In this document: positions 1 through 64,000 of the stretch, piece by piece
How positions within the stretch are numbered: the first letter of the stretch is position 1
Layout: each line of letters begins with the position of its first letter
NCBI RefSeq assembly: GCF_003008555.2
Contig: NZ_CP027665.1
Location: 2,480,001 to 2,544,000 of the forward strand
Length of the DNA: 64,000 bases
Direction: 5' to 3'
Source: Pukyongiella litopenaei
GTDB lineage: Bacteria; Pseudomonadota; Alphaproteobacteria; Rhodobacterales; Rhodobacteraceae
Program-made: the position numbers and the translations under genes
The notes under the pieces: generated by a model
Told to the model about the DNA's origin: nothing
The model's input: the letters and a program-made list of their open reading frames with translations, nothing else
The model's database searches: none

Positions 1-79
1 CCATCTCTATCTGGGTGGGCTGGTGGACCGGACCCGGCGCGATGACGGCGCCTGGCTCTACCGGCGCAAGGAGGAGTAG
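1..79 (+). CDS. C-terminal fragment of a protein cut by the window edge, possibly SnoaL/NTF2-like
   Basis: An open frame enters from the left edge in frame 2 and stops at TAG 77-79; 25 codons are visible, ending WLYRRKEE. The pattern of a hydrophobic strand, an acidic turn, then W-x-x-x-R-R resembles the last beta-strand of SnoaL/NTF2-like proteins or of ring-hydroxylating dioxygenase beta subunits, but 25 residues cannot decide. The ribosome binding site of the next gene (AAGGAGG, 68-74) lies inside its last codons, so the two are probably cotranscribed. Confidence 0.45.
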   Translation, partial: HLYLGGLVDRTRRDDGAWLYRRKEE

Positions 80-81
80 AG

Positions 82-546
82 ATGGACGACACGATCAGCA
101 CCGCCGCCGAATATGCCGAGGCGGCCGCGATACCACGCATGCGCGAAGTGCATTGCGACCCGGACAGCAACACCGGCCCCGATGGCGTGCCCGACGCGCT
201 GCGCAAGCCGGTTGTCAGCAAGAGCCCGGCCCAATGGGCCTATGAGCGGCTGATCCTCTACATCCAGAATTTCGAAAAGCAGCTCGACGCGGAACACGAG
301 GTCGCGATGGGCTTTGCCGGCGACAATGCCGGGGTGCTGCGGATCGCGGGCATGGGCTATTTCGACCCCGATATCGTCACCTTCTACGGCAGCGACGCCA
401 ACGGGTCGCGGATGCAGCTGATCCAGCATGTCAGCCAGTTGTCGGTCATGCTGCGCGCCCTGCCGCGGGCGGCCGATGGCGGTCCGGCCACCCGGATCGG
501 GTTCCGGCTGGCGGCGGATCTCGAGGCGGATCCGGAAAAAGACTGA
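82..546 (+). CDS. Conserved hypothetical protein, DUF6173-like
   Basis: A 154-residue soluble protein without signal peptide or membrane segment. The central block (AQWAYERLILYIQNFEKQLD, then HEVAMGF and GMGYFDPDIVTFYG) matches what I recall as the DUF6173 family of Rhodobacterales; the function is not known. The N-terminal 40 residues are acidic and Pro/Gly-rich and probably disordered. ATG 82 lies 7 nt after AAGGAGG and only 2 nt after the stop of the preceding gene, so it looks like the second gene of an operon entering from the left. Family assignment is from memory of the motif. Confidence 0.7.
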   Translation: MDDTISTAAEYAEAAAIPRMREVHCDPDSNTGPDGVPDALRKPVVSKSPAQWAYERLILYIQNFEKQLDAEHEVAMGFAGDNAGVLRIAGMGYFDPDIVTFYGSDANGSRMQLIQHVSQLSVMLRALPRAADGGPATRIGFRLAADLEADPEKD

Positions 547-609
547 CACTCGCCTCTTGCCGTCCGCGCGGCGGTCGCGTTCAATCAGGGCGTGACCAGG
601 GAGGTGCCG

Positions 610-2454
610 ATGACGCCGATGCAAGCTGTCCGCCACGCCTACGGTGTCGCCTGGGCGCGGCGCTGGCTGTTCGGCGGCGTCTATCTGGTGATGCGGCTGG
701 CCGTCTACGCGGTGATCGCGCCGGTGCTGGCGTTGCTGGTCAATCTCGCGGTTTCCCTGTCGAACCAGAGCGCGCTGACCGACCAGGACATCGCCGCCTA
801 CATCTTCACCCCCGGCGGGATGGTGGTGACCATCGGCATTGCCAGCCTGCTGCTGGTGGCCGAGGTGCTGATCTTCGCGGCGCTGGCGGCGCTGCTGCGG
901 TTCGAGACCGGCGACCGGCTGGCGACGGCGCGCGCGGCGCTGGGCGTGATCCTGTCGCGGCTGCGCCCGCTGCTGGTCTTCGCGGGCGTGTTCCTGCTGC
1001 GCGTGCTGCTGATCGCGCTGCCGTTTCTCGCGGTCGGCGGGGCGGCGGCGCTGTGGCTGCTGGGCGATTATGACATCAACTATTACCTGTCCACCCATCC
1101 GCCCGAATTTCTGGCCGCGGTCGGGATCGGGGCCGTGCTGCTGCTGGCGCTGGCGGTGGTGCTGCTGCTGCGCCTGTCATCCTGGGCGCTGGCGCTGCAC
1201 CTGGTGCTGTTCGCGGACACTCCGCCCGTTGCGGCCTTTGCCGCGAGCGCGGCACGGATGCGCGGCAAACGCACCGGCCTGAAGATCGAGATCGTGCTCT
1301 GGCTGCTGGTGCGCACGGTGCTGATGGTCCTGCCGGGGCTGGTGGCCGGGGTGGTCCTGAACCTCGTGCCGCTGTCGCCGGGCAACGGGCTGCGGGTCGC
1401 GCTGGCTCTGGCGCTGATCGTCGCCGGGCTGTGGGCGCTGGCCGCGACGATGATCTCGGGGCTGGCGCTGGCGGCACTGGCGGCGTTGTTCGACCGCCAT
1501 TTCGCGGAACGGCCCGCGCCGCTGCCCGATGCGGCACGGTCGCCCGGCGGGCTGCGGCGCCGGGGCGGCGTGGTGCTGGTTGCGCTCGGGGTGCTGGTCG
1601 CGCTGGCGTTCTGGACCGGTGACAAGCTGCTGGAGCGGGTCACGGCAGAGGATGACGTGGTGGTGATCGCCCATCGCGGCGCCGCCGGGCTGCGGCCGGA
1701 AAACACCATGGCCTCGGTCGAACAGGCGATTGCCGACGGTGCCGACTGGGTCGAGATCGACGTGCAGGAAACCGTCGATGGCCGCGTGGTGGTGATGCAT
1801 GACAGCGATTTCATGAAGCTCTCGGGCATCGACCTCAAGATCTGGGACGCGACGATGGACGATCTTGCCGGCATCGACATCGGCAGCTGGTTCGACCCGG
1901 CCTATGCCGATCAGCGCGTCCCGCTGCTGCGCGATGTGCTGGCGGCGGCAAGGGGGCGCGCCAACGTGCTGATCGAACTGAAATATTACGGCCATGACGT
2001 GGATCTGGAAAACCGGGTGATCGGCATCGTCGAGGAACTGGGCATGCAGGACCGGATCGCCACCATGTCGCTGAAATACCCCGCCGTGCAGAAGATGCTG
2101 ACGCTGCGCCCCGGCTGGCGCACCGGCGTGCTGGCCGCCACCGCCGTGGGCGATCTCGCCGGGTTGCAGGGTGATTTCATCGCCGTGAACACCGGGGCCG
2201 CCAGCGTGCACCTGGCCCGCATGGTCGAGGCGGCGGGCAAGGATCTCTATGTCTGGACGGTGAACGATCCGCTGCAGATGTCGCAGATGATCTCGATGGG
2301 GGCGGACGGGCTGATCACCGATCAGCCGGCGCTGGCCCGGCAGGTGCTCGAGGCGCGGGCGGGGCTGAACAGCGCCGAGCGACTGGCACTGTGGCTGTCG
2401 CAGCAGCTGGGGTTGGACATGAACGTGAAGGCGCCGCGCGATGACCAGCCGTGA
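610..2454 (+). CDS. Membrane-anchored glycerophosphodiester phosphodiesterase
   Basis: About 614 residues. The first roughly 345 residues hold 8-9 hydrophobic segments and match the membrane domain of bacterial GDPDs. The C-terminal domain (about 350-600) has the catalytic signature: HRG in VVIAHRGAAGLRPENT, the metal ligands in VEIDVQE, and VVVMHDSD. It should hydrolyse glycerophosphodiesters such as glycerophosphocholine to an alcohol and glycerol-3-phosphate, with the catalytic domain next to the membrane. ATG 610 is preferred over GTG 592 because AGGGAGGTG (598-606) precedes it directly. The 3' end overlaps a phospholipase A2-like gene by 14 nt, suggesting a joint phospholipid-degrading unit. 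Confidence 0.88.
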   Translation: MTPMQAVRHAYGVAWARRWLFGGVYLVMRLAVYAVIAPVLALLVNLAVSLSNQSALTDQDIAAYIFTPGGMVVTIGIASLLLVAEVLIFAALAALLRFETGDRLATARAALGVILSRLRPLLVFAGVFLLRVLLIALPFLAVGGAAALWLLGDYDINYYLSTHPPEFLAAVGIGAVLLLALAVVLLLRLSSWALALHLVLFADTPPVAAFAASAARMRGKRTGLKIEIVLWLLVRTVLMVLPGLVAGVVLNLVPLSPGNGLRVALALALIVAGLWALAATMISGLALAALAALFDRHFAERPAPLPDAARSPGGLRRRGGVVLVALGVLVALAFWTGDKLLERVTAEDDVVVIAHRGAAGLRPENTMASVEQAIADGADWVEIDVQETVDGRVVVMHDSDFMKLSGIDLKIWDATMDDLAGIDIGSWFDPAYADQRVPLLRDVLAAARGRANVLIELKYYGHDVDLENRVIGIVEELGMQDRIATMSLKYPAVQKMLTLRPGWRTGVLAATAVGDLAGLQGDFIAVNTGAASVHLARMVEAAGKDLYVWTVNDPLQMSQMISMGADGLITDQPALARQVLEARAGLNSAERLALWLSQQLGLDMNVKAPRDDQP

Positions 2455-3049
2455 CGGGATCGCCGGGGCGCTGCTGCTGGCCTTGGGGGCGGCCAGTGCC
2501 GCCGGTGCCACCGGTGCCGCCTGGGCGCAGGACGGCGCGGTGTCGCGGGCTGTCGAAATGCCCGCGCACCGGGCGCTGATGGACCGGATCGCCGGGCCCG
2601 ACACGGCGCTGGCGCCGTTCGAAACCGATGGCTGTTCGGGCGGCTTGTCCGATGTCTGGCGGCTGGTGGCGAGAACGTTCCCCGGTTTCGCCGACACCTT
2701 TGAGGCCGCCCCGCCATGGGAACCGTGCTGCGTCACCCATGACCGGGCCTACCATGACGCGGGCGGCGCCGCCGATCCCGCCGCCAGCTATGACGCGCGG
2801 CTGGCGGCGGATCGGGCCCTGCAGGCCTGCGTGACCGATACCGGCGCCGCGCGGCGCACCGAGATGGCGGCGGAATACGACGTCGCCCCGGCGCAGGTGG
2901 ACACCGCCTTTGGCGCCATCGCGGGGGCGATGTTCATGGCGGTGCGGTTCGGCGGCGCGCCCTGTTCCGGCCTGCCCTGGCGCTGGGGCTATGGCTGGCC
3001 CGGCTGCTCGGTGCTGGACCTCGGCGGCAGGGCGGGCGAGGACAAATGA
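2441..3049 (+). CDS. Secreted phospholipase A2-like protein
   Basis: 202 residues with a signal peptide (about 1-30, cleavage after AWAQ). Residues 63-68 read DGCSGG and 94-104 read EPCCVTHDRAY, which has the C-C-x-x-H-D-x-x-Y arrangement of the phospholipase A2 active site (His100/Asp101, Cys96/97, Tyr104). The calcium-loop glycines of classical PLA2 are only loosely recognisable, so enzyme activity is inferred from the catalytic helix alone. The ATG overlaps the end of the glycerophosphodiesterase gene by 14 nt. PLA activity yields lysophospholipids and eventually glycerophosphodiesters, the substrates of the upstream enzyme, which supports a shared pathway. No lipobox; probably periplasmic. 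Confidence 0.65.
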   Translation: MTSRDGIAGALLLALGAASAAGATGAAWAQDGAVSRAVEMPAHRALMDRIAGPDTALAPFETDGCSGGLSDVWRLVARTFPGFADTFEAAPPWEPCCVTHDRAYHDAGGAADPAASYDARLAADRALQACVTDTGAARRTEMAAEYDVAPAQVDTAFGAIAGAMFMAVRFGGAPCSGLPWRWGYGWPGCSVLDLGGRAGEDK

Positions 3050-3114
3050 CGGGTGACAGCGTTTTTCAAATGCTCTATCCAGCCCGGGACACGTTATTCA
3101 GGGGCTGACCGACT

Positions 3115-3249
3115 ATGGCTGAGTTCAAGCACGGCGAAATGGACATCACCGAACAGAGCAAGACCTTCAACGGCTTCGTCAAGGCAACCGTGTGGGTGGT
3201 GACGCTGATCCTCATCCTGCTGGTCCTGATGGCGATTTTCATCACCTGA
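3115..3249 (+). CDS. aa3-type cytochrome c oxidase subunit IV (small)
   Basis: A 44-residue protein reading MAEFKHGEMDITEQSKTF, followed by one transmembrane helix (about residues 23-43) and ending IFIT. This short acidic N-terminus with D-I-x-E-x-x-x-T-F followed by a single helix is characteristic of the small fourth subunit of aa3 cytochrome c oxidase in Rhodobacterales. It would sit in the inner membrane as an accessory subunit; the catalytic subunits are not in this window. It lies alone between the phospholipase-like gene and a lipoprotein, as is common for this gene. Confidence 0.8.
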   Translation: MAEFKHGEMDITEQSKTFNGFVKATVWVVTLILILLVLMAIFIT

Positions 3250-3264
3250 GACCGGTTCCCCGTC

Positions 3265-3891
3265 GTGCGTGTTTTCCTGTGCCTGCTCGCGGCGCTGGCG
3301 ATGCTGTCGGCCTGCGCGACCAAACAGCCCTATGCCGATGACGAAACCATCGCCAGGGTGCGCTATACCGATCCCGGCCCGCCCGAGCTGGTGCTCTATA
3401 CGATGATCAACAACCGCACCGGCGGCGGGGCGCATTCGTCGCTGATGATCTCGGCCTCCGAGCGGGTGATCTTCGATCCCGCCGGTTCGTTCTATGCCTC
3501 GGTCGTGCCCGAGCGCAACGACGTGCTCTTTGGCATCTCCCCGGCGATCGAACAGGCCTATCGCGGGGCCCATGCGCGGTCGACCCATCATGTGGTGATC
3601 CAGTCGGTCGAGGTGACGCAACAGCAGGCGGAAACCGCCTATCGGCTGGCGCTGTCCAACGGGGCGGTGGCGGGGGCGTTCTGTTCCAACGCCACGGCGC
3701 AGCTGTTGCAGAAGGTGCCCGGGTTCGAACAGGTCCGGGGCGGGTTCTCGCCCAAGCGGCTGATGCGCCAGTTCGGCAGCCTGCCCGGCGTCAGGACCGA
3801 GGAATATCACGAGGATGACAGCCCCGATCTGCAAAAGGCGCTGGCCGAGGGCGACCGCAGGCTCGCGCAGGACGCGGCCCTAGCCGAGTAG
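3265..3891 (+). CDS. Lipoprotein, possible permuted papain-fold (NlpC/P60-like) hydrolase
   Basis: 208 residues starting at GTG 3265, with a lipoprotein signal (MRVFLCLLAALAMLSAC, lipobox LSAC, Cys17). Two blocks stand out: GGGAHSSLMISASERVIFDP with His57, and VAGAFCSNATAQLL with Cys140. A conserved His followed about 80 residues later by a Cys-Ser helix is the order in circularly permuted NlpC/P60 (YiiX/YaeF-like) cysteine hydrolases, so a role in cell-envelope amide or lipid hydrolysis is possible. That reading is inference; the sequence directly supports only a lipoprotein. The 3' end overlaps the convergent azlD gene by 12 nt. Confidence 0.6.
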   Translation: MRVFLCLLAALAMLSACATKQPYADDETIARVRYTDPGPPELVLYTMINNRTGGGAHSSLMISASERVIFDPAGSFYASVVPERNDVLFGISPAIEQAYRGAHARSTHHVVIQSVEVTQQQAETAYRLALSNGAVAGAFCSNATAQLLQKVPGFEQVRGGFSPKRLMRQFGSLPGVRTEEYHEDDSPDLQKALAEGDRRLAQDAALAE

Positions 3892-4221
3892 CCACTGCAG
3901 CGCCCAGAGCATTCCGGCGCCGCTGAGGATCGCGGCGAGCACGTTTTTCGTCCACAGACCCACGGCCATGGTCGTCGCGGCGGCGGCCAGGCGTGCGGCA
4001 TCGGGCTGCCCGCCGGTGGCGGCGGGCCAGACCACCAGGGGCGCGACCATCGCCGGCAGGATCGCGACGGCGGTATAGCGCAGGTGCCGCAGCAGCCAGG
4101 CGGGCATCGGGCGGTTGCCGACCAGGCCGATGAAGACGAACCGCAGCGCGAAACTGCCCACCGCCAGGGCGGCGATGACGGTCCACAAGACCCCGGTGTC
4201 GATGGTGGCGGTCCCGGTCAT
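3880..4221 (-). CDS. azlD: Branched-chain amino acid export subunit AzlD
   Basis: 113 residues with four hydrophobic segments and the AzlD pattern G-S-F-A-L-R-F near residue 22 and LRHLRYTAVAILPAMVAP at 46-63. AzlD is the small partner of AzlC; together they export branched-chain amino acids or analogues across the inner membrane. Its ATG (4219-4221) overlaps the azlC stop by four bases (ATGA), implying translational coupling. Its last 12 nt overlap the convergent lipoprotein gene. Confidence 0.88.
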   Translation of the reverse strand: MTGTATIDTGVLWTVIAALAVGSFALRFVFIGLVGNRPMPAWLLRHLRYTAVAILPAMVAPLVVWPAATGGQPDAARLAAAATTMAVGLWTKNVLAAILSGAGMLWALQWLLG

Positions 4222-4934
4222 GCCACGCCCGCCCGGCGTTCGGCGGCCGCTTCGACCCGCGCCCCGGCCATCATGCCGGCCAGCCCGGCGACCAGCAGAC
4301 CGAGATTGTAAGGCAGGCCGGCGGCAAGCAGGGCGGTGACGATCGCCACCAGCGCCGCGGCCACATGCGCCGGCGTTCGCAGCATCGGCGCGATCATCGC
4401 CAGAAAGGCGATCGGCAACGCAAAGTCCAGCGCCCAGCTTTCGGGTATCCGCGCCCCCAGGAGCGCGCCCGCCAGCGTGCAGAGATACCAGAGCGGTGCG
4501 ATCAGCGCCACGGTGCCGAAGAAATAGGCCATGCGTTCCGGTATCGACATGTCCGGGCGGGTTTCGTACTGCGCCACCGACAGCGCATAGGACTGATCGA
4601 CGGTGAAATAGGCGGCAAGCGCCCGCTGCCAGAACGGCGCGTTGCCCAGCCAGGGCGTCAGCGCGGCGGAATACATCGCCACTCGCAGGTTCACCGCCAG
4701 CGCCGAGATGATGACGATCAGGGTCGGCATATGGTCGTTCAGCGCCTGCAGCGCGGTGAACTGCGCGGCGCCGGCGAACACGGTGGTGGTGAACACCATC
4801 GTCGCCAGCAGGTCCAGATTGGCCTCGGTCGCCAGCACGCCGAACAGCAGCCCGAACGGCCCCGCCACGAAGACGAAGGGAATCGAATCGCGGACCGCTT
4901 TCCAGAAGAATGATTTTGCGGTGGAGGCCGGCAT
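4218..4934 (-). CDS. azlC: Branched-chain amino acid export protein AzlC
   Basis: 238 residues, polytopic, with the AzlC core: PFVFVAGPFGLLFGVLATEA near the N-terminus, FAGAAQFTALQAL, LAVNLRVAMYSAALTPWLG and FTVDQSYALS. AzlC forms the large subunit of the AzlCD exporter. It is the first gene of a two-gene operon with azlD and is divergent from fdhD across about 55 nt, so the two promoters must be packed closely or overlap. Confidence 0.92.
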   Translation of the reverse strand: MPASTAKSFFWKAVRDSIPFVFVAGPFGLLFGVLATEANLDLLATMVFTTTVFAGAAQFTALQALNDHMPTLIVIISALAVNLRVAMYSAALTPWLGNAPFWQRALAAYFTVDQSYALSVAQYETRPDMSIPERMAYFFGTVALIAPLWYLCTLAGALLGARIPESWALDFALPIAFLAMIAPMLRTPAHVAAALVAIVTALLAAGLPYNLGLLVAGLAGMMAGARVEAAAERRAGVA

Positions 4935-4989
4935 CGCTTGATCCTAGACTGCTCCCGTTCGCAGTAGCCGTGATCGGAAGGGGTTGCAA

Positions 4990-5874
4990 TTGGCCGTCAA
5001 TCGCGATGTGGCGGATTACGTCATCGCCCCGGATCCGGCGGCGCCGCGCCTGACCCGTGCCGTCGATGGCGTGGACCATGACGGCGCGCCCGCGCGTATC
5101 CGCGTGGTCGAGGAACGCCCGCTGACCATATTCCTCAACGGGCAGGAGATCGTCACCGCGATGACCATCGCGGACTATCCCGAATACCTGGCGCTGGGGT
5201 TCCTGCGCAACCAGCGGATGCTGCGCGACGACGACGAGATCACCGGCGTCGATTACGATGACGACCTGGAAACCGTGGTGGTGCGCACCGCGCGGCAGAC
5301 CTCCTACGAGGACAAGCTCAGGCGCAAGACCCGCACCAGCGGCTGCGCCGTCGGCACCGTGTTCGGCGACATGATGGAGGGGCTCGACCAGGTGCGGCTG
5401 CCCGCGGTGCAGGTGCGCAGCTCCTGGCTCTATGACCTGGCCGCGCGGATCAACCGGACGCCCTCGCTCTATCTCGAGGCGGGCGCGATCCACGGCACCG
5501 TGCTGTGCCGGGAAAACCGCCCGCTGGTCTACATGGAGGATGTGGGCCGTCACAATGCGGTGGACAAGATCGCCGGATGGATGCTGCATACGGGCGAAGG
5601 CGCGGCGGACAAGATCCTCTATACCACCGGGCGGCTGACATCCGAGATGGTGATCAAGACCGCGATGATGGGCATCCCGGTGCTGGCCTCGCGGTCCGGG
5701 TTCACCGCCTGGGGCGTCGAGATTGCGCGCCAGGTCGGCCTGACGGTGATCGGGCGGATGCGCGGGCGGCGGTTCGTCTGCCTGTCGGGCGCCGAACGGC
5801 TGCTGCGCGACGTGGACCCCGGCGCGGTCGAGGACGAGGACCACAGGCACCGCCGCAAGGGCGCGCGCGCATGA
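4990..5874 (+). CDS. fdhD: Formate dehydrogenase accessory sulfurtransferase FdhD
   Basis: About 294 residues. FdhD transfers sulfur from a cysteine desulfurase to the molybdenum or tungsten cofactor of formate dehydrogenases. Typical blocks: LTIFLNGQEIVTAMTI, YPEYLALGFL, the loop RTSGCAVGTVFG carrying the sulfur-accepting Cys, MEDVGRHNAVDKIAGW and TGRLTSEMVIK. The loop has a single Cys where enterobacterial FdhD has C-x-x-C. TTG 4990 is preferred because GGAAGGGG (4976-4983) sits 6 nt upstream; TTG 4984 is an alternative. It leads a cofactor operon with mobA, mobB and moeA. Confidence 0.93.
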   Translation: MAVNRDVADYVIAPDPAAPRLTRAVDGVDHDGAPARIRVVEERPLTIFLNGQEIVTAMTIADYPEYLALGFLRNQRMLRDDDEITGVDYDDDLETVVVRTARQTSYEDKLRRKTRTSGCAVGTVFGDMMEGLDQVRLPAVQVRSSWLYDLAARINRTPSLYLEAGAIHGTVLCRENRPLVYMEDVGRHNAVDKIAGWMLHTGEGAADKILYTTGRLTSEMVIKTAMMGIPVLASRSGFTAWGVEIARQVGLTVIGRMRGRRFVCLSGAERLLRDVDPGAVEDEDHRHRRKGARA

Positions 5875-5905
5875 TCCGATGGACCCCACAGGCAGGAGGC
5901 CGCGC

Positions 5906-6526
5906 ATGAAACAACCCCTGGGGGTGGTGCTGGCCGGCGGGCAGGCCCGCCGGATGGGCGGCGGCGACAAGGGGTTGCTGCGGCTCGGCGGCCGGACGAT
6001 CCTGTCGCATGTGATCGACCGCCTGGCGCCGCAGGTGGCGGGGCTCGCGCTCAATGCCAATGGCGATCCGGCCCGGTTTGCCGGTTACGGCCTGCCGGTC
6101 ATCGCCGACACGGTGGGAGGGTTCGCCGGGCCGCTCGCGGGCGTGCTGGCCGGGCTCGACTGGGCCGCAGGGCAGGGCGCCGATCGTATCGTGACCGCCG
6201 CTGCCGACACGCCGTTCTTTCCCTGCGACCTGGTGCCCCGCCTGTTGCTGGCCTCCGAGGGCATGGCGGATCCGCTGGCGCTGGCGGCGACACCCGACCC
6301 GGCGCGCGGGCAGGTGCGGCACCCGACATTCGGGCTTTGGCCGGTGGCGCTGCGCGACGATCTGCGCGCCGCGCTGGAGGGCGGTTTGCGCAAGGTGGTC
6401 CTGTGGACCGAACCCCATGGCGCCCGGATCGCCGAGTTCCCCACCGGCGCGGTCGATCCGTTCTTCAACGTCAACACGCCCGACGACCTGACCCGCGCGG
6501 CGGCGCTGCTGGAGGCACGGGAATGA
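5906..6526 (+). CDS. mobA: Molybdenum cofactor guanylyltransferase MobA
   Basis: 206 residues. The N-terminal nucleotide-binding signature VVLAGGQARRMGGGDKGLL is diagnostic; TAAADTPFFPCDLVPRL and FFNVNTPDDL also match the family. MobA joins GMP to molybdopterin to make the bis-MGD cofactor used by formate and nitrate dehydrogenases and related enzymes. ATG 5906 follows AGGAGG (5894-5899) with 6 nt spacing; an upstream in-frame ATG at 5879 lacks such a site. The stop overlaps the mobB start. Confidence 0.95.
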   Translation: MKQPLGVVLAGGQARRMGGGDKGLLRLGGRTILSHVIDRLAPQVAGLALNANGDPARFAGYGLPVIADTVGGFAGPLAGVLAGLDWAAGQGADRIVTAAADTPFFPCDLVPRLLLASEGMADPLALAATPDPARGQVRHPTFGLWPVALRDDLRAALEGGLRKVVLWTEPHGARIAEFPTGAVDPFFNVNTPDDLTRAAALLEARE

Positions 6527-7050
6527 GAATATACGGTGTGGTGGGCTGGAAGAACGCGGGCAAGACCGGGCTGATGGAGCGGCTGGTTGCCGAGATCACC
6601 GGGCGCGGTTTCACCGTGTCCACGGTCAAGCACGCGCATCATTCCTTTGACGTGGACCAGCCCGGCAAGGACAGCCACCGGCACCGCGTGGCCGGGGCGA
6701 CCGAGGTGCTGCTGGCCTCGCGCAACCGCTTCGCCCTGATGCATGAATTGCGCGACGAGGCCGAGCCGCCATTGCAGGCGCTGCTGGCGCGGCTGGCGCC
6801 GGTCGACCTGGTGCTGGTCGAGGGCTACAAGCGCGACGGCCACCCCAAGGTCGAGGCGCATCGCGCCGCCACCGGCAATCCGCTGATCGCGCCCGGCGAC
6901 GATACCGTGCGCGCGGTGGCCAGTGACGCGCCGCTCGATCTCGACCGCCCGGTGTTCGATCTCGACGATACCGTCGGCGTGGCCGATTTCATCCTGTCCG
7001 ACGTGGGCCTGATGCCCGCGCCCGGCCAGCGGGGGCATGGCTGCGCATGA
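6523..7050 (+). CDS. mobB: Molybdopterin-guanine dinucleotide biosynthesis adaptor MobB
   Basis: 175 residues. A P-loop GTPase-type protein: GWKNAGKTGLMERL (Walker A) near the N-terminus, KHAHHSFDVDQPGKDSHRHR, and VDLVLVEGYKRDGHPKVE, all typical of MobB. It binds GTP and assists MobA in guanylating molybdopterin. The ATG (6523) overlaps the mobA stop (ATGA), and its own stop overlaps the moeA start at 7047 in the same way, so the three are translationally coupled. Confidence 0.95.
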   Translation: MRIYGVVGWKNAGKTGLMERLVAEITGRGFTVSTVKHAHHSFDVDQPGKDSHRHRVAGATEVLLASRNRFALMHELRDEAEPPLQALLARLAPVDLVLVEGYKRDGHPKVEAHRAATGNPLIAPGDDTVRAVASDAPLDLDRPVFDLDDTVGVADFILSDVGLMPAPGQRGHGCA

Positions 7051-8300
7051 TCGAACCGCCGCCCCTGCGCAACGATTGTTTCGCCCTGCCCGCCGGTGTC
7101 GACTGGACCCCGGTCGACGAGGCGCTGGCGCTGCTGCGCGACCGGCTGGGGCCGGTGACGGGGATCGAAACCGTGACGCCCTTCGCGGCGCCGGGCCGGG
7201 TGCTGGCTGAGGATGTGGCCGCGCTGCGGTCGAACCCGCCGCTGCCCAACGCGGCGGTGGACGGCTACGGGTTTGCCGGTGCCGTCGCCGAGGGCGTGCA
7301 TCGCCTGCCGGTGATCGAGGGCCGCGCCGCCGCCGGTCCGCGCTTCGATCGCCCGGTTCCGGCGGGGTCCGCGATCCGCATCCTGACCGGCGCGGCGCTG
7401 CCTGACGGCGTGGACACGGTGATCCTGGACGAGGACGTGACCGTGGGCGACGGCGAGATCGCCTTTCGCGGCCCGTTGAAACGCGGCGCGAATACTCGCC
7501 GCGCGGGCGAGGACATCCGGGCCGCGGAGGTGGCGCTGCGGGCGGGGCGGGCGCTGACCCCGGCGGATGCGGCGCTGCTGTCGGCGGTCGGGATCGGGGC
7601 GGTGCCGGTGCGTGCGCGGCTGCGGGTGGCGGTGTTGTCCACCGGCGACGAACTGGTCGAACCGGGGGCGCAGGCCGGTCCGGGGCAGATCCACGATGCC
7701 AACCGGCCGATGCTGCTGGCGATGCTGGCGCGGTTCGGGTTCGATGCCGTTGACATGGGCCGTGTCGGGGATGATCGCGCGGCGCTGCGCGCGCGGCTGG
7801 ACGATGCGGCGGCGCGGGCGGATGCAATCCTGACATCGGGCGGCGCCTCGGCGGGGGACGAGGATCATGTCAGCGCCTTGCTGCGCGATGCCGGTGCCAT
7901 GCAGCGATGGCGCATCGCGATCAAGCCGGGCCGCCCGCTGGCGCTGGGCCTGTGGCAGGGCAGGCCGGTGTTCGGGCTGCCCGGCAATCCGGTCGCGGCG
8001 ATGGTCTGCACGCTGGTGTTCGCCCGCCCCGCGCTGGGGCTGCTGGCGGGCGCGGGCTGGCGCGACCCGGTCGGGTTCGAGACGCCCGCCGGGTTCGAAA
8101 AGCGCAAGAAGCCGGGACGGCGGGAATACCTGCGGGCGCGGATGCGCGACGGGCGGGCCGAGGTTTTCGCGTCGGAAGGCTCGGGCCGCATCAGCGGGCT
8201 GAGCTGGGCCGAGGGGCTGGTCGAACTGGAGGATGGCGAACGCCATGTCCGCCCCGGCGACCCGGTCCGGTTCATTCCCTATGGCAGCTACGGGCTCTGA
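7047..8300 (+). CDS. moeA: Molybdopterin molybdenumtransferase MoeA
   Basis: 417 residues. MoeA inserts molybdate into adenylylated molybdopterin. Seen in order: PNAAVDGYGFAGA (substrate-binding loop), GAALPDGVDTVILDEDV, RRAGEDIRA, STGDELVEPG, ILTSGGASAGDEDHV (the GGxSxGDxD motif) and FGLPGNPVAAMV. Length is normal for the family. It is the last gene of the fdhD-mobAB-moeA operon; the following GNAT gene starts 3 nt after its stop and may be cotranscribed. Confidence 0.96.
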   Translation: MIEPPPLRNDCFALPAGVDWTPVDEALALLRDRLGPVTGIETVTPFAAPGRVLAEDVAALRSNPPLPNAAVDGYGFAGAVAEGVHRLPVIEGRAAAGPRFDRPVPAGSAIRILTGAALPDGVDTVILDEDVTVGDGEIAFRGPLKRGANTRRAGEDIRAAEVALRAGRALTPADAALLSAVGIGAVPVRARLRVAVLSTGDELVEPGAQAGPGQIHDANRPMLLAMLARFGFDAVDMGRVGDDRAALRARLDDAAARADAILTSGGASAGDEDHVSALLRDAGAMQRWRIAIKPGRPLALGLWQGRPVFGLPGNPVAAMVCTLVFARPALGLLAGAGWRDPVGFETPAGFEKRKKPGRREYLRARMRDGRAEVFASEGSGRISGLSWAEGLVELEDGERHVRPGDPVRFIPYGSYGL

Positions 8301-8303
8301 GCG

Positions 8304-8912
8304 ATGGCGGTCACGATCTCGGTCGGGTTCGACGAAGCGGAACGCCCCGTGGCGACGCGGCTGTTCTGGCAGGCATTCTCGGCCAAGCTCGGGCGCGTGC
8401 TGGGCCCCGAGGACCGGGCATTGCGGTTCCTCGAACCGGTGCTCTACCCGCAATTCGCGATCACGGCGCGGGACGCGGCCGGGACGCTGGTGGGGCTTGC
8501 GGGGTTCAAGACCGACCGGGGCGGGCTGGTGGGCGGGACGCTGCGGGATCTGGCGGCGGTCTATGGATGGTTCGGCGCGCTCTGGCGGGGGGCGCTGCTG
8601 TCGGTGTTCGAACGCGACCTGGAACCGGGCGTGTTCCAGATGGACGGGTTGTGCGTCGATGCCACATCGCGCGGAATGGGCGTGGGGACGGCGCTGCTCG
8701 ATGCGGTGATGCGCGAGGCGGCGGCGCGCGGGCTGGAGGCAGTGCAGCTGGACGTGATCGACAGCAACCCGCGGGCGCGGGCGCTCTATGAACGTTTCGG
8801 GTTCCAGGCGGTCGGCAGCGAACGGATCGGCCCGCTGCGCCATGTGTTCGGATTTTCCGGCGCGACCCGGATGCGCCTGCCGGTCAGTCGAACGCCCCGG
8901 CCACCCGGCTGA
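8304..8912 (+). CDS. GNAT family N-acetyltransferase
   Basis: 202 residues with the acetyl-CoA binding core DATSRGMGVGTALLDAV (R/Q-x-x-G-x-G/A pattern) and the downstream IDSNPRARALYERFGFQ that closes GNAT folds. The substrate is unknown. The N-terminal half is less conserved. It starts 3 nt after moeA and probably shares its transcript, though no link to molybdenum metabolism can be argued from sequence. Its 3' end overlaps the convergent gene at 8884 by 29 nt. Confidence 0.85.
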   Translation: MAVTISVGFDEAERPVATRLFWQAFSAKLGRVLGPEDRALRFLEPVLYPQFAITARDAAGTLVGLAGFKTDRGGLVGGTLRDLAAVYGWFGALWRGALLSVFERDLEPGVFQMDGLCVDATSRGMGVGTALLDAVMREAAARGLEAVQLDVIDSNPRARALYERFGFQAVGSERIGPLRHVFGFSGATRMRLPVSRTPRPPG

Positions 8913-9822
8913 GCAGGATAAAGGCCCGCGCGGTCCGGGTATTGGCCAGTTCCACCAGTTCCCCGTCGGTCGCCACCGGTTCGAGATTGGCCAGCATCCG
9001 GTCGAACAGCCGCAGGAAATGATGCGCCACGTCGCGAAAGATCGGATCCGCCTTCATCCGCGCGGAAACCGGGTCCAGCGTGTCCGGGTCGCGGACGCTG
9101 CCCAGCGCCGATACGGCGGGGCCGCGCTGGCCCTGCGCGAACTGGCGCCAGATCTCGGGGCGGACGGTATCCGGGCGCAGGTCGTCCATGTAGACGCCTT
9201 CCTGCGACAGCAGGGTCAGCACATCCTCGGCCGCCTGCAGCAGCTGCGCCGCGACGCGGTTGCGCCGGGCGCGTGACAACGCGGCGAACCCGTCGACATC
9301 GGCGGCGGATTCCGGGAAATTCAGCGCCCGCAGGAAATCGTCGGCGGGCAAAGGCACCGGTGGCGGGGCCGGCGGATCGAGCGCGAGCGCCCCCTGTTCG
9401 GCCACCGCACCATCCGTCGCCGGTATCGCGGCATCCCCCGCCGCGGCGGGCTCCGGCGCGGGTGAGGCTGCCGCCGTGGTCCGGGTCGCCGGTCCGCCTC
9501 CGGCGGCCCTGGTCTGCCGTTGCAGCAGGTGGGTCTGTCGCAGCGCATCGACGACGGCGCGCAGCCGGTCCAGTTCGGCCTGCGTTTCGCGCGCGTGCCG
9601 CAAGGCCAGCGCGGTGATCCAGATCAGCCCCAGCGGTAGGACGGCCACGACATACCCGGCCGCATCCGGCGCGGGCACCAGCCCCAGCGCCAGTGTCAGC
9701 CCCAGCCAGGCGAGGCTGAGCAGCGCCGCCGCCGCCTCATATCCGGTGACAGGCTGGCGCGGCGCGCGGTCATACACCCCCAACGCGGTTGACAGGTGCG
9801 ACTTCCGGGGCGTTTCGGGCAC
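8884..9822 (-). CDS. Hypothetical membrane protein with Ala/Pro-rich linker
   Basis: 312 residues. Two hydrophobic helices close to the N-terminus (about 30-50 and 55-75) are followed by a charged helical stretch (HARETQAELDRLRAVV), a long Ala/Pro linker (about 105-160) and a C-terminal domain of about 150 residues rich in helices (FLRALNFPESAADVDGF to LLSRVAGAFD). I do not recognise the family by a catalytic motif. It lies 10 nt downstream of greA on the same strand, so it may be cotranscribed with it. The long 3' overlap with the GNAT gene is unusual but both frames look coding. Confidence 0.7.
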   Translation of the reverse strand: MPETPRKSHLSTALGVYDRAPRQPVTGYEAAAALLSLAWLGLTLALGLVPAPDAAGYVVAVLPLGLIWITALALRHARETQAELDRLRAVVDALRQTHLLQRQTRAAGGGPATRTTAAASPAPEPAAAGDAAIPATDGAVAEQGALALDPPAPPPVPLPADDFLRALNFPESAADVDGFAALSRARRNRVAAQLLQAAEDVLTLLSQEGVYMDDLRPDTVRPEIWRQFAQGQRGPAVSALGSVRDPDTLDPVSARMKADPIFRDVAHHFLRLFDRMLANLEPVATDGELVELANTRTARAFILLSRVAGAFD

Positions 9823-9832
9823 GGTGGAAACC

Positions 9833-10303
9833 CTAGCTGAACAGGATGCGGATCACCTCGTAGGACCGTTCGCCCCCCGGCGTGCGGACCTCGACGCTGT
9901 CGCCTTCTTCCTTGCCGATCAGGGCGCGGGCGATGGGCGACTTGATGTTGAGCAGCCCGTTTTCGATGCTGGCCTCGTGCTCGCCCACGATCTTCCAGGT
10001 CTTTTCTTCCTCGGTGTCCTCGTCGATCAGCGTCACCGTGGCGCCGAACTTGATCGAACCGGACAGGCGGGTGGGGTCGATCACCTCGGCGCGGCCGATG
10101 ATCATCTCGAGCTCCTTGATCCGGCCCTCGATGAAGGACTGCTTTTCGCGCGCGGAATGATACTCGGCATTCTCCGACAGGTCGCCGTGTTCGCGCGCCT
10201 CGGCAATCGCCTTGATGATGGCGGGACGCTCCTCGGACTTGAGCATCTTGAGTTCGGATTCCAGCGCGGCGAAGCCCGCCGGTGTCATCGGGATTTTTTC
10301 CAT
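9833..10303 (-). CDS. greA: Transcription elongation factor GreA
   Basis: 156 residues starting [11 protein letters not shown], the typical alphaproteobacterial GreA start; the in-frame ATG 9 nt upstream is less likely. The N-terminal coiled coil (about 10-75) carries [20 protein letters not shown] with the acidic tip that rescues backtracked RNA polymerase, and the C-terminal FKBP-like domain has [14 protein letters not shown] and [18 protein letters not shown]. Length is normal. A hypothetical membrane-protein gene follows 10 nt downstream. Confidence 0.97.
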
Positions 10304-10450
10304 GGCACGCAACCCGTGAAAATCTGGCGCCCCGCCGTGGAAAACGACGGGGCGACGGTTTGGACTGGATCAAACAGACCCGAAGCGGGGCGGGATTGCA
10401 AGGGGCATTCGCGAGATCAGGGGGGCATGCGCGACCCCGTGCCGGTGCGG

Positions 10451-11074
10451 TCAGTGCCGGGGCGGGCGGCTCTTGTAGGCGGGCAGCGACCAGCCAAAGG
10501 CCAGCGATCCCGCCCGCAGCGCCCAGCAGACCGCCGCGCCCGCGGGCAGGGCCGCATAGCTGCCCGCGCCGGCGGTTGCCACCACCTGCGCGGTGAGCGC
10601 ACCGGCCAGCGCCGCCGTGGCATAAAGCTCGCCATGTTTCAGCACCAGCGGCACCTCGCCGACCACCACGTCGCGCATCAGGCCGCCCATGCAGCCGGTG
10701 GTCACGCCCATCAGCGCGACGATCACCGGCGGCTGGTCCAGCTGCATCGCCACGCCCGCACCGGCGGCCACGGCGATCGACAGCGCGAAACTGTCCAGCC
10801 AGAGCAGCCAGCGATAGCGGCTTTCGACCAGGTGCGCGGTGAAGAACACGACGATGGCTGCCGCCGTGGCCAGCAGGATGTAGGAAGGCGCGCCGATCCA
10901 GAACACCGGGTCGCGGTTCAGCAGCAGGTCGCGCACCGTGCCGCCACCCACGGCGGTCAGGCAGGCGACAAAGGCAAATCCCACCAGGTCCAGCTGCGCC
11001 CGGCTGGCCACCAGCGCGCCGGTCAGTGCAAAGATCAGGACCGCGCCGAAATCGAGCAGCGTCAGCAGGGTCAT
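10451..11074 (-). CDS. TRIC cation channel family protein (UPF0126/YadS-like)
   Basis: 207 residues, about seven hydrophobic segments in two internally repeated halves. The TRIC glycine motifs are visible: [20 protein letters not shown] in the first half and [20 protein letters not shown] in the second. Family members are trimeric potassium or cation channels. ATG 11072-11074 overlaps the rnhA stop (ATGA), so it is translationally coupled to rnhA. The longer frame extending upstream runs antisense within rnhA and is not used. Confidence 0.9.
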
Positions 11075-11532
11075 TTGCGGCCGGTCTTGAACGGGGCCAT
11101 GCCCGCGCGGGCCAGTTCGTCGGCGCGTTCGTTTTCCGGGTGGCCGGCATGGCCCTTGACCCATTCCCAGGTCACCTGGTGGCGGGCCTGCGCCGCGTCC
11201 AGCCGCTGCCACAGCTCGGCATTCTTCACCGGTTTCCTGGCGGCGGTTTTCCAGCCATTGCGTTTCCAGCCGTGGATCCAGCCGGTCACGCCGTTTTTCA
11301 CATAGGTGCTGTCGGTCACGACGGTGATTTTGGCCGGGCGGCCCAAGGCCTCGAGCGCGTTGATCGCCGCCAGCAGTTCCATCCGGTTGTTGGTCGTCTG
11401 TGCCTCGCCGCCCTTGAGTTCGCGTTCGCGCAGCACGGTGCCGTCCTGCCGGGCCAGCAGCAGCGCACCCCAGCCGCCGGGGCCGGGATTGCCGGAACAG
11501 GCGCCGTCGGTATAGGCGAACAGCTCAGCCAT
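11071..11532 (-). CDS. rnhA: Ribonuclease HI
   Basis: 153 residues. Degrades the RNA strand of RNA-DNA hybrids. The catalytic acids sit in expected contexts: Asp9 in [17 protein letters not shown], the Glu in [12 protein letters not shown], the Asp in [16 protein letters not shown], and the C-terminal [14 protein letters not shown]. The substrate-handle segment [15 protein letters not shown] is present. Size is normal. It lies downstream of the LysE-type exporter and overlaps the TRIC gene. Confidence 0.97.
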
Positions 11533-11538
11533 GGGCGG

Positions 11539-12150
11539 TCACGCGCGTTCCAGCGCCAGCCGTGCGGCCAGCGCGGCAAAGATGCCGGCAAAGCCGCGAT
11601 TGAGCCAGCGCATCACCCGTTCGCTGCCCAGGATCAGCGTCCGGGCGCGGGCGGCGAAGATCCCGTAAAGCGCGAACACCGCAAAGGTGAGACCCATGAA
11701 CACCGCGCCCAGGCCGGCCATTTCCCGCGTTGCGGTGGCCGGGTCGCCCGACAGGAACGGCGGCAGCAGCGCGAGAAAGAAGATCGAGAGCTTGGGGTTC
11801 AGGAGATTGATCAGCGCACCGCGCCGGGCAATGATCCAGCCGGGTTCGACCCGGTCCTGCGCCGATACCGACAGCGCTCCGTGCGCCCGCAGCATCTGCC
11901 AGGCGAGATAGAGCAGATAGGCCACGCCCGCGAATTTGACGATCTGGAACATGAGCGCCGAGGCGTGCAGCACCGCCGCCAGCCCCATCGCCGCCGCGAG
12001 AAGGTGCGGCAGGATGCCGATGGTGCATCCCAGCGCCGCCCAGAACGCGGCCCTGCGGCCCCGGCCGAGGCCCGTTGCCAGCGTGTAGATGACGCCGCTG
12101 CCGGGGGCCAGCACCACCACGAACGCGGTCAGCAGGAATTGCGGTGTCAT
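11539..12150 (-). CDS. LysE/RhtB family amino-acid exporter
   Basis: 203 residues with about six transmembrane helices. Signature stretches are VVVLAPGSGVIYTLATGLGRG near the N-terminus (family pattern PGPxxxxxxxxGxxxG), FAGVAYLLYLAWQMLR, and GALINLLNPKLSIFFLALLP. Members export amino acids or homoserine lactones; the substrate cannot be told. It ends 6 nt before rnhA begins and starts 12 nt after ispH ends, all on the minus strand, consistent with one transcript from ispH. Confidence 0.88.
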   Translation of the reverse strand: MTPQFLLTAFVVVLAPGSGVIYTLATGLGRGRRAAFWAALGCTIGILPHLLAAAMGLAAVLHASALMFQIVKFAGVAYLLYLAWQMLRAHGALSVSAQDRVEPGWIIARRGALINLLNPKLSIFFLALLPPFLSGDPATATREMAGLGAVFMGLTFAVFALYGIFAARARTLILGSERVMRWLNRGFAGIFAALAARLALERA

Positions 12151-12162
12151 TCGGGCCTCCTC

Positions 12163-13113
12163 TCAGGCCGGTTGCCGCAGCACGCGCGGCACCTTGAATT
12201 CGACGTTCTCGGTGGCGGTCTCGACCAGTTCCACCGTAACGTCGAACCGGGCGCGAAAGGCGTCTATGACCTCGTCGACCAGCGTTTCAGGGGCCGAGGC
12301 TCCGGCGGTGATGCCGATGCTGCCGATACCTTCGAGCGCGCGCCAGTCGATATCGTCCGCCCGCTGCACCAGCTGCGCATAGGGGCATCCGGCGCGGGCG
12401 CCGACCTCGACCAGCCGCCGCGAGTTCGACGAGTTCGGGGCGCCGACCACCAGCATCGCATCGGCCCTGGGGGCCATCGCCTTGACCGCTTCCTGGCGGT
12501 TGGTGGTGGCGTAGCAGATGTCTTCCTTGTGCGGGCCGATGATCGCCGGGAACCGCGCCCTGAGCGCGGCCACGATGTCGGCGGTGTCATCCACCGACAG
12601 CGTCGTCTGCGTGACATAGGCCAGCCGGTCGGGGTCGCGCACCCGCACGCTTGCCACGTCGTCCACGGTTTCGACCAGCAGCACCTCGCCATCGGGCAGC
12701 TGACCCATCGTGCCGATGGTTTCCGGGTGGCCTTCATGGCCGATCATGATCATCTGCAGCCCGCTATCCGCGTGGCGCTGGGCCTCGACATGGACCTTGG
12801 AGACCAGCGGGCAGGTCGCGTCGACATAGACCATGTCGCGGCGGGCGGCCTCGTTGGGGACCGATTTCGGCACCCCATGCGCCGAGAAGATCACCGGGCG
12901 GTCGACCGGGCAGTCGTCCAGTTCCTCGACGAAAACCGCGCCCTTGGCCCGCAGCCCGTCCACGACAAACCGGTTATGCACGATCTCGTGACGGACATAG
13001 ACCGGCGCGCCCCATTTCTCGATCGCCATCTCGACGATCTTGATGGCCCGGTCGACGCCCGCGCAGAACCCGCGCGGCGCGGCCAGATAGAGGGTGAGGG
13101 GGGACTTGGTCAT
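12163..13113 (-). CDS. ispH: 4-hydroxy-3-methylbut-2-enyl diphosphate reductase IspH
   Basis: 316 residues. The 4Fe-4S enzyme for the last step of the MEP isoprenoid pathway. Seen: [19 protein letters not shown] (first cluster Cys), [35 protein letters not shown] (second Cys), [28 protein letters not shown]-type segment, [13 protein letters not shown] and [12 protein letters not shown] 13113 is chosen over 13137 because AAGGAG lies 6 nt upstream. It heads the minus-strand run with the LysE exporter, rnhA and the TRIC gene. Confidence 0.97.
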
Positions 13114-13310
13114 ATCAGTCTCCTTCTTCGCGGCCACCGATACGCTTTCGGGCGGTCAGGGTCCAGCCATGGGCAACATGGCGTTACCGCGAAAGGTTCG
13201 GGGAACCGGATTACTCGATCCCGGCGCAGCTGTGCTAGACTGACGCTGGCCACATGTCCCGCAGGGTTTCGGGCGCTGGCCGCTTTTTTGAACCTTTAGG
13301 AGATTGCAAT

Positions 13311-13757
13311 ATGCCCGATCTCATACCCGCAGCGGCCAAGAAGAAGATGGAAGCCGAATGCAAGAAGATCGCCAGGAAGGCGGGGCGCGCGATCAAGCCG
13401 GACAAGGTCGGCGACAAGATCGAAGAGGAGGTGGTCAAGAACGTCTGCAAGGAGATCAAGTCGGTGGACAAGAAAGTGGTGCAGTTTCTTGCCGATCAGT
13501 TGAAAAAGGAACTGGACAAGAAAAAGAAGAAAGACGTTGGACCCACAGTCTCGAAGATGCCCAAGGCGGGAGCCAAGTGGTCGGCGAAAAAACCCGGTGC
13601 GGGTGTGCCTTCGCTGACCATCCCGATCACGCAATGGGTGCTGGATCCCAAATACGACACCAAGGCCAAGTTCTCGATCAAGGTCTGGGCCGATCCGAGA
13701 GAGTTCGAGAAGAAGGACAAGGGCGTGATGGTTTATTTCACCGTGGTCGACTGGTGA
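13311..13757 (+). CDS. Lysine-rich hypothetical protein
   Basis: 148 residues. The N-terminal 90 residues are a highly charged, almost certainly helical segment rich in Lys (e.g. ELDKKKKKDVG), and the C-terminal 60 residues look beta-rich (SLTIPITQWVLDPKYD, FSIKVWADP, GVMVYFTVVDW). No signal peptide, no membrane segment, no family recognised. ATG 13311 follows AGGAG (13298-13302) by 8 nt, so expression is plausible. It stands alone, divergent from ispH and upstream of a cytochrome c gene. Confidence 0.7.
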   Translation: MPDLIPAAAKKKMEAECKKIARKAGRAIKPDKVGDKIEEEVVKNVCKEIKSVDKKVVQFLADQLKKELDKKKKKDVGPTVSKMPKAGAKWSAKKPGAGVPSLTIPITQWVLDPKYDTKAKFSIKVWADPREFEKKDKGVMVYFTVVDW

Positions 13758-13840
13758 GAACGGTCACGCGGTCGTGACTGGACCTTCCAGCGCGGGAAGC
13801 TGCCACCAAGCGCCCGAACCGATGATTGCAGAGGGCGACA

Positions 13841-14305
13841 ATGAACAGAACGGGTATGGCGATCGGGCTTGGCGTGGTGGCGGTGGTGGCGGGCGCGGCC
13901 TGGCTGCTGCGGCCGGGCGCGCAGGCGCAGGGGCTGTTGCCCTACCGGGATGCCGATGCGGTGGCGCAGGGGGCGCAGGTCTATGGCGACTATTGCGCCA
14001 GCTGCCACGGCGACAGGTTGCAGGGGCAGGCCAACTGGCGCGAACGCGACGCCGAGGGATATCTGCCGGCACCGCCCCATGACCAGACCGGCCATACCTG
14101 GCATCACCCCGACGGGCAGCTTGTTGCCATCACCACGCTGGGAACCGAACGTCTGGTGGGCGACGGCTACAAGAGCCGCATGGCCGGGTTCGGGGATGTT
14201 CTGGACGAGGACGAAATCCTCGCCGTGCTGGCCTATATCAAGAGCACCTGGCCGCCCGCCATCATCGACCGGCATAATGCCATGAACGATCAGGCCGGCG
14301 GCTAA
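13841..14305 (+). CDS. Monoheme c-type cytochrome
   Basis: 154 residues with an N-terminal membrane anchor or signal (about 5-30). Class I cytochrome c: GDYCASCHGDRLQGQ carries the CxxCH heme site (Cys52, Cys55, His56) and KSRMAGFGDVL the sixth-ligand Met114. The Gln-ALA-Gln junction suggests signal cleavage, but retention as a membrane-anchored cytochrome is possible. It should act in periplasmic electron transfer; the partner is not evident. It converges on the NYN gene with 3 nt between the stops. Confidence 0.88.
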   Translation: MNRTGMAIGLGVVAVVAGAAWLLRPGAQAQGLLPYRDADAVAQGAQVYGDYCASCHGDRLQGQANWRERDAEGYLPAPPHDQTGHTWHHPDGQLVAITTLGTERLVGDGYKSRMAGFGDVLDEDEILAVLAYIKSTWPPAIIDRHNAMNDQAGG

Positions 14306-14308
14306 TAC

Positions 14309-14872
14309 TCAGCCGTTGGCCACGCTGCGCGGTTCGCCATGATCGCGCGGCGGCCGGCCGATCACGTCGCGCAGTTCCTCGAGCTCGATGAAATTGTCGG
14401 CCTGCCGGCGCAGGTCGTCGGCAATCATCGGCGGCTGGCTGCGGATGGTCGAGACGACCGAGACCCGCACGCCCTGGCGCTGCAGGCTGGCCACCAGCGG
14501 CCGGAAATCCCCGTCGCCGGAAAACAGCACGATGTGATCGACCCGCGGGGCGAGTTCCATCGCGTCCACCGCCAGTTCGATATCCATGTTACCCTTGACC
14601 TTCCGGCGGCCCATGCTGTCGGTGTATTCCTTGGCCGGCTTGGTCACCATGGTGAACCCGTTATAGTGCAGCCAGTCGACCAGGGGCCGGATCGGCGAAT
14701 ATTCGTCGTTTTCCAGAAGGGCGGTGTAGTAGAAGGCGCGAACAAGCTTGCCCCGGCGCATGAATTCCTGGCGCAGAAGCTTGTAGTCGATATCGAAGCC
14801 CAGGGCCTTTGCTGCAGCATAGAGGTTGGAGCCATCGATGAACAGCGCGAGCCGTTCGTCCTTGTAAAACAT
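14309..14872 (-). CDS. NYN domain protein (LabA/DUF88 family)
   Basis: 187 residues. PIN-like NYN-fold putative ribonuclease: LALFIDGSNLYAAAKALG (Asp13), KGNMDIELAVDAM (Asp97, Asp103) and IVLFSGDGDFRPLVA (Asp120, Asp122) supply the acidic pocket. Family proteins are common in alphaproteobacteria and presumably act on RNA; substrates are not established. The start at 14872 (MFYKDERLALF) is the usual one; longer in-frame starts run into the divergent folK gene. Its promoter must lie in 14873-15020, shared with folK. Confidence 0.9.
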   Translation of the reverse strand: MFYKDERLALFIDGSNLYAAAKALGFDIDYKLLRQEFMRRGKLVRAFYYTALLENDEYSPIRPLVDWLHYNGFTMVTKPAKEYTDSMGRRKVKGNMDIELAVDAMELAPRVDHIVLFSGDGDFRPLVASLQRQGVRVSVVSTIRSQPPMIADDLRRQADNFIELEELRDVIGRPPRDHGEPRSVANG

Positions 14873-14971
14873 CAAATATCCCTTTCGACACAACCGCTTT
14901 GCCAAAATGGTCCGTGAGTGTGAAAATAGGATCGGCGAGGCGGTTGAAGGATGATCAAGTAAACTGGGTCG

Positions 14972-14987
14972 TATAGCAAGGGCTATA
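14972..14987. promoter_or_regulatory. Palindrome between divergent NYN gene and folK
   Basis: TATAGC-AAGG-GCTATA is a perfect 6+6 inverted repeat with a 4-nt spacer, in the only AT-rich stretch of the divergent intergenic region. It could be an operator or part of overlapping -10 elements. Sequence alone does not name a regulator. Confidence 0.3.
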
Positions 14988-15020
14988 TATGTTCGTAGTC
15001 TGTCAATTTCGGTCATTTCC

Positions 15021-15578
15021 ATGTCATCCGGCATAATCGCGCTAGGGGGAAACCTGCCTTTCGGCGACCGGTCGCCGGTGGTGACGCTGGGCCGGGCGGT
15101 TGCCGCCATGGCAGGTCTTGACATTTCGATTCGCGGCCTGAGCCGTTTCTTTGCCACGCCGTGCTTTCCGGCAGGGGCGGGGCCGGACTATGTCAACGCG
15201 GTCGTGGCGGTCGAAACCGCGATGGAACCGGGGGCGTTGCTGACGGCGCTGCACGGGATCGAGGCCCGGTTCGGCCGGGCGCGGGCGCGGCGCTGGGGGA
15301 TGCGCACGCTCGATCTCGACCTGGTGGCCTATGGTGACAGGGTGCTGCCCGACGCCACCGTCCAGACCCGGTGGCGGCACCTGCCCGCCGAGGCGCAGGT
15401 CCGGGCGACGCCCGACCGGCTGATCCTGCCGCATCCGCGCCTGCAGGACCGCGCCTTCGTGCTGGTGCCGATGGCGGATGTCGCGCCGGGCTGGACCCAT
15501 CCGCTGACCGGACATAGCGTTGCGCGGATGTGCGCGGCGCTGCCGGCGGCGGACCGTGACGCGGTGCGGCCGATCTGA
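15021..15578 (+). CDS. folK: 2-amino-4-hydroxy-6-hydroxymethyldihydropteridine diphosphokinase (HPPK)
   Basis: 185 residues. Pyrophosphorylates 6-hydroxymethyldihydropterin in folate synthesis. The family pattern is complete: IIALGGNLPFGDRSP at the start, YVNAVVAVET, LHGIEARFGRARARRWGMRTLDLDLVAYGD, and LPHPRLQDRAFVLVPMADVAPGW. Divergent from the NYN gene and followed by rpoZ after about 90 nt with a promoter-like sequence, so it may be monocistronic. Confidence 0.96.
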   Translation: MSSGIIALGGNLPFGDRSPVVTLGRAVAAMAGLDISIRGLSRFFATPCFPAGAGPDYVNAVVAVETAMEPGALLTALHGIEARFGRARARRWGMRTLDLDLVAYGDRVLPDATVQTRWRHLPAEAQVRATPDRLILPHPRLQDRAFVLVPMADVAPGWTHPLTGHSVARMCAALPAADRDAVRPI

Positions 15579-15601
15579 TCCGGAGGCCGCGGATTCTTCG
15601 C

Positions 15602-15630
15602 TTGTCAAGAGAAAGATTCGGGATTAGAAC
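15602..15630 (+). promoter_or_regulatory. Putative sigma-70 promoter of rpoZ
   Basis: TTGTCA (15602-15607) and TAGAAC (15625-15630) are separated by 17 nt, 36 nt upstream of the rpoZ start. The match to the housekeeping consensus is reasonable and the position is right, but it was found by eye only. Confidence 0.4.
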
Positions 15631-15666
15631 CCGCTTTCCGGATGAAAAAACTGTGGAGTGCCGCGC

Positions 15667-16020
15667 ATGGCCCGCGTAACCGTCGAAGACTGCGTTGACA
15701 AGGTTCCGAACCGGTTCGAACTGGTGATGCTGGCTGCCCATCGGGCGCGCGAGATCTCTGCTGGTGCCGAGATCACCGTGGACCGCGACAACGACAAAAA
15801 CCCGGTCGTGTCGCTGCGCGAGATCGCCGACGAGACCCAGGGCGCGGACGATCTGCGCGAACGGCTGATCGAAAGCAACCAGACCCAGATCGAGGTCGAC
15901 GAACCGGAAGACGATCAGATGGCCCTGCTGATGGGGGCCGAATCCGACAAGCCGGCCGAAAACGACATGGACGAGGAAATGCTGCTGCGCCAGCTCATGG
16001 AGGCCCAGGGACAGGGCTGA
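15667..16020 (+). CDS. rpoZ: DNA-directed RNA polymerase subunit omega
   Basis: 117 residues, starting [20 protein letters not shown], the standard alphaproteobacterial omega start, with [20 protein letters not shown] and [11 protein letters not shown] following. The acidic C-terminal tail (about 75-117) is usual in this class. Omega helps assemble RNA polymerase and contributes to the ppGpp site in proteobacteria. The gene is followed within 28 nt by the (p)ppGpp synthetase/hydrolase gene, the conserved rpoZ-spoT pairing. Confidence 0.97.
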
Positions 16021-16048
16021 GCAGGCCGCGACACGGGATGCGGACGGG

Positions 16049-18220
16049 ATGATTTCTGCTGACGACCTGATTGCCCTTGTCCGCAACTACAATCCCAAGA
16101 CCAACGAGGATCGCATCCGCGCTGCCTATTACTATGGCCGCGAGATGCATGACGGTCAGTTCCGCCATTCCGGCGAGCCCTATTTCAGCCACCCCGTCGC
16201 CGTCGCCGCGATCCTGACCGAACAGCATCTCGACGACGACACGATCATCACCGCGCTGCTGCACGACACGATCGAGGACACCCAGGCCAGCTACGGCGAG
16301 GTGGCCAGCCGGTTCGGCGAAGAGGTCGCCGCGCTGGTCAATGGCGTGACCAAGCTGACCAACCTGCAGATCAACAGCAACGAAACCAAGCAGGCCGAGA
16401 ACTTCCGCAAGCTGTTCATGGCCATGTCCAAGGATCTGCGCGTGATCCTGGTCAAGCTGGCCGACCGGCTGCACAACATGCGCACGATCAAGTCGATGCG
16501 CCCGGAAAAGCAGGTGCAGAAGGCGCGCGAGACGATGGATATCTATGCGCCGTTGGCGGGCCGCATGGGGATGCAGTGGATGCGCGACGAGCTCGAGGAC
16601 CTGTGTTTCCGCGTGCTCAACCCCGAAGGCCGCGCGTCGATCATGCGCCGCTTCATCACGTTGCAGCGCGAATCGGGCGACGTGATCCAGCGGATCACCG
16701 GCGACATGCGGTTCGAACTGGCCGAGGCCGAGATCGAGGCCGAGGTGTTCGGGCGCGCCAAGAAACCCTATTCGATCTGGCGCAAGATGCAGGAAAAGGA
16801 CCAGGGCTTTTCCCGGCTGTCCGACATCTACGGGTTCCGCATCATCACCGGCAGCGAAGAAGACTGCTATCGCGCGCTCGGGGCGATCCACCAGCGCTGG
16901 CGCGCGGTGCCGGGGCGGTTCAAGGATTACATCAGCCAGCCGAAATCGAACGGCTACCGGTCGATCCACACCACCGTTTCCGGCCGCGACGGCAAGCGGG
17001 TCGAGGTGCAGATCCGCACCCAGCAGATGCACGAGGTGGCCGAAACCGGCGTGGCGGCGCACTGGTCCTACAAGGATGGCGAACGCGCCGAGAACCCGTT
17101 TGCGGTGGACCCGGCGAAATGGCTGTCGACGGTGTCGGAACAGTTCGACGCCGAGGAGGACCACCAGGACTTCCTCGAGAACCTGCGGCTGGAGCTTTAT
17201 GCCGACCAGGTGTTCTGCTTCACCCCCAAGGGCGACGTGGTGAAACTGCCGCGCGGGGCGACGCCGATCGATTTCGCCTATGCCATCCACACCCGCATAG
17301 GCCATGCCTGCGTGGGCGCCAAGGTCGATACGATCCGGGTGCCGCTGTGGACGCGGCTGAAAAACGGCCAGTCGGTCGAGGTGATCACCGCCGAGGGGCA
17401 GACCCCGCAGGCCTCGTGGCTGGAGATCGCGGTGACCGGCAAGGCCCGCGCCGCGATCCGCCGCGCGCTGCGGGAAATGGACCGGGAACGCTTTGTCAAA
17501 CTCGGGCGGGAACTGGCGCGATCGGCCTTTGAACATGTGGACCGCAAGGCTACCGACAAGGTGCTGGACACCGCCGCCAAGCATCTGCGCCTGAGCGACA
17601 GCAAGGAATTGCTGGCGCGGCTGGGCAGCGCCGAGCTGACGGCGCATGACGTGGTGCAGGCGGTCTATCCCGATCTCGCCCGTGACGAGGGCGACCAGAT
17701 CCCGGCGCGACGGGCGGTGGTGGGGCTGGAACCGGGCCAGAGCTTCGAGCGCGGCACCTGTTGCCAGCCGCTGCCGGGCGAACGCATCGTCGGCATCACC
17801 TACCGGGGCAAGGGGGTCGTGGTTCACGCCATCGATTGCGACCGGTTGTCGGAATACGAGAACCAGCCGGACCGCTGGGTCGACCTGCATTGGCATGCCG
17901 GGACGCATCCGGCGGTCTATGGCACCACGCTGGATGTGACCATCGGCAACGATGCCGGGGTGCTGGGACGTATTTGCACATTGATCGGCGAGAAGAAGGC
18001 CAATATCTCGAACCTCGAATTCGTCGACCGCAAACCGGACTATTTCCGCCTCATGATCAACGTGGAACTCAGGGATGCCGAGCAGCTTCATTCGCTGATG
18101 CTGGCACTGGAGGCGGAAAGCGACGTGGCCTCGATCGACCGCTATCGCGAAACGGGTGGGCGTGACCTCGCCGGACTGGCCACGGCGGACGAGGGACAGG
18201 CCCCCGTCGCGCAGCCGTGA
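16049..18220 (+). CDS. Bifunctional (p)ppGpp synthetase/hydrolase (RSH family)
   Basis: 723 residues, full-length Rel/SpoT protein. HD hydrolase domain about 30-180 with GEPYFSHPVAVA and ALLHDTIEDTQ; synthetase domain about 235-350 with RLSDIYGFRIIT, KDYISQPKSNGYRSIHTTV; TGS about 385-450 (VFCFTPKGDVVKLPRGATPIDFAYAIHT); C-terminal ACT about 640-715 (GVLGRICTLIGEKKANISNLEFV). HDxxED is intact, so hydrolase activity is expected. As usual in alphaproteobacteria it is probably the single long RSH (rel/spoT type), controlling the stringent response. It is downstream of rpoZ. Confidence 0.96.
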   Translation: MISADDLIALVRNYNPKTNEDRIRAAYYYGREMHDGQFRHSGEPYFSHPVAVAAILTEQHLDDDTIITALLHDTIEDTQASYGEVASRFGEEVAALVNGVTKLTNLQINSNETKQAENFRKLFMAMSKDLRVILVKLADRLHNMRTIKSMRPEKQVQKARETMDIYAPLAGRMGMQWMRDELEDLCFRVLNPEGRASIMRRFITLQRESGDVIQRITGDMRFELAEAEIEAEVFGRAKKPYSIWRKMQEKDQGFSRLSDIYGFRIITGSEEDCYRALGAIHQRWRAVPGRFKDYISQPKSNGYRSIHTTVSGRDGKRVEVQIRTQQMHEVAETGVAAHWSYKDGERAENPFAVDPAKWLSTVSEQFDAEEDHQDFLENLRLELYADQVFCFTPKGDVVKLPRGATPIDFAYAIHTRIGHACVGAKVDTIRVPLWTRLKNGQSVEVITAEGQTPQASWLEIAVTGKARAAIRRALREMDRERFVKLGRELARSAFEHVDRKATDKVLDTAAKHLRLSDSKELLARLGSAELTAHDVVQAVYPDLARDEGDQIPARRAVVGLEPGQSFERGTCCQPLPGERIVGITYRGKGVVVHAIDCDRLSEYENQPDRWVDLHWHAGTHPAVYGTTLDVTIGNDAGVLGRICTLIGEKKANISNLEFVDRKPDYFRLMINVELRDAEQLHSLMLALEAESDVASIDRYRETGGRDLAGLATADEGQAPVAQP

Positions 18221-18259
18221 CGGTCTGGCCGGGCGAAACCGGGCAGGAGGGGCTGGGCA

Positions 18260-18916
18260 GTGGTTTTCCGACGCCGTGACCGCCGGTCCGTCCTGCGCAC
18301 GTTGGCCGATTTCCTGTATCCTCGTGGCGGCTGGACGCGGGCGTTCCTGTATGTGAAGCACCGGCTGCGCCGGCTGCCAGACAGCCCAGAACGCATCGCG
18401 CGCGGCATCTGGGCCGGGGTGTTCACCACGTTCACGCCGTTCTACGGGCTGCATTTCCTGGTCGCCTTCCTGGTGGCGCGCCTGTTGCGGGGCAATATCC
18501 TGGCGGCGCTGATGTCCACCTTCTTCGGCAATCCGCTGACCTATGTGCCGATCGGGCTGATTTCGCTGCAGACCGGTCATTTCCTGCTGGGAACCGAATT
18601 CGACGACCGGACCCACCGGTCCTTCGGCGGCAAGTTCGTCGATGCCGGCCGCGACCTGCGCGACAATTTCATCGCCATGTTCACCGACCGCGATGCCGAC
18701 TGGCAGGGCCTGCACCTGTTCTATGACGAGGTGTTCTTTCCCTACCTGGTCGGCGGGCTGCTGCCGGGCATGGTTGCCGGAACCATCGCCTATTACCTGT
18801 CGGTGCCGGTGATCCGGGCCTATCAGACGCGGCGCAAGAACAAGATCAAGGCCAAGTTCGAGGCGATCAAGCAGCGGGCCGAAATCGAGGCTGACGGCGT
18901 TCCCAAAGCGGATTAG
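18260..18916 (+). CDS. DUF2062 membrane protein
   Basis: 218 residues starting at GTG 18260. Contains RIARGIWAGVFTTFTPFYGLHF, ALMSTFFGNPLTYVPIGL and a second hydrophobic pair near residues 160-185, the pattern of the DUF2062 family of inner-membrane proteins of unknown function. A Lys-rich C-terminal tail (TRRKNKIKAKFEAIKQRA) is cytoplasmic. It lies between the RSH gene and pdxJ, its usual location in Rhodobacterales. Confidence 0.88.
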   Translation: MVFRRRDRRSVLRTLADFLYPRGGWTRAFLYVKHRLRRLPDSPERIARGIWAGVFTTFTPFYGLHFLVAFLVARLLRGNILAALMSTFFGNPLTYVPIGLISLQTGHFLLGTEFDDRTHRSFGGKFVDAGRDLRDNFIAMFTDRDADWQGLHLFYDEVFFPYLVGGLLPGMVAGTIAYYLSVPVIRAYQTRRKNKIKAKFEAIKQRAEIEADGVPKAD

Positions 18917-18949
18917 GGTCGGGCTGGGCATGCGAGGAAGGAGCAGGCG

Positions 18950-19699
18950 ATGACCGACAAGCAACTGCGGCTGGGTGTGAATATCGACCATGTCGCCACC
19001 GTGCGCAACGCGCGCGGCGGCGCCTATCCCGATCCGCTGCGCGCGGCGCGTATCGCGCAGGAGGCGGGTGCGGACGGCATCACCGCGCATCTGCGCGAAG
19101 ACCGCCGCCATATCTCCGACGCCGATATCGACGGGCTGATGGAGGTGCTGACGGTGCCGCTCAATTTCGAGATGGCGGCCACCGATGAAATGCAGGCCAT
19201 CGCCCTGCGGCACAAGCCTCACGCGGTCTGTATCGTGCCGGAAAAGCGCGAGGAACGCACCACCGAGGGCGGGCTGGACGTGGCGCGCGAGGAAAACCGG
19301 CTGGCGCATTTCATCGCGCCGCTGCGGGATGCGGGCTGCCGGGTGTCGATCTTCATCGCCGCGGATCCGCGCCAGATCGACGCCGCCCACCGGATCGGCG
19401 CCCAGGTGGTCGAACTGCACACCGGCGCCTATTGCGACACCCATGCCGAGGGCCGGTTCGACGAACGCGACACCGAACTCGAGGCACTGCGCCGGATGTC
19501 GGCCCATGCGCATGGGTTGGGGCTGGAGGTGCATGCCGGGCACGGGCTGACCTATGACACGGTGCAGCCGGTCGCTGCCTTTCCCGAGGTGAAGGAGCTG
19601 AATATCGGACATTTCCTGATCGGAGAGGCGATTTTCCGCGGCCTCACCCCGGCCATTGCCGAAATGCGCCGGCTGATGGACGAGGCGCGCAGCGCCTGA
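18950..19699 (+). CDS. pdxJ: Pyridoxine 5'-phosphate synthase PdxJ
   Basis: 249 residues. Condenses 1-deoxyxylulose 5-phosphate with 3-amino-2-oxopropyl phosphate to pyridoxine 5'-phosphate. Characteristic stretches: [84 protein letters not shown] and [17 protein letters not shown] 18950 follows AAGGAG. Normal size; start of a run pdxJ-hypothetical-acpS-lepB-rnc. Confidence 0.97.
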
Positions 19700-19706
19700 G
19701 GCCCGC

Positions 19707-20414
19707 ATGTCCCCGCTTGTCCGGCTGCTCGCCTTCCCGTTTCGCCTGATCCGCCGTTTTGCCGCGTTTTTCGCGGTGCTGGCGCTTGTCGCCTCGCTGG
19801 CCTTCAATGTTGCGACGCTGACTGTCACCGGTGTCTACACTGCCGCTTCGACGGCACTGAACGCGATCGGTATCTCGACCGTTGCCGCCCGCGAGTCAGG
19901 TGAAAAGCTCGCCCGGCGTAAGGCCGCCCGCAAGATCGGGCGCGAGACGGCGGAAAAGGTCAGCCGCCGCGTTCAGCGCGGCGCTGTCCGCAACATCGCC
20001 TCGGTCGGCGGCGAGGCGATCCCGGTTGTCGGCATTGCCGTCATTGCCGGAGCACTGGCGCTCGAGGTGCAGGATGCCTGCGACACCGCGGCCGACATGG
20101 CCGGGCTTGAAGCCGCACTCGCCGCCGAGACCGATCCGGATGCGGCCCGGGCCGAGGCCATCGCGGATTTCGACTGCTCCGCGATGATCCGCGAACTGAT
20201 CCCCGACTACGAGGATCTTCCCGGCCAATCGGAAATCTGGGCCAGCATGAGCGATGCGCCGCGCGCCGCCTATGAAAAGGCCAGGGAGGCGGGGGTGAGC
20301 GTCGCCGAGGTGGACTGGTCCGGCAAGGCGGGTGAGTTGGGTGGCTGGATCATGGGTTGGATGGGCTATGTTGGCGATTACGTCACCGGCGAGGAAGAGG
20401 ACCCCGCGCAATGA
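19707..20414 (+). CDS. Hypothetical membrane protein between pdxJ and acpS
   Basis: 235 residues. One strong hydrophobic segment near residues 18-45, then a basic helix ([18 protein letters not shown]), a Gly-rich hydrophobic segment ([20 protein letters not shown], about 105-124) and an acidic C-terminal half with two Cys residues ([13 protein letters not shown]). Family not recognised. It is inserted between pdxJ and acpS, which are often adjacent; its stop overlaps the acpS start (ATGA), so it is translated as part of the operon. Confidence 0.7.
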
Positions 20415-20833
20415 TCCTGGGCATCGGCACCGACCTGGCCAATATCGACCGTATCCAGCGCACGCTGGACCGGTTCGGGGACCGGTTCCGCACCCGTGTC
20501 TTCACCGAGGTCGAACGGCGCAAGGCCGACCGCCGCGCCGACACCGCCGGCACCTATGCCAAACGCTGGGCCGCGAAAGAGGCCTGTTCCAAGGCGCTGG
20601 GCACCGGGTTGCGGATGGGGATCGCCTGGAAGGACATGGCGGTCTCGAACCTGCGCACCGGCCAGCCGGTGATGGAGGTGACCGGCTGGGCGGCCGAACG
20701 GCTGGCCGCGATGACCCCGCCGGGCCACGAGGCGATCATCCATGTCACGCTCACCGACGACCACCCCTGGGCGCAGGCGATCGTGGTGATCGAGGCGCGC
20801 CCCATCGCGGATGCGCGGGCCGCGCGACCTTGA
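20411..20833 (+). CDS. acpS: Holo-[acyl-carrier-protein] synthase
   Basis: 140 residues starting [15 protein letters not shown]. Transfers 4'-phosphopantetheine from CoA to acyl carrier protein. The magnesium ligands are Asp8 (GIGTDL) and Glu57 ([16 protein letters not shown]). The C-terminal [18 protein letters not shown] also matches. ATG 20411 overlaps the stop of the preceding membrane-protein gene. Operon position before lepB is typical for alphaproteobacteria. Confidence 0.96.
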
Positions 20834-20899
20834 CTCGCTGGCGCGCGCCCAGCATGTAGCGAAAAACCATCGGCAAACAAGAACAGACCGGAGAGCAGC

Positions 20900-21739
20900 A
20901 TGGCGTCGAAAGCCACGAAACAGGGCAACGCGATTGTCGAGACGATCAAGACCATCGTTTACGCATTGCTGATCGCGGGCGTGTTCCGCACGCTGTTCTT
21001 CCAGCCGTTCTGGATCCCGTCCGGGTCGATGAAGGAAACCCTGCTGATCGGCGATTTCCTGTTCGTGAACAAGATGGCCTATGGCTATTCCTATGCCTCG
21101 TGCCCGTCGCTGATCATGCCCGGCATCGGCATCAACATCGATGCCGAGGATGTCTGCGGCGCCTTCAAGGGCGACAACACGCGCCTGTTCGGCGGCGATC
21201 CGGAACGCGGCGACGTGGTGGTGTTCCGCCACCCGGTATCGGGGCGGGATTTCATCAAGCGGCTGATCGGCCTGCCGGGCGACCGGATCCAGGTCAAGGG
21301 CGGCGTGCTGCATATCAACGATGCGCCGGTGCAGATGGCCGATGCGGGCGAGTTCGAGGAAACCTATGCCCCGCAGGGCCCCCAGCGGCTGCGTCCGCGC
21401 TGCGAAAACGGCCCCGTCGGCGAAGGCGCGGCCTGCCTGAAGTCGCGGCAGATCGAGACGCTGCCGAACGGGGTCGAACACGCGGTCCTGAACATCGGCA
21501 ACCAGGCATCGGACAATACCGGCATCTACCTCGTCCCCGAGGGGCATTATTTCTTCATGGGCGACAACCGGGACAATTCGTCGGACAGCCGGCTGCCGCA
21601 GGCGGCGGGCGGGGTCGGGTTCGTGCCCTATGAAAACCTGATCGGCCGCGCCGACCGGGTGATGTTCTCGTCCGCGGGCCGGTCGATGCTGTATTTCTGG
21701 ACCTGGCGCTCCGACCGGTTCTTCAAGGCGATCAAATGA
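20900..21739 (+). CDS. lepB: Signal peptidase I
   Basis: 279 residues. Removes signal peptides from exported proteins. One N-terminal transmembrane helix (about 18-34) leads to the catalytic domain: nucleophile Ser43 in [14 protein letters not shown], general base Lys120 in [15 protein letters not shown], and the C-terminal [14 protein letters not shown] box. The Ser/Lys dyad is intact. The gene ends with an ATGA overlap onto rnc. Confidence 0.97.
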
Positions 21740-22434
21740 AGCTGTCGGCCGATCTGACGGCGTTTCAGGCGCGGATCGGCCACGAGTTCGAGCACCCCGC
21801 GCTGCTGGTGCGGGCGCTCACCCACGGGTCCTATTCATCGCCGAACCGCGACGACAACCAGCGGCTCGAGTTCCTGGGCGACCGGGTGCTGGGGCTGGTG
21901 ATGGCCACGGCGCTGCTGGACCATGACAAGGGCGCGACCGAGGGCCAGCTCGCGCCCCGGTTCAACGCGCTGGTGCGCAAGGAAACCTGTGCCGACGTGG
22001 CGCGCGAGATCGACCTCGGCGCGGTGCTGAAACTGGGCCGCTCCGAGATGATGTCGGGCGGGCGGCGCAAACAGGCGCTGCTGGGCGACGCGATGGAGGC
22101 GGTGATCGCCGCCGTCTATCGCGATGCGGGGCTCGCGGCGGCGCAGGCGATGGTGCTGAGGCTGTGGGGCGACCGCATCGCCCGGGTCGAGGCCGATGCG
22201 CGTGACCCCAAGACGGCGCTGCAGGAATGGGCGCAGGCGCGCGGCATGAAGCCCCCGGCCTATGTCGAGGTGGATCGCGCCGGGCCGGATCACGCGCCGG
22301 TCTTTACCATCGCCGCCCGGCTGGCGGGGGGCCAGGAGGCCCGCGCGACCGCCAATTCCAAGCGTCGCGCCGAACAGGCCGCCGCCGCCGCCCTGCTGGA
22401 ACGGCTCGAAGGCAACGTGGACGGCGCCACCTGA
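21736..22434 (+). CDS. rnc: Ribonuclease III
   Basis: 232 residues. Cleaves double-stranded RNA in rRNA and mRNA processing. The signature [20 protein letters not shown] holds the catalytic acids, with [18 protein letters not shown] supplying the second set; the double-stranded RNA-binding domain (about 160-225) has [16 protein letters not shown] and [19 protein letters not shown]. In this group rnc is normally followed by era; here two minus-strand genes intervene. Confidence 0.97.
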
Positions 22435-22457
22435 AGCGGCGGCGAGACCGGGCGGTT

Positions 22458-23774
22458 TCAGATCACGAAATGCAGCCTGTCGAACCGGTGCCGCAGCGCG
22501 GTGACCTCGGACATCAGGCTGTCGGGGTTGTCGCTGTCCAGCGCCTGCGCGATCAGGCGGGCCAGCTCGGGCGCATGGTCCGCTGTCACGCCCCAGCGCG
22601 CCAGTTCCGGCGTGCCGATGCGCAGGCCGTTCATGTCGCCGGGAACCGGATCGACCGGCAGGCCGATCCCGCAGGCGAGGAACCCGGCGCGCCGCAGCTT
22701 CTGCGCCGCCGCCTGTCCGCCGCCCCAGCGCGCCGCCTCGACCGCGAACTGATGCGACCGCGTAAACCCGCGCGCCCGGGCAAAGACGGGAATGCCCTGG
22801 TCGTCGAGTGCCTGCGCCAGCGCCGCCGCCAGGTCGATCATCGCCCGTGCATAGGCGGCGCCGCAGTCGCGCCAGTCCAGCATCGTGACCGCCAGCGCCG
22901 CCGATTTCGCGGCGTCGAAATTGGCGGTCATGCCGGGAAAGGCGATGGCATCCAGCCGTTGCGCGATCCCGGCCTCGTTGGTCACGATCAGGCCGCCGGC
23001 GGGGCCGCCAAGGCTCTTGTAGGTGCTCATGGTCATCAGGTGCGCGCCGTGATCGAGCGGGTTCCGCCAGGCCCCGCCCGCGATCACCCCGCACTGGTGC
23101 GCCGCGTCGAACAGCACCTTTGCGCCCACCTCGTCGGCGATCTCGCGGATCCCGGCCACCGGGTGTTCGAACAGGTTGAGCGATCCGCCCACGGTGATCA
23201 GCCGGGGCCGTTCGCGCCGGGCCAGGTCGCGCAGGCCCGCCAGGTCGATGCTGTAGCCATCTGCATCCACCGGCGCGGGCAGGGTGGTCAGCCCGTAGAG
23301 CCCGGCGCACCCGTCCGCATGGTGGGTGACATGTCCGCCGATGGCGGCGGGCGGCGCAATGATGGTGTCGCTGGGGCGGCAGGTGGCCATGAACCCGTAG
23401 AGATTGCCGATTGCCCCCGACGGCACCCGGATCTCGGCATGATCGGCGTCGAACACCTCGGCGCACAGCTCGGCCGCGATCACCTCGATCTGTTCGATGG
23501 CCTCCAGGCCGGTTTCGTATTTCTCGCCGGGATAGCCCAGCGACGGGCGCGACCCCAGCCCGGAGGCCAGCAGCGCCTCGGCCCGCGGGTTCATCACGTT
23601 GGTGGCCGGGTTGAGATTGAAACAGTCGCGGTCGTGGATCTCGCGGCTGCGCCCGGCCAGCGCCTGCACCCGCGCCAGCAGCGCCGCCGAACCCGCCTGT
23701 GCGGTTTCCCCGGCGATGGACTGCACCAGCGTTTCGCAATGTTCCGGCACCCAGTCGCGTTTCACCAGCCTCAT
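22458..23774 (-). CDS. Serine hydroxymethyltransferase-like PLP enzyme
   Basis: About 438 residues of the SHMT/GlyA fold type I family, but divergent. The PLP lysine sits in TMSTYKSLGGPAGG (canonical TTTTHKTLRGPRGG), the cofactor aspartate in LFDAAHQCGVIAG, and SLGYPGEKYETG replaces the usual GYPGKRYYGG. The SEN motif near the N-terminus reads PATN, and the His before the PLP Lys is Tyr. It may act on a substituted serine or threonine rather than as housekeeping SHMT. ATG 23774 (GGGGA upstream) is preferred over 23786. It is separate from the NhaC gene by about 100 nt on the same strand. Confidence 0.75.
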   Translation of the reverse strand: MRLVKRDWVPEHCETLVQSIAGETAQAGSAALLARVQALAGRSREIHDRDCFNLNPATNVMNPRAEALLASGLGSRPSLGYPGEKYETGLEAIEQIEVIAAELCAEVFDADHAEIRVPSGAIGNLYGFMATCRPSDTIIAPPAAIGGHVTHHADGCAGLYGLTTLPAPVDADGYSIDLAGLRDLARRERPRLITVGGSLNLFEHPVAGIREIADEVGAKVLFDAAHQCGVIAGGAWRNPLDHGAHLMTMSTYKSLGGPAGGLIVTNEAGIAQRLDAIAFPGMTANFDAAKSAALAVTMLDWRDCGAAYARAMIDLAAALAQALDDQGIPVFARARGFTRSHQFAVEAARWGGGQAAAQKLRRAGFLACGIGLPVDPVPGDMNGLRIGTPELARWGVTADHAPELARLIAQALDSDNPDSLMSEVTALRHRFDRLHFVI

Positions 23775-23882
23775 CGCGGTCCCCATCGGTTACGGTTCGC
23801 GCCCGCAACGGGTCGCCATCGGACCCAGCCGTAAGCGGATGCCGCGCACCGGTCAACCGATGGCGTCTGCCCGCCGCCGGCC

Positions 23883-25316
23883 TCAGCCCGCGGCAACGGT
23901 GCTGGGCTGTTCTTCCGGCTCATCGGGGTCGATGCGCCAGATGGTCCAGCCCATCATGCCGAAGACGATGGTGACGATCGGCGACAGCCAGCAGAAGAAG
24001 TTGAACGGCAGATAGGCCAGCGTCGCCACGCCCAGGGTCGCCGCCTGGTAGGCGCCGCCCGAGTTCCACGGCACCAGGTTGGCGGTGACGGTGGCGGAAT
24101 CCTCGACCGCGCGCGACAGGTTCTCGGGGGCCAGCCCGCGTTCGCGATAGGCTTCGGCATAGCTGCGCGCGCCCATGACGATGGCCATGTACTGGTCGCA
24201 CAGGATCAGGTTCGCGCCGATGCAGGTCAGGACCGTGGAGACGATCAGCGACCCGGTCGATTTCGCCCCGGCCAGGATCCGGTCGGCGATCACCTTCAAC
24301 TGGTTGGTCCGCTCCATCACGCCGCCGAACATCATCGCCACGATGATCAGGCTGATCGTGTACATCATCGATTCCAGCCCGCCGCGCGACAGCAACGAAT
24401 CCACGTCCTCGACCCCGGTATCCGCGCTGAAGCCGCCAAAGGCGACATTGGCGATCTGGTCGTAATTCGCCCCCTGCAACCCGACCGCGCAGACGATCCC
24501 GGCGATCACGCCGAGGGCGATGCCGGGGATCGCGGGCATCTTGCGGTAGGACACGACCAGCACCACCAGCACCGGCAGCAGGAGCACCGGGTTGATCATG
24601 AAACTGTCGTCCAGCGTGGTCAGAATGGTCTGGATCCGCTCGAGATCGCCGCCATCGCCGCTGTAGCGCAGGCTCAGCACCGCCTCGATCACCAGCGTCA
24701 GCGTGATCGACACGCCGGTGGTGTAGGTCATGTGCTTGATATGGGTGAACAGGTCGGTTCCCGCCATCGCCGGGGCGAGGTTGGTGGTGTCCGACAACGG
24801 AGACATCTTGTCGCCGAAATAGGCGCCCGACAGCACCGCGCCCGCGACCAGCGGCAGCGGAAACCCCAGCCCGGCCCCGATCCCCATCAGCGCGACGCCG
24901 ATGGTGCCGGTGGTGCCCCAGCTGGTGCCGGTCGACAGCGAGGTGATCGCGCAGATCACCACCGCCGCGGGCAGGAATATCTCGGGGGCCAGGATCTGCA
25001 GCCCGTAATAGATCAGCGTCGGGACGACACCGGCGAGGATCCACACCCCGATCAGGATGCCGACGATCATCAGGATGATCATCGCCGGCAGCGCATTGGC
25101 GATGCCGCGCACCATGCCGTTCTGGATGTTCTGCCAGCTGAACCCGCAGCGCAGCGCGATCAGGCTGGCGACCAGCACCCCCAGCAGCATCGGCACCTGC
25201 GGGTCCAGCCCATAGAGGACGATCGAGACGCTGATCCCCAGAACCAGCGAGACGAGCGACAGCACCGCCTCCCAGAAATGCGGTGCGCGTGCGTGATGTG
25301 GTATGTCTGTCTTCAT
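23883..25316 (-). CDS. Na+/H+ antiporter, NhaC family
   Basis: 477 residues with about 11-12 transmembrane helices. NhaC-type motifs: AVVICAITSLSTGTSWGTTGTIG split over two helices, GAVLSGAYFGDKMSPLSDTTNLAPA, and DQYMAIVMGARSYAE plus VPWNSGGAYQAATLG near the C-terminus. It should exchange Na+ for protons (or dicarboxylate/malate in related members). The start at 25316 (MKTDIPHHARAPHFW) has AGGGA upstream; the longer frame upstream is antisense to era. With the SHMT-like gene it splits rnc from era. Confidence 0.9.
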   Translation of the reverse strand: MKTDIPHHARAPHFWEAVLSLVSLVLGISVSIVLYGLDPQVPMLLGVLVASLIALRCGFSWQNIQNGMVRGIANALPAMIILMIVGILIGVWILAGVVPTLIYYGLQILAPEIFLPAAVVICAITSLSTGTSWGTTGTIGVALMGIGAGLGFPLPLVAGAVLSGAYFGDKMSPLSDTTNLAPAMAGTDLFTHIKHMTYTTGVSITLTLVIEAVLSLRYSGDGGDLERIQTILTTLDDSFMINPVLLLPVLVVLVVSYRKMPAIPGIALGVIAGIVCAVGLQGANYDQIANVAFGGFSADTGVEDVDSLLSRGGLESMMYTISLIIVAMMFGGVMERTNQLKVIADRILAGAKSTGSLIVSTVLTCIGANLILCDQYMAIVMGARSYAEAYRERGLAPENLSRAVEDSATVTANLVPWNSGGAYQAATLGVATLAYLPFNFFCWLSPIVTIVFGMMGWTIWRIDPDEPEEQPSTVAAG

Positions 25317-25592
25317 CGGTCCCTCGGCATGTCGCGTCACCGCCATGCGCCGCGCTGTCGCGGGGGCGCATGGGATGGCGCTGGTGATTGTGACCCATAC
25401 CCGTCCGATTTTTGACAACTTTATGACAATTCCCGGCTTTGACCAGCCGCTATCGCAACGCCCCTGCCGGTGACCGCCGCAGGCTGGCGCATCGGCAACA
25501 GGGCTCTGGTCCTGCGGGCGCAAATCCGCTAGATCAATTGGCCGCAGGGCGCGACAGGACGCCCGGGACCCCACGCCAGAGGATCGCCAGCC
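25317..25592. other. Intergenic region between nhaC-type gene and era
   Basis: 276 nt between divergent genes. It holds a direct repeat TGACAA (25413-25418 and 25425-25430, 12 nt apart) in a short AT-rich patch, the only sequence resembling promoter or operator DNA here. No open frame with coding character was seen. Confidence 0.35.
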
Positions 25593-26498
25593 ATGACCAC
25601 CCGCGCCGGTTTCGTCGCCCTGATCGGAGAGCCCAACGCAGGCAAGTCCACGCTGCTCAACCGCATGGTGGGGGCCAAGGTCAGCATCGTCACCCACAAG
25701 GTGCAGACGACCCGCGCCCGCATCCGTGGCGTGGCCATCGAAGGCGAGACCCAGATCGTCTTCGTCGACACGCCGGGCCTGTTCCGCCCGCGCCGCCGGC
25801 TGGACCGCGCCATGGTCGCCGCCGCCTGGGGCGGGGCCGCGGATGCCGACGTGATCGTGCTGCTGATCGAGGCGCATCGCGGCATCACCGATGGCGTCAC
25901 CCGTATCCTCGACGGGCTGGCCGAGGTGGCGCAGGGCCGCAAGGTGGCGCTGGCGATCAACAAGATCGACCGGGTCAAAGCGGAAAGCCTGCTGGCGCTG
26001 AGCCGCGACATGAACGACCGGTTCGACTTTGCCGAGACATTCCTGATCTCGGCGGAAAGGGGGCACGGGGTGGACGATCTGCGACGCTGGCTGGGCGGCG
26101 AACTGCCCGAAAGCCCCTGGCTCTATCCCGAGGACCAGATCGCCGACCTGCCGATGCGCATGATCGCCGCCGAAATGACGCGCGAGAAACTCACGTTGCG
26201 GCTGCACCAGGAACTGCCCTACCAGATGACCGTCGAAACCGAGAACTGGCAGGAGCGCAAGGACGGGTCGGCCCGCATCGACCAGGTGATCTATGTCACC
26301 CGCGACGGCCACAAGGGCATCGTGCTGGGCAAGCGCGGCGAAACCATCAAGGCGGTGTCCCAGGCCGCCCGCGCCGAGCTCGAGACCTTCCTCGACCGCA
26401 AGGTCCACCTGTTCCTGCAGGTCAAGGTGCGCCCGAACTGGCTCGACGAGGCCGAGCGCTATTCCGAGATGGGCCTCGATTTCCGCGATGGGGCCTGA
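25593..26498 (+). CDS. era: GTPase Era
   Basis: 301 residues. Essential GTPase in 16S rRNA maturation and small-subunit assembly. G1 GEPNAGKSTLLNRMVG, the switch HKVQTTRARIRG, G3 FVDTPGLFRP, G4 NKIDRVKA and SAERGHGVDDL are present; the C-terminal KH domain (about 200-290) has KGIVLGKRGETIKAVSQAAR. Normal size. Followed by the DUF1491 and recO genes. Confidence 0.97.
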   Translation: MTTRAGFVALIGEPNAGKSTLLNRMVGAKVSIVTHKVQTTRARIRGVAIEGETQIVFVDTPGLFRPRRRLDRAMVAAAWGGAADADVIVLLIEAHRGITDGVTRILDGLAEVAQGRKVALAINKIDRVKAESLLALSRDMNDRFDFAETFLISAERGHGVDDLRRWLGGELPESPWLYPEDQIADLPMRMIAAEMTREKLTLRLHQELPYQMTVETENWQERKDGSARIDQVIYVTRDGHKGIVLGKRGETIKAVSQAARAELETFLDRKVHLFLQVKVRPNWLDEAERYSEMGLDFRDGA

Positions 26499-26513
26499 TC
26501 TTGCGCGCGCGCC

Positions 26514-26537
26514 CCTTCCTCTTGCTAAAAATATCCC
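26514..26537 (+). repeat. Copy 1 of a dispersed intergenic repeat
   Basis: CCTTCCTCTTGC, two variable bases, then a run ending AAATATCCC. The same 24-nt block with three differences occurs at 38759-38782. Both copies start just downstream of a stop codon. I recall similar sequences scattered between genes in Roseobacter-group genomes; its role is unknown. Confidence 0.6.
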
Positions 26538-26604
26538 CGCCGGAGGCTCCCACGCCGCCCGCGCGCGCCGGCACCGGCCACGCCGGGCGGCACCGGGTGG
26601 GTCC

Positions 26605-26934
26605 ATGACCCGGCTCGCCACCGAATTCTGGGTCAAGGCCTACCTGGCGCGCCTGCGGCTGCGCGGGATCCCCGCCTTCGTCACCGCCCATGGCGATGAC
26701 TCGGCCGGCGCGGTGCTGGTCAAGCTCAACACGCTCGACGGGCAGGCCGCCGCCTTCCAGCGCAGTTTCGACCTGATGTCGGGCGACCGGGTCTGGGCCG
26801 AGCTGGCCTCGGGGGCCGAGCCGGGCGTGGATGCCGCCATCTCGCGCCAGCGCGGGTTCGACCCGGACCTGTGGGTGATCGAGGTCGAGGACCGGCAGGG
26901 CCGCCACCTGCTGGACGAGGACGGGCTGGGCTGA
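26605..26934 (+). CDS. DUF1491 family protein
   Basis: 109 residues. [35 protein letters not shown] and [14 protein letters not shown] match the DUF1491 family, which has no assigned function. No signal or membrane segment. It sits between era and recO, a conserved position in Rhodobacteraceae, with recO starting 4 nt after its stop. ATG 26605 chosen; the frame is open well upstream but upstream codons overlap the era 3' region and the intergenic repeat. Confidence 0.85.
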
Positions 26935-26938
26935 GCCG

Positions 26939-27667
26939 ATGATCGACTGGCGTGATCAGGGCATCCTGCTGTCGATGCGCCGCCACGGTGAAACCGCCGC
27001 GATCATCGAGATGTTCACCGAGAGCCGCGGGCGCCATGCCGGGGTGGTGCGCGGCGGGGCCAGCCGCAAGCTGGCGCCGATCCTGCAGCCGGGGGCACAG
27101 CTCGACCTGCACTGGCAGGCGCGGCTCGAGGACCATCTCGGCAGCTTCCGCGCCGAACCGCTGCGCAGCCGCGCCGCGGCGGCGCTGTCGGGGCGGCTGG
27201 CGCTGGCCGGGCTGAACGCGGTGACCGCGCTGCTGTCCTTCAGCCTGCCGGAACGGGAACCGCATCCCCGGCTCTACCGCGAAACCGAACGGCTGCTGGA
27301 CCTGCTGGGCGATGACGAGATCTGGCCGCTGGCCTATCTGAACTGGGAACTGGCGCTGCTGCGGGCCACCGGCTTCGGGCTGGACCTGTCCCGGTGCGCG
27401 GTGACCGGACGGACCGAGGGGCTGGTCTATGTCTCGCCGAAATCCGGCCGCGCCGCCACCGAGGACGGGGCCGGGGATTGGGCCGGCCGGATGCTGCCGC
27501 TGCCGCCCTGCCTGCTGGGGCAGGGTCCGGCGCCGGATGCCGAGGTGGCGCGGGGGCTGGGCACGACCGGCTATTTCCTGACCCACCGGCTGGCCCCGGC
27601 CCTGGGCAATCACCCGCTGCCCGAGGCGCGGGCGCGGTTCGTCGAGGCGTTCAGCCGTCGGACCTGA
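26939..27667 (+). CDS. recO: DNA repair protein RecO
   Basis: 242 residues. Loads RecA and anneals SSB-coated DNA in the RecFOR pathway. Starts [19 protein letters not shown]-terminal OB fold followed by [17 protein letters not shown] and a helical C-terminal part with [22 protein letters not shown], all typical of alphaproteobacterial RecO. The zinc-finger cysteines seen in some members are not all present, as usual in this group. The 3' end overlaps a convergent lipoprotein gene by 17 nt. Confidence 0.95.
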
Positions 27668-28034
27668 ACACCATCATGCGCCCGGCGCCGTTGCTGAGGA
27701 TCAGCACCGGGCCGGACACTTCGGACAGGCTCATCTCCGCCAGCGCGGCCAGGACGATGTCGGTGCCGCAACCGGGTGATGCGGTCTGCACCGCGTCCAG
27801 TTCGAACCACGGGTAGGGGGTGACCATCCGGCCCTGCCAGGGTCCGCAGGGCGCAAGCCCCGCGATCCGGCCCCGCGTGGGAAAACGCAGCGTGGCGGTT
27901 CCGGCAAAATCGGTCCCGTCCATCTCGGCCAGCCGCCAGTCCCGGTCCGCCGCGCCGTAGCCGGCCACGGTTTCGTCGCGCAGGCAGCCCGCGAGCGCCA
28001 GCAGGGCCGCCGCCGCGACCGCGAGCCCGCGCAC
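27651..28034 (-). CDS. META-domain lipoprotein (HslJ-like)
   Basis: 127 residues with a lipoprotein signal, [17 protein letters not shown] (lipobox LAGC, Cys17). The rest is one META/HslJ-type beta-barrel: [20 protein letters not shown], then [12 protein letters not shown] and [14 protein letters not shown]-domain lipoproteins are often linked to motility or stress tolerance, but the role here is unknown. It ends 17 nt inside recO and begins 4 nt after the acyl-CoA dehydrogenase stops, so it may be its downstream partner. Confidence 0.8.
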
Positions 28035-28038
28035 CGGG

Positions 28039-29736
28039 TCAGCCCAGCAGCCGCCGCGCGATCACCTGGGCCTGGATCTCGGCCGCGCCCTCGAAGATGT
28101 TGAGGATGCGCGCGTCGCAGAGGATGCGGCTGATCTTGTATTCCAGCGCGAACCCGTTCCCGCCGTGGATCTGCAACCCGTTATCGGCCGCCGCCCAGGC
28201 CACGCGGGCGCCCAGCAGCTTGGCCATCCCGGCTTCCAGGTCGCAGCGATGGCCGTGATCCTTTTCCCAGGCGCTGAAATAGGTCAGCTGGCGCGCGATC
28301 ATGATCTCGACCGCCATCATCGCCAGCTTGGCCGAAACGCGCGGGAACTCGATCAGGGATTTGCCGAACTGCTTGCGGTCCTGCGCATATTGCATCGCCA
28401 CGTCCAGCGCCGCCTGCGCCACGCCGATGGCGCGGGCCGCCGTCTGGATGCGGGCCGATTCGAAGGTCTCCATCAATTGCTTGAAGCCCTTGCCCTCTTC
28501 GCCGCCCAGCAGGTTTTCGCCCTTGACCGCGAAGCCGTCGAACCCGAGCTCGTATTCCTTCATGCCGCGATAGCCCAGCACCTCGATCTCGCCGCCGGTC
28601 ATGCCCGGTGTCGGGAACGGATCGTCGTCGGTGCCGGGTGTCTTTTCGGCCAGGAACATCGACAGGCCGCGGTGATCGGTGGTGGCCGGATCGGTCCGCG
28701 CCAGCAGCGTCATCACATGGGTGCGCGCCGCATGGGTGATCCAGGTCTTGTTGCCGGTGATCTCGTAGCCGTCGCCGGTCTTGACCGCGCGGGTGCGCAG
28801 CGATCCCAGGTCGGACCCGGTGTTCGGCTCGGTAAAGACGGCGGTGGGCAGGATCTCGCCGCTGGCGATCCGGGGCAGCCATTGAGCCTTCTGCGCGTCG
28901 GTGCCGCCGCACAGGATCAGCTCGGCCGCGATCTCGGACCGGGTCCCGAGCGATCCGACACCGATATAGCCGCGGCTGAGTTCCTCGCTGACCACCACCA
29001 TCGAGGCCTTGGACAGGCCGAACCCGCCGTGATCCTCGGGGATGGTCAGGCCGAACACGCCCATCTCGGCAAGCTCGTTGATGATCTCCATCGGGATCAG
29101 TTCATCCTTGAGATGCCAGTCATGGGCGTAGGGTTCGACCTTTTCGACCGCGAAGCGCCGGAACTGTTCGCGGATCATCTCCAGTTCCACGTCCAGCCCG
29201 CTGGCGCCGAAGGTGATGTTGGCGGCCTGTTCCTGCATCAGCTCGACCAGCCGGGTCCGCGCGGCCGGCGAATTGCCCCGCGTCATCAGCGTCTGCACCT
29301 CGGCGCACTGGAACCCCGCCAGCGCGTCCCAGCCCAGCCCCATTTCCTGCAGGCGCACCACCTCGCCCTGGTTCATCGGGATGCCGCCGGCGATCTGGTG
29401 CAGGTATTCGCCGAAGGCGATCTGGTGCAGAAGCTGTTCGGTTTCCCCGAACCTGTCCTGCCCGGACAGGCGGGTGGCCCAGGTCTGCATCTGGCGCAGG
29501 GATTCGACATAGGTGGCCAGCCAGGCCAGCCCGTGCGCGGCGGACTGGTTGGCTTCCAGGGCCGCGCCCGAGACCTTGCCATCGACCGTCACCATCGCGC
29601 GCACGCTGTCGCGGGCCTGTTTCAGAACCGCCTCGGCGGGGGCGATCGCGGCACCGGTGAGGGTCAGCAGGTCGGGCAGAATCGCGGAGGTCGGGGCTTG
29701 GCTGGTCATCGTCTGGTCCTGTCCATCATGCGGCAT
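28039..29736 (-). CDS. mcd: (2S)-methylsuccinyl-CoA dehydrogenase-type acyl-CoA dehydrogenase
   Basis: 565 residues (556 if the ATG at 29709 is used). The C-terminal 390 residues are an acyl-CoA dehydrogenase: TIPEDHGGFGLSKASMVVV, AVFTEPNTGSDLGSLRTRA, GNKTWITHA, FESARIQTAARAIGVAQAAL and LQIHGGNGFALEY. The extra N-terminal domain of about 165 residues is the hallmark of methylsuccinyl-CoA dehydrogenase, the enzyme oxidising methylsuccinyl-CoA to mesaconyl-CoA in the ethylmalonyl-CoA pathway of acetate assimilation. Assignment rests on that architecture and length. Electrons would go to ETF, encoded at 40.8-42.5 kb. Its upstream region has a striking set of GTTGC/GCAAC palindromes. Confidence 0.8.
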   Translation of the reverse strand: MPHDGQDQTMTSQAPTSAILPDLLTLTGAAIAPAEAVLKQARDSVRAMVTVDGKVSGAALEANQSAAHGLAWLATYVESLRQMQTWATRLSGQDRFGETEQLLHQIAFGEYLHQIAGGIPMNQGEVVRLQEMGLGWDALAGFQCAEVQTLMTRGNSPAARTRLVELMQEQAANITFGASGLDVELEMIREQFRRFAVEKVEPYAHDWHLKDELIPMEIINELAEMGVFGLTIPEDHGGFGLSKASMVVVSEELSRGYIGVGSLGTRSEIAAELILCGGTDAQKAQWLPRIASGEILPTAVFTEPNTGSDLGSLRTRAVKTGDGYEITGNKTWITHAARTHVMTLLARTDPATTDHRGLSMFLAEKTPGTDDDPFPTPGMTGGEIEVLGYRGMKEYELGFDGFAVKGENLLGGEEGKGFKQLMETFESARIQTAARAIGVAQAALDVAMQYAQDRKQFGKSLIEFPRVSAKLAMMAVEIMIARQLTYFSAWEKDHGHRCDLEAGMAKLLGARVAWAAADNGLQIHGGNGFALEYKISRILCDARILNIFEGAAEIQAQVIARRLLG

Positions 29737-29781
29737 GAATCACGTCCTTTTCCGGGTCCGCACCGGCCTAGCTATTTTGCA

Positions 29782-29833
29782 GTTGCAGCGCAACATAAAT
29801 GCGCACCGGTTGCCGCTGTGGTTTTAATGTTGC
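29782..29833. promoter_or_regulatory. Candidate operator array upstream of mcd
   Basis: GTTGC-AGC-GCAAC (29782-29794) is a perfect palindrome. GCAACAT (29790-29796) also pairs with ATGTTGC (29827-29833), and a further GTTGC lies at 29809-29813. Four half-sites in 52 nt in an otherwise short divergent region suggest a transcription factor binding site controlling mcd, the tauE gene, or both. The regulator is not known from this sequence. Confidence 0.5.
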
Positions 29834-29922
29834 GTGACATTTTCCGCCCGATTGCCGCCGCGCGGCTTGGTGCGGCTCAGTTTCCTGATGCAGGCGGCCG
29901 CGCGCATGGCTAAGAGGGCGGA

Positions 29923-30693
29923 ATGATCGGGATCATGTCTTCTCTTTCGCCGGTAGAACTGGCGCTGGCCTTCGGGATCGCCCTGGTGGCGGGAACGGTC
30001 AAGGGGCTGGTGGGCTTCGCGCTGCCGATGATCGTCGTGTCGGGGCTGGGCATGATCCTGCCGCCGGAACTGGCGCTGGCCGGGCTGATCCTGCCGACGC
30101 TGGTGGCCAATGCCGCGCAGGCGCTGCGGCAGGGACCGGCGGCGGCGCTGGCCTCGACCCGGCGTTTCGCGCTGTTCCTGTCGGTGGGCGGCGTGTTCCT
30201 GCTGGCCAGCGCCCAGCTGGTCCGGGTGTTGCCGGTGAACGTGATGCTGTTGCTGATCGGGGTGCCGGTCACGCTGTTCGTGCTGCTCCAGCTGCTGGGC
30301 ATCCGGTTCCATCTCGCCGCGCCGTCGGCCCGGATCGAGGCCGCGGTCGGCGCCTTTGCCGGGGCCATCGGCGGGTTCTCGGGGATCTGGGGGCCGCCGA
30401 CGGTGGCGTATCTCACCGCGCTGAACACGCCGAAGGCCGACCAGATGCGGGTGCAGGGCGTGGTCTATTGCCTGGGCGCCGTGGCGCTGATGATCGCGCA
30501 TGTCGGATCGGGGGTGCTGAACGCCGAAACGCTGCCCTTTTCGGTGGCGCTGGTGATTCCGGCGATGCTGGGCATGTGGCTGGGCGGGCGGCTGCATGAC
30601 CGCATCGACCAGACCAGGTTTCGCCGCGCGACGCTGCTGGTGCTGCTGCTCGCGGGGCTGAACCTGGTGCGGCGGGGGCTGTTTTTCAGCTAG
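29923..30693 (+). CDS. TauE/SafE family anion permease
   Basis: 256 residues, about eight transmembrane helices in two repeats: LVAGTVKGLVGFALPMIVV in the first half and AFAGAIGGFSGIWGPPTVAYL in the second match the TauE/SafE pattern. Family members export sulfite, sulfoacetate or related small organic anions. The substrate cannot be told; no sulfonate genes adjoin it. It is divergent from mcd and its 3' end overlaps the convergent hydrolase gene by 8 nt. Confidence 0.88.
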   Translation: MIGIMSSLSPVELALAFGIALVAGTVKGLVGFALPMIVVSGLGMILPPELALAGLILPTLVANAAQALRQGPAAALASTRRFALFLSVGGVFLLASAQLVRVLPVNVMLLLIGVPVTLFVLLQLLGIRFHLAAPSARIEAAVGAFAGAIGGFSGIWGPPTVAYLTALNTPKADQMRVQGVVYCLGAVALMIAHVGSGVLNAETLPFSVALVIPAMLGMWLGGRLHDRIDQTRFRRATLLVLLLAGLNLVRRGLFFS

Positions 30694-31534
30694 GACCGTC
30701 GATCAGGGCGGGCCAGAGTGCCGCGTTGCGGCGGGCAAAGGCGGCGAGATGGCCCACCTTGCCCAGCGCGAAATCGCCCGGATCGAGGACATCGAACCGC
30801 CGTTGCGCATTCGGATAGAGCGTTTCGAGCCGCTGCACGGCGGGCGGCGGGATAGTGTCGTCGTCGGCCAGGGCCACGATATGCAGCGGGCAGGTCAGCG
30901 CGCCCGCATCCAGCCGCCCCGGTTCGAGGGTCGGATCCTCGAAATAGAAACCCGGTGTCGTGCACCAGCGTTTCCATTGCCGGAACACGTCGAGGGGCAG
31001 GTCGGCGCCCAGACCGACATACCGTCCGGGCATGTAGCCGCAGGCGCGGGTCAGCACCGGCCCCGCCACGAACCACAGCACCCGCGCCAGCCCCTGATAG
31101 GGCCAGGGATGGTCATGGTGATGCACCGGCCCGCTGGCCACGGTGATCACCCGGTCGATGTCCTCGAGCCGGGCCTGTCCGGGCAATCCGAACCCGCCCA
31201 GCGAATGGCCGATCACCCAGAGCGGCAGGCCGGGGAACAGGCCGGCCAGATGGTCGCGGGCCGCCTGCTGGTCGTCAAAGGCCCAGTCGGCCAGCGACGT
31301 GCGAGATTGCCGCAACGGCCCCGAGGCCGAGGCGCCGAAATCGCGATAATCATAGGTCAGGCAGGCGATGCCGCGCGCCTGCGCCAGCCAGGTGGCGAAA
31401 TGGCGGTAATAGGTTTGCGGCACGCCCACCGCCCCGTTCAGCACGGCCACCGCCTGCGGCGGGCGGTCGGGACGGAACAGCCGCGCGGCCAGCGGATGGC
31501 CCGGCTGGTCGATGGTTACAGAGTCCGGTTCCAT
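30686..31534 (-). CDS. Alpha/beta hydrolase
   Basis: 282 residues. The nucleophile elbow GHSLGG (LWVIGHSLGGFGL), the early strand CLTYDYRDFGAS and the C-terminal LALADDDTIPPP-type acid loop followed by GHLAAF (catalytic His) give a complete Ser-Asp-His arrangement. Substrate unknown; related proteins are annotated as YheT-like or serine aminopeptidase-type hydrolases. ATG 31534 has AAGGAGG 8 nt upstream, so the longer frame to 31588 is rejected. Confidence 0.85.
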   Translation of the reverse strand: MEPDSVTIDQPGHPLAARLFRPDRPPQAVAVLNGAVGVPQTYYRHFATWLAQARGIACLTYDYRDFGASASGPLRQSRTSLADWAFDDQQAARDHLAGLFPGLPLWVIGHSLGGFGLPGQARLEDIDRVITVASGPVHHHDHPWPYQGLARVLWFVAGPVLTRACGYMPGRYVGLGADLPLDVFRQWKRWCTTPGFYFEDPTLEPGRLDAGALTCPLHIVALADDDTIPPPAVQRLETLYPNAQRRFDVLDPGDFALGKVGHLAAFARRNAALWPALIDGPS

Positions 31535-31613
31535 GTGCGCTGCCTCCTTGGGACCGGGCGAGGATTGCACCGGTGCCGCGCCTGACAAACGGAAACGTTG
31601 CGGCAGAACGGAA

Positions 31614-31639
31614 AACGCCCCGGCGTCAACCGGGGCGTT
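31614..31639 (-). terminator. Intrinsic terminator of pckA
   Basis: A perfect 10-bp stem (AACGCCCCGG with CCGGGGCGTT) and a 6-nt loop lies 21 nt past the pckA stop; read on the minus strand it ends in TTTTC, a short U-tract. It also separates pckA from the hydrolase gene downstream. Confidence 0.8.
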
Positions 31640-31659
31640 GCCGGAAAGACCGGACAGGC

Positions 31660-33258
31660 TCAGCCGATGGCGGCGGCCTTCACGTCCTCGTCGATGAAGG
31701 GCAGGTATTGTTCGAAATTGTCCGCGAACATCTGCACCAGCTTGGCCGCCTGCGCATCGTAGCCTTCGGGATCGCCCCAGGTGCGGCGCGGGTCCAGCAG
31801 CACCTCGGCCACGCCAGGAACGGCCACCGGCACGTCAAAGCCGAAATTCGGGTCCTTGCGGAACTCGGCCTCTGCCAGCGAGCCGTCCAGCGCGGCGGTC
31901 AGCAGCGCGCGGGTGGCCTTGATAGGCATCCGCGACCCGGTGCCGTAAGCGCCGCCGGTCCAGCCGGTATTGACCAGCCAGCAGGTGGCGCCGTGGCGGG
32001 CGATCTTTTCGCGCAGCAGGTTGCCATAGACCTCGGGGCGGCGCGGCATGAACGGCGCGCCGAAACAGGTCGAGAAAGTGGGCTCGGGCTCGGTCACGCC
32101 GCGCTCGGTGCCCGCGACCTTGGAGGTGAAGCCGGACAGGAAATGATACATCGCCTGCGCCGGGGTCAGCCGCGCGATCGGGGGCAGCACGCCGAAGGCG
32201 TCGCAGGTCAGCATGATGATGTTCTTGGGATGCCCGCCCAGCGCATCCGCCGAGGCATTCGAGATATAGTGCAGCGGATAGGCGCAGCGCATGTTCGCGG
32301 TCAGCGAATCGTCCTTGAAATCCAGTTCGTAGGTTTCCGGGTCGAACACCATGTTCTCGATCACGGTGGCGAATTTCGAGGTGGTGGCATAGATTTCCGG
32401 CTCGGCCTCGGGGTCGAGCCCGATGGTCTTGGCATAACATCCGCCTTCGAAGTTGAAGGTGCCGCGGTCGGACCAGCCATGTTCGTCGTCACCGATCAGC
32501 GTGCGTTCGGGATCGGCCGACAGCGTGGTCTTGCCGGTGCCGCTGAGCCCGAAGAACACGGCCGTGTCGACCGGGTTGCCATGGGCATGGTTGGCCGAGC
32601 AGTGCATCGGCATGATGCCCTTTTCCGGCAGCAGGTAGTTCAGCAGCGTGAACACCGATTTCTTGTTTTCGCCCGCGTATTCGGTGCCGCCGATCAGGAT
32701 CAGCCTGCGGTCGAAATTCATCGCGATCACGGTGTCGCTGCGGCAGTCGTGCCGCTCGGGGTCGGCGCGGAAACTGGGGCAGTTGATGACCGTGAAATCG
32801 GCGACGAAATCCTCGAGATCCTCGCGGTCCGGCCGGCGCAGCATGGTGCGGATGAACAGCCCGTGCCAGGCCAGTTCGGTGACCATGCGCACGTTGATCG
32901 CATGGGCCGGATCGGCCCCGCCCACGAGGTCCTGAACGAAATAGTCGCGCCCCTTCATATGCTCCAGCATGTCGCCATAGAGCGTGTCGAAGCCTTCGGG
33001 CGACATCGCGGCGTTGTTGTCCCACCAGACGGTGTCGGCAACGCTGTCGGTCTTCACGATGTGCTTGTCCTTGGGCGACCGGCCGGTGAACTTGCCGGTG
33101 GTGACCAGCAGCGCGCCGCCATTGCCCAGCGTGCCTTCGTTGCGCTTGATCGAGGCTTCGACCAGCGCCGGGGCCATCTGGTTGTAGTGAACTTCGCCCA
33201 GCCCGGCGATGCCCTGGTCTTCGAGGCGGAATTTCGGGTTGACCCTTCCGGATGTCAT
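31660..33258 (-). CDS. pckA: Phosphoenolpyruvate carboxykinase (ATP)
   Basis: 532 residues. Converts oxaloacetate and ATP to PEP, the entry to gluconeogenesis. Seen: [50 protein letters not shown], the kinase-1a loop [19 protein letters not shown], and [20 protein letters not shown] 33258 follows AGGAG. It is divergent from chvI-chvG, a conserved neighbourhood in alphaproteobacteria where carbon flow, envelope sensing and the nitrogen-type PTS are linked. Confidence 0.97.
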
Positions 33259-33343
33259 GCGTTCCTAGCTCCTGGCCGCGCCCCGGGTGGGGCCGTTGGC
33301 CGGGTCTTATCATGTAGCGCCGAGGCCTGAACAGGCCGGGTTA

Positions 33344-33372
33344 GCGCAACCATGGGCCGTTTGCGCAACCAT
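33344..33372. promoter_or_regulatory. Direct repeat between pckA and chvI
   Basis: GCGCAACCAT occurs at 33344-33353 and again at 33363-33372, 19 nt apart (just under two helical turns), each preceded by two T-rich bases. It lies 86-114 nt upstream of the pckA start and 109-137 nt upstream of chvI. The spacing and location suggest a two-site binding element for a regulator of one or both genes. Confidence 0.4.
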
Positions 33373-33480
33373 AGGTCGGCGCGCCGGGCGGATTTTCAGT
33401 GATTGCTAACGGGTTGCTGCCATGACTGGTCGCGATGGAACCGAATCGCGAGGGCCGCGCTGGCAGACGGGGCAGACGAC

Positions 33481-34176
33481 ATGCCGAAGATTGCATTGGT
33501 GGATGACGACAGGAACATTCTGACCTCGGTGTCGATGACCCTCGAGGCCGAAGGGTTCGAGGTGGAGACCTACACCGACGGGCAGGCGGCGCATGATGCC
33601 TTTTCCCGGCGGCTGCCCGATCTCGCGGTGCTCGACATCAAGATGCCGCGCATGGACGGGATGGACCTGTTGCAGCGCCTGCGCCAGCGCACCGGGATGC
33701 CGGTGATCCTGCTGACCTCGAAGGATGAAGAGATCGACGAGGTTCTGGGCCTGCGCATGGGGGCCGACGATTATGTGAAGAAACCGTTTTCGCAGCGGCT
33801 TCTGGTGGAACGGATACGCGCCATCCTGCGCCGGCAGGATGTGATCGACGGCGGCGAGGCCGCAACCGGGGCGCGGGTGATGGAACGCGGGCCGCTGGTG
33901 ATGGATCCGCTGCGCCATGCGGTCAGCTGGAAGGGCGCCGACGTGGCCTTGACGGTGACCGAGTTCCTGTTGCTGCAGGCGCTGGCGCAGCGCCCCGGTT
34001 TCGTGAAATCCCGCGATCAGCTGATGGATGTGGCCTATGACGATCAGGTTTATGTGGATGACCGCACGATCGACAGCCACATCAAGCGACTGCGCAAGAA
34101 GATGCGCGCGGCCGACCCGGATTTCAACGCCATCGAAACGCTTTACGGGGTCGGCTATCGTTTCAACGAAGGCTGA
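33481..34176 (+). CDS. chvI: Response regulator ChvI
   Basis: 231 residues, OmpR/PhoB family. Receiver domain 1-120 with VDDDRNIL, phosphoacceptor Asp in [17 protein letters not shown], the switch [11 protein letters not shown] and the Lys in YVKKPFSQ; C-terminal winged helix 130-230 with [19 protein letters not shown] and SHIKRLRKK. This matches ChvI, the regulator paired with ChvG in alphaproteobacterial acid and envelope stress responses. ATG 33481 is chosen; the longer start at 33403 has no support. Confidence 0.93.
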
Positions 34177-34191
34177 CCGCGGTGTGGCCGG

Positions 34192-35790
34192 ATGACCCTT
34201 CGGGACATCGGGACCGCGGTAATTCGCAACGGATGGGCGCGGCTCTGGCCGGGGCCTGCCGCTGCGCTGCGCCGCCGCGCCTCGCCGCTGGTTCGCCGCA
34301 TCGTCGCGGTCAACCTGATCGGGCTGAACGTCATGGTGGCGGGGATGTTCCTGCTCGATACGTCACGCGCAAGCCTGGTGCAGCTCAAGGCCGGTGCCCT
34401 CGCCGCCGATGCGGAACTGATCGCCAGCGCCTATGGCGCGGCGGGCGACCGGGCGGGGGCGATGCTGGCGGCCCTGGACCTGCCGCGGGGGACGGATCTG
34501 CTGGTGCTGTCGGGAACCGGTTCGGTGCTGGGGCGGCGGCATGGCGATCGCGTCGCACCGGTCTCTCCGGCAACGCCGCTCAATGACGTGGCCGCCGCGC
34601 TGTGGCCGGCGCCGGGCGTGACGGGGCCGGATCGGGCAGGGTCGCCGCCTGATGCGATCGACCGGCAACTGCAACCCTATCTGGGGCCGGTTCTGGAGGC
34701 GGGAACACGGGTCGAAACCGGGCTTGACGGCATCGGCGGCAAGGTCATGGCCGCGCTGGCCCCGGTCCGGCTGCCGGACGGGTCGGCGGGTGTCCTGGCG
34801 CTGGCCGGTCCGGCGGGCACCGTCGATGCGGTGTCGCGGCAGGAACGCGAACGCGTGCTGCAGATGTTCGTTGTCGCGCTGCTGGTGTCGGTGGGGCTCA
34901 GCCTGGTGCTGGCCTCGACCATCGCCAACCCGCTGGCCGATCTGGCCGAGGCGGCCGAGGCCGGCCGGAACACCGGTGGCGACCCGCGGCGCAAGGGCCG
35001 GATCCGGCTGCCCGACCTCGGCGCCCGGCGCGACGAGATCGGCCGGCTGAGCCGGGCATTGCGCGACATGGTTTCGGCGCTGTACAACCGGATCGACGGA
35101 AACGAACAATTCGCCGCCGATGTCGCCCACGAGATCAAGAACCCGCTGGCCAGCCTGCAATCCGCCGTCGGTGCCCTGCGCCGGGTCGACCGGCCAGAGC
35201 AGCGGGAGCGGCTGATGGAGGTGATCGAACATGACGTGCGCCGCCTCGACCGGCTGGTGAGCGACATCTCCAACGCCTCGCGGCTGGATGCGGAACTGGT
35301 CCGGGAAGACAAGGCCGAGTTCGATCTGCTCGAGATGCTCGACCGGCTGAACCGGCACCTGGGCCAGGAGGCGCGCGCCGCCGGCATCGATTTCATCACC
35401 GATATGCCGGATGGGCCGATCCCCGTGCATGGCCTCGAGGCCCGGCTCGCGCAGGTCTTTGCCAATCTCATCGCCAACGCGATGTCGTTCTGCGAGCAGG
35501 GCGACGCGATCCGGGTCTGGGTGCGCCGGCGCGGCGACCGGGTTCTGGCGGTGGTCGAGGACACCGGCCCCGGCATCCCGGAGGGCGCGTCGAAGAAAAT
35601 ATTCCGCCGGTTCTATTCGCAGCGGCCCGAGGCGCATTTCGGCAACAATTCCGGCCTCGGGCTGGCGATCTGCAAACAGATCGTCGAAGCGCATGGCGGC
35701 GTCATCTGGGCCGAGAACATCGAACCGACCATGGCCGATATCGCCTCGGACCCGCTGGGCGCGCGGTTCGTGGTCGGATTGCCGGTCTGA
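34192..35790 (+). CDS. chvG: Sensor histidine kinase ChvG
   Basis: 532 residues. Two membrane helices (about 40-60 and 220-245) flank a periplasmic sensor; HAMP follows (VLASTIANPLADLAEAAE), then the phosphoacceptor His in ADVAHEIKNPLASLQSAV and the ATP-binding domain with NLIANAMSFCEQG, VEDTGPGIPEG and FGNNSGLGLAICKQIVEAHGG. It phosphorylates ChvI and lies 15 nt downstream of it. Size and architecture are normal for ChvG (ExoS-like). Confidence 0.93.
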   Translation: MTLRDIGTAVIRNGWARLWPGPAAALRRRASPLVRRIVAVNLIGLNVMVAGMFLLDTSRASLVQLKAGALAADAELIASAYGAAGDRAGAMLAALDLPRGTDLLVLSGTGSVLGRRHGDRVAPVSPATPLNDVAAALWPAPGVTGPDRAGSPPDAIDRQLQPYLGPVLEAGTRVETGLDGIGGKVMAALAPVRLPDGSAGVLALAGPAGTVDAVSRQERERVLQMFVVALLVSVGLSLVLASTIANPLADLAEAAEAGRNTGGDPRRKGRIRLPDLGARRDEIGRLSRALRDMVSALYNRIDGNEQFAADVAHEIKNPLASLQSAVGALRRVDRPEQRERLMEVIEHDVRRLDRLVSDISNASRLDAELVREDKAEFDLLEMLDRLNRHLGQEARAAGIDFITDMPDGPIPVHGLEARLAQVFANLIANAMSFCEQGDAIRVWVRRRGDRVLAVVEDTGPGIPEGASKKIFRRFYSQRPEAHFGNNSGLGLAICKQIVEAHGGVIWAENIEPTMADIASDPLGARFVVGLPV

Positions 35791-35793
35791 CCG

Positions 35794-36234
35794 GTGGCAG
35801 AGCCCGTCGAACCGCTGATGGTGCATGCCAGCTGCGTTGCCGTGGGTGCCCGCGCGGTGCTGATCCGGGGTGGATCGGGCAGCGGGAAATCGGCGCTCGC
35901 GCTCGCGATGATGGGGCTCGGGGCGGCGCTGGTGGCCGATGACCGGGTCTGGCTGACCCGCGACGCCGGACAGGTGATCGCCACGGCGCCGCAGGCGACC
36001 GCGGGGCTGATCGAGGCGCGCGGCGTGGGCATCCTGCGGGCCGATGCGCTGGGCTCGGCGCCGGTGGTGCTGGTGGCCGACCTGGAGCGAACCGAAACCG
36101 ACCGGCTGCCGCATCCGCGCACCACTGTCCTGCTCGGTTGCAGACTGCCCTTGCTTTTCCGGGTGGATGGCCCACATTTCGCGCCGGCACTGGTGCAGTA
36201 TCTCAAGGCGGGGCGGTGGGATGATGACCGATAG
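35794..36234 (+). CDS. hprK: HPr kinase/phosphorylase, short alphaproteobacterial form
   Basis: 146 residues from GTG 35794, corresponding only to the C-terminal kinase domain of firmicute HprK. Walker [20 protein letters not shown], the acidic pair [10 protein letters not shown] and [10 protein letters not shown] are present. It should phosphorylate Ser46 of HPr, whose gene lies three genes downstream. It starts 3 nt after chvG and its end overlaps rapZ. The lost N-terminal domain is usual for alphaproteobacteria. Confidence 0.92.
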
Positions 36235-37135
36235 CATTGGCGGCAGGCAGGCGCAGGTGATCCTGGTGACAGGCCCGTCGGGGGCGGGGCGGTCCACCGC
36301 GATCAATGTGCTCGAGGATCTGCAGTTTGAAACCATCGACAACCTGCCGCTGAACCTGCTGCCCCGGCTGCTGGACGGGCCGGCGCCGAACCGGCCGCTG
36401 GCGCTGGGCATCGACACGCGCAACCGCGATTTCTCGACCGCGGGCCTGCTGGACATGATCGACCGGCTTTCGCGGCGGCCCGGCACCGAGCTCACGGTGC
36501 TCTACATCGACTGCCGCGAGGACGTGTTGCTGCGCCGGTTCTCTGAGACGCGCCGGCGGCATCCGATGGCGCCGGCGGAATCTCCCGGCATCGGGATCGC
36601 GCGCGAACTGAGCCTGCTGTCGGACATTCGCGGCCGTGCCGATATCCTGGTGGATACCTCCGATCTGAACGTGCACCAGCTGCGCGCCGAGATCGAACGC
36701 TGGCTGGCGCCCGCATCCGGCCCGGCGCTGGCGGTGACGGTGCAGTCCTTTTCCTACAAGCGGGGCCTGCCGCGCGGTATCGACATGGTGTTCGACTGCC
36801 GGTTCCTCGCCAATCCCTACTGGCAGCCCGACCTGCGCGATCTCGACGGGCGGGACGCGGCGGTGGCGGCGCATGTGCGCGCCGATGCGCGGTTCGCGCC
36901 GTTCTTCGAGCGGGTCCTGGACCTGACGCAGCTGCTGTTGCCCGCCTATCGCGAAGAGGGCAAGGCCCATCTGTCGATCGGCTTTGGATGCACCGGCGGC
37001 CAGCACCGTTCGGTCGCGCTGGCCGAGGCGCTGGCAATGGCCCTTGCAGAGCAAGGTCAGCAGGTGTCAATTAGGCATCGGGAGCTCGAAGAACGGCTGC
37101 AGGGCGGACGTGTGGCGGATAAGAGGCCGGATTGA
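36224..37135 (+). CDS. rapZ: RNase adapter protein RapZ
   Basis: 303 residues. N-terminal P-loop [20 protein letters not shown], with Arg in place of the usual Walker Lys; then [33 protein letters not shown] and the C-terminal signature [24 protein letters not shown] and [13 protein letters not shown]. In enterobacteria RapZ guides RNase E to the GlmZ small RNA; the alphaproteobacterial role is less clear. Either ATG 36221 or 36224 may be the start. It overlaps hprK, and its stop overlaps the EIIA start. Confidence 0.92.
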
Positions 37136-37524
37136 TTGGAATCGTTGTCGTAATGCATGGCGGGCTGGCGCGTGAATTTCGCGCCACGGCGCTGCATGTG
37201 CTGGGTGAGCAGCCGGGTATCGCGGCGGTCCGGATCGGGACCGACGACGACCGCGGCGCCAAACAGGCCGAGATCTGCGCGGCCGCGGACGCGGTCGACA
37301 CCGGCGACGGTGTCGTGGTGGTGACCGACCTCTATGGCGGCTCGCCGTCGAACCTCAGCATGAATGCCTGCGCGGGCGAACAGCGCCGGATGCTGTTCGG
37401 TGCCAACGTCCCGGCGCTGCTGGAACTGGTGCACAACCGGCACAGGCCGGTCGACGAGGCGCTGCACCGCGCGGTCGAAAAGGGCCGGCTCTATCTCGGC
37501 TCCCGTATCATTCGGCCGGTCTGA
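37132..37524 (+). CDS. PTS EIIA component, mannose family
   Basis: 130 residues starting at TTG 37132, overlapping the rapZ stop. The phosphoacceptor His9 sits in [15 protein letters not shown] and [17 protein letters not shown] is the second family block. No IIB, IIC or IID genes adjoin it, so it is likely a regulatory EIIA that receives phosphate from HPr (37540) rather than a sugar importer, as known for the incomplete PTS of alphaproteobacteria. Confidence 0.92.
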
Positions 37525-37539
37525 GGGGCGGAACCATCC

Positions 37540-37809
37540 ATGGCTGAACGCAGCATGAAGATCGTGAACGAAAAGGGGCTGCACGCCCGCGCCTCGGCCA
37601 AGCTGGTCGAACTTGTGTCCGGCTTCGACGCCCAGGCCGAGGTCTCGCGCGACGGAATGTCCGCCTCGGGCGACAGCATCATGGGTCTTTTAATGTTGGC
37701 AGCATCGAAGGGAACGACTATTGACGTGCGGACGTCCGGACCGGATGCTGAACCATTGGCGGATGCCTTGGAGGCGCTGGTCGCGGACAGGTTCGGCGAG
37801 GGCTTCTGA
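37540..37809 (+). CDS. ptsH: Phosphocarrier protein HPr
   Basis: 89 residues. His15 in NEKGLHARASAKLVELV is the EI-dependent phosphorylation site, and Ser46 in SASGDSIMGLLMLAAS is the HprK target; both regulatory residues are intact. Together with the short HprK, RapZ and EIIA upstream it forms the alphaproteobacterial nitrogen-type or regulatory PTS. EI (ptsP) is not in the window. Confidence 0.95.
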   Translation: MAERSMKIVNEKGLHARASAKLVELVSGFDAQAEVSRDGMSASGDSIMGLLMLAASKGTTIDVRTSGPDAEPLADALEALVADRFGEGF

Positions 37810-37824
37810 ACGCCCGCGCCAGGC

Positions 37825-38742
37825 GTGAGGAACGGAAACGGACTTTTGGCGGATACCGCACGGGAACAGAGCACTGGGCTGGGAAAACAGCCCGCGGCAT
37901 CGACGGGCGAGATCTATGATCGCCGCACCCTTACCTATGCCAATTCATTCGACGATCCCTGGACCGCCCGGGCGATCAAGACGATCGAATGGCTCACCGG
38001 CAAGCTGACGATCCTGCGCATGGTCAGCGCCTTCGAAAAGAAGAACGCGGATTACCGCGGCCAGAAATTCTGGCGCGGCGCGCTCGACGTGATGGGCATC
38101 GACCTGGTGACCCCGCCGGATCAGCTGGCCAATATCCCCACGGACGGCCCCGTGGTGGTGGTGGCCAACCACCCGCATGGCATGGTCGACGGGATGATCT
38201 TCGCGGATCTGATCGGCCGCGTGCGGGACGACTACCGCATCCTGACCCGCACCGTGCTGACCGGCCTCGACGAGGCGGCGACCTCGTTCATGATCCCGGT
38301 GCCGTTCCCGCATGACCCGGATGCGCAGCGCAAGATGGTCGAGATGCGCGCCAACGCGATGTCGCATCTCAAGCAGGGCGGCGTGGTGGCGCTGTTTCCC
38401 TCGGGCGTGGTGATGTCGTCGGACAGCTGGTTCGGGCCGCCGGTCGAACGCGACTGGAACGTGTTCACCGCGCAGCTGATCCGCCGGTCCGGCGCGCGGG
38501 TGGTGCCGATCTTCTTTCCCGGACGCAATTCGCGCGCCTACCAGATCGCCTGCCAGCTTTCCCCGGTCCTGCGCCAGGGGCTGCTGCTGCATGAAATCGT
38601 GCGGTCGTGCAACAAGCCGCAGGCGCCGGTGATCGGTCAGCCGCTGACCGACGAACAGATGAAACCGCTGCAGACCGATCCGCGCGGGTTCATGGCCTGG
38701 CTGCGCGAACACACGCTCGCGCTGGGCAAACCCGCCGCCTGA
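37825..38742 (+). CDS. PlsC-type lysophospholipid acyltransferase
   Basis: 305 residues from GTG 37825 (298 from TTG 37846, which has GGAACGGAAACGG upstream and may be the true start). The acyltransferase motif appears as VVVVANHPHGMVDGMIF (H-x4-D) with VALFPSGVVMSSDSW as the second block, and a hydrophobic but not clearly membrane-spanning body. Likely acylates a lysophospholipid or related acceptor; donor and acceptor unknown. It lies 15 nt downstream of ptsH and may be cotranscribed. Confidence 0.85.
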   Translation: MRNGNGLLADTAREQSTGLGKQPAASTGEIYDRRTLTYANSFDDPWTARAIKTIEWLTGKLTILRMVSAFEKKNADYRGQKFWRGALDVMGIDLVTPPDQLANIPTDGPVVVVANHPHGMVDGMIFADLIGRVRDDYRILTRTVLTGLDEAATSFMIPVPFPHDPDAQRKMVEMRANAMSHLKQGGVVALFPSGVVMSSDSWFGPPVERDWNVFTAQLIRRSGARVVPIFFPGRNSRAYQIACQLSPVLRQGLLLHEIVRSCNKPQAPVIGQPLTDEQMKPLQTDPRGFMAWLREHTLALGKPAA

Positions 38743-38758
38743 GCCCTCCGCGGCCCCG

Positions 38759-38782
38759 CCTTCCTCTTGCCGGAAATATCCC
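38759..38782 (+). repeat. Copy 2 of the dispersed intergenic repeat
   Basis: Same 24-nt block as at 26514-26537 (CCTTCCTCTTGC, variable dinucleotide, GAAATATCCC), here 17 nt after the acyltransferase stop and followed directly by GC-rich hairpins. Confidence 0.6.
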
Positions 38783-38791
38783 GGGGGTGAA

Positions 38792-38828
38792 TTGGCCCGG
38801 CACGGGCCAAGAGGGGGCTGGCCCCCTC
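38792..38828. terminator. Double hairpin between convergent genes
   Basis: Two adjacent perfect stems: TTGGCCCG/CGGGCCAA with a 3-nt loop (38792-38810) and GAGGGGGC/GCCCCCTC with a 2-nt loop (38811-38828). They sit between the acyltransferase (+) and the hbd gene (-), so they probably terminate both transcripts even though no strong U-tract follows. Confidence 0.5.
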
Positions 38829-38878
38829 ACGCCGTTCCGCGCCGCGTCCGTCGCCGGGGTCGTCGTCAGGGCCGCCGC

Positions 38879-39754
38879 TCAGCGCGTCGGCACCGGTTCG
38901 TCGCCGCGATAGTCGTAGAACCCGCGCCCGGTCTTGCGGCCGAGCCAGCCGGCCTCGACATATTTCGTCAGCAACGGGCAGGGCCGGTACTTGGTATCCG
39001 CCAGCCCGTCATGCAGAACGTTCATGATCGCCAGGCAGGTGTCCAGCCCGATGAAATCGGCCAGTTCCAGCGGTCCCATCGGATGGTTGGCGCCCAGCTT
39101 CATCGACTGGTCGATCGACTTCACGTTGCCGACGCCTTCATAGAGCGTATAGACCGCCTCGTTGATCATCGGCATCAGGATGCGGTTGACGATGAAACCG
39201 GGGAAATCCTCGGCCGATGCGGCGGTCTTGCCCAGCCGTTCCACCACGCCGAGACAGGCGCGGTAGGTTTCTTCATCGGTGGCGATGCCCCGGATCAGCT
39301 CGACCAGCTGCATCACCGGCACCGGGTTCATGAAATGGAACCCCATGAAGCGCTCGGGCCGGTCGGTGCGGCTGGCCAGCCGGGTGATCGAGATCGACGA
39401 CGTGTTCGAGGTCAGGATGGTGTGGGGCCGCAGATGCGGCTGCAGATCCTCGAAAATCGCCTGCTTGACGCTTTCGCGTTCGGTCGCGGCCTCGATCACC
39501 AGGTCGGTGGCACCGAGATCGGTCAGTTTCAGCGTCGACCCGATACGCCCCAGTGCATCCTCCATGTCGGCCTCGGGCACCAGGCCGCGGCCGACCTGCC
39601 GGGCCAGGTTGCGGCGAATGGTTTCCAGCGCCTGGTCCAGCGCCTGCTGGTTGATGTCGGTCAACAGCACCTCATAGCCGGCCAGGGCCATCACATGGGC
39701 GATGCCGTTGCCCATCTGCCCCGCCCCGATCACGCCGATCTTTTCAATGGTCAT
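38879..39754 (-). CDS. hbd: 3-hydroxybutyryl-CoA dehydrogenase
   Basis: 291 residues. NAD-binding IGVIGAGQMGNGIAHVMA, substrate region TSNTSSISITRLA, FMGFHFMNPVPVMQLVE with the active-site His, DFPGFIVNRILMPMINEA and PMGPLELADFIGLDTC identify a single-domain 3-hydroxyacyl-CoA dehydrogenase. It oxidises 3-hydroxybutyryl-CoA to acetoacetyl-CoA or the reverse, feeding polyhydroxybutyrate, butyrate or ethylmalonyl-CoA metabolism. The start at 39754 (MTIEKIGVIG) is standard. The etfBA pair lies beyond the next gene; this hbd/etf neighbourhood is conserved. Confidence 0.94.
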   Translation of the reverse strand: MTIEKIGVIGAGQMGNGIAHVMALAGYEVLLTDINQQALDQALETIRRNLARQVGRGLVPEADMEDALGRIGSTLKLTDLGATDLVIEAATERESVKQAIFEDLQPHLRPHTILTSNTSSISITRLASRTDRPERFMGFHFMNPVPVMQLVELIRGIATDEETYRACLGVVERLGKTAASAEDFPGFIVNRILMPMINEAVYTLYEGVGNVKSIDQSMKLGANHPMGPLELADFIGLDTCLAIMNVLHDGLADTKYRPCPLLTKYVEAGWLGRKTGRGFYDYRGDEPVPTR

Positions 39755-39925
39755 GGTCCCGCCTTCCGCGCTGCGTTCCGCCTTGATCGTGCCGACCATA
39801 CCGGCCCGGATCGGGGCCGCCAAGAGGCCCGGACGGCGCAATTTTGTCGCAAATTCCACCATTAGCCGAATCGCAACGGTTCCCGGTCCAGCCTGATCGC
39901 GGGTGAGAACATTGGTGGGCTGGAA

Positions 39926-40720
39926 ATGGGCTTCGAGGAAAGGGGCGCAACCGCGTCCGACGACCCCCCGTGCCATTACGGGGTATCAAAACTGCACTGC
40001 CGCGGGCCGCGCCGCGATCTGGATCGGCCCTACCTGGCCTTTCTGGGCGGCAGCGAAACCTATGGCCGTTTCGTGGCGCAGCCCTTCGTGACGCTGCTCG
40101 AACGCGCATCGGGCCGGGATTGCGTCAATCTGGGCTGCCTGCATGCGGGGCTCGATGCGATCGGCCGCGACGGCGACCTGCTGGCGGTGGCCCGTGGTGC
40201 CGAGCGCCGGGTGTTGCAGGTGCCGGGGCTGGCGGGGCTTTCGAACCGGTTCTATCGCGTGCATCCCCGCCGCAACGACCGGTTCCTGCAGCCGACGCAG
40301 GCATTGACCGATCTCTATCCCGAGGTCGATTTTACCGAGTTCAATTATTGCAACCACGCGCTGGAGTGCCTGTACCGGCTGTCGCCGCAACGTTTTGCGC
40401 AGATACGCGGCGACCTGGCGCACAGCTGGGACCTGCGCATTCGCGCGCTGCTGCATGACCTGGGGGGCGATACGCTGCTGATGTGGCTGCGGCCGACGCC
40501 GGGTCAGGGCGACCCGGTGGCGGTGACCGCCGACATGGTCGATGCGCTGCGCCCGCTGGCATCCGGTGTCGTCGAGATCGCGGTCACCGCTGCGGGCCCG
40601 GCGGGCGAACTGGAACAGATGAGCTTCGCCCCGATGCAGGCGCCGGTCGCCGCGCGGATGATCGGCCCGGCCACGCATCGCCGCATCGCCGCGCAGCTGC
40701 TCGAGGTGCTGGCCCGGTAG
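39926..40720 (+). CDS. Conserved hypothetical protein, DUF6473-like
   Basis: 264 residues, soluble, no signal. The N-terminal stretch CHYGVSKLHCRGPRRDL and PYLAFLGGSETYGRFVAQPF match what I recall as the DUF6473 family of Rhodobacterales; some relatives look like GDSL or sulfotransferase-type folds, but no catalytic motif is certain. It lies on the opposite strand between hbd and etfA and ends just before the etfA terminator. Function unknown. Confidence 0.75.
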   Translation: MGFEERGATASDDPPCHYGVSKLHCRGPRRDLDRPYLAFLGGSETYGRFVAQPFVTLLERASGRDCVNLGCLHAGLDAIGRDGDLLAVARGAERRVLQVPGLAGLSNRFYRVHPRRNDRFLQPTQALTDLYPEVDFTEFNYCNHALECLYRLSPQRFAQIRGDLAHSWDLRIRALLHDLGGDTLLMWLRPTPGQGDPVAVTADMVDALRPLASGVVEIAVTAAGPAGELEQMSFAPMQAPVAARMIGPATHRRIAAQLLEVLAR

Positions 40721-40742
40721 GGCGGGTGGATCAGGCCAAAAC

Positions 40743-40772
40743 AAAAAAAGGCCCGCCGTTGCGGCGGGCCTT
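40743..40772 (-). terminator. Intrinsic terminator of etfBA
   Basis: An 11-bp perfect stem (AAGGCCCGCCG with CGGCGGGCCTT, 3-nt loop) lies 27 nt past the etfA stop; on the minus strand it is followed by seven Ts, then GTTTT, a strong U-tract. The stem could also stop the converging DUF6473 transcript. Confidence 0.9.
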
Positions 40773-40798
40773 GCTTCGGTTCGTTCGTCAGCGGTTTC

Positions 40799-41728
40799 TC
40801 AGCCGAGTTTCTCGGTCAGCTCCGGCAGGGCCTGGAAAAGGTCCGCCACGAGGCCGTAATCGGCGACCTGGAAGATCGGCGCCTCTTCGTCCTTGTTGAT
40901 GGCGACGATGATCTTGCTGTCCTTCATGCCGGCGAGATGCTGGATCGCGCCCGAGATGCCCACGGCGATGTAGAGGTCGGGGGCGACCACCTTGCCGGTC
41001 TGGCCCACCTGCCAATCGTTCGGCGCATAGCCCGAATCGACCGCGGCCCGCGACGCGCCCACGGCGGCACCCAGCTTGTCGGCCAGTTTCTCGATCAGCG
41101 CGAAATCCTCTTCCGAGCCCACGCCGCGGCCACCCGAGACCACGATCCCGGCGCTGGTCAGCTCGGGGCGGTCGGATTCGGCCACCTTGTCCTCGACCCA
41201 TTCCGACAGGCCCGGATCGGCGGCGGCCGACACGGTCTCGACCGGGGCGGCGGCCTGTTCACCGGCCGCGTCGAAGGTCGAGGTGCGGATCGTGACCACC
41301 TTCTTGGCGTCGGTGGATTTCACCGTCTGCACCGCGTTGCCCGCATAGATCGGACGTTCGAACGTGTCGGCATCGACCACGCCCGAGGCATCCGAGATCA
41401 CCATCACGTCCAGCAGCGCGGCCACCCGCGGCATCACGTTCTTGGCGTCGGTGGTGGCGGGCGCCACGATATGGTCGTAGTCCCCGGCCAGCCCCGCGAT
41501 CAGCGCGGCGGTCGATTCCGCCAGCCGGTGCCCCAGCGAGGCATCCTCGGCGACCAGAACCCGGGACACGCCGTCGATCTTCGCGGCGGCGTCGCCCGCG
41601 GCGGCGGCATGGGCGCCGGCGCAGAGCGCGGTCACGTCACCCAGTTGTTTCGCGGCGGTGACCGCCTTGGCGGTCGCGTCCAGGGACAGCTCGCCATTGC
41701 TCACCTCGGCAAGAAGAAGAACAGCCAT
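40799..41728 (-). CDS. etfA: Electron transfer flavoprotein subunit alpha
   Basis: 309 residues. The FAD-binding C-terminal domain is clear: [61 protein letters not shown] and [24 protein letters not shown] collects electrons from acyl-CoA dehydrogenases, such as the methylsuccinyl-CoA dehydrogenase at 28.0 kb, and passes them to ETF-quinone oxidoreductase. Its ATG shares one base with the etfB stop. Confidence 0.97.
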
Positions 41729-42486
41729 TATACAGCCCCCGCTTCCTTGAGTTTCTCCACCAGCTCGTCGACCGAGCCAACCATGATCCCGGCGGCGCGT
41801 TCCGCCGGTTCCTCGGTTTTCACCACCTGAAGGCGCGGGGTGACATCGACGCCGTAATCGGCGGCGGTCTTCTCGTCCAGCGGCTTCTTCTTGGCCTTCA
41901 TGATGTTGGGCAGCGACGCGTAGCGCGGCTCGTTCAGGCGCAGGTCGACGGTGACGATGGCCGGCATCTTCACCTTGATCGTCTGCAGCCCGCCATCAAC
42001 CTCGCGGGTGACCAGCGCGTGATCGCCGTCGATGCCAACCTCGGAGGCGAAGGTGGCCTGCGACCAGCCCAGCAGCGCCGACAGCATCTGCCCGGTGGCG
42101 TTCATGTCGTTGTCGATCGCCTGCTTGCCTGCCAGCACCAGCCCCGGCTGTTCCTCGTCGATCACCGCCTTGAGGATCTTGGCCACCGCCAGCGGTTCGA
42201 TGTCGGTATGCACGTCGTCGGCCGCGACGACCAGGATGGCGCGGTCGGCGCCCATCGCCAGCGCGGTCCGCAGCGTTTCCTGCGCCTGCTTGACGCCGAT
42301 CGAGACCGCCACGATTTCGCTCGCGACACCCTTTTCCTTCAGGCGGATCGCCTCTTCGACGGCAATCTCGTCAAACGGGTTCATCGACATCTTCACATTC
42401 GCAAGATCGACGCCGCTCCCGTCCGCCTTGACGCGAACCTTCACGTTATAGTCAATCACGCGCTTCACAGGCACTAGCACCTTCAT
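41728..42486 (-). CDS. etfB: Electron transfer flavoprotein subunit beta
   Basis: 252 residues. Starts [72 protein letters not shown] (AMP-binding) and [27 protein letters not shown] are standard for the beta subunit. It is the first gene of the etfBA operon, terminated by the hairpin at 40743-40772. Confidence 0.97.
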
Positions 42487-42800
42487 CGGCGGATCTCCTC
42501 GTTGACCGGGCCGGCTGGCGACTCGGAGTTACTCAATGGCCCGTAGATAGCGCCGCGATTCAGCGGAAAACAGCGAAAAAGTTCGTGTTAGCGCCATCTG
42601 ACGTAGTGTTTCGGAAGGTCGCGGGGCAGGGGATCCGGGGGATCGCCGAATGTCGGGCGGTTTCGCGGTGCGGCGCTGGGGCGGCGCCCGCGCCAGGGGG
42701 CGGTGTTCGAGCGCTCTCCGGACGATCCCCGGACCGGCCCCGAGCGCATGGCCCATGAGCTATGGCGCCGGTGGAGCCCGCCGACGCCCGCTGAGCCGGA
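42487..42800. other. Intergenic region upstream of etfB
   Basis: 314 nt between the etfB start and the end of the adenosyltransferase gene. The part next to etfB (about 42560-42605) has a modest AT-rich patch (GGAAAACAGCGAAAAAG) that could carry the etfBA promoter; the rest is GC-rich with short frames in all six readings and no conserved protein that I can recognise. Confidence 0.4.
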
Positions 42801-43373
42801 TCAGCGGTTCGCGCCGGGCACCCACAGCACATCGCCGGCACCACCGTCATTGGCGGCGCGGGCGGCGACGAAGAACCAGTCGCTGAGACGGTTGAGATAT
42901 TTCACCGCAATCGGGTTGACCGGCTCGGCCGCGGCCAGTTCCACCGCCAGCCGTTCGGCCCGCCGCGCGACCGTGCGGCAGACATGCAGATGGGCCGCCA
43001 GCGCGCTGCCGCCGGGCAGGACGAAACTGCGCAGTGGCGACAGCCCCGCGTTCATTGCGTCGATTTCGGTTTCCAGCCGGTCGACCTGGGATTGCACCAT
43101 GCGCAGCGGCGGGTATTCGGCCTCGGCGTCGCGATCCATGTCGGGGCGGCAGAGATCGGCACCGAGGTCGAACAGGTCGTTCTGGATCCGCGCCAGCGCC
43201 GCGTCGGTGTCCTCCGGAGCCTGCAGCCGCGCCACGCCGACAAAGGCGTTCAGCTCGTCAGAGGTGCCATAGGCCGACACGCGGGCCGCGTTCTTGGCCA
43301 CCCGGTCGCCATTGCCCAGGGCGGTGTCGCCGGCATCGCCGCCGCGGGTGTAGATCTTGTTCAGCACGACCAT
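42801..43373 (-). CDS. Cob(I)alamin adenosyltransferase, PduO type
   Basis: 190 residues. Forms adenosylcobalamin from cob(I)alamin and ATP. The PduO signature is complete: LNKIYTRGGDAGDTALGNG, SAYGTSDELNAFVGVARL, NDLFDLGADLCRP, FVLPGGSALAAHLHVCRTVARRAER and PIAVKYLNRLSDWFFVAAR. Adenosylcobalamin is the cofactor of methylmalonyl- and ethylmalonyl-CoA mutases, fitting the nearby hbd, etf and mcd genes. It is 3 nt downstream of the HIG1-type gene and cotranscribed with it. Confidence 0.95.
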   Translation of the reverse strand: MVVLNKIYTRGGDAGDTALGNGDRVAKNAARVSAYGTSDELNAFVGVARLQAPEDTDAALARIQNDLFDLGADLCRPDMDRDAEAEYPPLRMVQSQVDRLETEIDAMNAGLSPLRSFVLPGGSALAAHLHVCRTVARRAERLAVELAAAEPVNPIAVKYLNRLSDWFFVAARAANDGGAGDVLWVPGANR

Positions 43374-43376
43374 CGG

Positions 43377-43583
43377 TTACTGGCCTCCCTGGCCGCGCAG
43401 CCAGACGAACAGCAGGATCAGCAGCACCGCCACCGCCTGCGCGGCAATGCGCAGCCGCATCAGCTTGTTGCCGTATTTGCGGTTGAATTCGCCACCCTTG
43501 GCAAAGCCGCCGATGCCGATCATCAGCACCACGACCACGGCCAGTGCGGCCACCAGGGCCAGTATGAACAGGGGATCGCCCAT
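43377..43583 (-). CDS. Small twin-helix membrane protein (HIG1-like)
   Basis: 68 residues with two transmembrane helices (about 3-24 and 45-63) linked by GFAKGGEFNRKYGNKLMRLR. This is the HIG1/RCF1-type hypoxia-induced fold common in alphaproteobacteria as a twin transmembrane small protein; mitochondrial relatives associate with cytochrome oxidase. The start MGDPLFIL at 43583 is preferred over 43598. Probably cotranscribed with the adenosyltransferase. Confidence 0.85.
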   Translation of the reverse strand: MGDPLFILALVAALAVVVVLMIGIGGFAKGGEFNRKYGNKLMRLRIAAQAVAVLLILLFVWLRGQGGQ

Positions 43584-43651
43584 GGATGTCCTCGCCACGT
43601 CAGTTGCCGCGCCGGTCTAGCGTGAACGGGCGGGAAAGGCGATTCGGTTTT

Positions 43652-44482
43652 TCAGATCCGCGTCACGATACGGTCGATCATCCGGCTGGACAGGATGCGC
43701 CGCAGGTAGCCGCCGATATAGGTGGCGGTGGTCACATAATAGCGCGGCGCGGGCGCGGTGCTGTCCAGGGCGCGGATCAGCTTCGCGGTGACCGCGCTTG
43801 CCGGCAGTTCGAACCGGTCCGGGCCGGAGCCATTGTAGAGGCGCGGCAACAGCCGGGCCTCATAGTCCACGCGGCGGGGGGAGTTGCGCCAGTCGATGTA
43901 TCGTTCGAAATAGGGAATGCCCTTTTCCCGGAACAGGGTGGTGATCGGGCCGGGTTCGATCAGCACCACGCTGATGCCGGTGCCGCGCAGTTCGGCGCGC
44001 ATGGTGTCGCTCAGCCCCTCCAGCGCGAATTTCGTCGCCACATAGGCGCCGCGCCAGGGAATCGCCACCAGCCCGAGCCCCGACGAACATTGCACGACAT
44101 GCCCGTGACCCTGCGCCCGCATGACCGGGATCACCCGCCGCGTCAGGTCGTGCCAGCCGAACAGGTTGGCCTCGAAGATGGCGCGCAGCCCCTCGGTCGG
44201 CAGGTCTTCGACCAGCCCCGCCAGCTGGTGGGCGCCGTTGTTGAACAGGGCGTCCAGGGTGCCGCCGGTTGCCTCCAGCACCTGCGCCAGCCCGGCCGCG
44301 ATGGTCGTGCCGTCGGTATAGTCGATGCGCGGGCTTTCAAAGCCTTCATCGCGCAGCCGGTCGCAATCGGCCTGCTGCCGGCAGGCGGCGAAGACACGCC
44401 AGCCGCGTCCCTTCAGGGTGCGTGCGGCGTCCTGCCCGATGCCGGACGAACAGCCGGTGATGAGGATGGATTTTCCGGTCAC
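43652..44482 (-). CDS. Short-chain dehydrogenase/reductase
   Basis: 276 residues from GTG 44482 (AGGGGG 6 nt upstream). Classical SDR: cofactor loop LITGCSSGIGQDAA (TGxxxGIG), NNGAHQLAG, active-site Ser in VQCSSGLGLVA and YxxxK in AYVATKFALEG. NAD(P)-dependent oxidation or reduction of an unidentified alcohol/ketone. C-terminal VTAKLIRALDSTAPAPRYYV is common in SDRs acting on hydrophobic substrates. Monocistronic as far as seen. Confidence 0.9.
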   Translation of the reverse strand: MTGKSILITGCSSGIGQDAARTLKGRGWRVFAACRQQADCDRLRDEGFESPRIDYTDGTTIAAGLAQVLEATGGTLDALFNNGAHQLAGLVEDLPTEGLRAIFEANLFGWHDLTRRVIPVMRAQGHGHVVQCSSGLGLVAIPWRGAYVATKFALEGLSDTMRAELRGTGISVVLIEPGPITTLFREKGIPYFERYIDWRNSPRRVDYEARLLPRLYNGSGPDRFELPASAVTAKLIRALDSTAPAPRYYVTTATYIGGYLRRILSSRMIDRIVTRI

Positions 44483-44572
44483 GCGCGCCCCCTGCTGCCC
44501 CGGTTCTTTCTGGACCGGGCGCATCGGTGGCGCAAGCGCCGCGGGCGGCGCCGTCGAGAAACCGGGAGCGCG

Positions 44573-45331
44573 TCAGTTGGCGGGTTTCGAGATCAGCGAC
44601 GAGGCGATCCAGCCGGGTTGGCCGTCGGGGATCGTGCGCAGGCGCAGCCAGCCGGTGCCCGAATCGCTCATCACCTCGACCTGCTGTCCGATCCGCATCC
44701 GCGCGACCACCGGATAGATGGTGCCCGGCCCGTCGCGCATGTTGACCCTCGTTCCGATCACCTCGCGAATGTCGCGGGGCGGCTGTTCGAACGTGGCGGC
44801 GGGCGCGGGGATGTCGGCCGGATCGGGCGCGGGGGCGGCCTCGGTCAGCGATGCGGCGCCGTCGGACAGCGACGCGAGCTGAAGCGTCTGCGGAGCCTGG
44901 CCGTCGTCGAACAGGCTCAGCCCTTGTGTCAGGCTCGCCCGGACCCGCGCCATGTCGGTTTCGCTGACCTCGGGGTCGGTCGCGGCGGCGTCGGGGCCTG
45001 TATTCTCGCCGGTATCCTCGCCTGTATCCTCACCAAGGGCCGCCTGGACCGCGGCCTCGAGCGCCGCCCGGTCAACCGTGGCCGGCGGGGTGTCGGACGT
45101 GTCCAGCCGCGCCACCTGGGCCGCATCGCTCTCGCCGTCGTTCATGTCCCGCCGCTGCCGGTCCGCCAGCGCCGAGCGCCGGGTTTCGCCCGCGCTGTCA
45201 GCCACGGGTGCGGCCGCGGGCGCGTCGGCCTCGGCCACCCGCTGCTTGCGCGGTTCGAAGTCGGTCCCGCCACTCAGCTCGAAGAACACCCAAGCCAGAA
45301 CGGCGAACGTGAGGAATATGAAGCGCTTCAT
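44573..45331 (-). CDS. SH3-domain periplasmic or membrane-anchored protein
   Basis: 252 residues. An N-terminal membrane anchor (MKRFIFLTFAVLAWVFFEL) is followed by a long acidic, Ala-rich, probably disordered region (about 30-180) and a C-terminal bacterial SH3 domain (IGTRVNMRDGPGTIYPVVARM, GWIASSLI). The linker contains a GEDT-GEDT-GENT repeat caused by a 12-nt tandem repeat at 45000-45035. Such proteins may bind peptidoglycan; role unknown. Divergent from parC. Confidence 0.85.
   Translation of the reverse strand: MKRFIFLTFAVLAWVFFELSGGTDFEPRKQRVAEADAPAAAPVADSAGETRRSALADRQRRDMNDGESDAAQVARLDTSDTPPATVDRAALEAAVQAALGEDTGEDTGENTGPDAAATDPEVSETDMARVRASLTQGLSLFDDGQAPQTLQLASLSDGAASLTEAAPAPDPADIPAPAATFEQPPRDIREVIGTRVNMRDGPGTIYPVVARMRIGQQVEVMSDSGTGWLRLRTIPDGQPGWIASSLISKPAN
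45000..45035. repeat. Three 12-nt tandem units inside the SH3 gene
   Basis: GTATTCTCGCCG, GTATCCTCGCCT and GTATCCTCACCA follow one another without gap. Being a multiple of three, the array lengthens the protein by four residues per unit and could vary between strains. Confidence 0.7.
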
Positions 45332-45511
45332 CGCGCCCTCCGTTTGCAGGATTACCTGTATCGCCAGATGGGAGGCTACCATAACACAGCGGGCGATTCG
45401 GATATTGTGGGAACAAGGCGGGTTCGTTCCCCCAAAGTCACGGTGGCGTGATCGCGCAAAACCCCTGTCGGCGGCTTTACCTGCCGCAGGTGGCAGCGTA
45501 TCACATCATCT

Positions 45512-47863
<2,352 letters not shown>

Positions 47864-47930
47864 GCCGTGAATTGCAGAACCGCCACCGCCGGGCTATCGA
47901 CACCGCCAGACACAGTATCCGGGTGACGCG

Positions 47931-48518
47931 ATGATCCGCACAATATTCCTGCTGGCGGGGCTGGCCCTGCTGACCGCCTGCGCCCCTTCCGGGAACACCA
48001 TTTCGGGCACCCCGGTGCCGCTGGGCGATTTCCGGCTGGGCCACAACGTGGTGGTCGCCTCCAAGATGCAGCAGGGGCCGATTTCGCGGGATGCGACCGA
48101 ACAGGAATGGGTCGATGCGCTGACCCGCGCGGTCGATGCGCGGTTCGGGCGCTACGAGGGCGACCAGCTCTATCACTTCGGGGTCTCGGTCGAGGGCTAC
48201 ATGCTGGCGCCGCCGGGAATACCCGTGCTCTACAACCCGCGCTCGGCGCTGATCATCAACGTGACCGTCTGGGACGACGCGGCGGGCGGCAAGCTGAATT
48301 CGAAGGTGCACCAGATCACCGCGCTGGAGGACACCACCAAAGCCTCGTTCTGGAAGGGGTCGGGCCGCGAACGCACCAAGCAGGAACAGATCGACGGGCT
48401 GGCCTTCAACGCGGTCAGGGAGATCGAGGAGTGGCTGGTCGAACAGCATGAGCAGCGCGGCTGGTTCGACGACCGCGACGCGCGCGCCGCCGCCGCCGGG
48501 ACGGCCACGCCGGGATAG
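47931..48518 (+). CDS. Hypothetical lipoprotein
   Basis: 195 residues with a lipoprotein signal (MIRTIFLLAGLALLTAC, lipobox LTAC, Cys17). The mature part has YEGDQLYHFGVSVEGYMLAPPGIP, SALIINVTVWDDAAGGKLN and FNAVREIEEWLVEQH, which looks conserved among Rhodobacteraceae but has no function I recognise. It lies between parC and tuf with no clear operon partner. Confidence 0.75.
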   Translation: MIRTIFLLAGLALLTACAPSGNTISGTPVPLGDFRLGHNVVVASKMQQGPISRDATEQEWVDALTRAVDARFGRYEGDQLYHFGVSVEGYMLAPPGIPVLYNPRSALIINVTVWDDAAGGKLNSKVHQITALEDTTKASFWKGSGRERTKQEQIDGLAFNAVREIEEWLVEQHEQRGWFDDRDARAAAAGTATPG

Positions 48519-48551
48519 CGCCGGACAGGTCCCGTCAGGCTCAGGATGCGC

Positions 48552-48580
48552 TTGATTTTTGCCTGCGAACCCAATATGTC
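48552..48580 (+). promoter_or_regulatory. Putative tuf promoter
   Basis: TTGATT (48552-48557) and TATGTC (48575-48580) are separated by 17 nt, about 78 nt upstream of the tuf ATG. The match to the housekeeping consensus is partial; found by eye. Confidence 0.35.
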
Positions 48581-48600
48581 GCGCGCGCAGGTTACCCACC

Positions 48601-48642
48601 GGGCCCGGCTCGGGCCCACCATCTGAGACCCACCATCTGAAA
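48601..48642 (+). repeat. Hairpin and tandem repeat in the tuf leader
   Basis: A perfect 7-bp hairpin (GGGCCCG-GCT-CGGGCCC, 48601-48617) is followed by two 14-nt units, CCCACCATCTGAGA (48615-48628) and CCCACCATCTGAAA (48629-48642). Both lie between the promoter and the start codon, in the untranslated leader of a highly expressed gene. Confidence 0.65.
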
Positions 48643-48658
48643 AAGGGCGCCAAAGGAC

Positions 48659-49834
48659 ATGGCAAAGGAAAAGTTTGAACGCACGAAGCCGCATGTGAAC
48701 ATCGGCACGATCGGTCACGTTGACCACGGCAAGACGACGCTGACGGCTGCGATCACGAAGTATTTCGGCGATTTCAAGGCCTATGACCAGATCGACGGCG
48801 CTCCGGAAGAGAAGGCGCGCGGGATCACGATCTCGACCGCGCATGTGGAATACGAGACCGACGCGCGCCACTATGCGCATGTGGACTGCCCCGGCCACGC
48901 GGACTATGTGAAGAACATGATCACCGGTGCCGCGCAGATGGACGGCGCGATCCTGGTGTGTTCGGCCGCTGACGGCCCGATGCCGCAGACCCGCGAGCAC
49001 ATCCTGCTGGGCCGCCAGGTCGGCATTCCGAAGATCGTGGTGTTCATGAACAAGGTGGACCAGGTCGACGACGAGGAACTGCTGGAACTGGTCGAGATGG
49101 AGATCCGCGAGCTGCTGGACAGCTACGAGTATCCGGGCGACGACACCCCGATCGTGGCCGGCTCGGCGCTGGCGGCGCTGGAGGGCAACAACCCCGAGAT
49201 CGGCGAGAACAAGATCCGCGAGCTGATGCAGGCGGTCGACGACTATATCGACACGCCCGAGCGCGCGGTGGACCAGCCGTTCCTGATGCCGATCGAGGAC
49301 GTGTTCTCGATCTCGGGCCGCGGCACGGTTGTGACCGGCCGTGTGGAACGCGGTGTGATCAACGTGGGCGACGAGATCGAGATCGTCGGCATCCGCGACA
49401 CCCAGAAGACCACCTGCACCGGTGTCGAGATGTTCCGCAAGCTGCTGGACCGCGGCGAGGCCGGCGACAACATCGGCGCGCTGCTGCGTGGCGTCGACCG
49501 TGACGGCGTCGAGCGCGGCCAGGTGCTGTGCAAGCCGGGTTCGGTGACCCCGCACACCAAGTTCGAGGCCGAGGCCTATATCCTGACCAAGGACGAGGGC
49601 GGCCGCCACACGCCGTTCTTCGGCAACTACCGCCCGCAGTTCTACTTCCGCACCACGGACGTGACCGGGACGGTGTCGCTGAAGGAAGGCACCGAGATGG
49701 TGATGCCGGGCGACAACGTGGGCTTCACGGTGGAACTGATCGCGCCGATCGCGATGGAAGACGGCCTCCGCTTCGCCATCCGCGAAGGCGGCCGCACGGT
49801 TGGAGCAGGGGTTGTTTCCAAGATCATCGAGTAA
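48659..49834 (+). CDS. tuf: Elongation factor Tu
   Basis: 391 residues. Delivers aminoacyl-tRNA to the ribosome. GTPase motifs [10 protein letters not shown], the switch [15 protein letters not shown] and NKVD are intact, and domains II and III are full length (e.g. [16 protein letters not shown] and [19 protein letters not shown]). Codon use is strongly biased, as expected. It stands alone rather than in an rpsL-rpsG-fusA operon, so it is probably the second (tufB-type) copy. The leader repeat and an elaborate 3' structure flank it. Confidence 0.98.
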
Positions 49835-49864
49835 GGCCGGGTTTTCGTCAGAAAACTCTGGCCA

Positions 49865-49903
49865 GTGGGCGGCAGTTGCTCCGAAGGAGCAATGAGAGCC
49901 CAC
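49865..49903 (+). ncRNA. Nested stem-loop in the tuf 3' untranslated region
   Basis: GTGGGC (49865-49870) pairs with GCCCAC (49898-49903), enclosing a second perfect 7-bp stem TTGCTCC-GAA-GGAGCAA (49876-49892). The element ends 15 nt before the terminator hairpin. It could be a processing signal or a small 3'-derived RNA; this is inference from structure only. Confidence 0.35.
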
Positions 49904-49918
49904 ACCCCTAAAATTATG

Positions 49919-49944
49919 AAGGCCGCCCCGATCGGGGCGGCCTT
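49919..49944 (+). terminator. Intrinsic terminator of tuf
   Basis: A perfect 26-nt palindrome (AAGGCCGCCCCGA followed by its complement) whose plus-strand 3' end continues TTCTATG, giving a short U-tract. It lies 85 nt past the tuf stop. Confidence 0.85.
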
Positions 49945-50062
49945 TTCTATGACATCGCTCCGAAGTCTGCCGGGCGGACGAAGCTGACGTTTGCCGCGTG
50001 TGCGACCCGGGATCTGTTGACTGTGACAGGTGAGGTTTCTAGCGTCACGGGAAGGGGGATCA

Positions 50063-51073
50063 ATGATGCCGAAATCTCCGGGAGATCCAAACGGTCCACT
50101 GGTGAAGCCCACTTTGGCCGATGACCCGCAATTTCTCTATATCATTCGCTATTTGTCCAAATTGGCAACGGATCAGCCTCACATTCAGGTTGAATTTTCT
50201 GGACAGCTGGCAGAACTGGTCGCGTGCAAAGAAGAAGACGAAATTTCCGGAATGCGCTGGATGGAGTTCAGACTCAAGACGCCATTGGATAGAGAGGGGG
50301 CATATGAAAGCGCGGTAGGTATTTGCAAGGCCATTGAATTGACGTTCTTTGAGAGAAGAGCCGGGATCAATACAGGCGTAAACCTAAGTAGAGATGATTT
50401 GGGGGAATCCTCTGGCTGGTTGAGTCCGGCAGTTTACCAGCCAATAGTTGACCATGGGTATCAATATCAGATGACCAAGCACGGCATTGCATTCTATCAG
50501 GCAGACTCAAGTCTTGTCAGAGGCATAGTGAGCGGAGGAAGGCTTACGGTTGTAGACAAGATCGAAAAGCTCTCTGAACGTATTGTTGAGAATTTTGAAT
50601 TTGCAAAGAATATGTCTGACACCTGCATTTCAGCGATTCGAAACTTCAATCACGGGATGGCCACGGGCGACCAAATTGCTCGTTTGGCGCTTGTTGTAGC
50701 GTCGGTGGAGCATTTGTCCGATTCTGGTGGACGCTGGAGTTCAGCACAGAAGAAATTCCTGGATAAATTGGCGGACTTCACGTCTCAGTCATCGGATCTC
50801 AATGAGAAGGAAAGAAATGAGATCGCGGAACAATTGCGGAATCTCAAGGGTTACAAAGTGCGCTTGGGGTTCAGAAGGCTGTTTGAGCGACTCGGTCTAC
50901 AAGCGGAAATCAAAAACTGGCTTGACGCATATGACCAAAGGAGCGGCATTCTGCATGGCGGGGGTCTCCTTTCCAAAAAGGAAATGTCAGCCTTGGTCGA
51001 CAGGCTAACAGATCTCGCGCACAGTGTTCTTTCTGCCCAGGTTCGGTTCGAAAAAGAGACCCTGGTTTCGTAG
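50063..51073 (+). CDS. AT-rich orphan gene with a C-terminal HEPN-type RX4H motif
   Basis: 336 residues from ATG 50063 (GAAGGGGG 4 nt upstream). Base composition, estimated by eye at about 48-50% GC, is far below its neighbours and codon use is unlike theirs. The C-terminal region is helical and holds YDQRSGILHGG with Arg293 and His298 in the RX4H spacing of HEPN ribonuclease domains; the following SKKEMSALVDRLTDLAHSVL resembles the closing helix of ApeA-like HEPN proteins. The N-terminal 180 residues are unassigned. Likely acquired; a defence or RNA-targeting role is inference. Confidence 0.6.
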   Translation: MMPKSPGDPNGPLVKPTLADDPQFLYIIRYLSKLATDQPHIQVEFSGQLAELVACKEEDEISGMRWMEFRLKTPLDREGAYESAVGICKAIELTFFERRAGINTGVNLSRDDLGESSGWLSPAVYQPIVDHGYQYQMTKHGIAFYQADSSLVRGIVSGGRLTVVDKIEKLSERIVENFEFAKNMSDTCISAIRNFNHGMATGDQIARLALVVASVEHLSDSGGRWSSAQKKFLDKLADFTSQSSDLNEKERNEIAEQLRNLKGYKVRLGFRRLFERLGLQAEIKNWLDAYDQRSGILHGGGLLSKKEMSALVDRLTDLAHSVLSAQVRFEKETLVS

Positions 51074-51186
51074 CGACCGACACTTGTGTCGATCTTTGTT
51101 CAGTGAGCCCTGTTTTATTGAGACTTTCGAGGTCTCCAGGTCAGTTGTGGAAAATGGCGAAGGCCAGTTCTCACTTGCCGATCCTC

Positions 51187-51303
51187 ATGCAGGGCGATGC
51201 ACCACCGCCACCCGCAGCCAATGTCGGCTACCTGCGCGACCCGCAGGGCAACAAGATCGCCCTGTTCTCGAACGATCCGAACGAACCGGGGCGAGACGGG
51301 TAG
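51187..51303 (+). pseudogene. C-terminal remnant of a glyoxalase/VOC family gene
   Basis: The frame ending at TAG 51303 reads NVGYLRDPQGNKIALFSNDP near its end, the typical last strand of VOC-fold proteins (G-Y-x-x-D-P-x-G-N-K). Only about 38 codons remain, roughly a third of a normal gene, and the GC content rises sharply where it begins. The upstream part appears to have been replaced by the AT-rich DNA. Confidence 0.6.
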
Positions 51304-51358
51304 CCCGGGTTTGCATCAGGCCATGCCCGCGGCGGTTACCGAACCGTCCGCGCGTGGC

Positions 51359-52060
51359 CTAGCCCGCCGGCACCCACGGTTCCCGCCCGACCATTCGGTC
51401 GGCCTCGGCGGTGATCTCGTTCAGCAGCGTTTCGATACTGACCCGCAGCCGTTCGATCTCGGCGTCATCGGCCTTGCGGGGGACGGTTTCGGTCCATTCC
51501 CGGCAGAGGAACACGCCGTCGGTCCAGGGCCGTGGCAGCAGCATCCTGTCCCAGGTGCCGGCCTCGGTGCCGTGGCGGGCGGAACAGGCGATCACGAAGA
51601 CGCGCTTGCCCGAGCTGCGCGCCCAGACCAGCGGCACGGTGGAGGAAATCCGTTCCGGCCCGCGAGGCCCGTCGGCGGCGATGCCGATCGAGATGCCCTG
51701 CCTGATCTTGCCCAGCACCTCGCGCGACAGCGCGACGTGGCGCTTGTGGCTGGACATGGCGATCGTGTCCATGCCGAACAGCTTCTGCACCCGGCCCACC
51801 ATGCTGCCAGCCCGCGCCGCCGAGGTGATCGAACAGATCTGGCCCTTGTCGAGCGGAAAGAAATAGGGCGACAGCGCAAGCCGCTGATGCCAGAGCACCA
51901 CGATCACCGGTTCGCCCTGGTCCAGCAGCGCGTCGAGCGGCTCGTAGCCGATGCGGCGCCATGTGCCGGTGCGGTGGACCATGCGGATATAGGACGCGAC
52001 GCGCCGGGCGACCCAGTTCAGGACACCTTCGCTGTCGGCAATCTTCTTTCGCAAACTCAT
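51359..52060 (-). CDS. DUF374 lysophospholipid acyltransferase-like protein
   Basis: 233 residues. VIVVLWHQRLALSPYFF, SITSAARAGSMVGRVQKLFG, GISIGIAADGPRGPERI and VPLVWARSSGKRVFVIACSA match the DUF374 family, related to lipid A-type acyltransferases. It may acylate a lipid or lipopolysaccharide precursor; the substrate is unknown. It lies between the glyoxalase remnant and the tRNA, opposite to tuf. Confidence 0.85.
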   Translation of the reverse strand: MSLRKKIADSEGVLNWVARRVASYIRMVHRTGTWRRIGYEPLDALLDQGEPVIVVLWHQRLALSPYFFPLDKGQICSITSAARAGSMVGRVQKLFGMDTIAMSSHKRHVALSREVLGKIRQGISIGIAADGPRGPERISSTVPLVWARSSGKRVFVIACSARHGTEAGTWDRMLLPRPWTDGVFLCREWTETVPRKADDAEIERLRVSIETLLNEITAEADRMVGREPWVPAG

Positions 52061-52179
52061 ACCCGCACCCCTCGCATTCCGTTTCTTAGACCATCGGCAG
52101 GGGCATGGGAACGTCTGGTCGCGGGATCAGTTTTCCCTTGCCCCCGAACCTGTGCTGGCATAGATCAGGCCCGTCCTGC

Positions 52180-52255
52180 AGGGGTATAGCTCAGTTGGTA
52201 GAGCGACGGTCTCCAAAACCGTAGGTCGCGGGTTCGAACCCTGCTGCCCCTGCCA
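52180..52255 (+). tRNA. tRNA-Trp(CCA)
   Basis: 76 nt with CCA encoded. Acceptor stem AGGGGTA/TGCCCCT, D-loop AGCTCAGTTGGTAGAGC, anticodon loop CTCCAAA with anticodon CCA, and T-loop GGTTCGAACC are complete. In this group tRNA-Trp normally precedes secE and nusG; here neither follows. Confidence 0.95.
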
Positions 52256-52346
52256 TTCCAAATCCGGTTCAGATCGATCCCGCGGCGCAGGCCGTGTTCT
52301 GGCGGTGCTCTGGCGGTCCGCCTGTCCCGCGCGGGCCGCAACGCAG

Positions 52347-52372
52347 ATGGGCCCGCCGATCGGCGGGCCCAT
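52347..52372. terminator. Palindromic hairpin downstream of the NCS1 permease gene
   Basis: A perfect 26-nt palindrome (ATGGGCCCGCCGA and its complement) 19 nt past the permease stop. No U-tract follows on either strand, so termination would rely on the stem alone. Confidence 0.5.
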
Positions 52373-52390
52373 GTGGTGGTGTTGTGCGCC

Positions 52391-53770
52391 TCAGCTGTCG
52401 AGGAACCGCCGCGCGCCCGGCATCAGCTGCATCAGCAGGTAGTAGCTGATGCCGGCGGGCAGCAGGCTCGCATACCAGGACACGCCCGAGAAGGTCAGCG
52501 CCGCCGCCACCCCGAGCGCCATCGCGATCACGGCGGCCCAGTTGACGCCCTTGTAGGGGCCTTCGGCATCATAGAGCTTGTCGAGGTCGAGCGTCTGTTT
52601 GCGCAGCACGAAGTAATCGACCACGAGGATCGCGAAGATCGGTCCGAGGAAGGCCGAGTAGGTCTGGATGAACAGGTTCAGCCCGGCCGCCGATTCGTCC
52701 TTGACCAGTTCCCAGGGGAAGGTCGCAAAGGCCAGCAGGCCCACGATCACGGCCGAGGTCTTGAACCTGATATTGAACACGTCCATCAGCGCATAGGCCG
52801 GCGGCACGACGTTGTTGAGGATGTTGGTCGTCACCTGCGCGAAGGCGATGAACAGCAGGGTGATCACCAGCAGCAGCTTGTTGTCGACCGCGCTGGAAAA
52901 CACCTTGATCGGATCGACCTCGCCGGTGGCGCCGGACACCATCAGCCCGATCAGCCCCATGAACAGCGTCGCGGGCAGGATCGAGTTGGCATAGATCACC
53001 ACCTGCCGCACCGGTCCCACGTCGCGGCGCAGTTCGCGCGAATAGTCGGACACGTTCAGCATCATCGTGCTGTAGACGCCCAGAAACAGCATCGTCGCCC
53101 CCCAGAACGGCGCGCCCCAGGTGCCTTCGACATTGACGAGATTGGCCGAGATTTCCTCGCCATATTTGTTGATGACGCTGAAGAACATGTAGATCAGCGA
53201 CCCGATGATGAAGACCGAGCCGATATTCTCGAGCCACTTGATGCCGTGGAAACCCAGCACCGACAGACCGATCTGCAGGAACTGGAAGCCGACGAAGAAG
53301 ACGATCATGTTGTCATAGCCGAACAGCGTCGCCGAAACGAGATTCAGCGCGCCGGCGCCGATCCAGCTCTGGAAACCGAACCAGACGATGGCCGGAACCG
53401 ACCGGACCAGGGCCGGAATGCGGGTGCCGGTGAACCCGAAGGCCGACCGCGCCTGCACCATGAACGGGATGCCGTATTTATGCCCGGCCTGACCGTTGAT
53501 CATCAGCGCGATGCCGATCACGGTACAGCCGATCGCGATGGCGACGAAGGTCTGAAACAGGTTCAGGGTGCCAACCAGGCCCGACCCGACCGTGAAGGTC
53601 CCGATCGAGACGCAGCCGCCGAGCCAGGCGAACAGGTAGGACCAGGGGTCCATGATCCGCGTGTCCTGGGGGGCGAGGCTTTCCTCGCCGATGGCCTTGT
53701 CCTCGATATGCCGCACATGATCCCTGTGCGGCTCGAAGACATTGTCCGGTTTTGACTCCGTTGCCGTCAT
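52391..53770 (-). CDS. NCS1 family nucleobase/hydantoin permease
   Basis: 459 residues, about 12 transmembrane helices. NCS1 features: FAWLGGCVSIGTFTVGSGL in helix 1, KYGIPFMVQARSAFGFTG, AIVWFGFQSWIGAGAL and NVVPPAYALMDVFNI. Family members take up nucleobases, allantoin, hydantoins and vitamin precursors by Na+ or H+ symport. The adjacent hydantoin-racemase homologue favours a hydantoin or allantoin-like substrate. Start MTATESKPDN at 53770. Shares the minus-strand run with the racemase gene. Confidence 0.9.
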   Translation of the reverse strand: MTATESKPDNVFEPHRDHVRHIEDKAIGEESLAPQDTRIMDPWSYLFAWLGGCVSIGTFTVGSGLVGTLNLFQTFVAIAIGCTVIGIALMINGQAGHKYGIPFMVQARSAFGFTGTRIPALVRSVPAIVWFGFQSWIGAGALNLVSATLFGYDNMIVFFVGFQFLQIGLSVLGFHGIKWLENIGSVFIIGSLIYMFFSVINKYGEEISANLVNVEGTWGAPFWGATMLFLGVYSTMMLNVSDYSRELRRDVGPVRQVVIYANSILPATLFMGLIGLMVSGATGEVDPIKVFSSAVDNKLLLVITLLFIAFAQVTTNILNNVVPPAYALMDVFNIRFKTSAVIVGLLAFATFPWELVKDESAAGLNLFIQTYSAFLGPIFAILVVDYFVLRKQTLDLDKLYDAEGPYKGVNWAAVIAMALGVAAALTFSGVSWYASLLPAGISYYLLMQLMPGARRFLDS

Positions 53771-53789
53771 GGTCTCCTCCTCCGTTGCG

Positions 53790-54488
53790 TTACTTCTGGT
53801 TGGGCCGGGAATAGGCGTTGATCTTGCTGGTCTTCAGCCCGCACCCGACAAGCGCCTCGATCATGCGCGTCGCCACGCTGACCCCGTCGATGACCGGGAT
53901 GCCCGTCTCCTCGCTCAGCCATGCGGTGAGATCGGCCATGCCGGCGCAGCCCAGCACGACGGCTTCGCAGTGATCTTCCTCGATGGCGCGCAGGATCTCG
54001 TCGCGGACCTTCTCGCGCGCGTTCGATTCCGGTTCCTCCAGCGCAAGCACCGGGATCGCGGCCGAGCGGACCTTGCGGCACTGGTGCGACAGCCCGTAGC
54101 CGTGGATCAGGTGTTCGATCACCGGCACCGACCGGGGCAGGGTCGTGACCACCGTGAACGAGGTCGCGAGCATGCTGGCGGCCTTCACGGCGGCCTCGCA
54201 GATGCCCAGCACCGGGCCGGTCGCGATTTCGCGGCAGGCGCCGATGCCCGGATCGTCGAAACAGGCGACGACGATGCCGTCGACGCCCGCGTCTTCGGCG
54301 CGTTGAACGCAGGCCAGCAGGGCGGGAACAGCCATGGATTCGTCGTAATGTCCTTCGATGCTGGCCGGGGCGCCGGTTCCGGTCGCGCCGGTGATGGTGA
54401 CATCCGCGCTGGCCGCCTGCCTGGCAGAGTCGACGATTTTCCGGGTCATCGATTCGGTGGAATTCGGATTCACTACGAGAATGTTCAT
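53790..54488 (-). CDS. Asp/Glu/hydantoin racemase family protein
   Basis: 232 residues. NILVVNPNSTESMTRKI at the N-terminus, GIVVACFDDPGIGACRE (first catalytic Cys) and AVVLGCAGMADLT (second catalytic Cys) give the two-cysteine racemase arrangement; the family includes hydantoin and allantoin racemases and arylmalonate decarboxylases. Start at 54488. It is 19 nt upstream of the permease and divergent from the first GntR gene, across a palindrome that may be the operator of both. Confidence 0.9.
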   Translation of the reverse strand: MNILVVNPNSTESMTRKIVDSARQAASADVTITGATGTGAPASIEGHYDESMAVPALLACVQRAEDAGVDGIVVACFDDPGIGACREIATGPVLGICEAAVKAASMLATSFTVVTTLPRSVPVIEHLIHGYGLSHQCRKVRSAAIPVLALEEPESNAREKVRDEILRAIEEDHCEAVVLGCAGMADLTAWLSEETGIPVIDGVSVATRMIEALVGCGLKTSKINAYSRPNQK

Positions 54489-54510
54489 TCGGCCTCCTTC
54501 GTTATCAAAA

Positions 54511-54522
54511 ATTGTTAACAAT
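54511..54522. promoter_or_regulatory. Perfect palindrome between racemase and GntR genes
   Basis: ATTGTTAACAAT is a perfect 12-nt inverted repeat in the 130-nt divergent intergenic region, the size and AT-richness expected of a GntR-family operator. It lies 23 nt from the racemase start, so bound protein could block both promoters. Confidence 0.5.
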
Positions 54523-54618
54523 AATAGATGACATCTGGCAAGGCATTTGTTTCTATCGGATTGTCAACGGATTGCCGGGGCCTTACATCAGTATGCCCAT
54601 CAGCAAACAGGGACCCCG

Positions 54619-55290
54619 ATGAGCGAATCGGTAGAAGAAACGATCATCGCTGCCGTCATCGACGCGATTGCCGAGCAGCGGCTGCCCGCGGGAACCAAGC
54701 TGGGCGAGAAGGAGCTGAGCCAGCTGTTTTCGTGCAACCGGGCCAATGTCAGGCGTGCCCTGGCATCGCTCGCGGCGCAGCATGTGGTCGAACTGCGCCC
54801 GAACCGCGGTGCCTTCGTGAGCTCGCCGACGCCGAAAGAGGCGCAGGATGTTTTCGAGGCGCGCCGGGCGATCGAGCGGACCATCGCCCGCCAGGCGGCC
54901 GGGCGCGCGTCGGCTGATGAAATCGCGCGCCTGCGTCAGAATATCAGCGACGAGGTGCGCGCCCATGCGGCCGGCAACCAGCCCGAGGAACTGCGCCTTT
55001 CGCGGGCCTTCCATCTCGATATCGCGCGGGTGGCCGGCAACGCGGTGCTCGAGCGTATTCTGGCCGAGCTGACCATGCGCACGACCCTGATCCTGGGGCT
55101 GTACGGGACGGGCGAGGCCTCGAACTGCGCCAAGGACGATCATGGCTCCATCGTCGATGCGCTCGAGGCGGGGGATGCCGAACGCCTCGTGACCGAGATG
55201 GACGAACACCTGAAACATCTCGAGGCAGGGGTGAGTTTCAGCCAGCCGAAATCACCGGCCACCGGGCTGCGCAGCCAGCTGTTTGTCTGA
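54619..55290 (+). CDS. GntR family regulator (FadR/FCD type), first
   Basis: 223 residues. Winged helix 10-70 with EKELSQLFSCNRANVRRALA and RPNRGAFVSSP; C-terminal FCD effector domain with AFHLDIARVAGNAVLERIL and the metal-binding HGSIVDALEAGD. Such regulators sense small organic acids. It is divergent from the racemase/permease pair and upstream of the ABC importer, so it likely controls one or both. ATG 54619 chosen. Confidence 0.92.
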   Translation: MSESVEETIIAAVIDAIAEQRLPAGTKLGEKELSQLFSCNRANVRRALASLAAQHVVELRPNRGAFVSSPTPKEAQDVFEARRAIERTIARQAAGRASADEIARLRQNISDEVRAHAAGNQPEELRLSRAFHLDIARVAGNAVLERILAELTMRTTLILGLYGTGEASNCAKDDHGSIVDALEAGDAERLVTEMDEHLKHLEAGVSFSQPKSPATGLRSQLFV

Positions 55291-55645
55291 GCGACCGGTG
55301 ATGACCGGTCAGCGGGCGTTGCGGCTGCAAGCGCCGCAGGCGCGGGCATGATGCCCGCCCGCGAACACCGGTATCAGCCGCCCCTGCCGCAGCCGTAACC
55401 CCCACATGGCGACGCAATGACGGAAGGCGGCTCCGCAGGGCGGATGCCGTCCGCGCTGGCGCGGCGGCACCCCAAATGGCTGCATCCGGTCAACGCCGGG
55501 TGCTGCGAAACCGCCCTGACTCGCGCAGATTCACCCTCCGTGACATAGCCGTTCTGAGATATGAGATATCAGATTGCCAAACTGATACATCAGATGTAGG
55601 TTACCCGTGCCGGAGAGTTCAACTTGCGAATGAGGAGTTTCGCAC
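55291..55645. other. Intergenic region between first GntR gene and ABC operon
   Basis: 355 nt without a gene. It contains a GCGGGC-ATGAT-GCCCGC hairpin near 55342-55358 that may terminate the GntR transcript, and the palindromic operator pair at 55554-55593. No open frame with coding character was seen. Confidence 0.5.
55554..55593. promoter_or_regulatory. Inverted-repeat operators upstream of the ABC transporter
   Basis: CTGAGATATGAGATATCAG (55554-55572) is an imperfect palindrome, and CTGATACATCAG (55582-55593) is a perfect one with core CTGAT-AC-ATCAG. Both lie within 60 nt of each other and about 50-90 nt upstream of the substrate-binding protein gene, consistent with a GntR binding site pair. 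Confidence 0.55.
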
Positions 55646-56665
55646 ATGTCGTCCATCAGCCGTCGTGATCTACTGGCAGCCGGGGCTGCCGCCACCCTGA
55701 TTTCCTCCTTCGCGCTGCCCGCCGGGGCCGGGGATCGGCCCAACATAGAATTTCTCTATTCGCCGTTTGCCGACTACGCGCCGTTCTTCGTTGCCAAGGA
55801 AATGGGGTTCTTCGATGAATTCGGGGCCGACGTGACGCTGTCGCCCAAGGGCAATACCGCCGAGACGATCCAGATGCTTGCGTCGGGCAATATCGAAACC
55901 GGCGGTGCGACATGGGGGGCGGGCCTGTTCAACGCGCTCAGCCGCGGCGCGACCGTTTCGATCATCGCCACCCTGGCCCGGATGCCCGACACCGTCCCGT
56001 CGCCGTCGCCCTTCATGGTCTCGCAGGCGGCATGGGACGACGGGATCCGGACCGTTGCCGATCTCAAGGGCAAGCGCGTCGGCATCCCCGGTCCCGGCGG
56101 CTTTGGCATGTATTCGGTCGCCAAGGCGCTCGAGAAGGGCGGGCTGACGATCGACGATGTCGAGGCGGTCTATCTGCCGCCGCCGGCCACCGCCGCCGCC
56201 TTTGCCAATGGCGCGCTCGAAGCGGGCTGGAGCATCGAACCCTTTGCCGGAAAGCTCGAACAGGAAGGGCTGGGCCGCCGGCTGGTCGAGGATCATACCT
56301 TTGGCACCGAGCTTGGCCTGATCGCGTTCAACCAGGATTTCGTCACCGACAACGAGGATGCGGTGGTGCGGTTCATGGCGGGCTATCTCAAGGCCGCCCG
56401 GCTGCTCGACAATGGCGGCTGGACGGATGACGGGATCGTCGACATCGTGGCGAAGTACACCGGGACCGAACCCCAGACCCTGCGCGGTATCCCCTACACG
56501 ATCCGGTCGCAGGACGGGGCCATCGACATGGCTTCGGTGCGCGAGCAGGAGGCGTTTTTCCGCGCCCGCGGCGCGCTGGAATACGAGGGTGACGCCGATA
56601 TCGACGCGGTCTATCGGCGCGATCTGCTGAAACGCGCCAACGATCTCGTCGCGAGCAAGCCGTAA
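55646..56665 (+). CDS. ABC transporter substrate-binding protein, NMT1/SsuA-like
   Basis: 339 residues with a Tat-type signal peptide (SSISRRDLLAAGAAATL, twin Arg at 6-7). The mature part has NIEFLYSPFADYAPFFVAKEMGFFDEFGADVTL, GNIETGGATWGAG and PGPGGFGMYSVAKALEKG, matching the NMT1/THI5-like and sulfonate-binding family used for thiamine precursors, sulfonates and pyrimidines. Binds the imported compound in the periplasm. RBS GAGGAG precedes ATG 55646. First gene of a three-gene importer operon. Confidence 0.9.
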   Translation: MSSISRRDLLAAGAAATLISSFALPAGAGDRPNIEFLYSPFADYAPFFVAKEMGFFDEFGADVTLSPKGNTAETIQMLASGNIETGGATWGAGLFNALSRGATVSIIATLARMPDTVPSPSPFMVSQAAWDDGIRTVADLKGKRVGIPGPGGFGMYSVAKALEKGGLTIDDVEAVYLPPPATAAAFANGALEAGWSIEPFAGKLEQEGLGRRLVEDHTFGTELGLIAFNQDFVTDNEDAVVRFMAGYLKAARLLDNGGWTDDGIVDIVAKYTGTEPQTLRGIPYTIRSQDGAIDMASVREQEAFFRARGALEYEGDADIDAVYRRDLLKRANDLVASKP

Positions 56666-57468
56666 TGGCGGTTGCGCTTGAATCGGCCCGCCCGGCCGCG
56701 GCAGCGGTGGCGCGGCCCATGATCGAGGTCGACCGCCTGACCAAGGCCTTTTACGACAGTGAAGGCGACCGGGTGACGGTGGCGGTGTCGGATTTCAGTT
56801 TCTCGGTGGCGCAGGGCGAATTCGTCTGCATCGTCGGGCCCAGCGGTTGCGGCAAGACCACCGTGCTGCGCGTGCTTGCCGATCTCGAACAGCAACTCAG
56901 CGGCGATGTGAAACTGCACAGTGCCATGCCCCCGGCCATGGTCTTTCAGGAGGCCTCGGTCCTGCCCTGGCTGACGGTGTCCGAGAACATCGCCCTGCCG
57001 CTGAGCCTCAAGGGCGTTCCCCGCGCGCAGCAGGACGCGCGGGTCGGTGAATTGCTGGCGCTGACCGGGCTGGGAGATTTCGCCAGGGCCCGGCCGCACC
57101 AGCTGTCCGGCGGCATGAAACAGCGGGTTTCGGTGGCGCGCGCGCTGGCCGAAGACCGCGAGATCCTGCTGATGGACGAACCGTTCGGCGCGCTGGACGA
57201 ACAGACGCGGCTGGTCCTGCAGCAGGAGTTGCTGCGGATCTGGGGGGCGACCCGCAAGACGGTGGTCTTCATCACGCACAGCGTCGACGAGGCGCTGACG
57301 CTGGCCGACCGCGTGCTGGTGATGTCGCCGCGCCCGGGCAGGCTGGTGGCCGAACTGACAGTGCCGTTCGAACGGCCGCGCGACGTGGTCGAGATGCGGC
57401 GCGACAAGCGGTTCTGGGACATGACCTATGAGGTCTGGAACCTGCTGGCCGCACCGGGAGAGGTTTGA
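56665..57468 (+). CDS. ABC transporter ATP-binding protein, SsuB/TauB-like
   Basis: 267 residues. Walker A GPSGCGKTTVLRVLADL, signature LSGGMKQRVSVARALA, Walker B REILLMDEPFGALDEQ and H-loop FITHSVDEAL are all present. It energises the importer with the adjacent binding protein and permease. Its ATG overlaps the upstream stop by one base (TAATG). Confidence 0.95.
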   Translation: MAVALESARPAAAAVARPMIEVDRLTKAFYDSEGDRVTVAVSDFSFSVAQGEFVCIVGPSGCGKTTVLRVLADLEQQLSGDVKLHSAMPPAMVFQEASVLPWLTVSENIALPLSLKGVPRAQQDARVGELLALTGLGDFARARPHQLSGGMKQRVSVARALAEDREILLMDEPFGALDEQTRLVLQQELLRIWGATRKTVVFITHSVDEALTLADRVLVMSPRPGRLVAELTVPFERPRDVVEMRRDKRFWDMTYEVWNLLAAPGEV

Positions 57469-57469
57469 C

Positions 57470-58282
57470 ATGACGACATCCAGAGCCCTTACCGAAGACG
57501 AGCTGCGGCGGCTCAAGGCGCCGGCCCGGCGGGAACGGGTGTATCGTTTCGCCTCCTATTTCAGCCCGTTGCTGCTGTTGCTGCTCTGGGAACTGTCGAG
57601 CCGGTTCAACCTGATCGACCAGCGTTTCTTTCCTGCGCCGAGCGCGATTGCCGGAACCGCCTGGGGCATGGTGGTGAGCCTCGAGCTTTTCGACCATATC
57701 GGGGCGACGCTGCGCCGGATCGGGGTCGGCTATGCGATGGGGGCGGTGCCGGGGATCGTCCTGGGCCTCGTCCTGGGCCTGTCACGGCCGGTGCGCCGGC
57801 TGTTCGGGCCGATCTTTGCCGCGCTCTACCCGGTGCCGAAGATCGCGATCCTGCCGCTGATCCTGCTGATCTTCGGTGTTGGCGATGCCTCGAAATTCGT
57901 TCTGATCGCCATCGGCGTGTTCTTCCTGACCTTCTACAACACCATGGGCGGGGTGATGCAGATGCCGCAGATCTACATGGATGTCGCGAAAAACGCCGGC
58001 GCCACCCGTTTCCAGACCTTTCGCCGTTTTGCGCTGCCGGCTGCGCTGCCAAGCATCTTTACCGGTCTGAAACTGGCCGCCGGGTCATCCTACATCATCA
58101 TTGCAGCGGCCGAGTTCCTGGGCGCGCGCAGCGGTGTCGGTTTCTTCATCTGGGCATCGTGGCAGACCTTTGCCGTGTCGCGGATGTTCGTCGGCATCGT
58201 CGTGATCTCGGTCATGGGCTATCTCACGATCCTCGCCATCGAGGCGCTGGAGCGGCGTTTCGTGCCCTGGGCCAAGCATTGA
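57470..58282 (+). CDS. ABC transporter permease, SsuC/TauC-like
   Basis: 270 residues, about six transmembrane helices. The ATPase-coupling EAA motif appears as VAKNAGATRFQTFRRFALPAALPSI, with GVGDASKFVLIAIGVFFLTFYN just before. Completes the SsuABC/ThiXYZ-type importer. ATG 57470 follows directly after the ATPase gene. Confidence 0.93.
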   Translation: MTTSRALTEDELRRLKAPARRERVYRFASYFSPLLLLLLWELSSRFNLIDQRFFPAPSAIAGTAWGMVVSLELFDHIGATLRRIGVGYAMGAVPGIVLGLVLGLSRPVRRLFGPIFAALYPVPKIAILPLILLIFGVGDASKFVLIAIGVFFLTFYNTMGGVMQMPQIYMDVAKNAGATRFQTFRRFALPAALPSIFTGLKLAAGSSYIIIAAAEFLGARSGVGFFIWASWQTFAVSRMFVGIVVISVMGYLTILAIEALERRFVPWAKH

Positions 58283-58306
58283 CGGCGGCAGGGGGGTCAC
58301 ACGCAC

Positions 58307-59041
58307 ATGACACCGGTTGATACCAGCCCGGCCGCGACTGCCGCCGCGACTGCCCCGGTCACCGTATCCGAACGCATCCATCTGGCGCTGCGCCAGGAGA
58401 TCATGCGCTGCGAGATCGCGCCGGGCGCGACGCTGGACGCGGCCGCGATCGCCCGCCGTTACGGGGTCTCGAAAACGCCGGTGCGCGACGCCATGCAGCG
58501 GCTCGCCGCCGACGGGCTGGTCACGATCCTGCCGCGCAGCGGTTACCGGGTCGCGGCGATCACCTTTCAGGCGGTCCACGAGATCCTCGACCTGCGGGCG
58601 GCCATCGGCCCGCATATGGCGCGGCAGGCGGCACGCTATGCCGGGCCGGACGACATCGCCGGGATGCGCCGGATCGTGGCCGAATATGCGGCGCCGATGG
58701 ATGTGGGTGCGATGCAGCAGGTCGCGCGGCGGTTTCATCTGGCCATCGCCCGATGCAGCCGCAACAAGCGTCTTGTCACCCTGTCGGAAGGCCTGTTCGA
58801 CGAGCTCGAGCGCCTGTTGCGCTTTGCCATCGATTTCTCGGTCAAGGCGGGTGAGCATTCCGACGAACATACCGCGCTGGTCGACGCGATCGAAGCGGGC
58901 GACGGCGACCGCGCCGCGGCGATAGAAACGGACCATATCCGCCACAGCCGGGAGTTTCTGATCGAGCGCCTGATGACGCTGGGCTACCTGTCGGAAAGCG
59001 AAATCCGCGGCGGTGGCGCAGGCCGGGGAGAGCGGCGATGA
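58307..59041 (+). CDS. GntR family regulator (FCD type), second
   Basis: 244 residues. Winged helix about 22-85 (EIMRCEIAPGATLDAAAIAR, YGVSKTPVRDAMQRLAADG) and a FCD domain with RRFHLAIARCSRNKRLVTL and HTALVDAIEAGDGDRA. It lies 25 nt after the importer permease and overlaps the dehydrogenase-like gene, so the operon probably contains its own regulator, distinct from the divergent GntR at 54.6 kb. Confidence 0.9.
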   Translation: MTPVDTSPAATAAATAPVTVSERIHLALRQEIMRCEIAPGATLDAAAIARRYGVSKTPVRDAMQRLAADGLVTILPRSGYRVAAITFQAVHEILDLRAAIGPHMARQAARYAGPDDIAGMRRIVAEYAAPMDVGAMQQVARRFHLAIARCSRNKRLVTLSEGLFDELERLLRFAIDFSVKAGEHSDEHTALVDAIEAGDGDRAAAIETDHIRHSREFLIERLMTLGYLSESEIRGGGAGRGERR

Positions 59042-59952
59042 TCGCGGCCGTCGATGCGGTGGACCGGTTGTCCTCGGCGCTGGGTGGCGGTCCGGCCGCA
59101 CGGCTGGCCGCCTCGGCGCTGATCGAGGCCGATGCGCTGGGCCAGCCGCGTTTTGGCATTGCCATGCTCGGGGAATGGACGCCCGATCTGCGCCCGCCGC
59201 AGATGGGTGCGGACATGCAGGCCCTGCGCTGGCTCGACTGTTCGGGCCGTTTCGCGCCGCTCGCGGTGGCGACGGCCACGCTGGATCTGGCGGCGGCGGC
59301 CCGGCGCTTCGGTGTCGCGGCCGTGTTCCTGCGCGGGGTTCGCGGGTTCGGCCGGCTCGCGCCCTTCGTGCGTCATCTCGCCGATGCGGGCCTTGCCGGC
59401 CTCGCGGGTGCCGAGGGGCCACCATTCGTTGCGGCGCATGGCGGCACGCGCCCGGTGATCGGCACCAACCCGCTGGCATTTGCCATCGGGCAGGGCGCGG
59501 ACCGCGTGGTCATCGATGCCGCCACCAGCAGTTGCACCATGGCCGATATCCGCGAGGCCCGCGCCGATGGTAGCCCGTTGCCAGAGGGGATCGCCCTGGA
59601 TGGCCAGGGGCGGCCGACCCGCGTCGCCGCCGAGGTTGCCGCGCTGCTGCCGCGCGGCGGGCAGGTCGGGTCGCTGCTGGGTCTGGTGGTCGAACTCATG
59701 GCCGGTGTCGCGGGCGGCGGCCGGGGCGACCCGGCCGGGCGCGGCGTGTTCCTCGTCGCGTTCGATCCCGATGCGGCGGGCCGGGAAACCGATTGGCGGT
59801 CCGGGCTTGCCGGGCTTCGGCGCGACTGGACCGGGGGCGGCGGATACTGGCCGCGCGGGGGCGGGTTGCCGCCCGATGCCGCGCTGGACGCAGATTTCGA
59901 ACGCCGGCTCGACGGCTATCTCGCCGCCATGCGTGGCACGGAGGACCGGTGA
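59038..59952 (+). CDS. Ldh2/malate-lactate dehydrogenase family homologue lacking the active-site histidines
   Basis: 304 residues, short for the family (usually about 335-350). The fold is recognisable from ASALIEADALG near the N-terminus, AHGGTRPVIGTNPLAFAIG and RVVIDAATSSCTMADI. The two histidines of the family are gone: the SHG loop after the first motif reads PRFG, and the SNHFG loop reads RGFG. NAD-binding residues are partly kept. It may be catalytically altered or non-enzymatic. ATGA overlap with the GntR gene; the next gene starts at its last base. Confidence 0.7.
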   Translation: MIAAVDAVDRLSSALGGGPAARLAASALIEADALGQPRFGIAMLGEWTPDLRPPQMGADMQALRWLDCSGRFAPLAVATATLDLAAAARRFGVAAVFLRGVRGFGRLAPFVRHLADAGLAGLAGAEGPPFVAAHGGTRPVIGTNPLAFAIGQGADRVVIDAATSSCTMADIREARADGSPLPEGIALDGQGRPTRVAAEVAALLPRGGQVGSLLGLVVELMAGVAGGGRGDPAGRGVFLVAFDPDAAGRETDWRSGLAGLRRDWTGGGGYWPRGGGLPPDAALDADFERRLDGYLAAMRGTEDR

Positions 59953-61310
59953 TGCCGCAGGATCATTCAACCACCCGACCCGAACAGGTGACACACGGTA
60001 TGACGACCAATCCCGCCTCCGACCCCGTTTTGTCGATTGTCCCCGCCGACGGTCTGATCGACGAGGAACGCCGGATCGTGGTCACCGGGCTTGCCCTCGA
60101 CGAACTGGTCGCAATCTCCGCCCGCACGCGGCGATCGGGCGGGAGCGATTGGGACAGCCAGGTGACCTGTCTGGCCGACGCGCAGGGGGTGGTCGATCTG
60201 ACCCGTGACGCCCCCGTCGGCGGCGATTATGCCGAGGTTTCGCCGATGGGCCTGCTATGGGGTCAGCATCCCTCGGGCGGCGCGGGCGACGAGATCTTTG
60301 CCGACGATGTCATGCAGCCCCTCGTGACCACGCTGACCGCCGAGACCGCCGATGGTCGCCGCGCCGGGGCCGAGCTGATCCAGCGTTTCGCGGCACCGGG
60401 CGTGACGCGGCGCGAGATCCGCGAAGAAGGGCTGGTGGGCACGCTGTTCACCCCGGCCGGGCCCGGTCCGCATCCGGTTGTCGTGGTCCTGAACGGTTCG
60501 GGCGGCGGCATCAACGAACCGCGCGGCGCGCTTTTGGCATCGCGTGGCTACCAGGCCTTTGCGCTCGGCTATTTCAAGGCGCCGGGTCTCTCGCCCTATA
60601 TCACCGAAACGCCGCTCGAATACCTCGAAACCGGGCTCGGCTGGGTGCGGCGGACCCTGTCCCCCCGCAACGGTTTCGTGGCGGTCAGCGGTCAGTCGCG
60701 CGGCGGCGAACTGGCCCTGCTGATGGGCGCGACATTCCCCGATCTCGTCTCTGCCGTGATCGCCTATGTGCCCGGCGCAATGGTCCACGGCGCGCAGGGC
60801 GCGGGCGATCCCGCGCGTGGCGGCTGGCACGGGGTGACCTGGACACGGGGCGGCGCGGCGCTGCCCCACCTGTGGCAGGACAACGCGGCGGTGCATTGGC
60901 ACCCCTGGGCGGGCGATGCCCCGCCCGACCGCCACCATTCGGTTTTCTTCGAGGGGCTGAAGGATCGCGACCTCGCGGCGCGCGCGCGCATTCCGGTCGA
61001 GAACATCACCGGCCCGGTGCTGCTGATCTCGGGCCGCGACGACCGGGCCTGGCCGTCCAGCCTGTATTCCCGCATGGTGGTATCGACCCTGCGCCGGCAC
61101 GGCCATCCGCATCTGGTCCGCCACCTGGATTTCGACGACGCCGGTCACGCGATCAACCTGCCCTTCGTGCCGACCACGCAGCTTGCCCGCGAGCATCCAG
61201 TTTCCAAGGTGCCCTATACCAGCGGCGGCACGCCGTCGGGCAATGCCGGGGCCGATCGCGGGTCCTGGCGTGGCGTGCTCGAGTTTCTGGACGAGATCAC
61301 CGGCCGCTAG
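59952..61310 (+). CDS. Acyl-CoA thioester hydrolase/BAAT-like alpha/beta hydrolase
   Basis: 452 residues. The N-terminal domain (about 30-130) matches the BAAT N domain (WDSQVTCLADAQGVVDLTRD, EVSPMGLLWGQHP); the C-terminal alpha/beta hydrolase has the elbow VSGQSRGGELALLMG with Ser249, GFVAVSGQ just before it, and GHAINLPFVPT carrying the likely His. Where mammalian BAAT has Cys, this has Ser, so ester or amide hydrolysis is likelier than conjugation. ATG 59952 has GGAGG 7 nt upstream. Cotranscribed with the DUF1684 gene. Confidence 0.85.
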   Translation: MPQDHSTTRPEQVTHGMTTNPASDPVLSIVPADGLIDEERRIVVTGLALDELVAISARTRRSGGSDWDSQVTCLADAQGVVDLTRDAPVGGDYAEVSPMGLLWGQHPSGGAGDEIFADDVMQPLVTTLTAETADGRRAGAELIQRFAAPGVTRREIREEGLVGTLFTPAGPGPHPVVVVLNGSGGGINEPRGALLASRGYQAFALGYFKAPGLSPYITETPLEYLETGLGWVRRTLSPRNGFVAVSGQSRGGELALLMGATFPDLVSAVIAYVPGAMVHGAQGAGDPARGGWHGVTWTRGGAALPHLWQDNAAVHWHPWAGDAPPDRHHSVFFEGLKDRDLAARARIPVENITGPVLLISGRDDRAWPSSLYSRMVVSTLRRHGHPHLVRHLDFDDAGHAINLPFVPTTQLAREHPVSKVPYTSGGTPSGNAGADRGSWRGVLEFLDEITGR

Positions 61311-61366
61311 CCGCCGAGTTTCCAGGCGCAAGCCGACCCCCGAACTTCTTTGAAAGGACGACGAAG

Positions 61367-62257
61367 ATGCCCACGAAAGAACATCTGGAAGGCCAGTGGC
61401 GCGAATGGCGCTATGCCCATGTCGCCACGATGTTCCGCCCCTATGGCTGGACATCGCTGGTTGCCCAATACTGGCTGGAAGAGAACGACCGCGATGTCCG
61501 TTTCGACCTGTTGCCCGGACTTTGGTCGGTCAGGGACGGGCGGGTCATGTTCACGCCGCCCGCCGAGGGACCGAGCCTGTCGGTGAACGGTGCATATCCG
61601 GACCGCCCGGTCGAGATCGTTCCGGGACGCAACCAGACCTATGGTCACGGTGACAGCGTGCCGGTCTATTCCGGCGTGAACGAGGTCGAAACGATCGTGC
61701 GCACCAGGGATGACGGCGAACGGCTATTCGCGGTCCGCGTGCGCGACCCGAACCGGGCGACGCGCCCGGAGGATGCCGGTGTGACCGCGTTCGACTATGA
61801 CCCGGCATGGCGCATTCCCGGCGTGTTCACACCGACCGCGCGCGTCGATTACGAGGCCGAGACGGTCGAGGCCGGCGTCCGCGAAACCACCCCGCGCATG
61901 GGGACCTTCGCGTTCGAGCGGAATGGCAAACGCTATGACCTGGTGATCATCGGCAAGGATACCCCGAACGGCATCCAGCCGGTCGCGCATGTCCGCGACC
62001 AGACCAGCGGTCCGGTCACCTACGGGGCCGGCCGCGTCGTCGAACTGCAATTCACCGACGCTGAAAACAGCCGCATCGACTGGATCGATTTCAACTATGC
62101 GGTCGCGCTGCCCTGCGCCTTCACGAATTTCGTCACCTGTCCACTGGTGCCCGCCGAAAACCAGCTCGATTTCGAGGTGCTCGCGGGCGAGAAGCGCCCG
62201 ACGGAAACCGTGGCGCGGACGATGACCTATCAGGCGCGGGCGGATGCGGTGGGCTGA
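61367..62257 (+). CDS. DUF1684 family protein
   Basis: 296 residues. The C-terminal half has the DUF1684 pattern: FTPTARVDYEAETVEAGVRE, RMGTFAFERNGKRYDLVII, TYGAGRVVELQFTD, IDFNYAVALPCAF and CPLVPAENQLDFEVLAGE. Function is unknown but the family is often found with catabolic genes. No signal peptide. ATG 61367 is preceded by GAAAGGACGACG; it follows the hydrolase gene by 56 nt. Confidence 0.85.
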   Translation: MPTKEHLEGQWREWRYAHVATMFRPYGWTSLVAQYWLEENDRDVRFDLLPGLWSVRDGRVMFTPPAEGPSLSVNGAYPDRPVEIVPGRNQTYGHGDSVPVYSGVNEVETIVRTRDDGERLFAVRVRDPNRATRPEDAGVTAFDYDPAWRIPGVFTPTARVDYEAETVEAGVRETTPRMGTFAFERNGKRYDLVIIGKDTPNGIQPVAHVRDQTSGPVTYGAGRVVELQFTDAENSRIDWIDFNYAVALPCAFTNFVTCPLVPAENQLDFEVLAGEKRPTETVARTMTYQARADAVG

Positions 62258-62365
62258 CGCGGGCCGACCCGCGCCAAGGGTCGAAATCGCCCGGTTGCCC
62301 GAGCCTGTCAGGCAGATTGAAACCGGTTCCGGTTTTCCAATACCATCGGAATTATGCTGAACCAC

Positions 62366-62390
62366 GACGCCACCCTCGCCGGGTGGCGTC
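62366..62390. terminator. Hairpin between DUF1684 gene and the second NCS1-like gene
   Basis: GACGCCACCC and GGGTGGCGTC form a perfect 10-bp stem with a 5-nt loop (TCGCC), 109 nt past the DUF1684 stop. No U-tract follows, so termination is possible but not certain; it may instead act as a leader structure for the next gene. Confidence 0.4.
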
Positions 62391-62485
62391 GGCGTGGCGC
62401 GGCGTGGGAGGGAACAGGTCCGAAGTCGTGAGACCGGCCAGAGCGGATCCGGCAGCATCGGCGGTTTGCCAGGAGGTGTCTTGTA

Positions 62486-64000
62486 TTGAAGAACACGCAT
62501 TCTCCGCTGCTTCGGTCGTATCACTCCTGGATCGCCAATGAATCGCTCGAGGATTATTCGCTGCGATATGCGGCGCGGTCATTTCGCAAATGGTCCCCCT
62601 TCATCATCGCGAACACCGCGCTTGGCGGCATATCCTTTCTCGCGCTCGAAGCAATCGGTGCGGCGATCACGCTGAGCCACGGCTTTGCCAATGCCTTTCC
62701 GGCGATCCTGGTCGCGATCGTGTTCATCTTCATCGCCAGTTTCCCGATCGCGTATTACTCCAGCCGCTACAATATCGACATGGACCTGCTGACGCGCGGC
62801 GCGGGGTTCGGGTATATCGGCTCGACGATTACGTCGCTCGTCTATGCCACGTTCACGTTCATCTTCTTCGCGCTCGAAGGCGCCATCATGGCGCAGGCCC
62901 TGTTGCTGCTGGCGGGAATTCCGCTGGTCGTCGGCTACCTGATCTCGTCCATCGTCATCATTCCGATCACCTTCATGGGCGTTACCATGATCAACCGCGT
63001 TCAGCTGGTCAGCCAACCGGTCTGGGTCGCGATGCAGCTGCTGCCGTTCGCCTACATCCTCTACGAAGACCCGGAGACGATCCGGCGGTGGACCGGGTTC
63101 ATCGGCACGCAGGAGGGCGGGAGCGCGTTCAACATCCTGTCATTCGGCAGCGCGCTTGGGATCCTGTTCGCCCTTTCCATCCAGATCGGCGAGCAGGTGG
63201 ATTACCTGCGGTTCCTGCCCGAGGAGAACCGGAAGAACAGGTCCGCCTGGTGGGCGGCCGTCATTCTCGCCGGCCCCGGCTGGATACTGGTCGGCGGGCT
63301 GAAGATCCTCTTCGGCAGCTTTCTCGCGGTGCTGGTCATTTCGGCCGGCCAACCCAAACAAACCGCGCTGGAACCGGTCCACATGTATATCCAGGCCTAT
63401 GAATACGTCTTTGCCGATCCGGGGCTTGTGCTGGCGGCGGCCACGATCTTCGTCATCATCTCGCAGGTCAAGATCAACATAACCAACGCCTATGCGGGTT
63501 CCCTGGCCTGGTCCAATTTCTTTTCGCGGGTGACGCTCTATCACCCCGGCCGCGTCGTCTGGCTGTTGTTCAACATCATGATCTCGCTCCTGCTGATGAT
63601 GCTGGGGGTGTTCGACACGCTCGAGGTGGTGCTTGCAATCTACTCGGTCATTGCGGCGGCCTGGGTCGGCGCCATCTTTGCCGATCTCGCGATCCTCAAG
63701 CCGCTCGGCATCAGCCCGTCATTCACCGAATTCAAGCGGGCCTATCTGCCCGATTTCAACCCGGTGGGATGTGGCGCGATGGCGCTGGCCTCGCTGGCCG
63801 CGTTCTTCGTCTTTGCCGGGTTTTTCGGTGAGCTTGCCCAGGCCTATGCCGCGCCGATGGCATTTTTCATCGCCTTGCTCACGGCGGTGCTGATCGGCGT
63901 CCTGACCGGCGGGCGCTATTACATTGCCCGTCCCTCGGTGGCGCTGGCCGGGCCCGGGGATGCAAATGTTCGCTGCGAGTTGTGCGGGTTCGAATATGAA
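62486..64000 (+). CDS. NCS1-like transporter domain protein, cut by the window edge; possible sensor fusion
   Basis: 505 codons without a stop to the window end, from TTG 62486 with AGGAGGTG 7-9 nt upstream. About 12 hydrophobic segments; the N-terminus (SLEDYSLRYAARSFRKWSPF) and QVKINITNAYAGSLAWSNFF resemble NCS1 purine/cytosine permeases. The chain then turns polar and reaches CELCGFEYE with Cys497 and Cys500 as the window ends. In NCS1 or SSS transporter-histidine kinase fusions a Cys-rich zinc-binding segment of this kind follows the transporter and precedes PAS and kinase domains. Whether a kinase follows cannot be seen. Confidence 0.65.
   Translation, partial: MKNTHSPLLRSYHSWIANESLEDYSLRYAARSFRKWSPFIIANTALGGISFLALEAIGAAITLSHGFANAFPAILVAIVFIFIASFPIAYYSSRYNIDMDLLTRGAGFGYIGSTITSLVYATFTFIFFALEGAIMAQALLLLAGIPLVVGYLISSIVIIPITFMGVTMINRVQLVSQPVWVAMQLLPFAYILYEDPETIRRWTGFIGTQEGGSAFNILSFGSALGILFALSIQIGEQVDYLRFLPEENRKNRSAWWAAVILAGPGWILVGGLKILFGSFLAVLVISAGQPKQTALEPVHMYIQAYEYVFADPGLVLAAATIFVIISQVKINITNAYAGSLAWSNFFSRVTLYHPGRVVWLLFNIMISLLLMMLGVFDTLEVVLAIYSVIAAAWVGAIFADLAILKPLGISPSFTEFKRAYLPDFNPVGCGAMALASLAAFFVFAGFFGELAQAYAAPMAFFIALLTAVLIGVLTGGRYYIARPSVALAGPGDANVRCELCGFEYE

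Follow-up and report, generated by a model that had tools for sequence, protein, structure and literature searches.

Enzymes of the HEPN class cut RNA and are commonly deployed against viruses. Their active site has the form R-x4-6-H with a polar residue following the arginine, and numerous families also have an acidic residue in an earlier helix (PMC3710099). The closest described system to the protein analyzed here is ApeA, whose N-terminal domain, ApeA-NTD1, was described as approximately 300 amino acids long and mostly beta (PMC3710099). A stretch of 64,000 nucleotides from Pukyongiella litopenaei, referred to here as the window, includes a gene that an earlier note had singled out because it is near half GC in a DNA of about two-thirds GC, codes for the sequence YDQRSGILHGG, and is located between the tuf terminator and a scrap of a glyoxalase gene as if it had been inserted. 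The features of the region are listed in Table 1. We give about even chances to the interpretation that this gene is a horizontally acquired, self-contained single-gene HEPN endoribonuclease effector, probably anti-phage, where both the ribonuclease activity and the defence role are presumed.

Table 1. Coordinates of the features in the window (position 1 is the first nucleotide of the window)
Feature	Position	Strand	Description
tuf intrinsic terminator	49919-49944	+	perfect 13-bp inverted repeat followed by T's; bounds the inserted block on the left
AT-rich foreign block	50020-51180 (approximate limits)	.	GC ~0.46-0.51 vs 0.65-0.70 on either side
HEPN-motif gene	50063-51073	+	336 amino acids/codons, intact; no family assigned at cut-off by Pfam, NCBIfam or PADLOC
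N-terminal block W-x2-FR...A-x-E...R-x-G...G	50258-50377	+	codons 66-105; ungapped in both relatives; predicted strand then helix
HEPN-like domain, all-helical	50618-51070	+	codons 186-336; blastp E about 5e-16 to L002 here; predicted helix order
E216 codon	50708-50710	+	invariant acidic residue in a predicted helix that precedes the motif, the arrangement of HEPN active sites
R293-S294-x3-H298 (R-x4-H)	50939-50956	+	end of the predicted penultimate helix; G after H298
VOC/glyoxalase 3′ remnant	51211-51300	+	last 29 of 138 codons (51211-51297), 79% identity; right bracket
DUF374 gene, complete	51359-52060	-	between the VOC remnant and tRNA-Trp
tRNA-Trp	52180-52255

A low-GC gene in the tuf/tRNA-Trp gap

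The GC content of the gene, which is preceded by a Shine-Dalgarno-like stretch (GGAAGGGGGA) 5′ of its ATG, is 0.487 compared to 0.669 for the whole window. This value corresponds to a z of -4.9 with respect to the other long ORFs in the window (mean 0.667, sd 0.037), and all the lowest-GC 1-kb segments of the full 64 kb fall at this gene. The GC profile confirmed an AT-rich block with the limits shown in Table 1. Both elements that bracket the gene, the terminator and the VOC remnant, are real, and the remaining ~80% of the VOC gene is missing. When 394 genomes of the bacterial family were searched at the protein level, only the window's own genome was found to have the gene, and the other 393 gave no homologue. 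A foreign origin of the gene is supported by the composition, the truncated VOC neighbour, and the absence of the gene from the 393 other genomes of the family. No att-type flanking repeat was found, the 3′ end of tRNA-Trp is unique within the window, and no Rfam RNA was identified other than the tRNA. An imperfect 18-nt direct repeat at positions 49834 and 51302 (83%) was discarded as chance-level by a rough estimate.

The usual gene order in relatives from the same bacterial family is parC, lipoprotein, tuf, gap, tRNA-Trp, (secE), nusG. The distance between tuf and tRNA-Trp ranges from 632 to 7602 bp in the 18 relatives whose gap was read at either end (L044 and 17 of L150-L187). Because both the length and the cargo differ across these 18 relatives, the gap is a variable accessory spot. 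The cargo includes acetyltransferases, IS transposase, lipoproteins, methyltransferases, and membrane proteins, identified by eye except where aligned. The DUF374 gene is located within the gap in G165, where it directly neighbours tuf with nothing between, and in G099, and it adjoins tRNA-Trp in G005. The HEPN gene was carried by none of the tuf/tRNA-Trp loci read in relatives.

Other characteristics of the region were observed. A hexapeptide acetyltransferase-like gene recurs by eye in the gap of several members of the bacterial family. The tuf copy in the window (48659-49834) and a second one (L188, G000:C1:2090115-2091287) code for 100% identical proteins and are ~438 kb apart, whereas the spacing is roughly 20-30 kb in the majority of relatives whose two copies share a contig. 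Unlike in most relatives read, nusG is not found 3′ of tRNA-Trp (window 52255-64000, L189); the tRNA gene is followed instead by a transporter, a racemase-like gene, GntR-like regulators, and ABC-transporter-like genes (by eye). This order suggests a rearrangement or insertion directly 3′ of tRNA-Trp. Another short AT-rich dip is present at 54400-54700 (GC 0.485-0.51), around the spacer that separates the racemase-like gene from the regulator after it.

The C-terminal domain and two distant relatives

The position of the YDQRSGILHGG sequence and the numbering of its residues R293 and H298, as described in the earlier note, are exact in the 336-amino acid ORF. Searches of Pfam, NCBIfam, PHROGs, and PDB produced no significant match for this protein, and none of the HMM libraries recognises it as HEPN. 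Comparison with PADLOC-DB 2.0.0 gave no match above cut-off, only a weak partial one to PbeC (E 0.03). Scans of the class (385 genomes) and the phylum (398 genomes) identified one clear relative, L002 (locus L023), in G532. A profile of the window protein and L002 then found a second one, L016 (locus L024), in G1203 (profile E 4.7e-11). Both relatives are distant and belong to other alphaproteobacteria, and the overall identity among the three members is only 14-20%. An order-level search around G532 covered the same genomes again. Weak matches from the class and phylum scans (L003-L014) were judged to be due to chance, since the translations read, those of L003, L004, L006-L008, and L011-L014, lack the domain. 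Single-protein scans of genome contigs, viral contigs, plasmids, and phages produced no match, and neither alignment-driven scans of the genome and viral collections nor a custom pattern run on the DNA of viral contigs added a member. Since the divergence is fast, these searches under-count the family, and its rarity partly reflects limited search sensitivity. As judged from their amino acid sequences, the window protein and the two further members found constitute a small uncatalogued family within a known superfamily.

The presence of R-x4-H alone is weak evidence because 38% of shuffled versions of the window protein contain it as well. It is, however, meaningful because it is invariant in two relatives with such low overall identity. 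L002 is homologous over the whole domain and keeps the R, S, H, and G of the motif, while L016 keeps R-S-x3-H plus an upstream V-E. Residues R293, S294, H298, and E216 are invariant in the three proteins. All three members, therefore, have the conserved HEPN motif with a polar residue after the arginine, and the conserved acidic residue, E216, is located in what the model predicts to be an earlier helix. The predicted helix order, taken from a low-confidence model, also fits the HEPN topology, with the arginine where the penultimate helix ends and the glutamic acid in an earlier one. AlphaFold models built with one and three sequences had mean pLDDT values of 41.6 and 48.4, respectively. Foldseek and VIA-align comparisons using the better, low-confidence model matched unrelated proteins, mostly helical, and no HEPN. 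The identification of the C-terminal part as HEPN is well supported, by sequence rather than by structure.

The conservation of the N-terminal block shown in Table 1 had a p of about 0.002 by shuffles, or 1/150 when every block was searched. The N-terminal homology detected by hhalign was unconvincing past a short stretch, and outside the block no homology could be demonstrated within residues 1-165. This part of the protein may act as a sensor.

The surroundings of the two relatives were also analyzed. The gene in L024 begins 433 bp from a divergent phage tyrosine integrase, past which there are toprim, AAA, and Mu-like baseplate genes. It is followed, after a 6-bp gap, by a tandem gene coding for a 345-amino acid protein (L024:8796-9833) with a sub-threshold DUF4365 match (E 0.012) around a D...QxK-like stretch. 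The two genes together occupy positions 7788-9833 of L024. The 345-amino acid protein is possibly a nuclease; it had no match in PADLOC or PDB, no nucleotidyltransferase match, and no significant Pfam match. The relative in L023 is solitary, located between metabolic genes, and AT-rich for its locus (0.534 vs 0.636). Both contexts are compatible with mobile conflict genes but do not prove defence. No defence gene was found beside the window gene, where the flanking neighbours tested had no PADLOC match.

Possible function and alternatives

With one relative next to a phage integrase, a defence role is plausible. In the mechanism that we infer, which comprises the fold, dimerisation, RNase activity, trigger, and defence role of the protein, the gene would have arrived in the permissive tuf/tRNA-Trp gap beside a VOC gene that is now reduced to its 3′ end. 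The C-terminal domain (about residues 186-336) would homodimerise, and R293 and H298 from both subunits, together with E216 and S294, would build a site that cuts RNA independently of metal. The role of the N-terminal part (about residues 1-165) would be both to keep this domain silent and to detect a trigger, of which phage infection is the likeliest. Once activated, the domain would cleave host or phage RNA, and growth or phage production would stop. Such a mechanism would be familiar in kind.

A different possibility is that the protein is an active HEPN RNase, or an RNA-binding protein, whose function is regulatory rather than phage-related, for instance in stress response or RNA processing, and that it is carried as neutral accessory cargo. 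This would be in agreement with the mostly non-defensive-looking nature of the other cargo found at the tuf/tRNA-Trp spot (acetyltransferases, lipoproteins, methyltransferases, and membrane protein, by eye) and with the relative that stands alone between metabolic genes. We consider it unlikely, since the foreign composition, the extreme patchiness, and the phage-integrase neighbour of one relative suit conflict genes better. The gene could also be a HEPN toxin from a toxin-antitoxin pair, or from a plasmid or phage maintenance module, that lost its partner, in which case it would not be an effector that defends through a sensor of its own. HEPN toxins are abundant in HEPN/MNT pairs (PMC7641770). 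The tightly linked second gene in L024, 6 bp away, could be thought of as such a partner, but its product has no significant Pfam or nucleotidyltransferase match (the DUF4365 match, E 0.012, is sub-threshold), and neither an MNT-like nor another plausible antitoxin ORF exists beside the window gene. Furthermore, the typical HEPN toxin of these pairs looks smaller than a 336-amino acid protein with a separate N-terminal part. These features make a toxin origin quite improbable. Finally, an orphan helical protein with R-x4-H by chance, an idea that the frequency of the motif in shuffles, the empty library searches, and the poor models would permit, is very unlikely given the homology to L002 across the whole domain (E about 5e-16) with R, S, H, and G retained, the conservation of R-S-x3-H and the upstream V-E in L016, and the agreement of predicted helix order and residue placement with HEPN.

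If the window gene does code for an active HEPN effector, a small family of probable defence RNases is being overlooked by the current models of Pfam, NCBIfam, PADLOC, and PHROGs, and the tuf/tRNA-Trp gap would be a compact place to search for single-gene cargo in this bacterial family. We propose, tentatively and with some doubt, that the three proteins are the first members of a HEPN defence family, so far uncatalogued, in which a single gene brings its own N-terminal sensor, and that this family travels as cargo both in phage-like elements and at the tuf/tRNA-Trp spot in alphaproteobacteria.

Comparison with ApeA and other HEPN systems

The earlier note had related the protein to ApeA, an assignment that was not supported. 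Pfam HEPN_Apea (PF18739) had no match to the window protein by hmmscan at E<=10, and a search of its own genome for this family was negative at E<=1e-4. When the C-terminal part was aligned by hhalign to the HEPN domains of an ApeA set consisting of two HEPN_Apea ORFs from G457 and twelve ApeA-type plasmid proteins, 130 columns were collinear and brought the catalytic R/H pair and the acidic position into correspondence, at a borderline E of 0.053; four of 200 column shuffles scored as high. A kinship to the ApeA HEPN domains is suggestive only. The protein was not filed as ApeA because it lacks a PF18739 match and its N-terminal part is different. This part is ~165 amino acids long, as opposed to the ~300 of the mostly beta ApeA-NTD1, is predicted with low confidence to be mixed alpha/beta, and has no Pfam match. 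The ApeA proteins compared are also longer, 437-480 amino acids vs 336. Features in common are the single-gene organization and a C-terminal HEPN with R-x4-H, where the motif is preceded by an acidic helix as well as by one with S-L-R..R-L.

No sequence relation of the window protein to HEPN ribonucleases with solved structures was detected. In contrast to HepT, RnlA, PrrC/RloC, Csm6, and Cas13, no MNT, ABC ATPase, CARF, or CRISPR partner was recognised in or beside the gene. Unlike in HepT/MntA, the adjacent genes do not include a nucleotidyltransferase-type antitoxin, the flanks being tuf, the VOC remnant, and DUF374. What the window protein does share with these ribonucleases, following the criteria in PMC3710099, is the R-polar-x3-H at the end of a predicted helix together with an acidic residue upstream.
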